From Fibrobacteria bacterium (GTDB lineage: Bacteria > Fibrobacterota > Fibrobacteria > UBA11236): a stretch of 56,433 nt of DNA. The notes below the pieces were generated by a model that ran no database searches, was not told the DNA's origin, and was given only the letters and a program-made list of their open reading frames with translations. Location of the stretch: NCBI GenBank assembly GCA_025360005.1, contig JANYDA010000055.1, forward strand, positions 1 to 56,433. The letters are read 5' to 3'. This document shows positions 1 to 56,433 of this stretch, piece after piece (position 1 is the stretch's first letter; the number at the start of each line of letters is the position of its first letter). A program made the translations under genes and the position numbers.

Positions 1-2
1 GG

Positions 3-28
3 GCGGGGGGGGCCGCGCCCCCCCCCGC
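3..28 (-). terminator. GC hairpin just downstream of the first porin gene
   Basis: A perfect 10-bp stem (positions 3-12 pairing with 19-28) with a 6-base loop lies about 18 bases past the stop of the porin gene that ends at 46. It could be a transcription terminator for that gene. The expected U-tract would fall outside the window, so this is not confirmed. The runs of eight to nine G and C are also a place where assemblies often go wrong. Confidence 0.4.
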
Positions 29-45
29 GACCGGGACCGAATTTC

Positions 46-1158
46 CTAAAAACCCAGGACGAAGTCCAGCGCGGAACCCATCTGGGTTCCCGTCGCCTTG
101 CCGTCCGAGTCCTTGAACACGTCCTTGCTGGCCATGTCCACACGGTATTCCGCGCGCACCATGGCGGTTTTGGTCAGCCAGATGGTGGGTGCAACGGTGA
201 TATTCTGCAACGTGAGATCCGTATTGGTTCCAACGGAGCCGGCGGTGCCAACGCGGGAAAGCTTGTCATCCATGAAGTACTCGTAACGCAGGCCCAATCC
301 GAACCAGGCATTGAAATGGATCAAAGGCTGGACGCCGAATCCCAACCAGGATGCGTCATCGCCGCCAACTCCGGCTTTCGCTTCGCTACCGTAATTTGCC
401 TGCAACCACAGGTCGGTCATGGGGATGGACTTGGTCACAGCGGTGAGATCGAAGCTCATGCGCGCATTCTTGGTGGTACCCGCTTGTTCCGGACCGATGA
501 TGGCGGACAAGCTGACAGCCAGGGGGTTACCCATGTTATAGCCGACCTTAGCCAAATAGGAAGGCAACCCATTGACATCCTTAACCTGATCCCAACCGTT
601 GATCACGCCTAAGTGCACATCCACGGGGCCAGTGGCCATGTTGATTTCCAAACCCGTATGCGTTACCGGTTCGGCCAAGCCATATAGGAAGCCGCGGGAA
701 ATGGTGGGGTTCGATCCCCCTTCCACCACTTCGATGCCTTCGTAGGTTGCGTATTTACCGGCTTTCAGCCCCCACATGCGGCTCGCACCGAAACCCCAAG
801 TGATGTAGGCCTCTTGTAGATCAATTGCATAAGCGGCGGTGGAACCCGCATCCACGGCACCGTCAGAACCGAAATCCGTTTCAACGGTATAACCGAGACC
901 GGTGGCGCTGTCGGAGCCGTTCATGGCCAGATGCGCGCTGTTCAAGGTAAATGTATTCGCCTGGGCATCGTAGCTATGAAACACGTTTGCAGCATTGGAG
1001 TCAGGCTTCGCGAAATTGGAATTCCAACCCGCTTCCACCGCTCCCGAAAAGCTGGGTGCTGCAGCATTGGCGGTGATGGCGGTCATTCCTGCCATGGCCA
1101 AAACCATGCCTGCATTCTTAAACCCTACGTTGTTTTTGGGAAGCCCTTTGATCATCAT
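46..1158 (-). CDS. Putative outer-membrane porin (beta-barrel), 370 aa
   Basis: The protein starts with a signal peptide (hydrophobic segment about residues 15-32, cleavage near ANA-AAP) and continues with alternating polar/aromatic beta-strand segments. It ends in the sequence DFVLGF, with the C-terminal phenylalanine typical of outer-membrane barrels. Length and composition resemble the OmpL-like/putative beta-barrel porin families; I cannot name a substrate. The start is chosen for the AAGGAG ribosome site 9-10 bases ahead. A second barrel gene (1622-2581) lies upstream and shares an upstream promoter element, and both sit beside urease, urea-transport and ammonium-transport genes. A role in admitting urea or other small nitrogen compounds is an inference from context only. 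Confidence 0.75.
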   Translation of the reverse strand: MMIKGLPKNNVGFKNAGMVLAMAGMTAITANAAAPSFSGAVEAGWNSNFAKPDSNAANVFHSYDAQANTFTLNSAHLAMNGSDSATGLGYTVETDFGSDGAVDAGSTAAYAIDLQEAYITWGFGASRMWGLKAGKYATYEGIEVVEGGSNPTISRGFLYGLAEPVTHTGLEINMATGPVDVHLGVINGWDQVKDVNGLPSYLAKVGYNMGNPLAVSLSAIIGPEQAGTTKNARMSFDLTAVTKSIPMTDLWLQANYGSEAKAGVGGDDASWLGFGVQPLIHFNAWFGLGLRYEYFMDDKLSRVGTAGSVGTNTDLTLQNITVAPTIWLTKTAMVRAEYRVDMASKDVFKDSDGKATGTQMGSALDFVLGF

Positions 1159-1356
1159 CCTGTCGTACTCCTTTTAGAGATGGGGAACTTTAGTCCAGCC
1201 TGAGTTTCTGGAGGCTAGTCCGGTTTGGAACCAACCTGGCCCAGAATTCACGGCCGCAGTTAAATGGACTAAAAAATTCACATTCCATGGCAAATTCTTG
1301 AATTTGGAATGTTTTGATTGCCTGATTCCCGTGGTAATTGTCCATCGGATGCCAAG

Positions 1357-1376
1357 TACATCAATCCCCATGCCAG
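1357..1376 (-). promoter_or_regulatory. Candidate sigma-54-like promoter shared with the next porin gene
   Basis: Read on the minus strand the element is CTGGCATGGGGATTGATGTA. It contains TGGCATG followed at -24/-12-like spacing (GG, ten bases, then GA) by TTGAT. This matches the sigma-54 consensus TGGCAYG-N4-TTGCW except for GA in place of the near-invariant GC. The same 20 bases with one change occur at 2634-2653 in the same orientation before the next porin gene. Identity as a sigma-54 site is uncertain because of the GC to GA change; that it is a conserved regulatory element is more secure. Confidence 0.5.
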
Positions 1377-1412
1377 TATTAAAGAAGCGACCCTCCCTGC
1401 ATGATAATCGTT

Positions 1413-1428
1413 AAAAAATCGATTTTTT
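1413..1428. repeat. Perfect 16-bp palindrome AAAAAATCGATTTTTT
   Basis: The 16 bases are identical on both strands. They lie upstream of the putative promoter element of the porin gene, where an activator or DNA-bending protein could bind. No known operator is recognised; in AT-rich DNA a chance palindrome is possible. Confidence 0.35.
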
Positions 1429-1553
1429 GTAACACTTCCCACAAAAATGGTTAACAATTAAAAGCACAATCAGCTTTTGAATAACAAAACATGTCAATTT
1501 TCATACATTTTTTTCGGAAATTCGTTTTGGACTTTTTCTTTTTTTCAAAATCT

Positions 1554-1584
1554 CCCCTTGGGAGGCAGAAATCCGCCCAAGGGG
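1554..1584 (-). terminator. Terminator-like hairpin after the second porin gene
   Basis: CCCCTTGGG (1554-1562) pairs perfectly with CCCAAGGGG (1576-1584) around a 13-base loop, 38 bases past the stop codon of the gene ending at 1622. On the minus strand it is followed by only a short run of T (ATTTTG), so termination may be inefficient. Confidence 0.55.
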
Positions 1585-1621
1585 GTGTTCGTTGAAGCTG
1601 GGGGTTAACCCAAGCCTTGGA

Positions 1622-2581
1622 TCAGAACGAGAAGGTATCTTCCGCCGCGTATTCGGTGGTTTTGGAATCGAGATCCTGGCGGATTTCCGCCAAGACCAAC
1701 CAATTGGGGCTAACGGCGTAGCTGGGGCTAAAGGTGATTTCCGTATCCGGATCCTTCGGGGTCTTTAGCTTGATGCCGCTGTAGCGAACCGTCGCCGCGA
1801 GCTTATCCGTGATTTTGTAATTGCCCATCACCAGCCACCCGTTTCCGGTTTCATCCTTGGCATGCCAATTCATCAGGTAGCTGTATTCCCCAGCCACGGT
1901 GAGAGGACCCTTGGCGTAAGAGGCCCACACATTCACTTCGGATTGACTGTCGTGATTGGCGCTGGAAGTATCGTCATAGATTTCGTGTAAAAAGGTAGCC
2001 TTGGCAGTTACCCCTTCAATGGGCATGAGGGCGACCTGGGCTTCAAATCCAGGGGTCTTCAAGTCGTTTTCCCCACTTCCGCTCCAGACACTGGTTAGGA
2101 CTGCACCGTATAGCGCAAATTTGGGAGCGGCGTAGGCAATATTCAAACCGTTCTCATAGTACCCATAGGTCGGGCCAGCGTAGCCGGTCAGTAATTTGGA
2201 TTGTGAATACTGATAAAGGCCCGTGGGTTCTGCCGCTTCAAAACCGGAGGAGCTTAGGAACTTTCCGACCGACATCGAGAGTGCAGGGGTCAAGGAGGCA
2301 GTGACGAACCCTTGCTCAAAGACCACCGCCCCAGTAGGTCCGATGCTATTGATATCCGTCCTGGCCGTTAAGAAACCGTACTTCAACATAAAATCGACTT
2401 CGAATTGATCGATTTCGGCATTCAGGGTCTTTGGGCCCGTGTCCGGCGCCATGCCATTTGCCGACATATCAAGAAACCCATTGATGGATAGGTTATCGGA
2501 TAACTTCACATCGGCGAAGGATGCCGCGGCCCCAAGACCCAGCATTGCCACAGCCATTGGAAACGTTTTCAATTTAATCAT
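1622..2581 (-). CDS. Putative outer-membrane beta-barrel porin, 319 aa
   Basis: A signal peptide (residues 1-23, hydrophobic MAVAMLGLGAAASFA) precedes a chain of amphipathic strands such as KLSDNLSINGFLD and a C-terminus ending in AEDTFSF, again with the terminal aromatic residue of outer-membrane barrels. The start is supported by the strong ribosome site GAGGAGTAAG immediately upstream. It resembles uncharacterised outer-membrane beta-barrel proteins rather than a named porin. It is the upstream member of a pair with the gene at 46-1158; the two proteins are not close copies but share a promoter element, which suggests co-regulation. Confidence 0.72.
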   Translation of the reverse strand: MIKLKTFPMAVAMLGLGAAASFADVKLSDNLSINGFLDMSANGMAPDTGPKTLNAEIDQFEVDFMLKYGFLTARTDINSIGPTGAVVFEQGFVTASLTPALSMSVGKFLSSSGFEAAEPTGLYQYSQSKLLTGYAGPTYGYYENGLNIAYAAPKFALYGAVLTSVWSGSGENDLKTPGFEAQVALMPIEGVTAKATFLHEIYDDTSSANHDSQSEVNVWASYAKGPLTVAGEYSYLMNWHAKDETGNGWLVMGNYKITDKLAATVRYSGIKLKTPKDPDTEITFSPSYAVSPNWLVLAEIRQDLDSKTTEYAAEDTFSF

Positions 2582-2993
2582 TCTTACTCCTCATTTTCCC
2601 TTCCCGGACTGGCAAGGTTTGCATGCAGGACCATACATCAATCTCCATGCCAGATTAGGACAAGGGTCTGCAATCGGCCCCCATTCCCTGAAAAAGCATT
2701 TCCAAAATCCTGAGCCTCCATATTGTCATTACAACCTTTTCCAAAGCCAAAAAATTCCAAGCACTTGATGACATTTCAAATTAATCGGGGGTTGAATTGT
2801 CAGACTTGCTGTGATTTATGTAAGCAACTATCCGAATGGGAATGCTCTGGAGAATGTCGGAGCGGCAGCTGGGCGGCAGAAGGTGGGCTCAATTGCGGGA
2901 GCATTTTGCATGCAATGAAGATCTTCCCGCGGGCGCCTGGAAATGCGATGCAGTGGCGGAGAGCCTTTGTCCGCCGACTCGAATGCCGATTAA
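2582..2993. other. 412-bp intergenic region upstream of the 319-aa porin
   Basis: Apart from the promoter element at 2634-2653 I see no supported feature. Open frames crossing the region on both strands have no ribosome site and no recognisable protein character. The right end contains the 3' side of the small secreted-protein gene that stops at 2994. Confidence 0.5.
2634..2653 (-). promoter_or_regulatory. Second copy of the shared porin promoter element
   Basis: The minus strand reads CTGGCATGGAGATTGATGTA, 19 of 20 bases identical to 1357-1376. If used as a -24/-12 promoter the transcript would start near 2627, giving a leader of about 45 bases before the ATG at 2581. As in the other copy the -12 box is TTGAT instead of TTGCT. 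Confidence 0.5.
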
Positions 2994-3230
2994 TTAAGGC
3001 CGCAAAGGAGGTAGCTGCGACCCCAGAATCGGAATCTTGGAAACGAATCCCAGGCGCCACAATTCGCTTGAGGAAGCGAGAGCCCTCAGCGCAGCCGCAG
3101 ATTTGGGTTGAGCGCCTTTCCAGAATACCAGATAACCTTGTTGTGAGGATCCGTGGCCGGGGTGCGCGGAGGCGGAAGCCGCCAGGCCCATGACGCAAAG
3201 AGCGGAGAAAATGGCGATCGATGTTTTCAT
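2994..3230 (-). CDS. Small secreted protein of unknown function, 78 aa, last gene of the urease operon
   Basis: A clear signal peptide (MKTSIAIFSALCVMG... to SASA) is followed by the mature start HPGHGSS and about 55 further residues with no family I recognise. The start is well supported by AAGGAG six bases before the ATG, a ribosome site lying inside the 3' end of ureG, so the gene is translated with the urease genes. The HPGHG mature N-terminus resembles that of HupE/UreJ nickel-transport proteins, but the multi-helix membrane part of that family is absent in all frames downstream. It may be a nickel-binding remnant or an unrelated small secreted protein. Confidence 0.5.
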   Translation of the reverse strand: MKTSIAIFSALCVMGLAASASAHPGHGSSQQGYLVFWKGAQPKSAAALRALASSSELWRLGFVSKIPILGSQLPPLRP

Positions 3231-3231
3231 A

Positions 3232-4047
3232 TCAAACTCCTTCTGATAGAGGGGAACGGATGTCTGCCGGGCGCTGTAGTGTGGTTTTCCACGCCGATAG
3301 GATGTGCCCTGCGATTTCGGCTACGCCGAGGCCGGATTTCACCTGTGAAAAAAGGAACGGGCCTTCACCGCGCATTTTCAAAGAGTCCCGCCGCATTACT
3401 TCCAAATCCGCGCCGATGAGCGGCGCGAGATCGGTTTTGTTGATGACAAGCAGATCGCTTTGGGTAATACCGGGCCCGCCTTTGCGGGGAATCTTATCTC
3501 CTCCGGAAACGTCGATCACGTAGACCGTATAGTCCGCCAACTCCCGGCCGAAATGGGCTGCGAGATTATCGCCCCCGCTCTCGACGAAGAGGAGATCGAT
3601 AGCGCCCTGAAATCGCTCCATCAATTGTTCCAGCGCCGCCACGTTGAGGGAAACATCTTCCCGGATGGCGGCATGCGGGCAGCCTCCGGTTTCCACCGCC
3701 AGTATCCTATCGGAAGTCAAAGCCTGGTTGCGGATCAGGAACTCGCCGTCCTCGCGGGTGAAAATATCATTGGTGACAACGCCCAGGCTATAGGCTTCCC
3801 GCAGATGGCGGCATAGGGCCAAGGTAAGCGCGGTCTTTCCGGAACCCACCGGACCGCCGATGCCGATGGTGAAAGCCCGCTTGGAATAATCGCGATCGGG
3901 CAGCGCAAGTTCGCGCAAGCGGTATTCGCCGGGGGATTCAAAAGGCTCGTGGGTATGGCCTTGGGCACCGTGTTCATGGGAATGGCCGTGCGCGTCCCTA
4001 TGGTCGTGATGGCGGCCGTCCCCATTATGCAAGCGTAGGATTTTCAT
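3232..4047 (-). CDS. ureG: Urease accessory GTPase UreG with His-rich N-terminus
   Basis: UreG hydrolyses GTP to drive nickel delivery to the urease active site, acting with UreD and UreF in the cytoplasm. The P-loop [11 protein letters not shown], the metal-binding motif [25 protein letters not shown] and the base-recognition NKTD are all present. The 271-aa protein is longer than the usual ~200-210 aa because of a roughly 60-residue N-terminal segment with about ten histidines ([14 protein letters not shown]). The start at 4047 is chosen for the GGGAGGAG ribosome site; the reading frame stays open further upstream into ureF but without support. No ureE occurs in this operon, so the His-rich tail may store or pass nickel. 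Confidence 0.93.
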
Positions 4048-4064
4048 GGCTCCTCCCGGGAGAT

Positions 4065-4835
4065 TCAATTCTGGAACAACTTGGAATAAAGATAGGGATG
4101 GCTGGCCTGGCCCAGATCGATCATGGGCGCGCCGCGCACGGCCCGTTGATAACCCCACGCCTCCCGTAAGCCGCGGTAACGCTCTCCTACGGATATGAAT
4201 TCGCGGTGGATCTTTTGCGCTTGCAAGGATCCCAACAATCCCAGGCGCACGGCCGCACCCAGTTGATCCCGCAGGGCCATATGCAAGAGCAGGCTTTGCC
4301 CATCGCGGAGGGTCAGTCCCCCGGACCGCAAGGTAGCCGCGAAAATCATCAGGAAGTGCAAAGGCAGGTTCCGCTCCGCGAACCAAGGGCGGATGGCGCT
4401 GATGGCGGGCAAGGCATAGGTTTCTTCCATGGCCCTAGACCAGGCCTGGCCCTGCGCCAGGCTACCCCGGCGCTGCGCGGGCATGAACAACCACGCATCC
4501 CACTCCCGAATCAAATCCGGGAATCCACATCCATGGCCCATTATACCGTCCTCTTCGTCCCCTTCGTCCTCTGCTCCGTACCGCGCCCTTACCGTAAAGG
4601 GGAAATCCGAATTCGCATAAACCGAGTTGAAGAAAGGCATATCCGCGGAGGTGAGTTGATCCAGATGGCAATCCAGATATTGCCGGAAATCCTCCATGCG
4701 TTTGACATAGCCGAGCTTGGCCAGGCTTTCCAGGCCATTGGAGAACGCGAAACCACCGGACGGAAAGCACGCATCCGCCAATTGCAAGAGTTGCAAGGTA
4801 TCCGGGAGCGGTATGGTCTGCCGGGCATTATCCAT
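4065..4835 (-). CDS. ureF: Urease accessory protein UreF
   Basis: UreF bridges UreD and UreG in the complex that activates apo-urease, and regulates UreG GTPase activity. The N-terminal [21 protein letters not shown] is the family hallmark, and the rest is the expected all-helical protein. At 256 aa it is slightly longer than typical (about 225-240 aa), with an acidic insert [11 protein letters not shown] near the middle. The start at 4835 is preferred because it lies 7 bases after the ureC stop; a longer open frame would overlap ureC. It lies 17 bases before ureG in the operon. Confidence 0.9.
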
Positions 4836-4842
4836 GCATCGC

Positions 4843-6558
4843 TCAAAACAAAGAGTAGAGTTGCGCCAACGGCAGCGAGGCGGCCGGCTCGCAAGTGAGC
4901 AATTCTCCATCGGCCGTGACGGAATAAGTTTCCGGATCCACGCGGATGTCCGGAGTGGAAGAGTTGAGGCGCATGTCCGCTTTGGAAATATCGCGGCAGC
5001 CTTCCACTGCCACCACCGTCTTGGACAATCCGTATTGATCGCGTACGCGCCGCAGGGATGCCTTGGATACGAAAGCCAATGAGGTAAGGCCGACGGCGCC
5101 GCCCAGGGCGCCGAACATGGGGCGTGAATAGTAAGGTTGCGGCGTGGGAATGGAGGCGTTGGGATCCCCCATCTGCGCCTGCACTATATAGCCGCCTTTG
5201 AGAATCATCTCCGGCCGGGATCCGAAGAAGGCCGGCTTCCACAAGACCAGATCCGCCAGCTTGCCTATCTCTATGCTGCCGATTTCCTTGGCCATGCCGT
5301 GCGCTATGGCGGGGTTGATGGTGTACTTGGCGATGTAGCGGCGCACGCGGAAATTATCCGCGCGCAGTCCGGATTCCTCCGGCAAAGGGCCGCGTTGCAC
5401 CTTCATTTTATGCGCGGTTTGCCAAGTGCGCGTGATAACCTCCCCTACGCGGCCCATGGCCTGCGAATCCGAGGACATCATGGAGATGGCGCCCAGATCA
5501 TGGAGGATGTCCTCGGCCGCGATGGTCTCGCCCCGGATGCGGCTCTCGGCAAAGGCGACGTCCTCGGGAATGTTCTTATCCAGATGATGGCAGACCATGA
5601 GCATATCCAGATGCTCGGCCAGGGTATTGACGGTGAAGGGACGCGTGGGATTGGTGGAAGAGGGCAGCACGTTCGGCAGGCTGCACACGCGGATGATATC
5701 GGGCGCATGGCCGCCGCCCGCGCCTTCCGTGTGGAAGCTGTGGATGACGCGGCCTTTGAAGGCGGCGATAGTCGCTTCCACAAAGCCGGATTCATTGAGC
5801 GTGTCCGTATGGATGGCTACCTGGACGTCGTGCTCGTCGGCGATGGCCAGGCAGGCATCGATGGCGGCGGGAGTGGTGCCCCAATCCTCATGCAGCTTGA
5901 GGCCGATGGCGCCCCCTTCGATCTGCTCGGTGAGGCCGCCAGGCAGAGAAGAATTGCCCTTCCCCAGGAAACCGAAATTGAGCGGATAGGCATCGGTGGC
6001 GCGAAGCATCATTTCCAGGTGTCCGGCCCCGGGCGTGCAAGTGGTGGCGTTGGTACCCGTAGCAGGCCCGGTACCCCCGCCCAGCATGGTGGTAATGCCG
6101 GAGGCCAGGGCTTCCCCCACTTGCTGGGGACAGATGAAATGGATATGCGAATCGATGCCGCCCGCGGTGACGATCTGGCCTTCGCCGGCGATGACTTCCG
6201 TAGTGGGGCCCACGATCATGTCCGGATCCACCCCGGGCATGATATGGGGATTGCCCGCCTTGCCGATGCCGCGGATGCGGCCGTCCTTGATCCCCAGATC
6301 GGCTTTATAGATGCCGGTATAATCCACCACCAGGGCATTGGTAATGAGGAGATCCAGCACCGCCGCCTGATGCGCACCCGCCGACTGGCCCTGGCCGTCG
6401 CGGAGCACCTTACCGCCGCCGAACTTGCATTCCTCCCCGTAGACGGTGAAATCCTTTTCCACCTCGATCACCAGCGCGGTGTCGCCCAGCCGCACGCGAT
6501 CCCCCACGGTGGGACCGTACATGTCCGAATAGGCTTGTCTATCGATAGGAAGGCTCAT
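4843..6558 (-). CDS. ureC: Urease catalytic (alpha) subunit UreC
   Basis: The catalytic subunit hydrolyses urea to ammonia and carbamate at a di-nickel site in the cytoplasm. The 571-aa length is standard. All signature pieces are present: the carbamylated lysine at about K221 in GLKLHEDWG, metal-ligand histidines in [13 protein letters not shown] and [22 protein letters not shown], the active-site flap cysteine at about C323 in MVCHHLD, and SSDSQAMGR. The start [20 protein letters not shown] overlaps the stop of the upstream fused subunit gene by the four bases ATGA, indicating translational coupling. Nothing suggests inactivity. Confidence 0.98.
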
Positions 6559-7373
6559 GTCGATCCTTTCGCCGGTTTCCCGGGACCGGACGCTGGCGTG
6601 GGGTTTGCAGCGAATCCGGGATTGGCGGCAAATCCTTGTTCGCGCGCGCGCTGGATGGCCGCTTCGCGGTTGTTGCCGTCCAAAGCGCCGCATATCAACC
6701 CGTTGCCGCCGAACACTATCCGCTCGCCTGCCAGGGGGATCATGCGCACCGATTTGGTTTCGCCCGGCTCAAAGCGCACCGCGGTGCCGCTGGGGATGTC
6801 CAGGCGCAGATCCATCGCTTTGGCCCTATCGAACTCCAGCGAGGCATTGGTTTCAAAGAATGGATAATGCGATCCCACCTGGATGGGCCTATCGCCCAGA
6901 TTAGTCACGTCCACGGCCACGGCCTCGCGATCCGCGTTCAACAGGATGGGCTCCGGGCGGAGGATATATTCGCCCGGTACGGACTCCGAAAAGGGCGGCA
7001 AGGGTATTTTTTGCTTGGGAGGCGGCAAGCCTTCCAGCCCGGATCCGTACAAAGCCCACTCCCCCGTGTCCTTGCAGATGGGTCTATGCACGGTCACGAG
7101 CTTGGTACCGTCCGGGAATGTCCCTTCCACTTGCACCTCATCCACCATATCCGCCACGGCGGGCAGCACCTGGCTGCGTCCCAAGATGCTCCTGCCCTTG
7201 TCCATGAGCACGGCCACGCTTTCCCCTTCGCGGATGAACTCCAGGATTTGCGAAGCGATCAGCGCCACGGCTTCCGGATAATTCAGCCGGATGCCGCGCC
7301 ATAGGCGCTTTTGCGCCAGAGTCCCCGCTCCGTGCAGCATCAGTTTTTCGATGTCCTTGGGCGATAGCCGCAA
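6555..7373 (-). CDS. ureAB: Fused urease gamma-beta subunit (UreA-UreB)
   Basis: Residues 1-100 are the UreA-type gamma subunit ([45 protein letters not shown]). Residues about 130-245 are the UreB-type beta subunit ([36 protein letters not shown]). Such fusions are known from Helicobacter. The start codon is TTG at 7373, because an in-frame stop lies immediately upstream and the family N-terminus begins here; the ribosome site AGGAGGTG six bases upstream is nearly perfect. The C-terminus carries an extra tail with the direct repeat [12 protein letters not shown] followed by a Pro/Gly/Lys-rich end not needed for the fold. Confidence 0.95.
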
Positions 7374-8249
7374 TCACCACCTCCTATGCCAAGGGTTGAA
7401 GCCCAACCAGGCCGCGTCCGCAAGAACCGCGAACAACATATCGTGCAGAGGCTGCAAGTCCCGCCGATCCCCGCCCATGGCGCGGATCACACAGCCTTCG
7501 CCTTCGCGTTTCCCCATTCCCACCCAGATTGCCGCATCGGATCCGGATCCGCCGCCATCCGCGGTGCGGGCCGCCCGCCCCGCTTGGTTAAGGCCCAGGA
7601 TGCCGTCTTCCAGGGTATCCGCCAACCTGAGCGCGCCCTGACCCACCAGGTAGACGCAAAGAAAGGATCGGAATTTCCCGAAATGCCCGCAGCGGAATGG
7701 GTCCAGCGCATCCGGCTCCATTCCAAAACGTTCCGTGATGAGCGGAATGCCGCCGGGTCGCGTAATGCGCAGTTCGGTCCGCAACTCGGTAAAAGCGAAC
7801 ACTTCACCCCTTGCCGTACGCCCGGGCTGGAGCCAATCGAAAAGGATCAAATCCGATTCAGGATGGACTTCCCAACTTTGCGATTGCCGATACCGGCTGC
7901 CCGCGAAGGGAACAACCGGGTCGGGACAGACTACGGCCAAAGAGTTTGCACGAAGCGTGCCAACCGTTTCCTGAGCGCACCCACCCTTACCCTGGCTCCT
8001 ATATACCTTAGTGCTGGATTGGGTGCCGAGATACAGGCGTGATCCCGGATTGCACTCCACATGCATGCCGATAGAATCGCCATCCACCAGGCCTCCGCCA
8101 TAATTGGAGAGATACACCTGGCAGGTCCCTTGTTGCGGGCGGGGATTGATGAACTTAACGGGAGGAAACCCCAAGCAGCGCGTCAAGCGCGACGTTGGTC
8201 CGTCCCGATCTATCGCGATGGAATTCCAGCCCGGCATCATCGATATCAT
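7374..8249 (-). CDS. ureD: Urease accessory protein UreD (UreH)
   Basis: UreD binds apo-urease and is the scaffold through which UreF and UreG deliver nickel. Recognisable pieces are NYGGGLVDGDSI, the GTQSSTKVYRS strand, SDLILFDWLQPGRTARGE and a C-terminal segment FAVLADAAWLGFNPW. At 291 aa it is of normal length. The first ATG is at 8249; in-frame ATGs at 8240 and 8237 are also possible and the latter (MPGWNS) fits the family N-terminus better. It is the first gene of the leftward urease operon, and its stop codon directly abuts the TTG start of ureAB. Confidence 0.9.
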   Translation of the reverse strand: MISMMPGWNSIAIDRDGPTSRLTRCLGFPPVKFINPRPQQGTCQVYLSNYGGGLVDGDSIGMHVECNPGSRLYLGTQSSTKVYRSQGKGGCAQETVGTLRANSLAVVCPDPVVPFAGSRYRQSQSWEVHPESDLILFDWLQPGRTARGEVFAFTELRTELRITRPGGIPLITERFGMEPDALDPFRCGHFGKFRSFLCVYLVGQGALRLADTLEDGILGLNQAGRAARTADGGGSGSDAAIWVGMGKREGEGCVIRAMGGDRRDLQPLHDMLFAVLADAAWLGFNPWHRRW

Positions 8250-8263
8250 TCATGGGCTAGATT

Positions 8264-8279
8264 AGCAATTTTCCATCCA
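8264..8279 (-). promoter_or_regulatory. Weak sigma-54-like site ahead of the urease operon
   Basis: On the minus strand TGGATGGAAAATTGCT has GG and GC separated by exactly ten bases and a perfect TTGCT -12 box, but the -24 box (TGGATG) is poor. Transcription would begin near 8253, leaving almost no leader if translation starts at 8249 and a short one if it starts at 8237. It is offered as a candidate only. Confidence 0.3.
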
Positions 8280-8414
8280 GATGGATTCCAGACATTTGCC
8301 TTACACTTTAGGTTTTTGTTACGAACTGTCGGATGCGCATCTCCTTTTTGTCACTCGTTGTCCATACCTGGATTGCAAATGACGTTCTGGCAAGCAAAGC
8401 GCGCAACCGGATTG

Positions 8415-8430
8415 TGGCACCCGAATTGCT
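8415..8430 (+). promoter_or_regulatory. Sigma-54 (-24/-12) promoter of the urt operon
   Basis: TGGCACCCGAATTGCT matches the sigma-54 consensus TGGCAC-N5-TTGCW at every position, with GG and GC ten bases apart. The expected start is near 8441, giving a leader of about 40 bases that includes the purine-rich ribosome site GGAGAGGAGAG before the urtA ATG at 8481. Sigma-54 control with NtrC is the usual arrangement for urea transport under nitrogen limitation; I did not find an obvious NtrC box. Confidence 0.75.
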
Positions 8431-8480
8431 TTTCCCAGCTACGTCCAATCAAACCGAAACTTCGGAGAGGAGAGTCGATA

Positions 8481-9791
8481 ATGAAGCATTCGAAAAACAT
8501 TTTCCATGCCGCCCGCGCAGGTATGGGGGCCTTGGCCTTAGGCCTGGCCGCATTTTCCCAGGCCCCCGCGGCCGACACGCCCGTCAAGGCGCAAGAGATC
8601 GTCAAGGTTGGCATCCTGCACTCCTTGAGCGGTACCATGGCCATTTCCGAAGTGTCCCTGAAAGACGTGGTTACCATGGCCGTGGATGAGATCAATGCCA
8701 AGGGCGGCGTGCTCGGCAAAAAGATCGAGACCGTGGTAGTCGATCCCGCTTCCGATTGGGATCTTTTCGCGGAAAAAGCCAAGCAGCTCGTACAGGTTGA
8801 CAAGGTCGCCGTGACCTTCGGTTGCTGGACCTCGGTCTCGCGCAAATCGGTGCTGCCCGTGTTTGAAGGCGCCGACGCCTTGTTGTTCTACCCCGTGCAG
8901 TACGAAGGCGAAGAATGCTCGAAGAGCGTGTTCTACACCGGCGCCACCCCCAACCAGCAATTGATCCCGGCGGCGGAATACCTGATGAGCAAAGACGGCG
9001 GAGAGTACAAGAAGTTCTACTTGCTGGGAACGGACTACGTCTTCCCGCGCACTGCGAACAAAATCCTGCGCGCCTTCCTGTTGGCCAAGGGCGTGCCCGC
9101 CGCCAATATCGAGGAAGAGTACACCCCGTTCCATCACCAGGATTATCAGACCATCGTGGGCAAGATCAAGAAGTTCGCGGCGGGCGGAAAAGCCGCCGTG
9201 CTTTCCACCATCAACGGCGATTCGAACGTGCCTTTCTACAAGGAGTTCGCGAACCAGGGGCTGACCTCGGCGATGTGCCCCATCATGGCCTTCTCCGTTG
9301 CGGAAGACGAACTGCGCGCCATGGATACCCAATACCTGGTGGGCCACTTGGCCGCTTGGAACTACTACCAATCGGTGAAGGTTCCCTCCAATCAGACTTT
9401 CGTCAAAGCCTTCAAAGCATTCGCCAAGAAGAACAACCTGCCCGGCGGCGACAAGCGCGTGACGGATGATCCGATGGAAGCCGCTTACATCAGCGTCAAC
9501 ATCTGGGCCCTCGCTGCCGCCAAGGCAGGTTCCTTCGACGTGGACAAGGTCCGGAAAGCCGCTTACGGCATGACCTTCCAGGCCCCGGGCGGAATGGTGA
9601 AGATGGATGAGCGCAACCAGCACTTGCACAAGCCCGTCCTGATCGGCGAGATCAAGAAGGACGGTCAGTTCAAGGTGGTGTGGAAGTCCAAGGGACTCGT
9701 CGCGCCGGAGCCCTGGTCCATCTACACCAGCCCGGACAAGGGTTGCGATCACGTGGATCATGAAGGCACGTATACCAAGGCCGGAAAGTAA
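8481..9791 (+). CDS. urtA: Urea ABC transporter substrate-binding protein UrtA
   Basis: UrtA is the periplasmic receptor of the high-affinity urea importer. A signal peptide (residues about 1-30) precedes a type-1 periplasmic-binding fold of the branched-chain-amino-acid/amide family: VKVGILHSLSGTMAISE, AVDEINAKGGVLGKKIE, TFGCWTSVSRKSVLP and LFYPVQYEGEECS. The last two are characteristic of urea/short-chain-amide receptors. The 436-aa length is normal. The start at 8481 is chosen because it gives the signal peptide and follows a good ribosome site; the frame is open about 420 bases further upstream without support. It heads urtABCDE, divergent from the urease operon. Confidence 0.96.
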   Translation: MKHSKNIFHAARAGMGALALGLAAFSQAPAADTPVKAQEIVKVGILHSLSGTMAISEVSLKDVVTMAVDEINAKGGVLGKKIETVVVDPASDWDLFAEKAKQLVQVDKVAVTFGCWTSVSRKSVLPVFEGADALLFYPVQYEGEECSKSVFYTGATPNQQLIPAAEYLMSKDGGEYKKFYLLGTDYVFPRTANKILRAFLLAKGVPAANIEEEYTPFHHQDYQTIVGKIKKFAAGGKAAVLSTINGDSNVPFYKEFANQGLTSAMCPIMAFSVAEDELRAMDTQYLVGHLAAWNYYQSVKVPSNQTFVKAFKAFAKKNNLPGGDKRVTDDPMEAAYISVNIWALAAAKAGSFDVDKVRKAAYGMTFQAPGGMVKMDERNQHLHKPVLIGEIKKDGQFKVVWKSKGLVAPEPWSIYTSPDKGCDHVDHEGTYTKAGK

Positions 9792-9800
9792 TCGACTCGA

Positions 9801-9834
9801 GGCTTGCCGCTCCCTTAGGTGCGGCGGGCCAAGC
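9801..9834 (+). other. Intercistronic stem-loop between urtA and urtB
   Basis: GCTTG (9802-9806) and CCGC (9807-9810) pair with CAAGC (9830-9834) and GCGG (9821-9824), leaving a one-sided bulge. No T-tract follows, so it is not a classical terminator. Stem-loops placed after a binding-protein gene often stabilise the upstream message so that the receptor is made in excess over the permease; that role is inferred. Confidence 0.35.
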
Positions 9835-9897
9835 TTAAACCATGGTTCCCGTTCCCGGCCCAATCCGCCGAGGACGGGTTTGCCGCAAGGGAACCGA

Positions 9898-11742
9898 ATG
9901 CTTCGCCTTTCCATCCTCCCCTGCCTGGGGGCGGCTTTCATCACCCTCTCCCCGCTCCGAGCGTGGGCCGAGGACAAAACCATGGCTGCCGCGGGGCCGG
10001 AGGCCTCTGCGCAAACCTCCGCTCCGGCGGCAGCCACCTCGGCACCGGATACCCCCGTTGCCGTTTCCATACCGACACTATTGGATAGCTTGCTGAGGAA
10101 CGCGGAGACCCGCACGGAAACCGTGAGGGCATTGCTGGCCACCGGCGATGCCGGTTTGCAGCCCTTGTTCCAGAATCTCTTCAAGGGTAACGTGTACGAG
10201 TACACCCTCCCGGCAGCCCTTACCGACGCCGCTCCCGCTCCCAATTCCACTTCCCCGATTTCCGATGCAAGCGGGACAGCGGCGAACGCGCCCAAGACTA
10301 TGCTGGTGATCGGCGGGCCGGAAGAACAGCACGACAATGAAACCTGGGTGCCCCTTTTGCAGGTTTACCCCGCGCAACCGCTCAAAAATGCCGCCGGCGC
10401 GGTTTTGCTGGCGAAACTGGTGGACTTGGTCGAATTGGAAACGGATCGGGAGGTGCGCGTACTGATCCAACCCGTGCTGACGGCGATGGATCTGAAAAGC
10501 CCTGACAAGGACAAGCGGAAATCCGCGGTACTGGCCTTGGGCGAAAGCGGCGACCCCGCGCAACTCCCTCTCCTGAAAGCCACCCATGCCTTGGAAAAAG
10601 ACCCCGGCGTTGTGCATTTGCTGGAAGAAGCGATGGCGCGCATAAGGCTCAAGGCGGCGGACCCGACGGCGCGCGCGGCCGCGGCCGATGAGTTGGGTGC
10701 CATCCATTCGGTCAATGTACTCCCGGAACTCAAGGCCATGATTTCCTCGGAGGGCAAAACGGTACCGGATGAACCGGACGCCAATGTACGGATAGCCGTG
10801 GCACGCGCCATCCAAAAGATCGAATCCTTCCAGAGCTTCACGGGCGCTGTCCAGAACCTGTTCACGGGGCTCAGCCTGGGCTCCATCCTCATCCTCATGG
10901 CTTTGGGGTTGGCCATCATCTTCGGTTTGATGGGCGTTATCAACATGGCCCACGGCGAGTTCATGATGATAGGGGCCTATGCCACCTACCTTATCCAGAA
11001 CGGGTTCCATAAATACCTGCCGCCAGCCTACTTCGATTGGTTCCTACCGCTTTCGCTGCCGCTTTCATTCCTGGCCGCGGGCGGAATCGGCATCATCGTC
11101 GAGGGCCTGATCATAAAACGATTATACGGGCGGCCTTTGGAAACCCTATTGGCCACGTGGGGCCTGAGCCTACTGTTCATCCAGACGGCGCGCAGCCTCT
11201 TCGGAGATCTCACTGCCGTGTCATCGCCCAAGTTGCTCAGCCGGGGTTGGGAAATATTCCCGCAAGTGGTGCTGCCCTACAACCGCATCTTCATCATCTT
11301 TCTTACTGCCTCGATCGTCGCTATCGTAGGATGGGCCTTCTACCGCACCAGCCTGGGCACCAAGATACGCGCGGTGACCCAGAACCGGGCCATGAGCTCC
11401 TGCCTGGGCATAGCCACGCGTCGCGTGGACGCGCTCACCTTTGGACTGGGTACGGGCATCGCCGGCGTGGCAGGCTGCGCGCTGACGCAAGTAGGCAACG
11501 TGGATCCCGGGATGGGGCAGAACTACATCGTGGACTCCTTTATGGTGGTAGTGACCGGGGGCGTAGGCAAGCTGGCGGGAACGGTTATCTCCGGAATGGG
11601 GATCGGTACGCTCAACAAGTTCCTGGAGCCTTTCCTGCAAAGCGTATACGCCAAAGTGGTGCTGCTTGGCCTGGTGATCTTCTTCCTGCAGAACCGGCCA
11701 TCCGGCTTGTTCCCGGCAAAGGGCAGAAATGAAGATACTTGA
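9898..11742 (+). CDS. urtB: Urea ABC transporter permease UrtB
   Basis: UrtB is one of the two membrane permeases of the urea importer. After a signal-like N-terminus, residues about 45-310 form a soluble, helical-repeat-like extension (for example KRKSAVLALGESGDPAQLPLL) that is characteristic of UrtB and absent from LivH. Residues about 315-614 are the LivH-type permease with roughly eight membrane segments, including GLMGVINMAHGEFMMIGAY and GGVGKLAGTVISG. The start at 9898 gives a plausible signal sequence. It overlaps urtC by 14 bases. Confidence 0.94.
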   Translation: MLRLSILPCLGAAFITLSPLRAWAEDKTMAAAGPEASAQTSAPAAATSAPDTPVAVSIPTLLDSLLRNAETRTETVRALLATGDAGLQPLFQNLFKGNVYEYTLPAALTDAAPAPNSTSPISDASGTAANAPKTMLVIGGPEEQHDNETWVPLLQVYPAQPLKNAAGAVLLAKLVDLVELETDREVRVLIQPVLTAMDLKSPDKDKRKSAVLALGESGDPAQLPLLKATHALEKDPGVVHLLEEAMARIRLKAADPTARAAAADELGAIHSVNVLPELKAMISSEGKTVPDEPDANVRIAVARAIQKIESFQSFTGAVQNLFTGLSLGSILILMALGLAIIFGLMGVINMAHGEFMMIGAYATYLIQNGFHKYLPPAYFDWFLPLSLPLSFLAAGGIGIIVEGLIIKRLYGRPLETLLATWGLSLLFIQTARSLFGDLTAVSSPKLLSRGWEIFPQVVLPYNRIFIIFLTASIVAIVGWAFYRTSLGTKIRAVTQNRAMSSCLGIATRRVDALTFGLGTGIAGVAGCALTQVGNVDPGMGQNYIVDSFMVVVTGGVGKLAGTVISGMGIGTLNKFLEPFLQSVYAKVVLLGLVIFFLQNRPSGLFPAKGRNEDT

Positions 11743-12901
11743 TCGGTTAGCACGCCAGGAGCGCACAGCCATACTCCTCTCGGTCTTGGCCGTGGTGGTA
11801 CTCCCAATCCTCAACGCCATGGGCATCGTTTCCGATCTCAATCTGAATCTGATGGGCCGGTACTTCTGCTTCGCCCTGGCCGCGCTCGGCATCGATCTCA
11901 TCTGGGGCTATACGGGCATCATGTCCCTGTGCCAGGCGGTCTTCTTTTGCCTGGGCGGATATTGCATCGGTATGCACATGCTTCTGAAAACGGGAACCGC
12001 CAGCGTTTACGGCAGCGCGCTCCCGGATTTCATGGTCTGGAACCAAGTCAAGAAATTGCCTCTGTTCTGGGAACCATTCCATCTGTTCCCTGTCGCGCTT
12101 TTCCTGGCCTTGGCCCTCCCCGTACTTTTCGCTTTGGTCTTCGGGTTCTTCGCCTTCCGCAGCCGCATCAAGGGCGTTTACTTCTCCATCATCACCCAGG
12201 CCCTGGCGCTGGCCATGTGGCTCATCTTCCTCCGCAATGAGACCATGCTGGGGGGCACCAACGGCCTCACCGATTTCAAGACCCTGCTCGGCTTCGAGCT
12301 GGCGCATCCTGCGGTTAAGCGCGGCCTTTACCTGGTAACCGCCGTGGTACTGGTGGGGGCGTACTTCGCCGCGCGCTACATGGTGGGCTCCAAGCTGGGA
12401 AAGGTGCTGGTGGCCATCCGCGACAGCGAACACCGCCTCCGTTTCACCGGGTTCCCCGTCACCCGCTACAAACTCTTCGCATTCTGCACGGCGGCGCTGT
12501 TCGCCGCCATCGGCGGCATTCTCTACGTGCCCCAGACCGGCATCATCACTCCCGGGCGCATGGACGTGAAAAGTTCGTTGGAAATGATCGTCTGGGTGGC
12601 CGTGGGCGGCCGCGGTACCTTGGGCGGCCCCATCGTCGGCGCCATCGGCGTCAGCCTCATGTACAGCTATCTCACGGGCCGGTTCCCGGGATCATGGCTT
12701 TATTTCCTGGGCATCCTTTTCATAACCGTTGTACTGTTCTTCCCGCAGGGGGCTGTGGGTTCGCTGGCTAAACTTAGGTGGCCGAAAAAGAAAGCCGTGA
12801 ACGACGGCGCAGATGCGCCCGATCCGGCTCCCGGCGAAAACCGCGGGAATGCCGCCGCTCCGCAAGCCGAAACCGCCAAGGCTGCCGAGGTGGCCGTATG
12901 A
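11729..12901 (+). CDS. urtC: Urea ABC transporter permease UrtC
   Basis: This is the second permease, LivM-type, 390 aa with about nine to ten membrane segments. Family pieces include LGIDLIWGYTGIMSLCQAVFF, GGTNGLTDF, the cytoplasmic coupling loop VLVAIRDSEHRLRFTGF and VAVGGRGTLGGPIVGA. The C-terminal 35 residues are a charged, Ala/Pro-rich cytoplasmic tail. It begins inside the end of urtB and ends by overlapping the urtD start with ATGA, so the operon is translationally coupled. Confidence 0.95.
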   Translation: MKILDRLARQERTAILLSVLAVVVLPILNAMGIVSDLNLNLMGRYFCFALAALGIDLIWGYTGIMSLCQAVFFCLGGYCIGMHMLLKTGTASVYGSALPDFMVWNQVKKLPLFWEPFHLFPVALFLALALPVLFALVFGFFAFRSRIKGVYFSIITQALALAMWLIFLRNETMLGGTNGLTDFKTLLGFELAHPAVKRGLYLVTAVVLVGAYFAARYMVGSKLGKVLVAIRDSEHRLRFTGFPVTRYKLFAFCTAALFAAIGGILYVPQTGIITPGRMDVKSSLEMIVWVAVGGRGTLGGPIVGAIGVSLMYSYLTGRFPGSWLYFLGILFITVVLFFPQGAVGSLAKLRWPKKKAVNDGADAPDPAPGENRGNAAAPQAETAKAAEVAV

Positions 12902-13692
12902 GCAAGCGCATCCTGGCCGTGGAAGAGTTGATGGTGTCCTTCGACGGCTTCAAGGCATTGGACATCGCCTATTTCGAACTCGAGGAAAAAGAATTGCGCG
13001 TGGTCATCGGCCCCAACGGCGCTGGCAAGACCACCTTCATGGACGTGCTCTGCGGCAAGACCAAACCCCAGACCGGCACCGCCATGATGGATGGGCGGGA
13101 CTTGGTCAAAATGAACGAGCAGCAAATCGTGGAGCTGGGCGTGGGCCGCAAGTTCCAGACGCCTTCCGTTTTCGGCAGCCTTTCCGTGTTCGACAACCTG
13201 TTGCTGGCCTTCAAGACGGATCGCAAGGTGTGGCGATCCCTATTCTACACGCTTACCCCGCCGGCAAAAGCACGCATCGAGGAAGTGGCCGAGACCGTGG
13301 GACTCAAGGACGCCTTGCCGATGCAGGCCGCATACCTTTCCCACGGCCAGAAGCAATGGTTGGAAATCGGTATGCTCATCCTGCAGGATCCAAAACTTCT
13401 GCTCATAGATGAACCCGCCGCGGGCATGACCGACGAAGAGACCGCTAAGACCGGCAGGCTGCTGCTGGAACTGGCCAACAAGCATTCCATCATAGTGATC
13501 GAACATGACATGGAGTTCGTCAAGCAATTGGCGCGCAAGGTAACGGTGCTCTGCGAAGGCAAGATACTTACGGAAGGCCCCATCGAAAAAGTGCAGGAGG
13601 ATCCGCAAGTGATCGAGCGCTATCTGGGACGCTCGCATGGCACCCGCGCGGAAAAAGCAGTCGCGTTGGCCGGGAGCGGCTCCCATGGCTGA
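12898..13692 (+). CDS. urtD: Urea ABC transporter ATPase UrtD
   Basis: A LivG-type ATPase that powers urea import with UrtE. It contains Walker A GPNGAGKTTF, a variant signature LSHGQKQWLEIGM, Walker B KLLLIDEPAAGM and the switch histidine in IVIEHDMEFVK. The LSHGQ signature (instead of LSGGQ) is usual for UrtD. The 264-aa length is normal. The ATG at 12898 overlaps the urtC stop; a longer frame upstream would run through urtC and is rejected. Confidence 0.95.
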   Translation: MSKRILAVEELMVSFDGFKALDIAYFELEEKELRVVIGPNGAGKTTFMDVLCGKTKPQTGTAMMDGRDLVKMNEQQIVELGVGRKFQTPSVFGSLSVFDNLLLAFKTDRKVWRSLFYTLTPPAKARIEEVAETVGLKDALPMQAAYLSHGQKQWLEIGMLILQDPKLLLIDEPAAGMTDEETAKTGRLLLELANKHSIIVIEHDMEFVKQLARKVTVLCEGKILTEGPIEKVQEDPQVIERYLGRSHGTRAEKAVALAGSGSHG

Positions 13693-14461
13693 GACAGCGA
13701 TCTCTATTGCACCCGCCGGCGCCCTCGCGCATTCCCCGGTGACCGGCAATGCTTCCGCCCCCTTGCTGCGGGTCAAAGCCCTGCAGATCAACTACGGCGA
13801 AAGCCAAGTGCTCCGCGACGTGAACCTGGAACTGCATCCTGGCACCATCACCGCCTTGATGGGCCGCAACGGAGTGGGCAAGACTACCTTGCTCAAAGCC
13901 ATCATGGGTTTGCTCCCCGCCCGCAAAGGCGAGGTGGCCTTCCAAGGCAAAAACCTAAATGGCCTGCCGCCGGAGAAACGCGCCCGCGCGGGTATCGCTT
14001 ATGTACCCCAGGGCAGGGAAATTTTCCCCAAGCTGACCATCGAAGAGAATCTCCTGCTGGGCCTGGAAGCGCGTCCGGAAAGGCTGAAGAAGATTCCGGA
14101 AGATGAAGTATTCGGATTGTTCCCATTCCTAGCGGGCATGCGCAAGCGCTTGGGAGGCAATCTCTCCGGAGGCCAACAACAGCAGCTCGCCATCGCCCGC
14201 GCCTTGTTGGGCAAGCCCAAGGTCCTGTTGTTGGACGAACCCACGGAAGGCATCCAACCTTCCATCATCGACGATATCGAAAAGGTCCTGTTCGGCCTCA
14301 AGGCAAAAGGGGACATCGCCGTCTTGCTGGTGGAACAGTACCTGGATTTCGCCCGCCGTTTGGGCGATAGGTACTACATCATGGAGCGCGGTACCATGGT
14401 GCAAAGCGGAAGGACCTCCGAATTGACCGAAGAAAGCGTTAAAAAACACCTCGCTTTCTGA
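13685..14461 (+). CDS. urtE: Urea ABC transporter ATPase UrtE
   Basis: The LivF-type partner ATPase, 258 aa, with Walker A GRNGVGKTTLLKAI, signature LSGGQQQQLAIARAL, Walker B VLLLDEPTEGIQPS and the switch histidine replaced by glutamine in LLVEQYLDF, as is normal in LivF/UrtE proteins. An extra ~25 residues precede the first strand (LLRVKALQINYGESQVL), so the true start could be slightly later, but the chosen ATG gives an 8-base overlap with urtD in keeping with the rest of the operon. It is the last gene of the urt unit. Confidence 0.95.
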   Translation: MAETAISIAPAGALAHSPVTGNASAPLLRVKALQINYGESQVLRDVNLELHPGTITALMGRNGVGKTTLLKAIMGLLPARKGEVAFQGKNLNGLPPEKRARAGIAYVPQGREIFPKLTIEENLLLGLEARPERLKKIPEDEVFGLFPFLAGMRKRLGGNLSGGQQQQLAIARALLGKPKVLLLDEPTEGIQPSIIDDIEKVLFGLKAKGDIAVLLVEQYLDFARRLGDRYYIMERGTMVQSGRTSELTEESVKKHLAF

Positions 14462-14810
14462 GCCCGCGCAGCTCCCTACCCTCTTTTTTCCCCTTTGATT
14501 TTCCAGGGGTCTTTCAATAAAATCTCCGTTCGATCCGATGTTTGGATGCTCATTCGCGCAAATCCTTTTGGCTTCGACCCTCAAAAATGTCATTAATTAG
14601 CTTAACAATTTTGTATATGTCACATTATGTTGACAATTAGTGCCATAATTGGAGGCTCAACCGGGTTCGCTTTCCATTTTAATTCCCAAAGGGCCCATTT
14701 GCTCGCTTTGGCATGGTCAATGCTATAGTCCGTGGTGAAAAAGCCAGAAACGTGTTTCCTCTGGGCCGGGTCGGAAAGAGAAGCACATTCCAAAATCGAG
14801 GAACCTTAAA
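14462..14810. other. 349-bp intergenic region with the amt promoter
   Basis: No gene is visible. The segment is AT-rich around 14590-14660 and carries a near-consensus -24/-12 promoter at 14709-14724. No strong terminator follows urtE; only a T-rich stretch at 14482-14490 is seen. The leader between the predicted transcript start (~14736) and the amt ATG is about 75 bases and includes GAGGAA as ribosome site. Confidence 0.6.
14709..14724 (+). promoter_or_regulatory. Sigma-54 (-24/-12) promoter candidate of amt
   Basis: TGGCATGGTCAATGCT has GG and GC separated by exactly ten bases. It matches the sigma-54 consensus except for ATGCT in place of TTGCT at the -12 box. Its position, about 85 bases before an ammonium-transporter start codon, is where NtrC/sigma-54 promoters of amtB genes typically lie. 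Confidence 0.65.
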
Positions 14811-16298
14811 ATGATGAAAACAATTGCCAATCGTCTAAAGCCATTAGCCTGCTGGGCAATTGCCCTCAGCCTCCTCGGCGCCACGGCCAGTCTAGCGGAT
14901 ACCGCCGTCGCCGATACCGCGAAAGCGGCCGCGGTCGCAGCTCCCGCAGCTGCGGCACCCGTGGATTCGTCGCTGCTAATCCGGATTGCGGATCTGGAAG
15001 CGTACATCAACAACACCGGAGCGACCAAGCTCACCGGTGTTCCCGGTCCCGGCCATAACGGCTTCATGATGATTTGCGCCGCCTTGGTTCTTTTCATGAC
15101 CTTGCCGGGCTTGGCACTGTTCTACGGCGGGCTGGTCCGCACCAAGAACGTGCTGTCCGTGATAGCGCAATGCTTCGGTTGCGCGGGCCTCGTCACCATC
15201 CTGTGGTGGGCCTTCGGCTACAGCTTCACCTTCGCGAGCGGTTCGCCTTTCCTGGGAGGGCTTAAATTCGCCTTCCTGAAAGGCGTGACGAGCGCGCCCA
15301 ACACGGACTATTCCTATTGGGTTTCCGCTAACGTCTTCTCTATGTATCAGTTGATGTTCGCCATAATCACCCCGGCCCTGATAGTGGGCGCCATCGCCGA
15401 ACGCATGAAGTTCAGCGCCATCATGCTTTTCATCCTGGGATGGATGCTGATCGTCTACTTCCCCCTCGCCCACATGGTATGGGGCATAGACGGTATGATG
15501 AACGGCGTATGGAACGCCGCCGCCAAGATCAAGGCCATCGACTTCGCGGGTGGAACCGTGGTGCATATGTCCTCGGGATGGTCGGCCCTCATCCTTTGCC
15601 TCATCCTTGGCAAGCGCGCCGGATTCGGCCAGAAGAACTTCGCCCCGCATAGCCTGGTCCTCACTGCGGTGGGAACGGGAATGCTGTGGGTAGGCTGGTA
15701 CGGCTTCAACGCCGGCTCCGCCGTAGCCGCCGACAGCGTGGCCTCCAACGCCTTCATGACCACCACCCTGGCCACCGCCGTAGCCGCTTTCGTCTGGCCT
15801 ATGTTGGAATGGATTTTCCGCGGCAAGCCCACCGTGCTCGGTTTCTGCTCCGGCGCCGTCGCCGGCTTGGTCGTCATCACTCCCGCCACCGGCTTCGTGA
15901 ATGCCACCGGCGCCGTCATCATCGGCGTGCTCGCCGGCTTGGTGCCCTTCCTGGCCGTGACCCAGTTGAAGAACTGGTTCAAATACGATGACGCCCTGGA
16001 TACCTTCGGGGTACACGGCGTAGGCGGAACCATGGGCGCACTGCTCACAGGCTTCCTGGCCACCGCCGACGTCAACGGCAACCTGAATACCAACCTCAAG
16101 GGTATCGTGGGACACAGCCTGTGGATGGAACAGGTGAAAGCCATCGGTGTGACCATGGCCCTCGCCATCGTCGGCACCCTGGTACTCGCTTTCATCGTCA
16201 AGGTTATCGTTGGCCTGCGCCCCAGCCACGATGAAGAACTCCAGGGCCTGGACTTCACCGACCACGGCGAAGCCGGTTACCACTACGACGAGAACTAA
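14811..16298 (+). CDS. amt: Ammonium transporter Amt
   Basis: An 11-12-helix Amt/Rh channel that imports ammonium as NH3 across the inner membrane. A signal peptide and an Ala-rich linker (to about residue 65) precede the channel proper, as in AmtB precursors. The twin pore histidines are present in FAGGTVVHMSSGWSALI and DTFGVHGVGGTMGALLTGF, and the periplasmic gate region is intact. 495 aa is on the long side because of the N-terminal extension. No glnK (PII) gene accompanies it, unlike the common glnK-amtB pair. The preceding urt operon and a shared promoter type point to nitrogen-limitation control. Confidence 0.96.
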   Translation: MMKTIANRLKPLACWAIALSLLGATASLADTAVADTAKAAAVAAPAAAAPVDSSLLIRIADLEAYINNTGATKLTGVPGPGHNGFMMICAALVLFMTLPGLALFYGGLVRTKNVLSVIAQCFGCAGLVTILWWAFGYSFTFASGSPFLGGLKFAFLKGVTSAPNTDYSYWVSANVFSMYQLMFAIITPALIVGAIAERMKFSAIMLFILGWMLIVYFPLAHMVWGIDGMMNGVWNAAAKIKAIDFAGGTVVHMSSGWSALILCLILGKRAGFGQKNFAPHSLVLTAVGTGMLWVGWYGFNAGSAVAADSVASNAFMTTTLATAVAAFVWPMLEWIFRGKPTVLGFCSGAVAGLVVITPATGFVNATGAVIIGVLAGLVPFLAVTQLKNWFKYDDALDTFGVHGVGGTMGALLTGFLATADVNGNLNTNLKGIVGHSLWMEQVKAIGVTMALAIVGTLVLAFIVKVIVGLRPSHDEELQGLDFTDHGEAGYHYDEN

Positions 16299-16367
16299 AG
16301 CAACCAGAAAATAGCCGGGTTTAAATTCCGGCGGCGCGGGACCCAATGGGGTTCCCGCTCACAGCGA

Positions 16368-16395
16368 GGCGGACCCGGGAAGGGCCCGCCTTTTT
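16368..16395 (+). terminator. Rho-independent terminator after amt
   Basis: GGCGGACCC (16368-16376) pairs with GGGCCCGCC (16382-16390) with one mismatch around a GGGAA loop and is followed by five T. A second hairpin (GCGGGA...TCCCGC, about 16335-16358) lies just before it. Confidence 0.85.
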
Positions 16396-16415
16396 GGTTT
16401 CCAGGCTCCGGACGG

Positions 16416-16444
16416 TTGGCAGATCAGGCCCGGAAATCTAAATT
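16416..16444 (+). promoter_or_regulatory. Sigma-70-type promoter for the tRNA gene
   Basis: TTGGCA (16416-16421), a 17-base spacer and TAAATT (16439-16444) lie 18 bases upstream of the tRNA 5' end. The spacing is optimal and both boxes are close to the TTGACA/TATAAT consensus. Confidence 0.5.
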
Positions 16445-16461
16445 GGTTGGCCCTTGGTCGA

Positions 16462-16538
16462 CGGGATGTGGCTCAGTCTGGTAGAGCACTTGCTTCGGGA
16501 GCAAGGGGTCGTGGGTTCGAATCCCGCCATCCCGACCA
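16462..16538 (+). tRNA. tRNA-Pro (anticodon CGG)
   Basis: The full cloverleaf can be read: acceptor CGGGATG/CATCCCG with discriminator A and encoded CCA, D-arm GGCTC...GAGC, anticodon stem CTTGC/GCAAG enclosing TTCGGGA (anticodon CGG at 34-36), and T-arm GTGGGTTCGAATCCCGC. A terminator follows directly. The gene is a stand-alone unit, with a recombinase remnant next to its 3' end. Confidence 0.97.
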
Positions 16539-16547
16539 TTTTAAAGA

Positions 16548-16573
16548 AGCCCCCTGGCAAGAGGGGGCTTTTT
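16548..16573 (+). terminator. Rho-independent terminator after tRNA-Pro
   Basis: AGCCCCCT (16548-16555) and AGGGGGCT (16562-16569) form a perfect 8-bp stem with loop GGCAAG followed by TTTTT, nine bases after the tRNA CCA end. Confidence 0.9.
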
Positions 16574-16598
16574 GATTTTCGGCCCCTCCCGCTTCCTT

Positions 16599-16800
16599 CA
16601 TAAGGTCGCAGATCCAAAGGGTTGTCGGTACTCGGCCTTGATCTGTCCGTGCTTCAAATTGAAGTTCGAACACACGATCTTGAGGAATTCCCTACGTCCG
16701 AACCTATCTTGCACGTGATAAAGCGGACGGGCGTTCTTGATCAAGTCCAGCACTACTAAGCCTTCTTCTTGAAAAACTGGACAAGGCCCTGTAGCGAACC
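16599..16800 (-). pseudogene. Remnant of a serine site-specific recombinase (C-terminal end)
   Basis: On the minus strand one frame reads LDLIKNARPLYHVQDRF followed by GRREFLKIVCSNFNLKHGQ and ends IKAEYRQPFGSATL before a stop at 16599. This pattern matches the very C-terminus of large serine recombinases/resolvase-family proteins (the REFLKIV-SNF and EYR-PF segments). Just upstream a different frame reads GSLQGLVQFFKKKA, consistent with the same family after a frameshift at about 16757. There is no catalytic domain and no start codon. The remnant sits 60 bases from the 3' end of tRNA-Pro, a typical integration site, and suggests a lost mobile element. Confidence 0.5.
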
Positions 16801-16820
16801 TGCAATCCCCAGCGCTGGTT

Positions 16821-18728
16821 TCAACGTTTCATGGTCTTCCCCAGGAGGTTCCGGGCGGACCGTGGCTCAACCCAGTTCCTGAACGTTTTCCAGGGTTCGG
16901 CCTTGGACTTCGGACGCTCGCGGCCGAGAATCGATGTCGTTCCCTTTTCCTCGTCGGGAATGGAGGATATTCCCGGAGAGGGCGCCTCCAGTCCCGCTTG
17001 AGCGATAATTTCCAAGGCCTCGCTGGGCCAAAACCCGTCCCCAACCACCGTGTTGTTTTCCACCCGGCAGTTCTCACCGATAATTACGGAGGCGCGGGTA
17101 TCGGTGTAATTCCCTAAGATGGTATCGTTGAGCATGTTGCCGTTCGACATGAAAAACCATCGCTTCGCGCTTTTGACCACATTGCTATCCCAGCGTATGT
17201 AGCTCGATCCCTCGTCGGGGTACAGGGCTCCGTATTCATTGGCCTGATCATGCACGTAATTATGATGGATACGCGTACCGGGCTGGGCGCCCAGGGTATA
17301 AATCCCGCCTCCATCCATAAGTGTACGCATATGGTGATGGATATTGTTAAACGCCACTTCATTACCCTTCATGCCGGAAGATCGACCCCAACCCCAACCC
17401 AGTGATATTCCCGTATAGGGCACATCGCCGATTTCATTATGAAGCACGCGTGTTTCCGCAACATATCCCAAAAATATTGCCGATGCGCCATGATATTCGC
17501 TGCCTATCTGGGTGATGGAATTATTATCGATGATGTTTCCCACCACTCGCTCGCGGGGATCAACTGGGTTCGCCGTGATATTGCCGATATGCAGGCCATC
17601 GCCGGAAATGTCGGATATCCGATTCCATGAAATCCGGCTGTTCCTGCAGCCCTCCTCCAGGGCGGGACCATTTCCGCCCAGTGCAGTAAAGGCGTTGTGA
17701 TCCAAGACCAAGCTGTCCGTGAACCAAAAAGCGACGGAGGAAGGGATTTTCTCCCCTCCATATCCGTCGTCGCCGTACTGGTAGGTGCTTTGCATATCAG
17801 GAAATCCCCTGGCGGTATTCGGTTGTAGCCACGTGGCGTAAGCGAAGGTCAATCCGGTGATCCTGAGATTCGTTAATGGGCGATCGGGCGTGCCCCTGGC
17901 TATGAGCAGCGACTCCAAGATTGGGGCCACTACGCTCGAAGTCCGTAAATACTCCCCGGTTCTCGGCTTATAATAGAGCGATTCCCGGCTGGAATCATGA
18001 AACCATTCCCCCTCCTCATCTAAGAATGCATAGGCATTTTCAAGCCAGGAAATCTTATCCATGCTGAATCCGGAATGGGCCTGGGCCTCATCCCAGCATG
18101 GTTGCGCAATTTCGATTTCGCTCGATGAAATGGAATCTACCGGGCAGCGGTATTCTTTCCAGGAAACTCGTGAGACCACTTCAAGCCCTTTGGATCCGGC
18201 AAGATAGGCCATGTTTGCGGCGCTTTGGTATCCTGTCCGTGTGATTCCGAATCCTTGCGGATCCATCCCGCTGCGTGCCCTTATTGATCGGACCCCGTTC
18301 ACGAAAAGCTGCCGGGTGCGGAAGTCCTGTGGAACCCGGGCTGCCCAGATGTTATCGAGAACGTCGAAAAGGTACCATCCCCCGATTTTCCGCCCTCCGC
18401 TCAAGACGGGTGTTTGGCCTGGTGCCGCCTGATATACCATGTGAACGCCAGGCCTTCCGGCATCGCGGGGGTCCAGATTAAGGGCGGAATCCAATTCGTA
18501 AATGCCCCCGGCTAATTGCACGACCACGTCGCCAGTAGCCGAAACAAGCAACTCCCTTGCCCTATCCCTGGCCCGTGTCAAATCGCAAGGATCGGCCGAG
18601 GAGCAGGACGCAGATGGCTTTCCCTTAGGCGAAACGAAAAGGGTTCCTGATTCAACGGGAAGACAAAGGATTGCCAGAATGAGCGGAAGGGGTCCCAGGG
18701 AGGCGAGGAGATTTCTCTTTGTTGCCAT
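16821..18728 (-). CDS. Secreted right-handed parallel beta-helix protein, 635 aa
   Basis: A signal peptide (residues 1-27) leads into a pectate-lyase-like start (GTLFVSPKGKPSASCSSADPCDL) typical of polysaccharide-active beta-helix proteins. Residues about 280-560 are dominated by short strand-turn repeats such as NRISDISGDGLHIGNI, NNSITQIGSEYHGASAIFLG and NEVAFNNIHHHMRTLMDGGGIYTLG, characteristic of the parallel beta-helix fold. A candidate catalytic Asp/His/Gly-rich groove exists but no enzyme class can be assigned. Relatives include uncharacterised PbH1-repeat proteins and polysaccharide lyases or GH families with this fold. It lies between the tRNA/recombinase remnant and an ABC exporter on the same strand. 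Confidence 0.8.
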   Translation of the reverse strand: MATKRNLLASLGPLPLILAILCLPVESGTLFVSPKGKPSASCSSADPCDLTRARDRARELLVSATGDVVVQLAGGIYELDSALNLDPRDAGRPGVHMVYQAAPGQTPVLSGGRKIGGWYLFDVLDNIWAARVPQDFRTRQLFVNGVRSIRARSGMDPQGFGITRTGYQSAANMAYLAGSKGLEVVSRVSWKEYRCPVDSISSSEIEIAQPCWDEAQAHSGFSMDKISWLENAYAFLDEEGEWFHDSSRESLYYKPRTGEYLRTSSVVAPILESLLIARGTPDRPLTNLRITGLTFAYATWLQPNTARGFPDMQSTYQYGDDGYGGEKIPSSVAFWFTDSLVLDHNAFTALGGNGPALEEGCRNSRISWNRISDISGDGLHIGNITANPVDPRERVVGNIIDNNSITQIGSEYHGASAIFLGYVAETRVLHNEIGDVPYTGISLGWGWGRSSGMKGNEVAFNNIHHHMRTLMDGGGIYTLGAQPGTRIHHNYVHDQANEYGALYPDEGSSYIRWDSNVVKSAKRWFFMSNGNMLNDTILGNYTDTRASVIIGENCRVENNTVVGDGFWPSEALEIIAQAGLEAPSPGISSIPDEEKGTTSILGRERPKSKAEPWKTFRNWVEPRSARNLLGKTMKR

Positions 18729-18858
18729 CGTTTCGCACCTTGGCTTTCAGCGGGGATGCCCTCCAAGGTGCCATGCGAAATGCGCATATGGATTCATCCC
18801 CGAGCGATCTTACGACCTGGCGGGCGAAAATTCGGAAAAGACCGGGAGTACCTGAGAT

Positions 18859-18892
18859 AATACCCGGTAAGGTATACCTGGTTCCGGGTATT
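18859..18892. repeat. Inverted repeat with palindromic core between the ABC exporter and beta-helix genes
   Basis: AATACCCGG (18859-18867) pairs perfectly with CCGGGTATT (18884-18892), and the loop contains a second perfect palindrome AGGTATACCT (18870-18879). It lies about 130 bases upstream of the beta-helix start and 30 bases past the ABC exporter stop. It could be a terminator lacking a T-tract or a protein-binding site. Confidence 0.45.
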
Positions 18893-18923
18893 GTGATTTC
18901 TGGGGTGGGGTGGTTAAGGGTTA

Positions 18924-20729
18924 TCACCGGAAGTCGGCGGTAGCCGGGAGCGAGGAAAGGACATGCATTTCCGGGACTGGCCGAGATATGAGCCGGCCGC
19001 CTTTCAAATACAATATCCTGTCGAAATACGGGTGGAAATCCTCGAAATGGGTAACTATAATCACGGTTTTTTCACGGAAGAGTTCGAAGACCTCTCGCAT
19101 CACTTGGGAGCTGTTTTGCGAGTCCAGGGAGCTGTTGGGCTCATCCATGATAAGCAGTTCGGAATCGCTGTAAAGCGCGCGGGCGATCGCCAATCGCTGT
19201 TTTTGCCCAACCGATAGGCCCGTCCCGTCTTCACCCAGGCAGGTGCGAATACCTTTGGGGAGGTCCTGGATGAATGCCCATAGGTTTACCCGCCTTAATG
19301 CCTCCTCTACCTTGGCCGCATCGTAGTTCGGGGACATGGAAATGTTTTCAGCGATCGTAAGCTTGAAGACGAATGATTCCTGAGGGATTAGCAAGCTGAT
19401 GTCTGCCAGTTTCGATCTCGGGAGAACCTCAACCCCATCCACCTTGATGGAGCCGGAAGTCGGATCGGTCAATCCGACCAGGAGCGAAAGCAACGTGGAT
19501 TTCCCGGCTCCGGAATCGCCCATGATGGCGATTTTTTCGCCCCTTCGCACGGAGAGGTTCAAGCCCTTAAGGATCTGTTTCCCATCCGAATAGGTGTACT
19601 TCAAGTTGGATATTTCCAACTTACTCCTTAACGGCGGCCACAAAGCTCCATTTTCCCCTCTTGAATCGAGTTTCACGTCCAGCAAAGGATCAACCAATGC
19701 GGCATGCGCCCGGCACTTGACGAGCCCGCTGCTTTCCAAGGTGATTTCCTTGAGGTTCTGGATGGCACGGTACGTGGTATAGAAAAAAACCAGGAAAGCC
19801 GAAAAGGGAATGGAAAACCAGCCGCCCCAGAGGATGAAGAAATTGAACAACAAGAAGAAGAACGCGAAAAACTCGGTGGTATAGCCGGAGGCGCGCAGGT
19901 TGAAAGCCGCGCGGAGCTCGGATGTCCTCAACGGTTCAATACGATTGGACGCCAACTTGGTGAAATACCACCCGGCGTTGAACGACCTTATTACTGGAAA
20001 GGCCTGAGCAATGTCGCAGACCAGGTCGTAGAAGCCCGAGGATTCCCGGTTGATGGAGGCGACATTGCGGGCGATTTTTCTGTTCAGAATTCTGGTTAAG
20101 AAATTCATCAATGCGAAAAATCCGATCGATGTGATGGACATCGACAGAGAGAGATACATCATGACGCCGAACATGGCAGCCAGGGTCATGAAGCCGGTCA
20201 CGATTATTACGGAGTGCTGCAGGGCCTCGGTCGCCCAATATACGCTATCGTCCACCCTTTTGATGGTTTCCCCGATATTCATGCGACCTTTCCATCGGGA
20301 GTCCGACCAGATAAGGTTCTCTATGATTCGTGCGCGAACTTGGGCGGTAACCCGCCTGGAAACCAGATTGGGGATGTGCCTGGATAGGAGAATCAAAGCG
20401 ATTTTGATCGGTATGATCATCGCCAAAACCGGGAAAGCGATATTTAACGGCACCAAGTGTCCGAAGGCGGATAGGTACAAGCTCCTTTCATGAAGAGCCT
20501 TGAGCAAAGGACCAATCGAAAAGATGGAGATCGTTTCCAATCCCACTCCAGAAGACGCGAGGACTATCGCCGCCAAGAAGTAGGATAGGTTCGGATGATA
20601 TAGCTCTCTGAAAATCCGGCTCTCGCCCAAATTGAAGACCCGGATGAATCCATTAAAGAGGAGGTTCGAAACAGAGAATGGCTTTCCCGTGCCGCAGTGA
20701 ATGGAGAGCCGGATCAATTTTTCAGCCAC
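18924..20729 (-). CDS. ABC exporter, fused membrane and ATPase domains, 601 aa
   Basis: A half-transporter of the MsbA/type-1 exporter kind. Residues about 45-335 hold six membrane segments, and residues about 370-590 the ATPase with Walker A GDSGAGKSTLLSLL, signature LSVGQKQRLAIARAL, Walker B ELLIMDEPNSSLD and switch histidine VIIVTHFEDF. The signature is LSVGQ rather than LSGGQ, and the glutamate after Walker B is present. Translation starts with GTG at 20729. The substrate is unknown; lipids, peptides or polysaccharide intermediates are possible. It is upstream of, and on the same strand as, the beta-helix protein gene. Confidence 0.9.
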   Translation of the reverse strand: MAEKLIRLSIHCGTGKPFSVSNLLFNGFIRVFNLGESRIFRELYHPNLSYFLAAIVLASSGVGLETISIFSIGPLLKALHERSLYLSAFGHLVPLNIAFPVLAMIIPIKIALILLSRHIPNLVSRRVTAQVRARIIENLIWSDSRWKGRMNIGETIKRVDDSVYWATEALQHSVIIVTGFMTLAAMFGVMMYLSLSMSITSIGFFALMNFLTRILNRKIARNVASINRESSGFYDLVCDIAQAFPVIRSFNAGWYFTKLASNRIEPLRTSELRAAFNLRASGYTTEFFAFFFLLFNFFILWGGWFSIPFSAFLVFFYTTYRAIQNLKEITLESSGLVKCRAHAALVDPLLDVKLDSRGENGALWPPLRSKLEISNLKYTYSDGKQILKGLNLSVRRGEKIAIMGDSGAGKSTLLSLLVGLTDPTSGSIKVDGVEVLPRSKLADISLLIPQESFVFKLTIAENISMSPNYDAAKVEEALRRVNLWAFIQDLPKGIRTCLGEDGTGLSVGQKQRLAIARALYSDSELLIMDEPNSSLDSQNSSQVMREVFELFREKTVIIVTHFEDFHPYFDRILYLKGGRLISRPVPEMHVLSSLPATADFR

Positions 20730-21197
20730 GACACTTCAATTTCTCCCCGTTTTCGATTCGGGGTTTGAGGCTTAACGCCTTACTGAGATCCTCCTGACCG
20801 AAAATGCACAGGATAGGAGAGCCAATCGTGCTCCAAAAATATACGATTGACCGTTAAGATACCTATCTGATGTTGCATTTTAAAAAATACTGTCATTCAA
20901 ACCTCCAAATTTCCTGACCCGATTTGGAAAGGGGGTTTCCACTTTTGCGCGATTTGGGCATATTTTGCGGTATTTTAACATAACGAATTTCTACCGGATG
21001 GATCATCGGGGTGGGAGGTGGCGGGTGTAGCCAATCTTCCCCCAAGGTTTCCAGCAGCAACACTGGAGGAACAGGACAAGGCGGATTCCATCGCCCGCAC
21101 GCGACTTCGCGACCATCAAGTTCCCTGAGCCGAAGGGCCGTGCCCTCGGAAAGCGCTAAGGTCGGTTTTATGTAAGTAAAAAAAGCACCATGGCGAA

Positions 21198-22039
21198 TCA
21201 CGATGTGCTGCGGGCCATAAAATCCAATTGGTCGCGGTCCGGCCTAACTAGCATTGAAGCCTGGCGCACTCCGTATTCGCGAGCCTTTTCCGCATTTCCG
21301 CCTCCAGAGATCGATACAAGAATGCCCCCCCTTTTCAAAACTCCGTAGGATCGATCGGAAATCCCTCCGCCCACCGCGTCCAGCACGACGTCGAAATCCC
21401 GCAGAGCCGTTTCGAATTGACCCGAGGAATAATCGAATGCTTCATGGGCTCCGAGGCAGCGGATGAATTCCAGATTTCGCTTAGAGGCAGTGCCCGCGAC
21501 ATAGGCGCCCTTCCATTTGGCGAGCTGCACCGCGATATGCCCGACGCCGCCCGGGGCGGCGTGGACGAGAATTTTCTGCCCGGCTTGAAGGTTGGCGACT
21601 TCGAACAATGCTTGATAGGCAGTCAGTCCAGCTAGAGGTATCACCGCGGCTTGGGAATGGCTCAGCCCTTGGGGCTTCGGGCTAAATGCGTTTCCGGCGC
21701 AGCGGCGAATTGCGCATAGGCTTCTCCCAGCTTGGGAAACCGAATCATTCCATACACATCGTCACCGATTTTGAACACGTCGGCTCCTTCGCCGAGTGAA
21801 AGGACACGGCCTGATATATCCCATCCCAAGGTGAGCGGAAATCCGCCCGACAGCATTCCAGCGATGCCGCCGCCCGCCCGGGTTTTCCAATCCACCGGGT
21901 TCACGCCGGCGGCAATCACATGCACGAGTACTTCACCCTTTCCTGCCCGGGGCCGCGGCGCGTTTTCATAGCGGAGATTTCCCACATCGCCGTATGCATG
22001 GATGCGGGCCGCCATCATGGTTTCCGAATTCGTGTTCAT
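21198..22039 (-). pseudogene. Frameshifted zinc-type NADPH oxidoreductase (quinone reductase family)
   Basis: Two adjacent frames together make a medium-chain reductase. 22039-21662 encodes the N-terminal GroES-like domain (MMAARIHAYGDVGNLRYENA, AAGVNPVDWKTRAG). 21644-21198 encodes the Rossmann domain (AGLTAYQALFEVANLQAG, VHAAPGGVGHIAVQLAKW). Adding one G in the GGG run near 21666-21668 would join them without a gap (..SPKGLSHSQAAVIPLAGL). After 21198 the expected C-terminus seems to continue in another frame (IKPTLALSEGTALRLREL, about 21100-21170). The gene is divergent from an HxlR regulator, the usual partner of such enzymes. Either true decay or sequence error. Confidence 0.75.
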
Positions 22040-22177
22040 AAAGACCTTTCTTCAGGTTGGTTGTGCCGGCTTACACTCCGGTTCCAAAGCCAAGTTAAGT
22101 GGTATATTGGACGGAGCCAATGAGGCACAATATTGTTGCGCGGTATCAAATCGGGTACCTTTGGATTAGGAGCGATT

Positions 22178-22551
22178 ATGAAGGGACGCACATACGATTG
22201 CAGCTTCGGATGCCCGGTGGAAGCCACTCTGGACGTGATCGGCGGAAAATGGAAAGGCGTAATCCTTTTCATGTTGCTGGAGCGGAAAAGACGCTTCGGG
22301 GAATTGCGGAAGCTATTGCCGGACGTAACGCAGAGGATACTCACCCTCCAGCTTAGGGAACTCGAAAAGGAAGGCGTGGTGGATCGCACGGTTTATCCTG
22401 AGGCGCCCCCCGTGTCGAGTATGAGATTTCGGAATTCGGAGCCACCCTAAAACCCATCATCATGGCTATGAGAGTGTGGGGTGAGGAGTACCGGAACGCC
22501 CGCATCAAGCCGAGGGAAAACGGCATGGTCGTCCCTCTTCCAGCAGCGTGA
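22178..22551 (+). pseudogene. HxlR-family transcriptional regulator, frameshifted at a C-run
   Basis: A winged-helix regulator of the HxlR type: an N-terminal sensing cysteine in [20 protein letters not shown], then [17 protein letters not shown] and [17 protein letters not shown]. Translation starts at 22178 behind AGGAG. In the assembled sequence the frame is lost at the run of six C (22406-22411). With seven C the protein would continue [17 protein letters not shown] and finish at 22551 with the full-length C-terminal helix. As written it ends early at 22450. It probably controls the divergent oxidoreductase. Confidence 0.8.
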
Positions 22552-22647
22552 AAAATCCGTCCTCCGGCTCACGCCCCTGCCATACGGAAGTCATACGGCC
22601 ACGATTATAAACACCAACCTCAGCGCTGACTTTTCAGGGCCTCGAAT

Positions 22648-23712
22648 TCAGGGCGTCACGACGGGCGCCACCAAGCGCCTTCCTTCCGAGGTCCGGAGCT
22701 CCGCCCAGAGCAGCATGGGCTTCCCTCGTCCCTCGGAGGGAGAATCCAGGGTAACCGCCGTGTAACCTGGGCCGGCCTCCGTTACGGGCTTTACCGTGGT
22801 CTGGCCGCGCATCCTTCCAGCCCCGTCGAAAAGGGAAATCTTCATGGGCCCGATCTCGCCCGGTAGCCTGATTTCCAGGCGAATGCTTCCGGGAGCCGCG
22901 AAGGCACGGAAGGCTGCCGCGCGACCGCGGGCTTCCCCGGGGCGCACTCCCTGGGAACCGCAGGCCTGGCTGTCCCGCCAAAGGGGATCCTTGCCTGTGG
23001 CCCACGCCGCAATCGCGCCCGATAAGTTGCAGAGCTGGTTGCTGGTAAGGGTCACTTTAGCAGCGGCGGGCAATTGGATCATTTCGTCGGGAAGGGAATT
23101 CAACTGGTTGTTGGTCAGGTCGAGAGTGTCCAGCACGGCCAAGGTGCCCACCGAGTGGGGCAGAGTCGTCAGTTGATTGCCGGACAGATCCAAGTACTTC
23201 AGGAAAACCAGGCCACCCATCCCTCCGGGCAGGGAAGTGAGAAGGTTATCCGCCAGTACCAGGTTCTCCAGGTTCTCCAGACCCTTAAACGAGGAGGGCA
23301 AGGCGGCCAGGGTGTTCCCGCGCAAGTCGAGAGACAGCAGGTTGCCCAGGCGCACCACTCCCGAGTCCAGGGCATTGAGGCCGTTGCCGGAAAGGTTCAG
23401 CGTCACCAGGCTTTCCAGGGCCCATATGCCGTCCGGCAAGGAATCGATCAGGTTGTCCGAGAGGTCCAGGGACTTGAGATTGGTGAGGGCGGATATTTCC
23501 GTAGACACGCTGAGGATGGAAAGGCCCTTGAGGTTCAGGGCCGTGATCCTCCCCCCCGCGGCCGTGGAAACCTGGGAAACCTGCATGTTACCCAGGCCGT
23601 TCTCGGCCAGGATGATACGCACAGCCAGCGAATCCTCCGAGTATGATTGACATCTCGCGGGGGCGGCGGCCAATGCGGCCAGGCAGAAACATCCGATCAG
23701 CATTCTCAACAT
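22648..23712 (-). CDS. Secreted leucine-rich-repeat protein, 354 aa
   Basis: A signal peptide (about 1-21) is followed by about seven 23-residue leucine-rich repeats (residues 55-215), for example LTNLKSLDLSDNLIDSLP and LVFLKYLDLSGNQLTTLP, which form a curved protein- or glycan-binding surface. Residues about 265-354 form a beta-rich C-terminal domain (IRLEIRLPGEIGPMKISLFD, ending LRTSEGRRLVAPVVTP) reminiscent of the C-terminal sorting domains of surface proteins secreted by type IX systems. That resemblance is by eye only. It is transcribed towards the HxlR gene and is divergent from the LTxxQ protein gene. Confidence 0.8.
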   Translation of the reverse strand: MLRMLIGCFCLAALAAAPARCQSYSEDSLAVRIILAENGLGNMQVSQVSTAAGGRITALNLKGLSILSVSTEISALTNLKSLDLSDNLIDSLPDGIWALESLVTLNLSGNGLNALDSGVVRLGNLLSLDLRGNTLAALPSSFKGLENLENLVLADNLLTSLPGGMGGLVFLKYLDLSGNQLTTLPHSVGTLAVLDTLDLTNNQLNSLPDEMIQLPAAAKVTLTSNQLCNLSGAIAAWATGKDPLWRDSQACGSQGVRPGEARGRAAAFRAFAAPGSIRLEIRLPGEIGPMKISLFDGAGRMRGQTTVKPVTEAGPGYTAVTLDSPSEGRGKPMLLWAELRTSEGRRLVAPVVTP

Positions 23713-23896
23713 GGATTTCCTTCACGTTACGCGGCCGGATCCGGTCCGCACCTTGCCTAAAGTAGCACCCGGCTTCCCTTTCGCAACAGCATTCAGTGTC
23801 CCTTTCAGTACAGAGGCCATGGACCGATGGGAACACGGGCCGTGGGGAAAGGCATATTTCCCACGCATTTTCAAGAGAAATAAACCTTTTTCCGGG

Positions 23897-23920
23897 AACC
23901 TTGGGGTTGGCACCAAGGTT
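23897..23920. repeat. 8-bp inverted repeat upstream of the LTxxQ protein gene
   Basis: AACCTTGG (23897-23904) and CCAAGGTT (23913-23920) pair perfectly around an 8-base spacer, 56 bases before the ATG at 23976. It is next to the palindrome at 23936-23951. Hairpin or operator cannot be distinguished. Confidence 0.4.
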
Positions 23921-23935
23921 GCTCAAGTCGGAAGC

Positions 23936-23951
23936 ACCCCCATATGGGGGT
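23936..23951. promoter_or_regulatory. CsoR/RcnR-like palindromic operator
   Basis: ACCCCCATATGGGGGT is a perfect 16-bp palindrome made of C- and G-tracts around ATAT. Operators of the metal-sensing CsoR/RcnR repressors have this C-tract/G-tract design. It lies 24 bases before the start codon of a His-rich periplasmic protein, where a bound repressor would block transcription. No CsoR gene is present in the window; assignment rests on pattern and context. Confidence 0.45.
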
Positions 23952-23975
23952 CAAACAAAATAATAGGAGTTCGCA

Positions 23976-24593
23976 ATGAACAAATTCATGATGAGTGCCC
24001 TTCTGGCAGGCAGCTTGGCGGTGGGAGTGTCTTTCGCCGCTCCGGTCAAAGATTCCCTCACGGCCGAGCAGAAAGCGGAATGGGCCGCCAAGCGCGAGGC
24101 CATGAAAGCAAAGCATGACAGCCTCAAGACGGCCAACAAGGGCGAGATGGATGCGGCCCGCGCCGCCGCCAAGGCTGCCCGTGAAGCCGCCCAGGCCAAG
24201 TTCAAAACCCTGATCGACGCCTACAAGGCCGGCATTGCCGCAGCCAAGACCGACGCCGAGAAAGCCGCCTTGAAGACCAAGCTGGAAGCCGACATGAAGG
24301 CTCTCCGCGCCACGCTGGGTGATAGCCTGGGCAAAGCCCGCGGCGACTTCCATTCCAGGCACGAAGAGTTCAAGAAGCGCGGCCATGACGGCGACAGCGC
24401 CAAAGCCGGCGGTCTCACCCCTGAGCAGATCGCGGAACTGAAGAAGAAGTTTGAAGACTTCAGGAAGGGTCACGATAAGGGCGACAGCACCCATGTGCAT
24501 TTCCCGGACAGCCTCCATGTACGCGACAGCCTCCATATCCATCATCCTGACAGCCTCGAAATCCACCACCCCAAGCCCGACTCCGCCAAGTAA
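23976..24593 (+). CDS. LTxxQ-motif periplasmic protein with His-rich repeat tail, 205 aa
   Basis: A signal peptide (residues 1-22) is followed by a highly helical, Lys/Ala/Glu-rich body. Two LTxxQ motifs are present, LTAEQ at 28-32 and LTPEQ at 147-151, the hallmark of the Spy/CpxP/ZraP family of periplasmic stress and metal-responsive proteins. The tail (about 168-205) is an imperfect DS-x-H/E-V/I-H repeat (DSTHVHFP, DSLHVR, DSLHIHHP, DSLEIHHP) with about eight histidines, likely able to bind transition metals. The start follows TAGGAG. A CsoR-like palindrome lies just upstream. Metal scavenging or sensing is inferred. Confidence 0.75.
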   Translation: MNKFMMSALLAGSLAVGVSFAAPVKDSLTAEQKAEWAAKREAMKAKHDSLKTANKGEMDAARAAAKAAREAAQAKFKTLIDAYKAGIAAAKTDAEKAALKTKLEADMKALRATLGDSLGKARGDFHSRHEEFKKRGHDGDSAKAGGLTPEQIAELKKKFEDFRKGHDKGDSTHVHFPDSLHVRDSLHIHHPDSLEIHHPKPDSAK

Positions 24594-24663
24594 TATTGAC
24601 GGGTCCCGCTGATTCCGATGCCCGAAGAGCGACTGTTCTTCGGCAGCGGATTCCAAGGGTTCT

Positions 24664-24691
24664 GGCTCCTGCCGCAAGGCAGGAGCCTTTT
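24664..24691 (+). terminator. Strong terminator after the LTxxQ gene
   Basis: GGCTCCTGCC (24664-24673) and GGCAGGAGCC (24678-24687) form a perfect 10-bp stem with a GCAA tetraloop, followed by TTTTC. It ends only about 15 bases before the ATG of the next gene. Confidence 0.88.
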
Positions 24692-24705
24692 CGTATCTTC
24701 TCTCC

Positions 24706-26034
24706 ATGATTTTCCTAGCCTGTCTGTTGCTCGCCCTCATTCCCCTGGAAGCAAGGACGCCTCCCGTTCCTCCCAAGATCGCGGCCATGGCTTCCGCGTC
24801 CAAGGTCCGACCCCCTCTCTCTCCGGCCAAACTCGGAGGATGCAAAACCTACGTCGATTCGGTGGCGAACGCCTTCGATCGGGACGAACCGGAATACCTG
24901 GAGTGGCCCCTGCCCGTGGAGGAATGCACCGAGGCGCAGAATTACCGCATCTACTATTACCGGGGGATGGGCTCCTATTTCCTGTCGAGCTGGGGCGACG
25001 CCCTCCTCTACTTCGGCCTAGCCAAACAGATCGGCGGCCCCGAGGACGAGCAGGTGCTGTACTACCTATGGCGCACTCACGGGAAGCTGGGGGATTCCCC
25101 TGAACAGACCCAGTTGATCTGGGAGTTCTACAACCGTTTTCCGCAATCCTCCCATCTGGGGAACATGTTCTCCGAGTGGAAAACAGACACCCGCCCCAGT
25201 CTTTGGTCCCTTTCAATGACAAATTCCGTTTCGCAATCGGAAAGTCCGGGATACAGCAGTACGCGCATCCGCGACCAGTTCTCCGCCTCCATCGGGCAGA
25301 GCGCCGGCAACCATCGCTTCCGGGAATCGGTGGCGCTTTCCATCAACACCGATCCCGAAACCCGGATCTTCGGCGAATGGCAGGGTAACCTGACCGGTGA
25401 GTACCGTTACAAGGGCCTGTCCGCCAACCTCAATTGGGGCAGCACGTATGCCCGGGCCGCTACGGCGATATCCGCCCTGGACACAGTCGGAACGCCGGGA
25501 ACGCTATCCGTGGACCAGTACCAGGCCGATATCGGCTACTCCCTGGATTTGGGCAAGATCGTGAACACGGAGTTCCAACTACAGGGCATCCATCCCCGCG
25601 CGGGATGGACCATGGCCAGCTTTGGCCAGAGCCTCACCACATTGGCTGGCGAAGTCTACCTGCAAGGCACATGGACGGTGGAGCGCCACTGGATGAGCTT
25701 CTTCCCCGTCGACTCCCTCTTCCCTACCCTCAACGGCCAATGGGTGGGCAATCTGGGGGCCTATGCTTTCTACGAACTGGGCAAGCACGGGTTCTCCCTG
25801 GGCACGGAATACCGCTGGGACAAGGAGACCTACGCTCCCGCGCTGGATACCATCCTTCTCCTGGATGTCACTCCCAACGTCGGCAAGACCCTGGCCGCGG
25901 TAGCGGGCTATTCCTTCCGCCCCGCAGCCTGGTGCGATGTGGATTTCCAGGGCAAGTGGGGGCACGTGTACAACAGCGAAACCGCCGACGGCCGCGTCCT
26001 GCAGTTCTACATCGCCCTAAGCCTGCATCGCTGA
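24706..26034 (+). CDS. Outer-membrane protein with helical N-terminal region and beta-barrel, 442 aa
   Basis: A hydrophobic start (MIFLACLLLALIPLEA) serves as signal peptide. Residues about 45-165 are helical and TPR-like (YYYRGMGSYFLSSWGDALLYF). Residues about 175-442 are alternating beta-strands (TRIFGEWQGNLTGEYRYKGL, LGAYAFYELGKHGFSLGTEY) typical of an outer-membrane barrel. Function is unknown. No ribosome site is visible before 24706, and a strong terminator ends about 15 bases upstream, so either a very short leader is used or the true start is further in (for example ATG at 24787). Confidence 0.7.
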   Translation: MIFLACLLLALIPLEARTPPVPPKIAAMASASKVRPPLSPAKLGGCKTYVDSVANAFDRDEPEYLEWPLPVEECTEAQNYRIYYYRGMGSYFLSSWGDALLYFGLAKQIGGPEDEQVLYYLWRTHGKLGDSPEQTQLIWEFYNRFPQSSHLGNMFSEWKTDTRPSLWSLSMTNSVSQSESPGYSSTRIRDQFSASIGQSAGNHRFRESVALSINTDPETRIFGEWQGNLTGEYRYKGLSANLNWGSTYARAATAISALDTVGTPGTLSVDQYQADIGYSLDLGKIVNTEFQLQGIHPRAGWTMASFGQSLTTLAGEVYLQGTWTVERHWMSFFPVDSLFPTLNGQWVGNLGAYAFYELGKHGFSLGTEYRWDKETYAPALDTILLLDVTPNVGKTLAAVAGYSFRPAAWCDVDFQGKWGHVYNSETADGRVLQFYIALSLHR

Positions 26035-26239
26035 AGAACGGCCGGAGTCCGGGCAGAGCCGGAACCGTGCGCGCTTCTTCCCGGAAACGCGCACGCCGAT
26101 TCCTCGGGATCGGTATCCGAAGGTAGGTTATTCGCCGCCGTGCGAATGGAGGGTAAAAGGCCTTTTGTATGCTTGGCCGCGTAATTTTTATTAGAAGCAT
26201 GTCCGCAGGAATTTATCCCGGCCATAAAAAGGAGAGCCT

Positions 26240-26418
26240 ATGTTGTACTACTCTCTATCGTATTCCTGCTTTTAGCCATCCTGGCCGCCTTCCTGGGGTT
26301 CGGCGGACTGGTAGCCGGAGCCATGGTATCGCTCGCGAAAATCTTCATCCTGTTGTTTCTCGTTCTATGGGCAATCACCTTCTTCACCCGTGGGCCCAGC
26401 GGTAAAATCATTCCTTAA
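26240..26418 (+). pseudogene. DUF1328 small membrane protein, frameshifted
   Basis: The start MLYYS at 26240, behind AAAAGGAG, runs out of frame after a few codons. From 26257 another frame reads IVFLLLAILAAFLGFGGLVA and then a second hydrophobic segment (LAKIFILLFLVLWAITFF), ending at 26418. Together these are the two-helix DUF1328 protein (YtjA type, about 55 aa). The frames are joined if two bases are removed from the CTCTCT run (26251-26256). The gene is therefore either broken by a dinucleotide slip or misassembled. These proteins are associated with stress responses. Confidence 0.75.
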
Positions 26419-26521
26419 CAGGTGTTGGAAAAATATGCGTCGGCCAAGGCTGCCGGCCCTCCGGTGATTCTTGGAATCGAGGGCCTTCCCTGAGGTCTGA
26501 GAGCGGGACTGGAAGGCCGAC

Positions 26522-28795
26522 TCAGACTTTGACGGGCTTGGATTTTAAAACGATACAACTTCTTGCGCATACCTGATACGGAAATGCTTCGATCGCGATT
26601 TCCCGATCTTGGTCCAGGAAATCCTCTCCATAAGGCAGGCTGGTATCGATAACCCGGTGCCATTTTCTGCCCTCTTCCAGGGCGGGAGGAGTGAATGGAT
26701 GGGTGTCCCCATCCGCATTGAAGACTATGAACAGGCGGTAATCCCTCTCCCCATCCCTCGCATGTTCAGCGTCATTTCCGTCAATCTGGAAACCCAGGCA
26801 ACGCTGTTCCGGATCGTCCCATTGAACATCGCCATTTCCGGATCCCACCCAATGGATATCCGGAATACCGTCACCGGTGTTGTCCTGACCGATAAAGAAG
26901 CGGGGCCGCTGTAAAACCGCATGCCTCTGACGGAAATGCAAAATGTTCTTCACGAAAGCCACCGCGCTCCCATTGCGCGCGCAACGATCCCAATCCAACC
27001 AGGATATATCATTATCCTGGGCATAGACATTATTGTTCCCATTTTGGGTACGCATGAACTCATCGCCGGCCGTGACCATCGGCGTTCCTAGGGAGAACAT
27101 CTGGTGGCAAAACAGGTTTTTTACCTGTCTGCTCCGGAGATCGATTATCGCTTGATCCTCGGTTTCTCCTTCGGCGCCATGGTTCCAGGAGTTGTTGTCG
27201 TTGGCCCCATCCTGGTTGTTTTCCAGATTCGCTTCATTGTGTTTTTCATTGTATGAGACGAGATCGTACAGGGTGAATCCGTCGTGGCAGGTCAGAAAGT
27301 TGATGCTATCGCTGGCGCCGCGTCCATTATGCCCGAACAGGTCGGGGGAACCCGCGATCCGTGATCCGATTTCTTTCAACTGCCCGGCATCGCCCTTGGC
27401 GAATTTCCGGAAGCAGTCCCTGAATTTGCCGTTCCACTCCGACCAGTTCTTCGGCAGGCTGCCCACCTCGTAGGCTTCCATATCCCAAGGTTCGGCAATG
27501 AGTTTCATTTTGCCGAGTACCGGATCTTGGGATATTTTCCCCAGCAGGTGGCCATCCGCGGAGAACGCACCCGTATGATCCCGGCCCAAGCAGGCGGCCA
27601 GATCGAACCGGAAGCCATCCACATGCATTACTTCCGCCCAATAACGCAGGGAGTCAATGACCAGGCGGCTGAAGAGAGGACTGCTGGCGGTCAGCGTGTT
27701 TCCGGTGCCGGAATAATTCTTGTAATAACGCAGAGGGGCTTCGCCTTCTCCGGTCAGGGAATAGTATCCCGGGTTGTCGATTCCCTTGAAGGAAAGCGTG
27801 GGACCGCATTCATTCCCTTCCGCGGAATGGTTATAAACCACGTCCAGGATGACTTCGATGCCGGCTCTATGCAATTCCTTCACCAAGGTTTTGAATTCGT
27901 CGATGGCGCATCCGGGCGCACCCTGGGTGGAGTAGGAGGATTCCGGCGCGAAAAAACCAATGGAGTTATAGCCCCAATAATTCGAGAGTCCTTTTTCCTT
28001 GAGGAAGTCCTCGCAAACGAATTCATGGATGGGGAGGAGTTCCACCGCATTGACTCCCAGCTCCTTTAGATAGGGAATCTTTTCGATGAAGCCCAGATAA
28101 GTACCCGGATTCCCCACCTTGGAAGAGGGATGCGCCGTGAAGCCTTTCACGTGCACTTCGTAGATAATGAGTTTTTCCTGGGGGATAGCCGGTTTCTTGT
28201 CGCCTTCCCAATCGAAAGCATCGTCCCAAGCGATGCATTTGGGGAGGATGGCCGAGTTGTCGCGATTGTCGAGCACCAAATCCTTTTGCTCGGACCCGCT
28301 ATCGTACGCAAGCAGCAGGTTATCCTGATTGCTGAATTTGCCCGTGAATGCCTTGGCGTAGGGATCGACGAGAAGCTTATGCGGGTTGAAGCGGAGGCCA
28401 TTGTTGGGATCGTAGGGCCCATTGACCCGGTAGCTGTAGAGCTGCCCCTTTTTGAGCCCTTCTACCTGGACATGCCAGATATCGCCGGTCCGGTTTTTCA
28501 GCGCGATGGCATCGGTGGGTTCCCCATCCGGTTTGTCGAACAGGATCAAAAAGATTTCCGTGGCGGTGCGGGAGGCGATAGCGAAATTTATTCCCTTATC
28601 CGTGACGGACGCGCCTAAGACATCGGCCGAGCCCGGCGAAACGGTTTTAGTGGAAGCGGGTATTTTCCAAGGCTCCGGATCCGTTTTTTTGGCGGCCGGG
28701 ATTTTGGGGAAGCTTTGGGAACCGGCCTTCTTCCCGGCTTCGCGGGCGTTCGAGTCGGGCAGAGCGGTGGATTGGTTTGCAGCCGGTTTTTGCAT
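26522..28795 (-). CDS. glgX: Glycogen debranching enzyme GlgX (isoamylase type)
   Basis: Hydrolyses alpha-1,6 branch points of phosphorylase-trimmed glycogen. After a Lys/Pro-rich extension (residues 1-55) come the CBM48 domain (about 58-150, GINFAIASRTATEIFLILFD) and the GH13_11 barrel. Catalytic residues are visible: nucleophile D398 in VDGFRFDLA, acid E435 in LIAEPWD and transition-state D505 in TCHDGFT; DVVYNHSAEGN is the first conserved region. At 757 aa it is slightly longer than E. coli GlgX (657 aa) because of the N-terminal extension and a longer C-terminal domain. No other glycogen genes are adjacent. Confidence 0.95.
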   Translation of the reverse strand: MQKPAANQSTALPDSNAREAGKKAGSQSFPKIPAAKKTDPEPWKIPASTKTVSPGSADVLGASVTDKGINFAIASRTATEIFLILFDKPDGEPTDAIALKNRTGDIWHVQVEGLKKGQLYSYRVNGPYDPNNGLRFNPHKLLVDPYAKAFTGKFSNQDNLLLAYDSGSEQKDLVLDNRDNSAILPKCIAWDDAFDWEGDKKPAIPQEKLIIYEVHVKGFTAHPSSKVGNPGTYLGFIEKIPYLKELGVNAVELLPIHEFVCEDFLKEKGLSNYWGYNSIGFFAPESSYSTQGAPGCAIDEFKTLVKELHRAGIEVILDVVYNHSAEGNECGPTLSFKGIDNPGYYSLTGEGEAPLRYYKNYSGTGNTLTASSPLFSRLVIDSLRYWAEVMHVDGFRFDLAACLGRDHTGAFSADGHLLGKISQDPVLGKMKLIAEPWDMEAYEVGSLPKNWSEWNGKFRDCFRKFAKGDAGQLKEIGSRIAGSPDLFGHNGRGASDSINFLTCHDGFTLYDLVSYNEKHNEANLENNQDGANDNNSWNHGAEGETEDQAIIDLRSRQVKNLFCHQMFSLGTPMVTAGDEFMRTQNGNNNVYAQDNDISWLDWDRCARNGSAVAFVKNILHFRQRHAVLQRPRFFIGQDNTGDGIPDIHWVGSGNGDVQWDDPEQRCLGFQIDGNDAEHARDGERDYRLFIVFNADGDTHPFTPPALEEGRKWHRVIDTSLPYGEDFLDQDREIAIEAFPYQVCARSCIVLKSKPVKV

Positions 28796-28986
28796 GTAAG
28801 GCGCTTCCTTTGGAATAGCATCCCGCGACTTGCTGGATCGCGTGCGCTTCGGTTATTCGGACCTTAATCCGTTATGAAAAAATGAATATTCGGTGGGAAT
28901 CCAAATAATAAATCGCGATCGGGAAACAGGTTTGCGGATGCAAACTCCATGGAATGCCGGCATCCCGCGGAGGTTGCGCGGGGAAG

Positions 28987-29442
28987 TTATTCTTTCAACT
29001 GAGACAGAGTCGCTTCTGCTTTGAAAGCCTCTATCTCCTCGGCGATAGCTTCAGCATCCTCTGCGGACAGGACCTTCTTGGCGCTCTTGAACAGCTCACC
29101 CTCTTCTTCCTTAACATGGTGTTCCACATTTTCCTTCAACACCGTGAGTTTGGCCGCCCATTCTTCAGTGCCCTTTGGATCCACCTCAAGTTCTGCAAGC
29201 AAGGTTTTGACCACGTTATGCTCTTCCAACGCCTCCAGGGTAATCGCCCGGCTTTCCTTGGGATCCTCGAGCCGGGAATAGAAAAACTTCTCCTCCGCTT
29301 CCGCATGCAGGGTCAATTCCATTTTCAGATCCGCGAATAAGGTTTCGCGCTTCTTCACGGCCCTTTCCGTGGTCCCGTCCAATTCCGCAAAAATGCCTTT
29401 TACCTTTGAATGATCCTTTTTCAATAGTGCGTATACTTCCAT
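28987..29442 (-). CDS. Hemerythrin HHE-domain protein, 151 aa
   Basis: A four-helix bundle that binds a di-iron centre. The ligand pattern is visible: KKDHSKVKGIF, LTLHAEAEEKFFY, EEHNVVKTLL and ENVEHHVKEEEGELF, giving the H...HxxxE...H...HxxxE set. Such proteins sense or store oxygen, or take part in nitric-oxide or iron homeostasis; which one cannot be told. No signal peptide, so cytoplasmic. It stands between glgX and the DedA-PAP2 gene on the same strand. Confidence 0.88.
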   Translation of the reverse strand: MEVYALLKKDHSKVKGIFAELDGTTERAVKKRETLFADLKMELTLHAEAEEKFFYSRLEDPKESRAITLEALEEHNVVKTLLAELEVDPKGTEEWAAKLTVLKENVEHHVKEEEGELFKSAKKVLSAEDAEAIAEEIEAFKAEATLSQLKE

Positions 29443-29520
29443 GGCTATCGCCCTCCTTCTTTACGGAATAAATCTTTTCCCAAACGAAATGCCAGGATTT
29501 CTCGGCGCGGCCGCCCATTT

Positions 29521-30768
29521 TTATTCTTTGAATCCGGGAATGAAATTTTTAAGAAACAGCACCATTAATGTCGGCCAAAACAGGCCAAGCGAAATTCCAC
29601 CCACCACGTTGCTGAACCAGCTGACGTTCAAGTAAATACCGGAAAACCCCAGCAGCAGAAAAAGGAAAACGTTTCCCAGTATGAACAATACCTTTAGCGG
29701 GGTTTGGGCTATGTCGTCCTTGAACAGGAAAATCATCAGGCAAAAAAACAGCGCCCCCGCGGAGGCATGGGGGCTGGGAAAGCCGCCTCTGGAACCTTCC
29801 GCCCATTGCGGATAAGGCATTGGTCGGCGCACAAAATACCCGACGAAACGGCTGATGGCCAATCCGCCGCCCATGCCCGTGAAGAGTAAAAATGACCGGT
29901 AACTTCGCCTTTTAAAGATCAGGAAAGCCAAAATCATCAGCGCGGAAATTTCCAAGTGGAGCGGAGAGAGGGTGGTTGCAATCCGGTTCATCACCGAATC
30001 CGCGATGGAACCCCAAAGCAAAGGCATACGGCCGCTGATCCACGCGTCCCAGGCAGTGATGCTCTGTCCGTGTACCACGTCCTCGATCATTTTGGAGAAA
30101 AGGTATAGCGATACCACGTTCAATATCAGCACGGAACGATGGCTTTCGTGGAAAACACGCCTTCCCCCGTTCCGCAGCTTGATGAGGAAAATGATGATCC
30201 CGCTCAACACCAAGGCCATGATTATGAATTGGCCGATGAACCGCGAAGCGATTTCAAAGCCTTTCCCAAATACGAATCCGATGGACGCGAAAGCGAGGGA
30301 CCAGCTTAGGCCCCCGATGATATTGTAACTGAGGAATTTCCAGAAGGGTACGCCGGAGGAACCGGCAAGAAAGGGAGAGAAGCACCTGGTGATGGAATTG
30401 AATCTTCCCAATACCAGAGTCCTCCCCGTGTATTTATGGAGAAGCGCTTTGACTTTTTCAAGGCGCTCCTTTTTCAGGAAAAAATGTTTCCCGTACTTCG
30501 TCAGGAATCCATCCCCGTATCTCCTTCCGATCAGATAACCGACCAGGTCCCCAAGGACCGCTCCTACAGCGGCAAAGGCAACCAGATCACCAAAATCCAG
30601 GATATCCTTTTTCACCAAAAACCCGCCCAAAAGAACCAAGGTTTGCCCGGGGATGAAAGAGCCGATAATGGGAAGGGGTTCAAGGAGAGAAACAAGCAGG
30701 ATAATCCAGTAGAACCACGGATTCAGGAAATGCGGCGGCATATTGAGCATTTTCTCGATTAGCGGCAT
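29521..30768 (-). CDS. DedA-PAP2 fusion membrane protein with degenerate PAP2 motifs, 415 aa
   Basis: Residues 1-210 are a DedA (SNARE-associated) domain of the kind now linked to lipid-carrier recycling: EPLPIIGSFIPGQTLVLL, GDLVGYLIGRRYG and LAGSSGVPFWKFLSYN. Residues about 235-410 are a six-helix PAP2-type domain, but its catalytic motifs are altered: KxxxxxxRP reads GYFVRRPMP, PSGH reads PSPH, and SRxxxxxHxxxD reads SGIYLNVSWFSN. Only the serine-histidine of motif 2 remains, so phosphatase activity is doubtful. The start ATG at 30768 is chosen; a TTG 63 bases upstream is an alternative. Whole-protein function is likely in undecaprenyl-phosphate or phospholipid handling. Confidence 0.85.
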   Translation of the reverse strand: MPLIEKMLNMPPHFLNPWFYWIILLVSLLEPLPIIGSFIPGQTLVLLGGFLVKKDILDFGDLVAFAAVGAVLGDLVGYLIGRRYGDGFLTKYGKHFFLKKERLEKVKALLHKYTGRTLVLGRFNSITRCFSPFLAGSSGVPFWKFLSYNIIGGLSWSLAFASIGFVFGKGFEIASRFIGQFIIMALVLSGIIIFLIKLRNGGRRVFHESHRSVLILNVVSLYLFSKMIEDVVHGQSITAWDAWISGRMPLLWGSIADSVMNRIATTLSPLHLEISALMILAFLIFKRRSYRSFLLFTGMGGGLAISRFVGYFVRRPMPYPQWAEGSRGGFPSPHASAGALFFCLMIFLFKDDIAQTPLKVLFILGNVFLFLLLGFSGIYLNVSWFSNVVGGISLGLFWPTLMVLFLKNFIPGFKE

Positions 30769-30967
30769 AAGGCTGAAACTAAATTCCAGGAGGCAGGGAG
30801 GAACCGCCACAGGAAAGGGAAAGCCTCGCAATCGCCGTGGGAAAAATGGGAATCCTTGATCGTACCCGGGAGAGTACGGAGAATGGGATAGATCCGAGCT
30901 TTCGCGCTGCGGGAACCACTTGCCGGGTTATTGTGCCATGGCTCGGAGTCCTCATTCCAGGATCGCC

Positions 30968-32608
30968 ATGAAGCCGCATCCGAATTCCCCGGCCGCCTTG
31001 TCACTCGCCCTCCTCTTTGGGATAGGACTAAGCCTGGGCGCACCCGCGTCTCCCCTTCCCAAATCCAGGCTGATCATCCTGGCGGATATGGGCAACGAGC
31101 CGGATGAAGAACAGCAAATGACGCACATGCTCATGTACTCGAACGAGTTCGAGATTACGGGCCTGCTCGCCGTCACCGGTTTGTACCTGCGCAGCAATCC
31201 CCACCCCGAGCTGTTCCTGCGGTTGCTGGACGGGTACGAAAAGGTGGTTGGCAACCTCCGCCTGCATGCAGCGGGCTGGCCGGAAGCGGCTGCCTTGCGG
31301 GCCTTGGTCAAGCCCGGCCAAAGCGGGTATGGCATGGCCGCCGTGGGCGCCGGCAAATCCAGTCCGGGTTCCGATCTGATCCTCGCGGCCGTCGGCGTTC
31401 CCGATCCGCGCCCGGTGCATATCGTCGTCAATGCCGGATCGAACACCCTGGCGCAGGCGCTCTTCGATTATTCCAGGACCCACGGCAAGGCGGAGGTGGA
31501 TGCCTTCGTGGCCAAGTTACGCGTCTACGAGAACGGCGCCCAGGACGATGCCGGCGCCATGATCACGCATCAATATCCCGGAATAGTCTGGCTGCGCAGC
31601 AATTACCAAACCTATGCCTGGGGCGGGAAAGACGGCGGCCCCGGGGATATCGGGCCGTATGTGTGGCAGCCCTATCCCCAATACGTCAATGGGAACGTGG
31701 GACCGGGAGAGCACCAATGGGCTCATGAGAATATCCAAACCGGCCATGGGGCCCTGGGCGCGCTGTATCCGGACCGGAAAACAGGGAACGGCAGCCTGCA
31801 GTTCCTGGAAGGCGGAGGCACCACCCCCTGGATAGGCTTGGCGAACCATGGCCTTTCCGATCCCGAACATCCGGCCTGGGGAGGATGGAGCGGGCGCTTC
31901 GCCGCCGTTCGCGCCGTGAATTACGTCTCCCGCCATCCCGAAATCCAATCCCTGGAAATCCGCTATCAGCCGTTTTCAGTATTCCCGGAGACCCAGGATC
32001 GTTGGATCGATCCGGAAACCGGCAAGGCTTATCAGGACATCAACACCCCCGTGTACCGTTGGCGCCGGGCCATGTTCAACGATCTCAAAGGCCGCATGGA
32101 TTGGTGCGTCAATGCTTTTCAGGAAGCCAACCACAATCCGGTCGCCGCATTCGCGGGAGATATGGAAGATACCGTAATAAATATCACATCTGCACCAGGC
32201 CAAAACGTAGCCCTGGACGCTTCCGCCAGCCGCGACCCGGACGGGGATTCCCTCGACTTCTCATGGTACCCATACCCTGAAGCGGGGACCTATCCGGGCG
32301 CCCTCTCCATTCCACAACCCAACGCCAGAGTGACGCGCTTCCTGGTCCCAGGGGATGCCGGGGAAGGCGATAGGATCCATTTGGTGCTGGAAGTGAGGGA
32401 CCGCAATCCTCTGGTACCCATGTATGATTACCGGCGCATCATCGTCAAGGTGACCCGGCAAACGGCCGCTTTGCGTCCGCCCACGGCTCAGACCGGACTG
32501 CGGGCACCCCGTTCCCGTTCAGGCGGTACGCCCAGGTTCAATGCGCAAGGCAGGAGGGTTTTGCTCAAGCGGCGGCTATTGATCCGCGCCTATCCCGACC
32601 CTGATTGA
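30968..32608 (+). CDS. Secreted DUF1593 (Sde182-like) protein, 546 aa
   Basis: A signal peptide (about 1-30) precedes a nucleoside-hydrolase-like domain: RLIILADMGNEPDEEQQMTHML is the DxGNEPDD-type metal site, with HIVVNAGSNTLAQAL and a conserved tail WRRAMFNDLKGRMDWCV. Residues about 390-500 match the Sde182-type C-terminal domain (VALDASASRDPDGDSLDFSW). The family was first noted in cellulose-degrading bacteria and its substrate is not established. The last ~40 residues are Arg-rich (PRFNAQGRRVLLKRR) and could be a sorting or anchoring tail. The ATG at 30968 gives the best signal peptide. Confidence 0.85.
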   Translation: MKPHPNSPAALSLALLFGIGLSLGAPASPLPKSRLIILADMGNEPDEEQQMTHMLMYSNEFEITGLLAVTGLYLRSNPHPELFLRLLDGYEKVVGNLRLHAAGWPEAAALRALVKPGQSGYGMAAVGAGKSSPGSDLILAAVGVPDPRPVHIVVNAGSNTLAQALFDYSRTHGKAEVDAFVAKLRVYENGAQDDAGAMITHQYPGIVWLRSNYQTYAWGGKDGGPGDIGPYVWQPYPQYVNGNVGPGEHQWAHENIQTGHGALGALYPDRKTGNGSLQFLEGGGTTPWIGLANHGLSDPEHPAWGGWSGRFAAVRAVNYVSRHPEIQSLEIRYQPFSVFPETQDRWIDPETGKAYQDINTPVYRWRRAMFNDLKGRMDWCVNAFQEANHNPVAAFAGDMEDTVINITSAPGQNVALDASASRDPDGDSLDFSWYPYPEAGTYPGALSIPQPNARVTRFLVPGDAGEGDRIHLVLEVRDRNPLVPMYDYRRIIVKVTRQTAALRPPTAQTGLRAPRSRSGGTPRFNAQGRRVLLKRRLLIRAYPDPD

Positions 32609-32668
32609 TGCCTGCAAGCGTCGCGCTCAGGGCGCGGCCAAAGGCGATTTTGCCCTCCCCATTAATTG

Positions 32669-32709
32669 AAAAAGGCCCGACTCTCCTCGCGGAAAGCCGG
32701 GCCTTTTTT
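32669..32709. terminator. Bidirectional terminator between convergent genes
   Basis: AAAAAGGCCCG (32669-32679) pairs with CGGGCCTTTTTT (32698-32709). The stem is flanked by A-tract and T-tract, so it can end transcription of both the DUF1593 gene (plus) and the porin gene (minus). Confidence 0.9.
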
Positions 32710-32736
32710 CAGAGATCGGGGGAAATCCCCCGAGGG

Positions 32737-33951
32737 CTAGAACTTGATTTGCAATTGGCTCATCAAGGTCGGCAAGAAGCGCCCATCGCTGGAGCCTGCA
32801 TAAACGCCGTTCCCCTTGCCGGAGGTGGTCTCCTCGATGAAGTCCGTCTGCCACCGCACCCATTGGTTGGCCCAATAGTTGAGACCGAGCGTGACGGCTA
32901 TCATCCGTGATCCGTCCACTTCCGTGGAAGCGCTCTTGGCCGCCAACTGGGAGTACTCCAGACGCAGCAAAGGTTCCATGCCGCCTTCGACCTCGCTTCC
33001 GCAAGCCCAATAGGCGCCTTGCAGATAGCCGCCCTGCAAGGTGGCGTTGGTGTCCGGGAAGTTGGCCCATAACCATTCCGCGTCCAAGCCCAGCTTGCCC
33101 AACACGACGTGTGCGTCCACATCCAATCCCACTCTCTGACCCTCGACGCGCACGCTATCGAAGCTGGCTCCGGAATAGCTTTTCAATACCAGAGGCTGGA
33201 ACGGCTCCCTATCCAGATCTCCGGCAATGCCGAACTTCATATCCTTGCTGGGCGCGAACTCGAGGCGCGGGATCACTTCCTTGTACCAGTTGTTGTCCCT
33301 GACGTTTCCGCCTTGGCTGGCGCTGGAATTGCCATTGTTGACGCTCAGGAAATAATGGAACATTTTGCCCGCGTCGAAATTGCCCCACAGCATGGCGCCT
33401 ATCTGCGCGTCATATCCGGGCAGCCCGACCAAAGCGTTCAAGGCCTGGAAGCGCTCCACGGTTTCCAAGGCCCGGGACGACCGGAGGTTTTCCGCGCTGA
33501 AGGGCTGGATATATTTACCGATGCGGAAATAAATCCGGTTCTTGATCAACATTGCCTGCGTGTAGGCCTCGATGAGGGATGTGCCCGTGGCTGGCGCGGC
33601 ATCGTATTCAAAGAAGAGAGTGTAAAGACTATCGTATTCGGCCTTGAAGTCCGCCCGGGCCCGGCGCACATAGAAGGTCGGGGACTTGAAAGCCTGGTGT
33701 TGGGACTTGGTGGTCGCCATGAAAGTAGGCTGGGCATACCCCATGAAACGGATCACGCTCCTGCCGTCCTCGCTCTTGATGAAGGCGCCGCCGCCCTTTC
33801 CGGTCACGCCGGCTTGCGCATCGGCGGTCGCAGGCTTGGGCGCGGCCGCGGCTTCGCCGGACTCCTTGGGTACTTCCGTGGGAGCCTGGCCAAAAGCGGC
33901 CGCGCCCGTCAAGCAAAGCACCAATGCCATTCTCAGTTTGCGAAAATCCAT
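32737..33951 (-). CDS. Phosphate-selective porin O/P-like outer-membrane porin, 404 aa
   Basis: After a signal peptide (about 1-22) and an Ala/Pro/Lys linker, the barrel shows typical OprP/OprO-like pieces: RFMGYAQPTFMATT, SPTFYVRRARADFKAEY, IYFRIGKYIQPFSAENLRSSR and a final strand LPTLMSQLQIKF with the C-terminal Phe. Such porins carry anions, but substrate cannot be read from sequence. The start at 33951 is preferred because GGGGAAAAGAAG precedes it; an ATG 12 codons upstream lacks a ribosome site. It follows actP on the same strand by 39 bases, so it may be the outer-membrane partner of the acetate permease. Confidence 0.85.
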   Translation of the reverse strand: MDFRKLRMALVLCLTGAAAFGQAPTEVPKESGEAAAAPKPATADAQAGVTGKGGGAFIKSEDGRSVIRFMGYAQPTFMATTKSQHQAFKSPTFYVRRARADFKAEYDSLYTLFFEYDAAPATGTSLIEAYTQAMLIKNRIYFRIGKYIQPFSAENLRSSRALETVERFQALNALVGLPGYDAQIGAMLWGNFDAGKMFHYFLSVNNGNSSASQGGNVRDNNWYKEVIPRLEFAPSKDMKFGIAGDLDREPFQPLVLKSYSGASFDSVRVEGQRVGLDVDAHVVLGKLGLDAEWLWANFPDTNATLQGGYLQGAYWACGSEVEGGMEPLLRLEYSQLAAKSASTEVDGSRMIAVTLGLNYWANQWVRWQTDFIEETTSGKGNGVYAGSSDGRFLPTLMSQLQIKF

Positions 33952-33990
33952 CTTCTTTTCCCCTTTGCGGATGTGTTGGCTGTTCATGGT

Positions 33991-35532
33991 CTATTCCGCT
34001 CCCACGCCCAGATAGCTTCTGACTTTTTCCTCTTCAAACTTCTCTTCGGCAGCCCGCTCCGGCTGGGCCAGGGAAACCCCGATGCCCGCCAGGAATGCGC
34101 CCGCCATGGAAAAGAGGCCCGGGTTCTTGAGCGGAACGATGGGCGCGGCATGCTTGAAGATGTCTACCCACACGGTGGGGCTCAGGATGATCAGCACCAC
34201 CGCCAGGACAAGACCGGTCAGGATGCTGGCGACGGCGCCGGCCGTGGTGAACCGTTTCCACATGATGGAAAGCAGCAAAGCCGGGAAATTGGCGCTGGCG
34301 GCGATGGCGAACGCCAAGCCCACCATGAAGGCCACGTTCTGGCCTTTGAAAAGGATCCCCAACGCGATGGCGATGATGCCGAGCACCACGGTGGCGATCT
34401 TGGCCGTCTTGACCTGATCGCCTTCGGAGGATTTTCCTTTTTTCAGCACGCCCAGATAAAGATCGTGGGAAAGGGCAGAGGCTCCCGCCAAGGTCAAACC
34501 GGCTACCACGGCCAGGATGGTGGCGAAGGCCACCGCGGCCAGAAAGCCCAGGAAGACGTTTCCGCCCAATGCTTCGGCGAGCAAGGGGGCGGCCATGTTC
34601 CCGCCCTTGTCCATGCCCTTGATGATGTCCTGCCCCACGAATACGGCGGCTCCGAATCCGATGGTGAAGGTGAGGATATAGAAGTAGCCGATGAAACCGG
34701 TGGCGTAGAACACGGATTTGCGCGCTTCCTTCGCATTGGGAACCGTGTAGAAGCGCATCAGGATATGCGGCAGGCCGGCGGTGCCGAACATGAGCGCCAG
34801 CCCCAGCGAAACCGCGTCCAGGGGATTGGAGACCAGGCCGCCCGGGCTCAGGAAGCCGGCGCCGTATTTTGAGGAGGCCTCATGGAAGAGCCAGCCGTAA
34901 TTGAAATGCGCCTTGATCAGCACCATCAGCACCAGTAAGGTGGCTCCGCCCAGGAGCAGACAGGCCTTGATGATTTGCACCCAGGTAGTGGCGAGCATGC
35001 CGCCGAAAAGAACGTAGGCGGTCATCAATAAGCCGACGATGACCACGGCCAGTTCGTATGGCAGTGAAAACATGAGCTTGACCAGACTGCCCGCGCCCAC
35101 CATTTGGGCGATGAGGTAGAACAGCACCGTGGTGATGGCCCCGAATGAGGCCGCCAGCTTGATGGGCCCGGGGTTGAGGCGGTAGGCGGTAACATCCGAG
35201 AAAGTGAACTTGCCCAGGTTGCGCAACGGCTCGGCGATGAGGCAAAGCACGATGGGCCACCCCACCAGGAACCCCACGGAATAGATGAGGCCGTCGTAGC
35301 CTTTGAGTGAGACCAATCCCGCTATGCCCAGGAAGGAGGCCGCGCTCATATAGTCACCCGCCAGCGCCAGGCCGTTCTGGAAGCCCGTGATGCTGCGGCC
35401 CGCGGCGTAGAACTCTTTCGCGGTCTTGGTCTTCTTGGCGGCCCAGTAGGTCACTACCAAGGTAAGGGAAACGAACAGGAAAAAGAAAAGGATGGCGATG
35501 GGATTGCTGTGCCCGATGATGGTGGTTTGCAT
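33991..35532 (-). CDS. actP: Cation/acetate symporter ActP (SSS family), 513 aa
   Basis: A 13-helix sodium:solute symporter of the acetate-permease branch: [29 protein letters not shown] is the family core (positions about 45-73), with [39 protein letters not shown] and the usual charged C-terminus. It imports acetate and other short carboxylates with a cation. It overlaps the DUF485 gene by one base (TAATG), the standard yjcH-actP pairing. At 513 aa it is somewhat shorter than E. coli ActP (549 aa). Confidence 0.93.
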
Positions 35533-35846
35533 TATTTGTTCCCCAACTTGGCCTTGAGCGCGGTAACGGAAGGATCGTATTTCCGGTTGGCCCAGAGCAC
35601 GTAGATACCCGTGAAGAGGCAGGTGGCCAGGATGACGCCCAGACCTAAGGGGATCCCCAGGGTGATGTTCTCCGTGACCATCCTGGCCAGAAAGCCTTTA
35701 TGGAATGCTATCAGAAAGATGAAGCCGTAATAAACGGCCATGGTAGCCAGGCTTAAGGCCACGGATACCCGGATTTTCCTGCGGACCAAATCCTTGAATT
35801 CGGGATCCCGGAGTATGTCCGGGAATTTAACATGAGCGGTTGCCAT
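35532..35846 (-). CDS. DUF485 inner-membrane protein (YjcH-like), 104 aa
   Basis: A two-helix membrane protein: [20 protein letters not shown] begins the first segment and [28 protein letters not shown] is the second with the conserved YVxxAN-x-YD tail. These proteins are encoded directly before ActP-type symporters and are thought to support them. The start at 35846 ([17 protein letters not shown]) matches the family; an upstream extension of 39 codons in the same frame looks non-coding. A 16-bp palindrome lies about 135 bases upstream. Confidence 0.9.
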
Positions 35847-36768
35847 GGTTTCGATTTCGTTCACGAATGCCCCCGGAATTTGGATGATGATTGGTTCAGT
35901 TCGGTGGAAAAATACGCTCCGCCAAGCAGCGCCTACTGTAACATCAAGGTTTCCCATCGACAAGATTCTTTACCTGGAACCCGAATTTAAATTCGGATGC
36001 ATAAATGTAACTTTCAATCCTGGGATTCCAGCGCGAGACCGGATTTTGGGAACGTTTTTTGGCCCCTTATCGTCTCCGAATATAGGCTCATCTTTTACGA
36101 CGGCAGAAAGCCACCTTTCGGCAGGTTCATCCCATGCGCAGGAAAAGAAACGGATTAGAAACACCATTTAAAATGGTAAATCTTCCCTGTTCTTCGCGCC
36201 CTCCGGCTCTTACGGCCCGGCGATACCATCACCGGATTCCCGAGGCGTGTCATCGGCCCGCCGCATTGGCATCGGAACGACCCGACCCGTTAAATCTGTA
36301 AATTAGGACGAGCGGGAAGCGGGAGGAACCGCTAGCGGCGGACCCGCTCCATCGCCCGGAGCAAATGCGGTACACCGCAACCATCGGGTCGAAATTCAGA
36401 GCCTTGCCTTTCCACGCGAAAAGTCATTGTACATGACCGTTTGCGCCGTGTTCTGCGGAAAGGGTATGCAGGAACTTTTTCAAAACCCCGTTAAGCGAAC
36501 CTGATATCCGCGAGATAGGGGAGCGGGTTGGAGAGACGGCTGATAGGATGCGCATGGATGGGGGAATTTTCCTGACTCCAATCCAAAAGTGCGCACAAAA
36601 GGTAAGCGCCGAGGATACCCACCTTGCGACAAGTTGAAAAATACCCTCCCAATCTCCATTAATTGATGAATTCAACCCGCTCCAGCGCATAATATAGGCG
36701 GGAAGACCTATTTTAAACTCTTACGCCCGGCCGGAAAATCCGACCCATCTTCCGAGGAATGACGTTCC
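35847..36768. other. Long (922-bp) intergenic region between the actP operon and a hybrid kinase
   Basis: Divergent genes flank this region. Short open frames on the minus strand (35970-36167 and 36424-36690) have no ribosome site and no family character, so I leave them out. The only clear element is the palindrome at 35981-35996. A CATAAT/TAATAT stretch at about 36690-36698 could be the -10 of the kinase promoter, but no matching -35 box is convincing. Confidence 0.5.
35981..35996. promoter_or_regulatory. Perfect 16-bp palindrome upstream of the DUF485-actP operon
   Basis: CCGAATTTAAATTCGG is self-complementary over all 16 bases and lies about 135 bases upstream of the DUF485 start. Its length and symmetry suit a dimeric regulator. 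No known operator is recognised. Confidence 0.4.
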
Positions 36769-38577
36769 GTGAAAAGCGTGCTAACGAAATCCATCCAGTC
36801 CATCGGAAACCAGGGGATCAAGCCGGGCATGGATCCTTTCCTCGAGCCCTACGTTCGCATCTCCAACTTCGCCGCCGCCGGACACGTATTCACCACCTTC
36901 CCCTACTTCTTCGTCTTCATGAAGTTGGGCAATCCCGGCTTGGCGTATTACCTGGTCCTGCCTCTGACGTTTTCCTACCTGCTCACCATCCTCCTCAACC
37001 GCAGCGGCCATTATCATCTCTCCCGCCTGCTGATCATCAGCGCCATCAACCTTTGCATCTACATCGTCGCGGGCGTGATGGGAGAGGCGAGCAAGGTGGA
37101 GAATTTCTACTACTTCACCCTCTTCATGCCGTTCCTTTATTTCCACCTGTTCGAGAGGAGAAACCTGCTTATCTCCCTGGGGCAGCCGCTGATCTACTGG
37201 CCGCTCCTGCAATTCTGGGGTTACGGCCGCCTGGGCCCCACCATATTGAGCCCGGAAACCGTCAGGATCATCGCCTACCTGATCACCCCCACCAACGGCA
37301 TCCTCCTTTTCACCGGCACCTTCTTCATCTACTGGACCAACCAGAAGATTTCCCGGACCTTGGTGGAAGCCAAGGAGGCGGCCGAAAGCGCCAACCGCGC
37401 CAAAAGCCAATTCCTGGCCAACATGAGCCATGAAATCCGCACTCCCATGAACGGTATCATCAGCATGTCCCAATTGCTGGCGCAAACGCCGTTGACGCCG
37501 AAACAGAGCGGTTACCTCCAGATCGTGGAGGATTCCGGCAGGAACCTGCTCACCATCATCAACCAGATCCTGGATTTTTCCGCCGTCGAGCAAGGCAAGC
37601 GCCGTCTCAACCCGGAACCCTTTTCCCCGCGGGACCTGATCAAAGAGGTCTCGGCGCCCTTCTCGCATATGGCCCTGGAAAAAGGGATCTCCTTCCACGT
37701 GGAATTGGATCCCCGGCTGGCGGCGACCCGCATGGGCGACGTGGGATGCTTTCGGCAAATCCTGATCAACCTGGTGGGCAATGCCATCAAGTTCACGGAG
37801 ACGGGCGAAGTGGCCTTGCTCTCTACTCTGGAATCCCTTCCGGAAGGCGGCCTTTGCATACGCAACCTGATAGTGGATACGGGCGTGGGCCTGGATCCGG
37901 TATATTCCAAGGATTTGTTCGAGCCCTTTTCCCAGGCGGATAATTCCAATACACGCAGGTTCGGCGGAACGGGCCTGGGGCTGGCCATCTCCAAGCAATT
38001 GGTCGATTTGGTGGGCGGCACACTGGGTTTTGAAAGCGCGCCCGGCAAAGGCAGTACCTTCTGGTTCACCCTTCCCGTGCAGGATTGCACCGATGACTCG
38101 ATGGCGGTTGCGTCCGATGGAGCCGGGAGGACGGACGGCCAATCGGCCGGCGCCGGCATGGCCGCGATGGCGCGAAGCGGCGAAGGCGGGAAGCGGATCC
38201 TCTCGGCCGAGGACAATCCCATGAACCAAATCGTCCTCAAGAAAATCATGGAGCGGCTGGGGATGCAATTGGATTTGGCCGCCAACGGGCTGGAGGCCGT
38301 GGCATTGTGGGAAATGCACAAGTACGACGTGATCCTGATGGATTGCCAGATGCCGTTCATGGACGGGTTCCAAGCCACCCAGGAAATCCGCAAGCGGGAA
38401 GCGGGAGCCAAGCCCGCCTTCATCGTAGCGGTGACGGCCGACGTACTCCAGAGCACACGGGAAAAATGCGTGGCCGCGGGGATGGACGAATACATGACCA
38501 AGCCGGTGCGGGTGGAAAGCGTAAAGCGGGTGCTTATGAAAGCCCGCGCCGCGCCACCGGAAGCTCCAGTCCCTTAG
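36769..38577 (+). CDS. Hybrid sensor histidine kinase with receiver domain, 602 aa
   Basis: Residues about 35-200 contain five or six membrane segments with no extracytoplasmic sensor domain, like a MASE-type membrane sensor. The kinase core follows: H-box with phospho-acceptor H221 in [17 protein letters not shown]-box [18 protein letters not shown]1 VDTGVGLDP and G2 [21 protein letters not shown] receiver domain (about 475-595) has the phospho-acceptor D525 in [14 protein letters not shown] and the lysine in YMTKPV. Start is GTG at 36769. No response regulator is adjacent, so it is an orphan whose output partner is unknown. Confidence 0.92.
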
Positions 38578-38604
38578 GAATGGAGACGGCCGGTAACCCG
38601 GGCG

Positions 38605-38859
38605 TTACAGCGAGATTTCCAGCGATCGCGCTTTGCGCACCAGGCGGGCCTCGCAAAGCTTGACGAACTCCAATTGGGTTTCGGAGGCGCTGGACTTGGC
38701 GCGATGGCGGAAGACGCGCGTCGCGATGATCACCTCTTCCTGGATGGTTTCCCTGGGAAGCACGCGCCCGAAGTAGCGCGATAAGCCATGCAAGTTGGAA
38801 AAGACGAAGACCGTGGATCTGCGTTCACCGCTCTCGCTGCTTTCATTTCCGTCCTGCAT
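38605..38859 (-). CDS. Small hypothetical protein, 84 aa
   Basis: A short charged protein starting MQDGNESSESGERRSTVFVF and ending VRKARSLEISL, with no family I recognise. The start at 38859 is supported by the strong ribosome site AAGGGGTGAT. It lies alone between the hybrid kinase (convergent) and the yqeY gene (divergent). Cytoplasmic by composition. Confidence 0.5.
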   Translation of the reverse strand: MQDGNESSESGERRSTVFVFSNLHGLSRYFGRVLPRETIQEEVIIATRVFRHRAKSSASETQLEFVKLCEARLVRKARSLEISL

Positions 38860-39059
38860 TATCACCCCTTGCAAAATGGCATTCCGTCTGATACAGGTTT
38901 TAGGATACCCTTTTAGGAACTCGGGCTTCAATGTCCTTGCCGGCTGCAAACCGCCTGCAGTAGTTTGCGATGTTGTGGAATATGACGGTCGCGGGCGATT
39001 TCCTAGCTTTACCGCTCCGGGAAACGGGATAATGTCCCGTCCGGTTGCAAAGGAATGCC

Positions 39060-39539
39060 ATGATTCTCGAAACGATCAATGCCGACCTCATCGCCGCCAT
39101 GAAGGACCGCGAGCCGGCCCGCAAGGAGGAAAACCAACTCAAGGTGCTCACCCTGCGCACCCTGCTGGCGGAGGTGAAAAGCTTCCAGGTGAACAATCGC
39201 AAGCAGCCGGAAGACGCCGAGCTGGCAGGCATGCTGGCCAAGGCCATTAAGCAATTCCGGGAAACCCTGGAGAGCGCCAACGGGAAAAACGCGGCCGGCG
39301 TGATCCGCGAGGATACCGCGGCGCTGGAGCGGACCAAGATAGCCATCCTCGAAAAATACCTGCCCGTCCAGATGGACCGATCCCAGATCGAAGCCCTGGT
39401 GGTGAAAGCCATCGCGCAAGCAAACGCCGCCGGTCCCAAAGACATGGGCGCGGTGATGGCCATACTGAGGCCGCAAACCCAAGGCAAAGCGGACGGTAAG
39501 CTTGTCAGTGAAGTGGTCAAGGCCAAGCTTTCCAACTGA
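39060..39539 (+). CDS. GatB/YqeY-domain protein, 159 aa
   Basis: The YqeY family is related to the C-terminal tRNA-binding part of GatB. The start MILETINADLIAAMKDREPA follows AAAGGAA. Recognisable segments are LKVLTLRTLLAEVKSFQ, TKIAILEKYLPVQM and the C-terminal MGAVMAILRPQTQGKADGK helix with its glycine loop. Cytoplasmic; its exact role in bacteria is not settled. It ends 6 bases before the BFD-like gene, so the two are co-transcribed. Confidence 0.92.
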   Translation: MILETINADLIAAMKDREPARKEENQLKVLTLRTLLAEVKSFQVNNRKQPEDAELAGMLAKAIKQFRETLESANGKNAAGVIREDTAALERTKIAILEKYLPVQMDRSQIEALVVKAIAQANAAGPKDMGAVMAILRPQTQGKADGKLVSEVVKAKLSN

Positions 39540-39545
39540 ACCAGG

Positions 39546-39755
39546 ATGCCCGAACTCGTCTGCTATTGTCTCCGGGTTGAGAAGCCCGAAATCGTCAAAG
39601 CCATCGACTCGGGTTGCGCCACCGTGGAGGATCTGAGCGCCCGCTTGCGGGCCTGCACCGGATGCGGCGCATGCAGACCGGATTTGGAAGCCATGCTCCG
39701 TTTCCATCGGGAAGACTCCCGCCCCTCCGAGCCTTCCGCCGCCCCCGGCAATTAG
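39546..39755 (+). CDS. BFD-like [2Fe-2S] binding protein, 69 aa
   Basis: The cysteine pattern C6-x-C8 ... C40-x-x-C43 (VCYCLRV and CTGCGACRPD) is that of bacterioferritin-associated-ferredoxin-like domains, which bind one [2Fe-2S] cluster. Other cysteines (C24, C37) are probably not ligands. As a stand-alone small protein it could pass electrons for iron release or to a nitrite-reductase-type partner; neither partner is here. It lies 6 bases after yqeY and about 115 bases ahead of the TonB operon. Confidence 0.85.
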   Translation: MPELVCYCLRVEKPEIVKAIDSGCATVEDLSARLRACTGCGACRPDLEAMLRFHREDSRPSEPSAAPGN

Positions 39756-39870
39756 CGGAGAAACGGCCCAAACCGGGTTTTTATACCTTTGCCACGGGAC
39801 ATCCCGCCGTGGTTTGGTATTTTAGCCAGCGGAAAACATACCTATTGGAATAAAGGAGCGATCCTTGCCC

Positions 39871-40668
39871 ATGAGAGCCGTCATTCTGTCTTTGCTAGCC
39901 GCGGGTATGCTCGCCGCGCTTACCCCCGCGCAGGAAACCCTTTCCTCCGTGCAGAGGGAATTGGATCGCGTGGATAAGGAAATCGAACGCGAAAAGGATT
40001 TGCACAAGTCGGAGCGCAAACGCGCGACCGATTTCGATGCCGAAAAAGCCGCCAAACTGAAAGCCTTGCAGGACCAACTCAAGCTCACCGGCGGCAAGAT
40101 CGACAGCCTCAAACATCAAATGGACCGGGCCCGCCAGCAGAAAGCGGGCTTCAAGAACCAGGCACTGCAATTCCAGAATCGGCAGAAGGATTTCGTAAAG
40201 GCCTTCGCCAAACAGGCGCGGGATATGTCCGCTTCCCTGAAAAAGGATTTTCCCTACGATAGGGACAAACGCGTTTCCGACCTGGAAGAGTTGGCGAACG
40301 CCGTAGAGACCGGCGTGGTGGGCGTGGAAGACGGGCTCAACCGCTTCTTCACCCTGACCCAGTCCTCCCTGGACTTCGCCTACGACACGGAAGTCTACCG
40401 GGGTAACTTCCATGGTACTGACGGCGCCGATCATGAAGGCAGCTACGTGCGTTTGGGCGCCGCCCTGCTGGCTTTCGCGGGCGAAGACGGAAAGACCGCA
40501 GCCTACCTGGCCAAGGCGGATACCGGCTATGCCTGGCGGGAAACGGACCTGGCCCCGGAAACCAAGCAGGATATCTTCACCGCGGTGAAGGTGGCCCAGG
40601 GCAAGGTGGCGCCGCAGTTGGTGAACATCCCCTTCCAAGCGCCCAAGCCGGTGGAGGTGGCGAAATGA
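39871..40668 (+). CDS. DUF3450-family periplasmic coiled-coil protein, first gene of the TonB operon
   Basis: A signal peptide (about 1-22) precedes a long coiled coil (residues about 25-115, rich in Glu/Lys/Gln heptads) and a globular C-terminal half (SSLDFAYDTEVYRGNFHGTD, VRLGAALLAFAGEDGKTAAYL). This arrangement is that of DUF3450 proteins encoded with TonB2-type systems in Vibrio and Shewanella. The ATG at 39871 is taken as start; a TTG six bases upstream is better spaced from the AAGGAG ribosome site and cannot be excluded. Its stop overlaps the next start (ATGA). Confidence 0.82.
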   Translation: MRAVILSLLAAGMLAALTPAQETLSSVQRELDRVDKEIEREKDLHKSERKRATDFDAEKAAKLKALQDQLKLTGGKIDSLKHQMDRARQQKAGFKNQALQFQNRQKDFVKAFAKQARDMSASLKKDFPYDRDKRVSDLEELANAVETGVVGVEDGLNRFFTLTQSSLDFAYDTEVYRGNFHGTDGADHEGSYVRLGAALLAFAGEDGKTAAYLAKADTGYAWRETDLAPETKQDIFTAVKVAQGKVAPQLVNIPFQAPKPVEVAK

Positions 40669-42248
40669 GTAACTACCGGGGATCGGAAATGGATCTGAAT
40701 ATGGGGTTTGTAAACCCGAAGCCCTTCCTTAGCGGCCGGGCCCGCGGCTTCGTCGTCGGCAGAAAGAGAATACCAAAAGGTTTGTCGCTCCTGCTCGCTT
40801 CGTTACTGATGTGCATGGCCCCTTTGCGGGCGCAGGTTTCCGTGAATGAGAATGCGGATAAGCTGGAGGCCTTGAAGGAAGAATTGGAAAAGGCGCGCCA
40901 GTTGCGCGACAAGGTGATCGCCAAACGGTGGGAAGATAAACGCGGGGACATGGATGCCCGCGAGAAATTCAACCAGGCCTACGACGATCTCAAATCGCAA
41001 TTGGAAACCAGGAACCAGGAATCCGATCGGCTGCACGAGGAAATCCAATCCCTGGGCAAGGACGCCGAAGAAGCGGAAGCCAATGCCGAGAACGCCAAGG
41101 TGCAATTCCTATCGCTGGCATCGCTACTGCGCGATCGCATCTCGGAGCTGTCCAACCAGGTGGAGAAATCCTTTCCCGCCAAGATCCCGGAGCGCATCCA
41201 ACGCTTCAACCTGATCCTTAAATCGGCGGATTCCAAGCGCGAGGCCCCGGCGGAAATCCTTTCCGATCTGGCCGGCTTCTACGCCTCCGAACTGGCGTTG
41301 ACGCGGGAGATTTCCCTGGAGAAGCGCGGCTTTGTGCGCGCGGACAAGACCCCGGGCCAAGGCGCCATGCTGCGCTTGGGCATGGCCGCTTACGCCTACC
41401 GGGACGACAAGACAGGCGCGGTGGGCCTCTTGATCAAGGACGGCGGATCCGGGGCCCTCAACCCCTATGAATGGCGCGAGAACCTGCCCGCGGACGCGAA
41501 TGCGGCGCTGGCCAAGAGCCTGGAAAAGATGGAGAAAGGAGAAGCCGGATCGGGAGCGGTTTCCATCCCCATCGATATCCTGCCGAACCAGACCGCGGGC
41601 AAGGCCTATATCCAGAAAGAGGAAAAGAGCTTCTGGAAAAGCCTGCTGCATACGGTCAAGACGGGCGGCGTGTTCATGTGGCCGCTGCTGATCATCCCCT
41701 TGGTGGTGTTGGCGCTTTTCTTCAGCAAGCTGTTCGCCGTATTGCGGAGCCGCGCCGGCGGCCGGGGGCTTTACGCGCAGGCGGTGGAAAGCCTGGCGAG
41801 CAAGCCAGAGGAAGCCCTCAAACTCGCGGGCATAAGGCCTGCCAGCCCCGTGCTTAAAATCATCGGAGCCGTGGCCGCCAACCGCGGCAAGGACCGGGAG
41901 GGGGCCGAAAAAGACGTGAAGGAAGTGCTGCTGCAGGAGGTCCCGAAACTGGAGCGGCACTTGACCACGCTTTCCGTGCTGGCCGCCGCCGCGCCCCTGC
42001 TGGGCCTGCTGGGAACCGTCTCCGGGCTCATCGCCATGTTCCAGGTGATCACCCAGCATGGCGTGAACGACCCCAAACTCTTGGCGGGCGGCATCGGAGA
42101 GGCGCTCATCGCCACCGAGACCGGTCTGCTCATAGCCATCCCCACCTTGCTGGGACACAATTTTCTGGCCAACCGCGTAGACCGCCTGGTGGCGGATATG
42201 GAATTCTTCGCGTTGAAGTCGCTCAACTCGCTTTGGCCGAAGGGATGA
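40665..42248 (+). CDS. ExbB/TolQ-family proton channel with long periplasmic coiled-coil domain (TtpC-like), 527 aa
   Basis: A signal-type membrane segment (about 40-58) leads to a periplasmic coiled coil (60-180) and a domain resembling the neighbouring DUF3450 protein (LRLGMAAYAYRDDKTGAVGLL). Residues about 325-527 are the MotA/TolQ/ExbB channel with three membrane segments; VLAAAAPLLGLLGTVSGLIAMFQ and the GIGEALIATETGLLIAIP helix are the conserved parts. This is the layout of TtpC, the extra subunit of TonB2 systems. It uses the proton gradient to drive TonB. Overlaps both neighbours by ATGA. Confidence 0.9.
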   Translation: MSNYRGSEMDLNMGFVNPKPFLSGRARGFVVGRKRIPKGLSLLLASLLMCMAPLRAQVSVNENADKLEALKEELEKARQLRDKVIAKRWEDKRGDMDAREKFNQAYDDLKSQLETRNQESDRLHEEIQSLGKDAEEAEANAENAKVQFLSLASLLRDRISELSNQVEKSFPAKIPERIQRFNLILKSADSKREAPAEILSDLAGFYASELALTREISLEKRGFVRADKTPGQGAMLRLGMAAYAYRDDKTGAVGLLIKDGGSGALNPYEWRENLPADANAALAKSLEKMEKGEAGSGAVSIPIDILPNQTAGKAYIQKEEKSFWKSLLHTVKTGGVFMWPLLIIPLVVLALFFSKLFAVLRSRAGGRGLYAQAVESLASKPEEALKLAGIRPASPVLKIIGAVAANRGKDREGAEKDVKEVLLQEVPKLERHLTTLSVLAAAAPLLGLLGTVSGLIAMFQVITQHGVNDPKLLAGGIGEALIATETGLLIAIPTLLGHNFLANRVDRLVADMEFFALKSLNSLWPKG

Positions 42249-42928
42249 CCCCCTCCATGAACGCGCAACTCCAGCAAACCTTGTTCGATCTCTGGCGGAT
42301 CATTTCCCAAGGCGGATGGGTCATGGGCGCGATTTTCCTGGCCGGGCAAGTGGGTTGGTTTTTGATCCTGGAGCGTTGGTGGCATTTCCGCAAGATGGAA
42401 GGCAAGACCCTGGACAGCAAGACGCTGGACAACAAGACCCGCCGGTTTCTGGACGCGAAAGGTCATTCGGATACGGACGCCGTGGCGGCATTGGAAAGCG
42501 GCCTGGGCGCCAAGGGCTTGCTCGGGCAATTGGCCTTCTCCATCCGGGAGGCCAAGGCGCAGGGACAGGAAGCCATGGTGATGAAAGCGCGCGAGACCTT
42601 GCACCGGCATGTGCCGGAACTGTCCCGGCATCTGGGCACGCTCGCCATCCTGGCCGGCGTGGCGCCCTTGTTGGGCCTCACCGGCACGGTCCTCGGCATC
42701 ATGGAAACATTCCGCGTCATCACCTTGTACGGCGCGGGCAACCCTTCCATGATGGCGGGCGGCATCGCCCAGGCCCTGGTGGTGACGGAGGCGGGACTGG
42801 TAGTGGCTTTCCCCATCCTCCTCTGCCATGATCACCTGCAGAAACGCGCCGACGCCATCGAAGACGAATGCGTGGCGGGCGCTACCCGGCTCATCCGCCT
42901 GTATGCGGGGAAAGGAACGCCCGCATGA
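42245..42928 (+). CDS. exbB: ExbB-type proton channel (second copy), 227 aa
   Basis: A canonical short ExbB/TolQ: first membrane segment (about 18-40), cytoplasmic loop, then VAPLLGLTGTVLGIMETFRVI and GIAQALVVTEAGLVVAFPILL as the two channel helices. It forms the pentameric proton channel with ExbD. The ATG at 42245 overlaps the previous stop; an earlier TTG is less likely. Two ExbB-type genes in one operon distinguish this TonB2-like system from the simple exbBD-tonB type. Confidence 0.92.
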   Translation: MTPSMNAQLQQTLFDLWRIISQGGWVMGAIFLAGQVGWFLILERWWHFRKMEGKTLDSKTLDNKTRRFLDAKGHSDTDAVAALESGLGAKGLLGQLAFSIREAKAQGQEAMVMKARETLHRHVPELSRHLGTLAILAGVAPLLGLTGTVLGIMETFRVITLYGAGNPSMMAGGIAQALVVTEAGLVVAFPILLCHDHLQKRADAIEDECVAGATRLIRLYAGKGTPA

Positions 42929-43347
42929 GCGCCATCGGCGGCGACGATTTCGGGTTGAAGCGGAGGCCCCGCCGGGTGGCGGAGATCAACCTCATCAACA
43001 TGATCGACATGCTCTTCTTCCTGTTGGTCTTCTTCGTATTGACCAGCAGCTTTACGCGCGAGACCGGCATCGACATCAACAAGCCCAAGGCCAGCAGCTC
43101 GAAATCCCTGCCGCGCCAGCCCCTGCTGATCGGCGTGAGCAAGGACGGCGCCATCAATGTGAACGAGAGTCCGGTGAGCCTCAAGGCGTTGGGGACCGTG
43201 CTCAAGCATTACATGTCCCAGGATCCGGATCGCGCCGTGGTAATAGTGGCGGATAGGGACGCGTCCATAGCCAAAGCGGTGGACGTGCTGGACGAATGCA
43301 ACCTGGCCAACGTAAAGAAGGTGTCCATCTCCTCGCTCAAAGAGTGA
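42925..43347 (+). CDS. exbD: ExbD/TolR biopolymer transport protein, 140 aa
   Basis: A single membrane helix near the N-terminus (INLINMIDMLFFLLVFFVLTSSF) contains the essential proton-carrying aspartate in NMIDMLFFLLVFF. The periplasmic part (IDINKPKASS, ADRDASIAKAVDVLDECN) is the usual ExbD/TolR fold. It couples the proton channel to TonB. Starts with ATGA overlap to exbB. Confidence 0.94.
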   Translation: MSAIGGDDFGLKRRPRRVAEINLINMIDMLFFLLVFFVLTSSFTRETGIDINKPKASSSKSLPRQPLLIGVSKDGAINVNESPVSLKALGTVLKHYMSQDPDRAVVIVADRDASIAKAVDVLDECNLANVKKVSISSLKE

Positions 43348-43366
43348 GGCATGGGGCGGTAAGCGC

Positions 43367-44050
43367 ATGTCCGTGAAAGCCGCGATCGAAAAATCCGTAT
43401 TGTTCGTAGCCGCCGCGGCCGTGAACCTGGGGCTATATCTGCTGGTGCCTTATATCCAGGTCCTGTTGGCCCGCAATGCCCATCCCCCGCTCTCTCCCAA
43501 ACTAGTGACCACGGAATTGGAATTCACCCCGCCCGCGGCGGAGAAGCTCGTCAAGCGGGAGATCAAGGAGATCAAGACCCAGTCCATCAATCCGCCTCAG
43601 CCGACACCGGCGCGGCCGACCACGCCCGGGGGCGGTCTCAAGATCGATCTGAGCCCCGCGGGCGGGGAAGGCTTAGCGCTGGTCTCCGGCGGGGATCGCA
43701 CCGGCGGGATAGGCTCGGGTACGGGCGGCGGCGTGGGCGCCGGCATCTCGGCGATGACCTACGAGATGGGACAGACGGATGTGGATGCCAGGCCCGTCAA
43801 CGATCCCGGCTTGGCGTACCCCCCCAGGGCCCAACGCGAAGGGGTTTCCGGAGTGGTGGACCTTACCTTTATCGTGAATGAAGCCGGCTTGGTGGAACAA
43901 ATCATGGTGGTCAAAGAGGAGCCCAACGGGTACGGCTTCGCGAACATGGCGATAGAATGCGCGAAAAAACTCCGCTTCAAGCCCGCCACGCTCCAGAAAA
44001 TGGCCGTGAGGCAGCGGTTCAAACGACGTTTCAATTTCGGCGCCGAATGA
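43367..44050 (+). CDS. tonB: TonB-family energy transducer, 227 aa
   Basis: One N-terminal membrane helix (about 10-35), a short proline segment (NPPQPTPARPTTP), a Gly-rich linker (GGIGSGTGGGVGAG) and the TonB C-terminal domain (about 145-227: YPPRAQREGVSGVVDLTFIV, YGFANMAIECAKKLRFKPA). It links inner-membrane proton motive force to TonB-dependent outer-membrane receptors. The periplasmic linker is short and glycine-rich compared with the long Pro/Lys linkers of classical TonB, as in TonB2-type proteins. It is the only junction in the operon with a gap (19 bases after exbD). Confidence 0.92.
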   Translation: MSVKAAIEKSVLFVAAAAVNLGLYLLVPYIQVLLARNAHPPLSPKLVTTELEFTPPAAEKLVKREIKEIKTQSINPPQPTPARPTTPGGGLKIDLSPAGGEGLALVSGGDRTGGIGSGTGGGVGAGISAMTYEMGQTDVDARPVNDPGLAYPPRAQREGVSGVVDLTFIVNEAGLVEQIMVVKEEPNGYGFANMAIECAKKLRFKPATLQKMAVRQRFKRRFNFGAE

Positions 44051-45123
44051 AAATAATCCCCAAGGCCTTGTCCATGCTCCTGGCTTTCTGCGCCGCCGCC
44101 GCTCTGCGTCCCGCGCGCGCGCAAGAAAACGGCGCTCCCTCCTCAGGTAACGTGGACGCGACTTCCCAGTCCGCCCCCAAGAATCCCCTGGCCCTGGGCA
44201 ACGCCTTGTATGAAAAAGGGGATTACGCCGCCGCCGCCGATCAATACCTCAAGGCAGCCCGCGCGGACAAGCTCCAGATCAACCGCGCCTTCGCCTGGTT
44301 CAACCTGGGCAATTGCGATGTCCAGACCAAGGCCAACAACAAGGCCGTCGTGGCCTATCGCCGCAGCCTGGAAGAGGCGCCCACCTTCACCCGCGCGTGG
44401 ATGCTGCTGGGCGAAGTATACGCCGCCATGGGCGCGGTGGGGGATGCCTTCCCCTGTTTCCGCCGGGCCCTGGAAATCGATGGCCCCAACGTGCGCGCCT
44501 ACCAGATGCTGGGAGAGCTTTCGCTCAAAGCCGGGGACATTCCGGAAGCCCTGGAGAATTTCGACGCGGCCCTGAAGCTGGAACCCAACCAATCGGATAT
44601 CTACCTGGCCATGGCGGAAGCCAACGCGCGCATCCGCGACTACGCCGCCGCCCAGAAGGTGATGGAGGAAGCCATCCTGATGATCCCCCTGCCTCCCGCT
44701 GATCTCTACTTCTACCTGGGCCAGCTCTACGAGTTGGGCGAGAACGATCGCAAGGCGGTGCGTGCCTACGAAGAAGGCCTCGCCATCGCCCCCAATCGCG
44801 CGGAATATTACCTGCGGATTTCCGCCATCCATGAGCGCGGCGGCGACGATTTCCTTTCCCTGCTCACCCTGGAGCAGGCCGTCAAGGCCGGCATCAAGAA
44901 GCCGGAGATCCGCCTGAAACGCGGGACTATCTTCTTCGCGCAGAAGCGATATGACAGGGCCTTGGAGGAGTTCAAGGCGGCGTATGAGCTGGGGAGCCTG
45001 CAGGGGCGGAGCGGGATAGAGAATGTGGCGGCGATCTATTACAATGCCGGCGACAGGAAAAAATCGGAGCAGATCCTTTCCGATATGAGGGGCGGCGGCG
45101 CTGCTCCGCGGGCCGATAAGTGA
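44047..45123 (+). CDS. TPR-repeat periplasmic protein of the TonB operon, 358 aa
   Basis: A signal peptide (1-24) precedes about eight tetratricopeptide repeats (residues 45-340), for example ALGNALYEKGDYAAAADQYL, AYQMLGELSLKAGDIPEAL and YFYLGQLYELGENDRKAVRAYE. TPR proteins commonly close DUF3450/TtpC-type TonB operons and are thought to assist complex assembly in the periplasm. It starts inside the tonB stop codon (ATGA). Confidence 0.9.
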   Translation: MKIIPKALSMLLAFCAAAALRPARAQENGAPSSGNVDATSQSAPKNPLALGNALYEKGDYAAAADQYLKAARADKLQINRAFAWFNLGNCDVQTKANNKAVVAYRRSLEEAPTFTRAWMLLGEVYAAMGAVGDAFPCFRRALEIDGPNVRAYQMLGELSLKAGDIPEALENFDAALKLEPNQSDIYLAMAEANARIRDYAAAQKVMEEAILMIPLPPADLYFYLGQLYELGENDRKAVRAYEEGLAIAPNRAEYYLRISAIHERGGDDFLSLLTLEQAVKAGIKKPEIRLKRGTIFFAQKRYDRALEEFKAAYELGSLQGRSGIENVAAIYYNAGDRKKSEQILSDMRGGGAAPRADK

Positions 45124-45170
45124 GTACTTTTGCGGCACCCGTGCCGGCTTTCTGAAAGGAATCCCATCGA

Positions 45171-46796
45171 ATGAGACAAGCATTGATCACCGCATCGGCC
45201 TTGGGCGCGCTGTGCCTGTGCGGCCTGCCCGCCCGCTCCCGGGCGATGGATATCCCTTCCGATCTGAAGATGAGGTTCATGGGAAACGACGCGGACGCGC
45301 GCGGCAAATCCATGTCCGCGGGTCCCTCCGATGCGCCCGACAACTCCATCGACTCCTTGCGCTACATGGTGGGCGCCGGGGACGGCTTCCGGATTTCCAT
45401 CGTGGGCATGCCCAGCCAGGAATATACCCCGGTCATCGATTTGAAAGGGAACCTGTATGAAGGCGATATCGGCCTCATCCCTTTGGGGAAGGTCAATCTG
45501 GCCGCGGCGCAATCGATCATCGCGGAGAAGGTGGTCAAAGCGCTCCACAATAAATACCAGGTCTATGTTACCCTCAGGCACGTTAAATCCGCCGGCATTA
45601 CGGTATCCGGGATGGTCAGCAATTCCGGGACCTATGTCATGGCCGGCAACCTGCATTTGCTGGACGCCATCAAGCTCGCCAACGGCGGCAACGTGCCTCC
45701 CCTGTCCAAGGTGGATTTCCGATCGGTGGAAATCCGTAACGGGGATTCGGTCAAGGTTTTCGATCTGCTCCGCTTCCTCTCCAAGCAGGACATCTCACAG
45801 AACCCATACGTATACCCGGGGGATAACATCCACCTGGGGGCGCAGGACGCGCGGGTATTCGTGGCCGGCGAGATCCAGGATCCCATCAAAGGCGCCATCC
45901 CCTTGAAGCCGGGGGAAACCCTGGGGGACATCCTGTCCTTGCTGCGCCTCAAGCACTCCGCCGACAGCGGATCCATCCTTATCCACAGCGCCGGCGGAGG
46001 CTCATCCGGCCCCGTGAATGCGGGGGATTTCAAATCCAAGCTGCTCGGCAACAACGATGTCATCACCATCGGCTCCCGCATGCAGATGCGGCGGCCGGAT
46101 ACGGTGGCCCTATCCGGCGAGGTCAACCGGCCCGGCACCTATGCGCTAACGGGCGGGGACGCCACCATCGCCTCCATCCTGGCCGCCGCGGGCGGGGCCA
46201 CGGCCCAAGGCGATACGGAGAGGGTCTTTATCCTCCGGCATAGGAAAATGGAACAGGTGATGGAGGGGTTCACCACACCGGAGTATGCCGGCCCCCCGTC
46301 TGCCTTGCCCGCAAACGCCATACTCGGCTCCATGGAAACCGTGCGGCCGGAGGTTTTCTATTCCATGAACGACTTGCGGCAATCGGGCGATTTCTCCGTG
46401 ATCGAAGGCGCCATGGCCCGGGAAAAAGGGGTGCTGGAGGACGGGGATGAAATCAATATCCCCCGCCGGGAGCGCTTTGTCTATGTCAGCGGTTGCGTGC
46501 GCAGTCCCGGAGCCTATCCTTTCGTAGCCGGCGCGGGCCCGGAACATTATGTGGATCAGGCCCAGGGATACAGCGATAAGGCCGATAAGAAGAACATCTA
46601 CGTCCTGGCCACCTACAAGTCTGTCATGCAATTGAAGCCGGCGGGGAATCCGCGCGCGGGCGATATCATCGTGGTTCCGACCGCGGTGGAATACAAGCGC
46701 TTCACCAACATTTACCTGCCGCTGCTGCAGATTATCCCGGCCATCATCAGCGTGGTGCTGACGATCGTCATCGTGGCCAAGCAGAAGGGCGGCTGA
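45171..46796 (+). CDS. wza: Wza-like polysaccharide export protein with SLBB domains, 541 aa
   Basis: A signal peptide (1-25) is followed by the poly_export domain (YMVGAGDGFRISIVGMPSQEYTPVI), repeated SLBB domains (AGITVSGMVSNSGTYVMAG, RVFVAGEIQDPIKGAIPL, VALSGEVNRPGTYALTG, FVYVSGCVRSPGAYPFVAG) and a C-terminal membrane helix (about 512-535). It forms a periplasm-spanning export channel for the polysaccharide made by the genes to the right. A lipobox is not obvious, and the C-terminal helix may anchor it instead. It begins 48 bases after the TonB operon and may be partly co-transcribed. Confidence 0.9.
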   Translation: MRQALITASALGALCLCGLPARSRAMDIPSDLKMRFMGNDADARGKSMSAGPSDAPDNSIDSLRYMVGAGDGFRISIVGMPSQEYTPVIDLKGNLYEGDIGLIPLGKVNLAAAQSIIAEKVVKALHNKYQVYVTLRHVKSAGITVSGMVSNSGTYVMAGNLHLLDAIKLANGGNVPPLSKVDFRSVEIRNGDSVKVFDLLRFLSKQDISQNPYVYPGDNIHLGAQDARVFVAGEIQDPIKGAIPLKPGETLGDILSLLRLKHSADSGSILIHSAGGGSSGPVNAGDFKSKLLGNNDVITIGSRMQMRRPDTVALSGEVNRPGTYALTGGDATIASILAAAGGATAQGDTERVFILRHRKMEQVMEGFTTPEYAGPPSALPANAILGSMETVRPEVFYSMNDLRQSGDFSVIEGAMAREKGVLEDGDEINIPRRERFVYVSGCVRSPGAYPFVAGAGPEHYVDQAQGYSDKADKKNIYVLATYKSVMQLKPAGNPRAGDIIVVPTAVEYKRFTNIYLPLLQIIPAIISVVLTIVIVAKQKGG

Positions 46797-46805
46797 AAAG
46801 GTTTT

Positions 46806-47582
46806 TTATACGGGCTTGCGCGTCACGAAGGTAAGGCAGTCGAAAGTCCCAAAACGGATATCGTCCGCGGCCTTGGAAACGCGGATGTCCACAAGGTAGC
46901 CGACCTGTCCTAGATAAGCCGCCAAGTCGAACCCGAAATAGGTATAGGTGGGGATCAATCCGCGGATGGGATCGCCATGGTACTCGATAGGGCCTTTGGG
47001 ATGCAGGACGCCATCCTTCCGTTCGAAAAGATCCTCGCTTTTGCTGCGGTGGTAGAAGGGAACGGAAAAGACATGCACCCCGCCAGGCTTCAGCACCCGA
47101 TATACCTCCAGGAACCCTTTGCGGTAATCCTGCAAATGCTCGAAGACGTCTTCCGAAAGGATCAGATCGAAGCAATCATCCGGAAAGGACAACCGTTCCA
47201 GGTTCTGACACATTCTCCCGTCCTTGAATTGGCCCGGGGCCACGTCATCGAAGTACTCCGTACAGATGATATTGGGGTGCTGCCCCATCCGCTTTACGAT
47301 AGGCCCCATGCTAGCGGTATTGAAGACACTTATCCCGGGATGCGATCCGAAGGCGGCTAGATCGGATATCCCTTGCCCGGCGAAGGCTTCCAGGATGCAG
47401 ATGGCCATATGGCGGTGGCGGGCCACGCAGCCGCAACGCACGCAGATGGCATCGTTGCGGATGCTTTCCAGCGGCAGCGACAGCAGGAACCAGGTCCGTT
47501 TGCGGCAGAGCGCGCAAAAGCCGGAACGATGTTTCCAAAGGTATCGCGGACGCGCGAATTTAAGGAAAGTGTTGAACTTCAT
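46806..47582 (-). CDS. SAM-dependent class I methyltransferase, 258 aa
   Basis: The N-terminus has a zinc-binding-like cysteine set (CALCRKRTW ... CVRCGCVARHRH). It is followed by a methyltransferase type 11 core: LSFPDDCFDLILSEDVFEHLQDY and VLKPGGVHVFSVPF. It likely modifies a sugar or carrier intermediate of the surface polysaccharide. The start at 47582 is supported by GAGGG and lies 7 bases after the fkbM-type gene stop. Its 3' end is only 9 bases from the convergent wza stop. Confidence 0.85.
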   Translation of the reverse strand: MKFNTFLKFARPRYLWKHRSGFCALCRKRTWFLLSLPLESIRNDAICVRCGCVARHRHMAICILEAFAGQGISDLAAFGSHPGISVFNTASMGPIVKRMGQHPNIICTEYFDDVAPGQFKDGRMCQNLERLSFPDDCFDLILSEDVFEHLQDYRKGFLEVYRVLKPGGVHVFSVPFYHRSKSEDLFERKDGVLHPKGPIEYHGDPIRGLIPTYTYFGFDLAAYLGQVGYLVDIRVSKAADDIRFGTFDCLTFVTRKPV

Positions 47583-47589
47583 CGGGCCC

Positions 47590-48474
47590 TCATGCGGCGG
47601 GCATTTTGTGGGGCGGTAACGCGAGCGTATTGGCGGACAGATCGGGATACGATGTTTCCCGCCATTTTCCGAACCCTTCGATTTTGAAAAATCTATACCC
47701 AAGCCCGCGGAGATTGTCCTCGATCATCTTGAAAACAGGCTTCCCACGGTAGGCTTCGAATGCGGGCAAGGTTTCGTAGTAGAGTACCGGCTTATGCTTT
47801 TCCCAGGTGCGCATCCCGCCCAGAATGACTTCATACTCCATGCTCTCCACGTCGATTTTCACGAAGTCGAGTTTAACAATCGGGTTCCTGGCGAAGAAAA
47901 TATCAACGGTTGTCACGGGCACTCGCGACCCGTCGTTGAGGACTTTATCGGAAAGGTTCGCGTTACCCCTAGCCGCCTCATGCTCATGCCAATACAAAGT
48001 GCCCTCCTTATCCGACAGCCCCATCCGCAGTGGCACGATGGCGGCCGTATGTTCGGGATTGAGTGCCAGGTTCGCGAGCAACCGATTGTGGGTCAAATCG
48101 CCAGGTTCAAACGAGAAAACCCGCCCCATGGGACCGGTGGCTTTAGCGATGGCGAAAGCGATCGCGCCCACATTGGCCCCCACATCCATGCAAACATCCC
48201 CCGGCTTCACGAATGCGCGCACGATGGCAACGGTCAATGGATCATAGCGTCCCGACAGCATAGCCCTTTCAATAACATAGGTCGTATCGATGTCCGCCTT
48301 CACATCGCCCAAGTACCAATCCATCCGGAATCGCCGGCCTTCCGGAAGGCCCACATGCAGCTTCGGAAGGGTCCGCACGAGCGAAGCCAATATGGAGTCG
48401 GGTAAATGGCGCATACCCCCCTTCAATATTTTGATAACCAACGCTTTCAACTTTCCTCCATTTATTTCTTCCAC
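47590..48474 (-). CDS. FkbM-family methyltransferase, 294 aa
   Basis: The SAM-binding core is clear: CMDVGANVGAIAFAIAKATG, VFSFEPGDLTHNRLLANLAL, and DFVKIDVESMEYEVILGGMR near the active site. FkbM enzymes O-methylate sugars or lipids and are common in polysaccharide loci. It shares the minus strand with the glycosyltransferase genes, 12 bases after the GT2 stop, so they form one operon. Confidence 0.9.
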   Translation of the reverse strand: MEEINGGKLKALVIKILKGGMRHLPDSILASLVRTLPKLHVGLPEGRRFRMDWYLGDVKADIDTTYVIERAMLSGRYDPLTVAIVRAFVKPGDVCMDVGANVGAIAFAIAKATGPMGRVFSFEPGDLTHNRLLANLALNPEHTAAIVPLRMGLSDKEGTLYWHEHEAARGNANLSDKVLNDGSRVPVTTVDIFFARNPIVKLDFVKIDVESMEYEVILGGMRTWEKHKPVLYYETLPAFEAYRGKPVFKMIEDNLRGLGYRFFKIEGFGKWRETSYPDLSANTLALPPHKMPAA

Positions 48475-48486
48475 CGCGAAGTCATT

Positions 48487-49398
48487 TCAGATCTTTCCCA
48501 ATTTCCCGCGGAACGCGTCCCATATTCCCCTGACGAAAACCGCGAACATGCCCGGGTGCCGGACCTTGTAGAGAAGCAAGAAAAACAGGAACACCAGGTA
48601 GATTAGCCTACGGAAGGGATCGGACCTGGCCAGGATGATATGCGTCTGGTTGCGGATCCGGTAATACTCCTTAGGAGTACCGGAGCGATCCGTGGCGGAG
48701 CTTACCTTATGGCGGATCACCATTCCGGGAATGTGGCGCAGTCTTATCCCGGCGGCCCGCAACCTCAGGGAGAAATCCAAATCCTCCCGGTACATGAAGT
48801 AACGATCGTCCAGCAAACCGACTTTCCTGTAGACCCAGGATGGGACCAGGATCAGGCATCCGGATACGAAATCGAAGGGCGCCGCGTCGGTGGGATCCAT
48901 GATGCGGCGGATATCATATATCCAGCAGGTAATGCGGCCGGAATTGGTGGAAGGTTGCCCCGTAGTATAGTCCAGAACCCAACCCGCCTTGACTTGGTCC
49001 GGGTAGGCGCGGATGCCTTGCAACGCCGCCTCGGCAAAGCCCGCGCAAACCACGGCATCATTATTCAAAAGCATAATGTGCGGGACATCCTCGGCGAAGG
49101 CTGCCTTGATCCCAAGGTTCACCCCTCCGGTATAACCCAGGTTCTCCCCGGGCTCCAGGTACCGAAAAGGCATTCCGGATCCCGCCAGGAATTCCGTCAA
49201 CGGCTTGCGTGAGCCATCCTGGACGTAATTATTGATCACGAAGAATTTAAAGCCAGTGAAGCCGGTATCCAGGAAGGATTGAAGGCATTCAAGGGTATCT
49301 TCGGGGATACGGTAATTGAGAAGGATGCATGCGATCTCGATTTTAGGGGGAATGGGTTCCTCGCCCACCGCCCGCGTCTCGCCCAGGTAATCGCTCAT
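48487..49398 (-). CDS. Glycosyltransferase family 2, 303 aa
   Basis: A GT-A fold enzyme of the rhamnosyl/WcaA-like type: IEIACILLNYRIPEDTLECL, LGYTGGVNLGIKAAF and the donor/metal-binding HIMLLNNDAVV. The later conserved region GLLDDRYFMYREDLDFSLRL carries the catalytic-base acidic residues. A C-terminal hydrophobic stretch (LVFLFFLLLYKV) probably attaches it to the inner membrane. It adds one sugar to the repeat unit. Start overlaps the GT4 gene stop (ATGA). Confidence 0.92.
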   Translation of the reverse strand: MSDYLGETRAVGEEPIPPKIEIACILLNYRIPEDTLECLQSFLDTGFTGFKFFVINNYVQDGSRKPLTEFLAGSGMPFRYLEPGENLGYTGGVNLGIKAAFAEDVPHIMLLNNDAVVCAGFAEAALQGIRAYPDQVKAGWVLDYTTGQPSTNSGRITCWIYDIRRIMDPTDAAPFDFVSGCLILVPSWVYRKVGLLDDRYFMYREDLDFSLRLRAAGIRLRHIPGMVIRHKVSSATDRSGTPKEYYRIRNQTHIILARSDPFRRLIYLVFLFFLLLYKVRHPGMFAVFVRGIWDAFRGKLGKI

Positions 49399-50561
49399 GG
49401 CGCCAATATCCCCAGGAGTTGCCGACCCATAGACTCCATGGTGAAATGCGCCTCTACTGCCTCCCGATTGGCATCCGCCAACTCCTTATACGCATGCGGC
49501 GCCAAGAGCTCGGTAATCCTTTCGGCCAGATCCTGCGCGGATTCCCATAGTGGGATGCGCAACTCCTCCAATCCCTCCGCCCCCAGCGGCGTTGAGAGCA
49601 CGGGCCTTCCGAACGCGACCGCTTCCACCACCTTGGTACGCAAACCCCGCCCGGTCCGGACCGCATTCACGAAGATCCCGATCGAACCGTAAAAATCTTC
49701 CAAGCGGGAAACGTCCTCCTGAAGGGTTATCTTTTCCTGTCCTCGGCAAAATGCCTTCAGCTCGGGAGTCATTCCCCGGCCCGCCAGCACCAAGCGAAGA
49801 TCGGGCACCTTTTCCTCCAATACCGGGAACAGTTCTGTAGCTAGCCACATGGCCGCATCGATATTGGGCAGGTGCCCGTAATTGCCGATGAATCCCAGTA
49901 TCTTGGGATCCGCCGCGGCTTCCAATCGGGGATAGCCCTCCAAGGGAATCCCGTATTTCAGGACTTGTGATTGCAAAGCGGGAAAGAGGGACCGTATAAC
50001 GGTTTGCTCCTCTTTGGAAATGCAGATGAAGGCGGATGTCGAGCGCAACTTGCGCCGGTAATAGGCGACGCCTTGCCGCAGTCGCCAGGCATTCTTCAGG
50101 CGCGAGGCCGGATTGGATCCGCCGCCCCTGGAGGCTGCTTTGCGGTAGCTTTCCAATAACAAGTCGTCTTCCAAATACACTACTTTGCCCAACAGCCGGT
50201 CCCAACCCTTCCCCAGGAAAGTCAAGGCAAGCGGGAACGCCAGCAAGGTGGCATCGAACCGCTTGCCCGCCAGAAAACCCGCTATCAAATCCTTTTGGCC
50301 ATGGACTTCATGCTCCAACTCGATGGGCAAGGAGAGGAAACGGCGCCATAGGGATTTGCGTCCGGTCTGGGATAGGTACAAGGCGTTCCGGAATTCAGCG
50401 GGAGGCGCGCCTCCCTGGGGCCATTCCCGGCACCCGTCGATGCAGAAGAGATGGAGGTCGGATATTTTGGCAAGCTCGCGGGCGAAATAATAGAGGCGTT
50501 TGGCCCCGCCATAGCGGGTTTCCCCAAAGAGCGCCATCGAGGAAAGGAATAGGATTTTCAT
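49395..50561 (-). CDS. Glycosyltransferase family 4-like protein, 388 aa
   Basis: A GT-B fold enzyme: MKILFLSSMALFGETRYGGA start, CISKEEQTVIRSLFP, FIGNYGHLPNIDAAMWLA and the C-terminal nucleotide-sugar site region RTGRGLRTKVVEAVAFGRPVLSTPLGAEGL, with the E(x7)E-like VVEAVAFGRP. Similar to GT1/GT4 enzymes of capsule and O-antigen loci. It is the first gene of the leftward operon; the intergenic region before it also holds the wzx promoter on the other strand. Confidence 0.9.
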   Translation of the reverse strand: MKILFLSSMALFGETRYGGAKRLYYFARELAKISDLHLFCIDGCREWPQGGAPPAEFRNALYLSQTGRKSLWRRFLSLPIELEHEVHGQKDLIAGFLAGKRFDATLLAFPLALTFLGKGWDRLLGKVVYLEDDLLLESYRKAASRGGGSNPASRLKNAWRLRQGVAYYRRKLRSTSAFICISKEEQTVIRSLFPALQSQVLKYGIPLEGYPRLEAAADPKILGFIGNYGHLPNIDAAMWLATELFPVLEEKVPDLRLVLAGRGMTPELKAFCRGQEKITLQEDVSRLEDFYGSIGIFVNAVRTGRGLRTKVVEAVAFGRPVLSTPLGAEGLEELRIPLWESAQDLAERITELLAPHAYKELADANREAVEAHFTMESMGRQLLGILAP

Positions 50562-50730
50562 CGGACCGGAACGTTTCCGGGCAAGTGGCGCCGCATAGGA
50601 ACCAATATAGCAAACCGGCTTTGCCGGACCGGTCCCGGGAAGCCCATGGGGAAGGTCTTACGCCCGAACGGTACCCTATCCTATATGCTATAATTGTCTG
50701 CCTCCACACCCGGACTCGATCGGATCCCGC

Positions 50731-52191
50731 ATGGATGCCATGCCGTCGCTGAAGAAAAATTATCTTCTCAATACCCTCCTTACCGGCATCAATATCCTTT
50801 TCCCGCTGGTGATTTCCGCCTATGCGGCCAGGGTGCTGGGCGCCCAGGCCATGGGATCCATCTATTTCGCCGCGGGACTTACGGGATACATCCTAGTTGT
50901 CACGGCGAATGCCATCCCCCTGTATGGGGTGCGGGAAATCGGGAAGATACGCGGAGACGCGGATCGATTGGGGAAAGTGTTCAGCGAGCTTTTCTGGCTG
51001 AACCTTATGCTCTCCTTCTTCGCCATCGCCCTTTTTCTAGCGAGCGTATTCTTCATTCCCCGATTCAGCCAGAACCTGAAGGTGTTCCTGCTCATGGGAG
51101 GCATCATTCTGGTGCAAGCGTTTTCCGTGGATTACCTGTTCCAAGGGCTGGAGCGTTACGGGAACCTGGCGCTGCGGACCATACTGACCAAAGTTCTCAC
51201 CATGCTCCTGATCCTGGTATTCGTGCATGGCCCCGGCGATTACCTGATCTATGCGGGAATCTTTTCCACGGGCGGCCTGGCCGGGAACCTGATGGGGCTG
51301 TTCAACATCCGCCGGTATACGGGGCTGAAGTTTCGGGGCCTGGATTTACGGAGGCACCTGCGGCCCCTGGCGCCATTGCTCATTTTCTGTTTGATCGGCA
51401 GCATCTATATCAATTTCGACAGCATTTTATTGGGCTTGCTGACCGATAATTACAGCGTGGGCATTTACAACATTGGTATAAGGACGACCAGGACGGCGAT
51501 CACCATGATAAGCTCCCTGGGAGTGGTACTGGTCCCGCGCTTCTCCTTTTACCTGGGGAACAACCATCTTGATGAGCATTCCCTGCTGGTCCGGCGCACG
51601 GTGGAATACTTCTACATCCTCACCTTCGCGGGCGCTGCCTTTTCCTTCTTTTCCGCATCCGCCCTTATCCCCATGGTTTTCGGCGCCGGATTCAGCGAAG
51701 CCATCCGTGCCGTGCAAATCAGTTCGCCCAACATCATTCTCGTTACCATGGCCGCCTTCCTGGGAGTGCAGATCCTGATGCCCATGGGCAAGGAATCCCT
51801 GCTTGTCTGGGCCTCCCTGGCGGGAGGCGCCGTCAGTCTGGCGCTGGGACTGTTGCTGGTTCCCCGCCTGGGATACAACGGCTCCGCTATCGCTTCCGTG
51901 GGCGCGGAGGCCGCGTCCTTTTCCCTGCTGCTGGCCTTGTCCCGCAAGCATGGCGTGCAGGTGCCCTTCTTTGAAAAGAGGAATCTCATCTACCCGCTCT
52001 GCAGCCTGTGCATCGCCATTCCATCCTCGCTGGCGGTTTGGTTGTGCGGGAGCCGATCACCCGTTGTCCTGGGCGCCTGCATAGCGGGCGTGGGGCTTTA
52101 CTTCGCGGCTATCCTGGGGTTCCGCAAGGAGCTGGCCGCGGAAGCGCTTTCCCTGATCAGGAAACGGTTCCCGCGGAAACCGGCCGGCTGA
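50731..52191 (+). CDS. wzx: Wzx-type polysaccharide flippase (MATE/PST superfamily), 486 aa
   Basis: About 12-14 membrane helices; the N-terminus KKNYLLNTLLTGINILFPLVISAYAARVLGA is the classical polysaccharide-biosynthesis (PST) family start. It flips undecaprenyl-linked repeat units to the periplasm. It is the only plus-strand gene in this half of the locus. A TATAAT at about 50690 may be its -10 box. Its last 35 bases overlap the 3' end of the convergent polymerase gene. Confidence 0.92.
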   Translation: MDAMPSLKKNYLLNTLLTGINILFPLVISAYAARVLGAQAMGSIYFAAGLTGYILVVTANAIPLYGVREIGKIRGDADRLGKVFSELFWLNLMLSFFAIALFLASVFFIPRFSQNLKVFLLMGGIILVQAFSVDYLFQGLERYGNLALRTILTKVLTMLLILVFVHGPGDYLIYAGIFSTGGLAGNLMGLFNIRRYTGLKFRGLDLRRHLRPLAPLLIFCLIGSIYINFDSILLGLLTDNYSVGIYNIGIRTTRTAITMISSLGVVLVPRFSFYLGNNHLDEHSLLVRRTVEYFYILTFAGAAFSFFSASALIPMVFGAGFSEAIRAVQISSPNIILVTMAAFLGVQILMPMGKESLLVWASLAGGAVSLALGLLLVPRLGYNGSAIASVGAEAASFSLLLALSRKHGVQVPFFEKRNLIYPLCSLCIAIPSSLAVWLCGSRSPVVLGACIAGVGLYFAAILGFRKELAAEALSLIRKRFPRKPAG

Positions 52192-53494
52192 ACGGCATCC
52201 TAACGGCTTTCGCAAAGTTGATTTTTTTATGCGCTACCGCCATCACCAACAGATTGACATGGAAAAACCATAGCTCCCAGATGGGGATATGGAAGCTGAG
52301 GACCACGATTGCGATTATGCATCCGTACATGCTGATCCGGAACAGCGTGGGCGCGCGGAGGTTGTTGAAATGGAATTTGGCCAATAGCAAACCGCCCAGC
52401 ATGGGCACGGCGAAGACGCCCGCGGCGCCGAAGTCCTTCCAAAGGTGCCATACGTAAACCACGGTGTTCAATCCCTTGACCCGCTCCGCCATCGGATTCA
52501 TGATGGTATCGTAGCCGAAGGTATCGATCAATCCCGGTTCAATGCGGAACCCGAACAAGGTCACGGCCCGCAGCATCCCCAGGCCCAGCGAATGCGGATG
52601 GAAATACTTCCCTTCCGCGAATTTCGAGAAAGCGTAATTCATGTTCCAGAAATCATTGGCCAGGTACGCGTAGAATCCGGAAGCCCAGGCGATGTTGCGG
52701 GGCAGCTTGATCTTGATGGTTTCGTTCAAGGTCCCGATGGCGTCCTGGCTGATGCGGATCAACGAAGCGGAAATGAAAATCGCCAGGATGGCGACAAGCA
52801 CCAGGAGCAAATGCGATAGCTTGAGGTTTTTCTTCCCGTAGTGGTACAGAACCACCAGGAAGATGAAAAACCGGAATACGTCGAAGCGCGTGATGATGGT
52901 GAGGAAAAGCAAGGTCACCAGGATGAATGCGGCGTAAATGACCTTCAGCCTGATCCCATGGAATCCCCCGAACAGGATCATTTCTACGGCCAGCATCATG
53001 CTGAAGGGGCCGAAGAAGAGCCCGTAATAGGTGATCTGGGTGGCTTCCTGGAATGCCAGCCGCGTCTGCTCCGGAGTGGAGCTGAATACCGGGATCACCC
53101 CGATCACCAGATAGGATGCCAGATAACTGGCCAGGAAGATGGCCACGCAGGCGATCCAGACCGCCTGGAACCATTTCCAATCCATCCGCGCGGCATCCTG
53201 GTGAAGCGCGGCCTTTACTGCGGGTAAATCCACGCGCCAGGCCGGGAACTTGGCCTTGCCCGCCACATCGATCATCACGGCGCCCGCGACGAACATGAAC
53301 GAGGCGCCCCAGAAGAAGAGAAGGGTGCTATGGCACCAGGGGACCTGGATCCTGCTGAGGTTGAGCGCATTGACCGAGAGGAGAAAGCTATAAATGCAAA
53401 TGTAGACGCGCGCGGGCGAGAAAAGATCCTGCTTGTAGGCCAGGGTGAAGGACACCGTGGCGGCGAGCACGCATAGGTAGCCCCACCAGGTCAT
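52157..53494 (-). CDS. wzy: Wzy-like O-antigen/repeat-unit polymerase, 445 aa
   Basis: A polytopic protein with about 11-12 membrane segments and a large central periplasmic loop (about 250-345, containing LPRNIAWASGFYAYLANDFW and GYDTIMNPMAERVKGLNTVV), the layout of Wzy and oligosaccharide repeat-unit polymerases. Sequence conservation in this family is low, so the assignment rests on topology and context between wzx and wzz. It joins repeat units on undecaprenyl pyrophosphate in the periplasm. It overlaps the wzz stop by ATGA. Confidence 0.8.
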   Translation of the reverse strand: MTWWGYLCVLAATVSFTLAYKQDLFSPARVYICIYSFLLSVNALNLSRIQVPWCHSTLLFFWGASFMFVAGAVMIDVAGKAKFPAWRVDLPAVKAALHQDAARMDWKWFQAVWIACVAIFLASYLASYLVIGVIPVFSSTPEQTRLAFQEATQITYYGLFFGPFSMMLAVEMILFGGFHGIRLKVIYAAFILVTLLFLTIITRFDVFRFFIFLVVLYHYGKKNLKLSHLLLVLVAILAIFISASLIRISQDAIGTLNETIKIKLPRNIAWASGFYAYLANDFWNMNYAFSKFAEGKYFHPHSLGLGMLRAVTLFGFRIEPGLIDTFGYDTIMNPMAERVKGLNTVVYVWHLWKDFGAAGVFAVPMLGGLLLAKFHFNNLRAPTLFRISMYGCIIAIVVLSFHIPIWELWFFHVNLLVMAVAHKKINFAKAVRMPFSRPVSAGTVS

Positions 53495-54753
53495 CGGCTT
53501 CGCCTGAAGTGCCCGAAGGCCTCCTGAAGCTTAAAGTAAACCGGTGTTCCCGACTCCCTATGGCGCCGGTACCAATGCTCGATCAGAACCAGCAGGGAAA
53601 GGAGCACGAACCCGACGAAAAAAGCCAGGATGCATATGGCCCCGCGCTTGGGGCTGGAACGTTTCTGGGGCGTTTCGGCCATCTCCATCGCCGTCACCAC
53701 CGGCGAATTGTTGGCCTCGCGGAATTTGGCCTGCTCGTACATCTGCAGGATATAGGCGTATAGGCTTTCCTGGATCTTCACATCCCGGTACAGGTAGGCG
53801 TAATTGATGGCCAGCTCCGGCGTCTTGCGGAGGGGCATGATCAAGGAGCCGCTGCCTTCCTGCATATAGTTTTCAATGCGCCGCTTGAGAACGCCTTCCT
53901 TTTTGGTCAATTCGGATACGCGCGTATTCTGGGATCCGAATTTCGAGGCCAGCTCGTCCTTTTCAATCTTTGTGGACATGGCCTCGGCTTCAATGCCCGC
54001 CAACGCCTCCACCGTAGCCTTCACCTGACCATCCAGGTCGATCATGTTGTTCTTGACCTGGAAATCGGCCAGCTTATGGTGGACGGAATCCAAAGTGGCG
54101 GTCATCAGCCTCAAGCGTTCCTCGAAAAAGATGCGGGAGCCCTTGGCGCTTTGCTTGGCCAAATCGAAGCTCATGCTGTCGAGCTTCTGGATGATGAAGT
54201 TGATCATATCGGCGGCCAAGCGCGGATCGCGATCCTTCACTGTGATTTCGATGTTGTCCATCTTGTCTTCTTCGAATGAATAGTGCTTGTTCAAGGCCTT
54301 GATGGCATCTTCGATGGGCGGCGGTTTCTTGAATTTGTAATGATGGGGCAAATCGAAACGCCTGATCACGGACTCCGCCAAAGTGCGGCTATCCAGGATG
54401 GTGAGGTAGCGGTTATTATCCTCCTTGCCGAACATATCCATAGAACGCAAAAGGCCGCCGATGGGGATATCGCCCATCAGGGAACCTAGGGGCGAAGAGG
54501 AATTCGATTTAGGGGGGAGCAGGACGGCCGTGGCCGTATAGGATTTTTCCATTACGAAAACCGTGATCAGGGCGCCCGCGCTGATAAGGATCATCCCCAC
54601 CAGCATGAACATTTTCCGCCCCAGGAGAATGAGGACAATATCCAGCAACCCTAAACCGTCCGTATCCGGAAGCTTGCCTTGGCCGCCCGCCACCGGGACA
54701 CGCAGGGCGTTCTTGTCGTTGGGATTGGACTCCATGGGACTTCCGGCTATCAT
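53491..54753 (-). CDS. wzz: Wzz/polysaccharide co-polymerase chain-length determinant, 420 aa
   Basis: The two flanking membrane helices are visible (about 48-68 and 373-395), with a Wzz domain after the first (YTATAVLLPPKSNSSSPLGS) and a long coiled-coil periplasmic stretch (DSVHHKLADFQVKNNMIDLD). The proline-rich segment before the second helix is PQKRSSPKRG. There is no C-terminal tyrosine-kinase domain, so it is a PCP-1/2 type regulator of chain length. The start at 54753 follows AAGGAGGGCGAG. An adjacent Wzc kinase is absent. Confidence 0.9.
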   Translation of the reverse strand: MIAGSPMESNPNDKNALRVPVAGGQGKLPDTDGLGLLDIVLILLGRKMFMLVGMILISAGALITVFVMEKSYTATAVLLPPKSNSSSPLGSLMGDIPIGGLLRSMDMFGKEDNNRYLTILDSRTLAESVIRRFDLPHHYKFKKPPPIEDAIKALNKHYSFEEDKMDNIEITVKDRDPRLAADMINFIIQKLDSMSFDLAKQSAKGSRIFFEERLRLMTATLDSVHHKLADFQVKNNMIDLDGQVKATVEALAGIEAEAMSTKIEKDELASKFGSQNTRVSELTKKEGVLKRRIENYMQEGSGSLIMPLRKTPELAINYAYLYRDVKIQESLYAYILQMYEQAKFREANNSPVVTAMEMAETPQKRSSPKRGAICILAFFVGFVLLSLLVLIEHWYRRHRESGTPVYFKLQEAFGHFRRSR

Positions 54754-54938
54754 CTCGCCCTCCTTGCCAAATCCGCGCAGCGGATCGCGGACTCGCCTAT
54801 CCCGTATCGCACGCTTTCCCTGCGCCATGCCGGCACAAGGCGGATATCGGGATTTCGGGCGGGATTCACGGGGGATAAACTACTTAATGCGGGATGAAAA
54901 GTAAATTCCGGACCGGCCGGATCCGGATGCGGCGGGAG

Positions 54939-56126
54939 TTAAGGCAAACGCTCCTGCCCCGCATAGAGCAGGTAGTCCACCTGGAAATTCCGCCCCTCCA
55001 GCAAGGTCAGCGTCACGGTTGCTTTTTGCGGCGTTTGCGATCGGTGCAACAGCTTGAAGCGCATTACCCCTCCGCCCCAATCGCCCGCGAAATAATCGGA
55101 CAAGGTATCCACGGGTACGCCGTTGACGCTAACCTCCAGGCGTCCGGTCCCTAACTTGGTGACATGATAGCCCAAAGTAACTTCCTTCCCGAAATAGTCG
55201 AAGCTCATTCCCGGACCGGCGGTAAAATCCATGAAGCCGATGCGGCCCTGTTCTTTGGATATCGGCGCCCAGCTCCCGGCCAGCGACACCCGGAGCGATG
55301 AATCCGCGGTATGGTAAAAACCCGCCGTATCGTATACGGTACCGTATATCGGGGCCGGCACGGGAGCGATAGCGTCGTCCTTTTCCTGGTGGGCCGTGGC
55401 GCGCAGAAGGGAGAAGAGCGTGTACGCGCCCATGAAATGGCCCGCATCGATAGGATGGACGACTTGGGTGATCAGGGAATCGGCGGATATGATGCTGTCC
55501 TGGATGAAAGGCCAAGCCGCCCGCATCAGGCTGACCATGGGCAATCCGTAATGGAGCCCCGTGGGGATCATTTTGTTTTCGCCGTCGTAAGTGCCGTTCC
55601 CCTGCAAGCTGAAATAAAGCAGTACCGCCGTATGGGGATCCGCCAGGCATTGCCGGATCAATCCTTCGTAAGACTGCGGCATCAAGAGGGTATCGCCCGG
55701 ATCATTGTTTACGGCGAATTCGATCACTACCAGGTCCGGCGCGGCATAAAGCATGTCCTCGCGCGCGCGGGAAGCGCCGAAGCGGCTGTCCGTGCCGCCT
55801 ATCCCCGCATTCACTTCCTGGAAGCGCGCGGCCGGGAAAAGCTTTCCCAGGAAAAGGCAGAACTGGCTCGAGTACCTGCGCGCGGGAACGGTAGCCACGG
55901 CTCCCGCCGTTACGGAACCGCCGATGAAGCCGATGCGGATATCCCCGCCTTGGCGGCATTTCTTGAGGAACGCTTGCAGGCGGCCGTTGCTGCCGGCGGA
56001 GACTACTGACCGATCAATGGCGGTCTTGATCAGGGGATTGATGCCCTGAACTGTCAAGGTGGTATCCCATCCTGTCTCTTCCATAGCGGCGGGAGAAGTA
56101 CTATCCTGGCACCCTGCGAAGATCAA
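54939..56126 (-). CDS. SGNH/GDSL-type hydrolase, probable lipoprotein, 395 aa
   Basis: The esterase motifs are visible: block I GFIGGSVTAGA (GGS in place of GDS), block III VVIEFAVNNDPGD and block V HPIDAGH. The C-terminal ~130 residues form a beta-rich domain. Such enzymes add or remove acyl groups on sugars, fitting the polysaccharide locus. The first usable in-frame start is TTG at 56126, directly before IFAGC, which looks like a lipobox; the frame upstream encodes a hydrophobic stretch and RSIR with no start codon. Restoring one C in the C6 run (56203-56208) would bring in a GTG start at 56212 and a full lipoprotein signal peptide. Confidence 0.8.
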   Translation of the reverse strand: MIFAGCQDSTSPAAMEETGWDTTLTVQGINPLIKTAIDRSVVSAGSNGRLQAFLKKCRQGGDIRIGFIGGSVTAGAVATVPARRYSSQFCLFLGKLFPAARFQEVNAGIGGTDSRFGASRAREDMLYAAPDLVVIEFAVNNDPGDTLLMPQSYEGLIRQCLADPHTAVLLYFSLQGNGTYDGENKMIPTGLHYGLPMVSLMRAAWPFIQDSIISADSLITQVVHPIDAGHFMGAYTLFSLLRATAHQEKDDAIAPVPAPIYGTVYDTAGFYHTADSSLRVSLAGSWAPISKEQGRIGFMDFTAGPGMSFDYFGKEVTLGYHVTKLGTGRLEVSVNGVPVDTLSDYFAGDWGGGVMRFKLLHRSQTPQKATVTLTLLEGRNFQVDYLLYAGQERLP

Positions 56127-56287
56127 AGCTGCCAGCGCCAGAAACGATGCGGCGGCACTCCGGATCGATCGGGGAGCGGCGGGCGTGCCGCCTGCACGGG
56201 AAGGGGGGTCACGACACAGAAATGCAGTGCATCTCTTTATTACAACGATTAAGTCAAATCCCCCTGCTCATTAATCTTTTCTGACGC

Positions 56288-56433
56288 TTAATGGTTCTGA
56301 GGAAGGTCCTTGCTCGCAAGGTTCCCAAACTTGGTCACTTTAGCATCGAAGAATAAGTTAACGGTGCCCACGGGACCATGGCGGTGCTTGGCAACAATAA
56401 CTTCTGCTTTGTTATAGATTTGGTTCATTTTTT
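56288..56433 (-). CDS. dnaB: Replicative DNA helicase DnaB, C-terminal end (partial)
   Basis: The minus-strand frame is open to the window edge and reads NKAEVIVAKHRHGPVGTVNL then FFDAKVTKFGNL, ending at the TAA at 56288-56290. This is the conserved C-terminus of DnaB (AEVIxAKxRxGPxGTVxLxF). About 48 codons are inside the window, and the rest lies to the right. DnaB unwinds DNA ahead of the replication fork. The frame and stop are intact. Confidence 0.88.
   Translation of the reverse strand, partial: KMNQIYNKAEVIVAKHRHGPVGTVNLFFDAKVTKFGNLASKDLPQNH

Follow-up and report, generated by a model that had tools for sequence, protein, structure and literature searches.

The locus described here raises the question of what controls the gene of a small secreted protein in a member of the Fibrobacterota, and what a perfect palindrome that stands just in front of this gene has to do with its control. 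The window, by which we mean the whole stretch of 56,433 nucleotides that was analysed, had been the subject of a preliminary description in which the palindrome was taken to be the operator of a CsoR/RcnR-type metal repressor, and the protein, which we call X, to be a metal-induced periplasmic buffer or sensor with LTxxQ motifs. The palindrome is indeed perfect, and it is separated from the open reading frame of X by 24 bases, as had been stated. However, the CsoR reading fails; the conserved control element before X is a predicted sigma-54 promoter, and the circuit that we propose instead is a variant on a known type. The more unusual points are the lineage-specific histidine-rich tail of X and the separation of the X gene from its likely regulator. 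The features to which we refer are listed in Table 1.

Table 1. Features of the X gene and its surroundings, in window coordinates.
Feature	Position	Strand	Remarks
Divergent leucine-rich-repeat (LRR) secreted protein	22648-23712	-	Pfam LRR; divergent neighbor of X at each of the five loci
Candidate enhancer region, GTGTCCC...GGGAACAC	23796-23836	+	About -138 to -98; degenerate in the window
Inverted repeat, AACCTTGG-N8-CCAAGGTT	23897-23920	.	Overlaps the sigma-54 element
Predicted sigma-54 promoter, TGGCACCAAGGTTGCT	23908-23923	+	-24 TGGCAC, -12 TTGCT; exact match, conserved in 5/5 orthologues
Predicted transcription start	23934	+	From sigma-54 geometry; 12 nt past the C of TTGC in the -12 element
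Palindrome, ACCCCCATATGGGGGT	23936-23951	+	Perfect; predicted mRNA +3 to +18, 6-bp stem, AUAU loop
Ribosome-binding site region, ATAGGAGTT	23963-23971	+	From sequence; AGGAG conserved in orthologues
Protein X, secreted helical coiled-coil, 205 aa	23976-24593	+	Orthologues in 4/5 other same-genus genomes
His-rich tail, residues 166-205, 9 His	24471-24590	+	DS-[TL]-x-[VI]-[HR] repeats; disordered by prediction (pLDDT about 38)
Intrinsic terminator downstream of X; 10-bp stem followed by TTTTCGTATC	24664-24687	+	One found in region
Paralogue of the outer-membrane-type protein that neighbors X in the relatives	24706-26034	+	26-32% identity to the OMP442 family

The proposal of a CsoR/RcnR operator, with the gene derepressed by Cu, Ni or Co, has two points in its favor. 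The palindrome shares with such operators a dyad of a C-tract and a G-tract, and a search of the genome for csoR, as the preliminary description had suggested, found a single csoR gene, apparently beside a copper-ATPase-like gene as read from the sequence. However, type 2 CsoR sites consist of a TAC-X9-GTA inverted repeat around G-tracts (PMC3902906), whereas the palindrome lacks these arms and reads CAC-X12-GTC, with 12 bases between its ends instead of 9. The csoR genes of the genus (L012, L013 and L014) have a candidate operator of their own, of the type TACCCACCCCAGGGGGGGAGGGTA, which is conserved before csoR in two relatives (G002 and G004) and present in a close version in the window's genome, and the palindrome is not like it. 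Furthermore, no csoR was found in G003 or G005, both of which carry X in drafts that are 95-96% complete, and a sigma-54 promoter requires an activator and needs no repressor. Finally, the orthologues of X are preceded by different sequences at this place, and a lack of conservation of the palindrome is what the preliminary description had named as a refutation of its proposal. For these reasons of arms, spacing, conservation and unlikeness to the genus operator, we reject the palindrome as a CsoR operator and consider control of X by CsoR/RcnR to be highly improbable. As a separate observation, at L013 a gene that reads like a copper ATPase is downstream of csoR.

A search for further copies of the palindrome, also suggested earlier, returned nothing exact: it is a single-copy sequence in the 4.98-Mb genome, and the runner-up has two mismatches. 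Perfect 16-base palindromes as such are not rare in the window, where seven are observed against 1.0 expected from composition, so conservation must decide whether this one matters. The seven are at positions 1413, 23936, 35981, 40575, 48336, 50400 and 55333, and some of them may be terminators. The second inverted repeat that had been reported just upstream of the palindrome is present. However, it overlaps the -24/-12 element of the sigma-54 promoter and was not seen before the orthologues, where only the -24/-12 element is kept, and so it is probably incidental.

The element that is conserved is TGGCAY-N5-TTGCT, which precedes the gene in all five loci, i.e., the window and four same-genus orthologues. 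Its distance from the start codon is nearly fixed (68-91 bp), with the longest, in G005, due to an insertion in the leader; in G003, the -24 element reads TGGCAT. The window has the GG at -24 and the GC at -12 with the fixed spacing expected of such promoters. Exact matches to TGGCAYN5TTGCW number 16 in the window's genome against nine for a reversed control, an enrichment of under twofold. Therefore, a lone match would be weak evidence, and it is conservation at the same place in five genomes that makes the case for this promoter strong. Each genome of the genus has one rpoN gene and many activators. PF00158 has 23 matches in the window's genome, some of them distant AAA+ proteins; the activators of this genome number roughly 20.

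Two other putative sigma-54 promoters were noted in the same genome. One, TGGCACCCGAATTGCT, at 8415-8430 of the window, precedes an ABC-transporter substrate-binding gene; a urease-like ORF and transporter genes are near it (4843-9791), and the region looks like a nitrogen-regulated urea cluster. The other (L021, C21:134985) is just before a gene encoding an Hsp20-like small heat-shock protein.

The gene order in the relatives points to a candidate activator. In G002 and G003, the order is complete, and the genes after X encode an outer-membrane-type protein, two proteins that match no Pfam family, a histidine kinase and a response regulator. The order is the same in G005, where the contig end cuts the regulator, and the contig of G001 stops before the kinase. 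The kinase has HisKA and HATPase_c domains, and the regulator has a receiver, a sigma-54 activator domain and a Fis helix-turn-helix, as in the NtrC family. The best NCBIfam model for the G003 kinase is ZraS, at 102 bits against a cut-off of 479, and the best models for the G003 regulator are AtoC, NtrC and ZraR, all below cut-off (ZraR at 389 against 760 bits); neither protein is a ZraS or ZraR equivalog by these models. Each of the six genomes that represent the genus has the kinase, which was not found in the five family or order relatives tested.

The same relatives have a probable binding array for such an activator. The pattern GTAC-N6-GTCC-N6-GTCC-N10-GTAC occurs upstream of X in four of them, at -135 to -145 and with 0-2 mismatches. 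There are 13 matches to it genus-wide, and in only four cases, all of them before X, is there a nearby sigma-54 promoter, which follows after 110-120 bp. As background, sigma-54 enhancers are often located 70-150 bp upstream (PMC3844500). The region upstream of X in the window has no significant match to the full array matrix (P 0.42), and the proximal half-array has a weak match near the expected place (P 0.017 on the + strand and 0.0035 on the - strand).

The window's genome has an intact kinase/regulator operon, but it is on another contig (C17) and is without X, which is on C18. The C17 regulator, at L073:8181-9608 on the minus strand, is 84% identical to that of G003, at L069:15662-17035. 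The operon is also present without X in G004, which indicates that X is not the only purpose of the pair. We infer that the C17 pair probably controls the window copy of X. However, because the pair is unlinked and the array is degenerate in this genome, another of its activators may do so.

A terminator-like stem after X suggests that X is probably on its own transcript. The single terminator found in the region compares with a mean of 1.7 in shuffles, and so this argument depends on the position and stem length and not on the count. The window's genome has two distant copies of the outer-membrane-type protein (L073 13998-15335 and window 24706-26034), and the other five genomes have one each; this suggests that the X neighborhood was duplicated long ago. 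X itself has a narrow distribution. A class-wide profile search found clear relatives in the same genus only, with weak coiled-coil matches elsewhere, and when about 85,000 species genomes were scanned, the matches were three loci, each in a Fibrobacterota MAG.

If the palindrome is not a CsoR site, what could it be? The geometry of the sigma-54 promoter puts the start of transcription at 23934 and the palindrome, consequently, at +3 to +18 in a leader of 42 nt that reads GC-ACCCCC-AUAU-GGGGGU-CAAACAAAAUAAUAGGAGUUCGCA-AUG. The predicted energy of this hairpin is -11.6 kcal/mol. In each of the five orthologue folds, the predicted transcript opens with a GC-rich stem, from +1 or from +3, and continues with an A-rich linker and AGGAG; the arm sequences differ, and the loops vary in length between 4 and about 28 nt. 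Four of the five orthologues have a strict 4-bp stem at +3/+4, and G005 misses it because its loop is longer than the limit used; none of the 15 other sigma-54 candidates of the window's genome has such a stem, and the chance level is about 4-11% per shuffle. The favored, although not proven, reading is that the palindrome is a 5'-terminal mRNA hairpin.

Two other readings of the palindrome have to be weighed against the mRNA hairpin. One is that it is incidental and that only the sigma-54 promoter matters. The number of perfect 16-mers within the window would agree with this, as would single-sequence fold energies that are unexceptional against shuffles (P 0.06-0.71) and the lack of compensatory pairs in a MAFFT-based alignment fold of the orthologues. 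A stem that starts at +1 or +3 whichever of the five orthologues is folded, and that in its strict form is missing from the other sigma-54 candidates, would not be expected of an incidental palindrome, and we regard this reading as fairly unlikely. The other is that a different dimeric regulator binds over +3 to +18 and adds repression to the sigma-54 promoter. This would account for a perfect dyad just past the start site and for dyads at the same place in the orthologues; however, the arms vary in sequence, the distance between them varies with the loop, and the genome holds no second exact copy, so that such an operator seems very unlikely. Loops of such different lengths and varying arms suit an RNA element better than the fixed footprint of a dimer.

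The predicted mRNA hairpin would resemble the 5'-terminal stabilizing stem-loops of bacterial mRNAs of the ompA type. There, likewise, the stem is at the 5' end or only a few bases from it and is followed by an unstructured leader with the ribosome-binding site; the hairpin of X differs in being only predicted and without covariation support. The case is an example of how a perfect palindrome near a gene can belong to the mRNA leader instead of a repressor site.

The N-terminus of the protein is signal-peptide-like, in agreement with the earlier view that X is secreted, and a multiple alignment gives 35-42% identity between the window protein and the other orthologues. The two LTxxQ motifs described previously are present in the window protein (LTAEQ at 28 and LTPEQ at 147), but the exact motif occurs in only two of the five orthologues, the window protein and that of G005; the second site reads PTPDQ, MTPEQ or IDPAK in the other three. 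The suggested HMM search places X below the Pfam LTXXQ gathering cut-off: the PF07813 scores are 15.6 (window), 21.6, 19.6, 14.5 and none, so that no member reaches 24.3 bits and membership in this family is rejected even for the best of them. NCBIfam models gave only coiled-coil noise on X.

Structure models of X, which are of low-to-medium confidence, have two long helices, a short third one and a disordered tail. The LTxxQ motifs are at helix starts in these models and so may be helix caps. Fold searches gave nothing significant; PspA/Vipp1/ESCRT-III and ferritin-like helices appeared at E of 0.4 and above, which we take as noise, and Spy, CpxP and ZraP structures were absent from the results, an absence that excludes nothing. 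X resembles the LTXXQ family (PF07813; Spy, CpxP and ZraP) in being small, exported and helical and in the two LTxxQ strings of the window and G005 proteins. It differs in that its motifs are about 120-160 residues apart, and Spy has a four-helix fold (PMC8144458) where the X model has two long helices and one short one.

The histidine-rich repeat tail is real. A tail of the DS-x-H type was not found in 12 relatives (search at E <= 0.1) and is present only in the window's genome; at the DNA level, Tandem Repeats Finder reports no tandem repeat there. Its composition makes it plausible that the tail could bind Zn, Ni or Cu. Alternatively, X might be a Skp/OmpH-like or structural coiled coil of the envelope with no sensing role, and the tail might be drift. 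The long two-helix hairpin of the models, weak OmpH matches and a tail confined to one genome are all consistent with a structural protein, which we consider doubtful but a real possibility; it would leave the linkage of X in the relatives to a ZraS-like kinase and an activator, together with a stress-type promoter, without an obvious reason. This linkage and the tail also mean that one part of the original proposal, namely an inducible periplasmic accessory protein of the stress or metal type, survives, whereas its CsoR/RcnR control does not.

Taken together, our best explanation, to which we assign a probability of about two in three, is that X is a periplasmic coiled-coil accessory protein under sigma-54 and two-component control, with a hairpin at the 5' end of its mRNA; the wiring is ZraP-like, whether or not X is homologous to ZraP. 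Sigma-54 RNA polymerase would wait at the promoter until an activated enhancer-binding protein of the NtrC family opens the DNA. The likely activator would be the response regulator of the kinase/regulator pair, which in the relatives comes a few genes after X and here is on C17. The mRNA would begin with the short GC hairpin; an A-rich, single-stranded linker would come next and then the ribosome-binding site, and the 5' stem may protect the mRNA end or prevent structure over the ribosome-binding site. After export, X would form a long helical hairpin and, like ZraP, may either buffer misfolded envelope proteins or give the kinase feedback. In this genome, the tail may add metal binding. Of this account, the sequence directly shows the promoter with its conservation, the position of the palindrome and the linkage of the genes in the relatives; the activator of the window copy, the function of the RNA hairpin, the chaperone or feedback activity of X and the binding of metals are inferred.

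A bolder version is also conceivable. This would be an envelope-stress circuit specific to the Fibrobacterota, with ZraP-like wiring, an X unrelated by descent to ZraP or Spy and a conserved 5' hairpin, in which one lineage gained a metal-responsive His-repeat tail while the gene left its kinase/regulator pair; we think this unlikely as a whole. Feedback of X on the kinase, if it occurs, would point to an origin of ZraP-like wiring around an unrelated protein. As far as the literature we searched goes, little regulation has been worked out in the Fibrobacterota, and none of the matches listed for sigma-54 was about Fibrobacter. The sigma-54 circuit is a testable replacement for the copper-repressor guess, and it names a likely kinase, activator and enhancer array.

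The closest known system is ZraP-ZraSR of E. coli and Salmonella, which in E. coli serves in zinc and envelope stress and which also has an exported accessory protein, a sigma-54 promoter and a nearby sensor kinase with an NtrC-family regulator; ZraR drives the sigma-54 promoter of zraP (PMC4987338). The kinase linked to X even has ZraS as its best NCBIfam model. However, the kinase and the regulator of the X loci score far below the ZraS and ZraR cut-offs, and AtoC and NtrC outscore ZraR for the regulator. The arrangement is also different, because three genes separate X from the kinase and a divergent LRR protein is beside X. In the window's genome, finally, the kinase/regulator pair is unlinked to X altogether.
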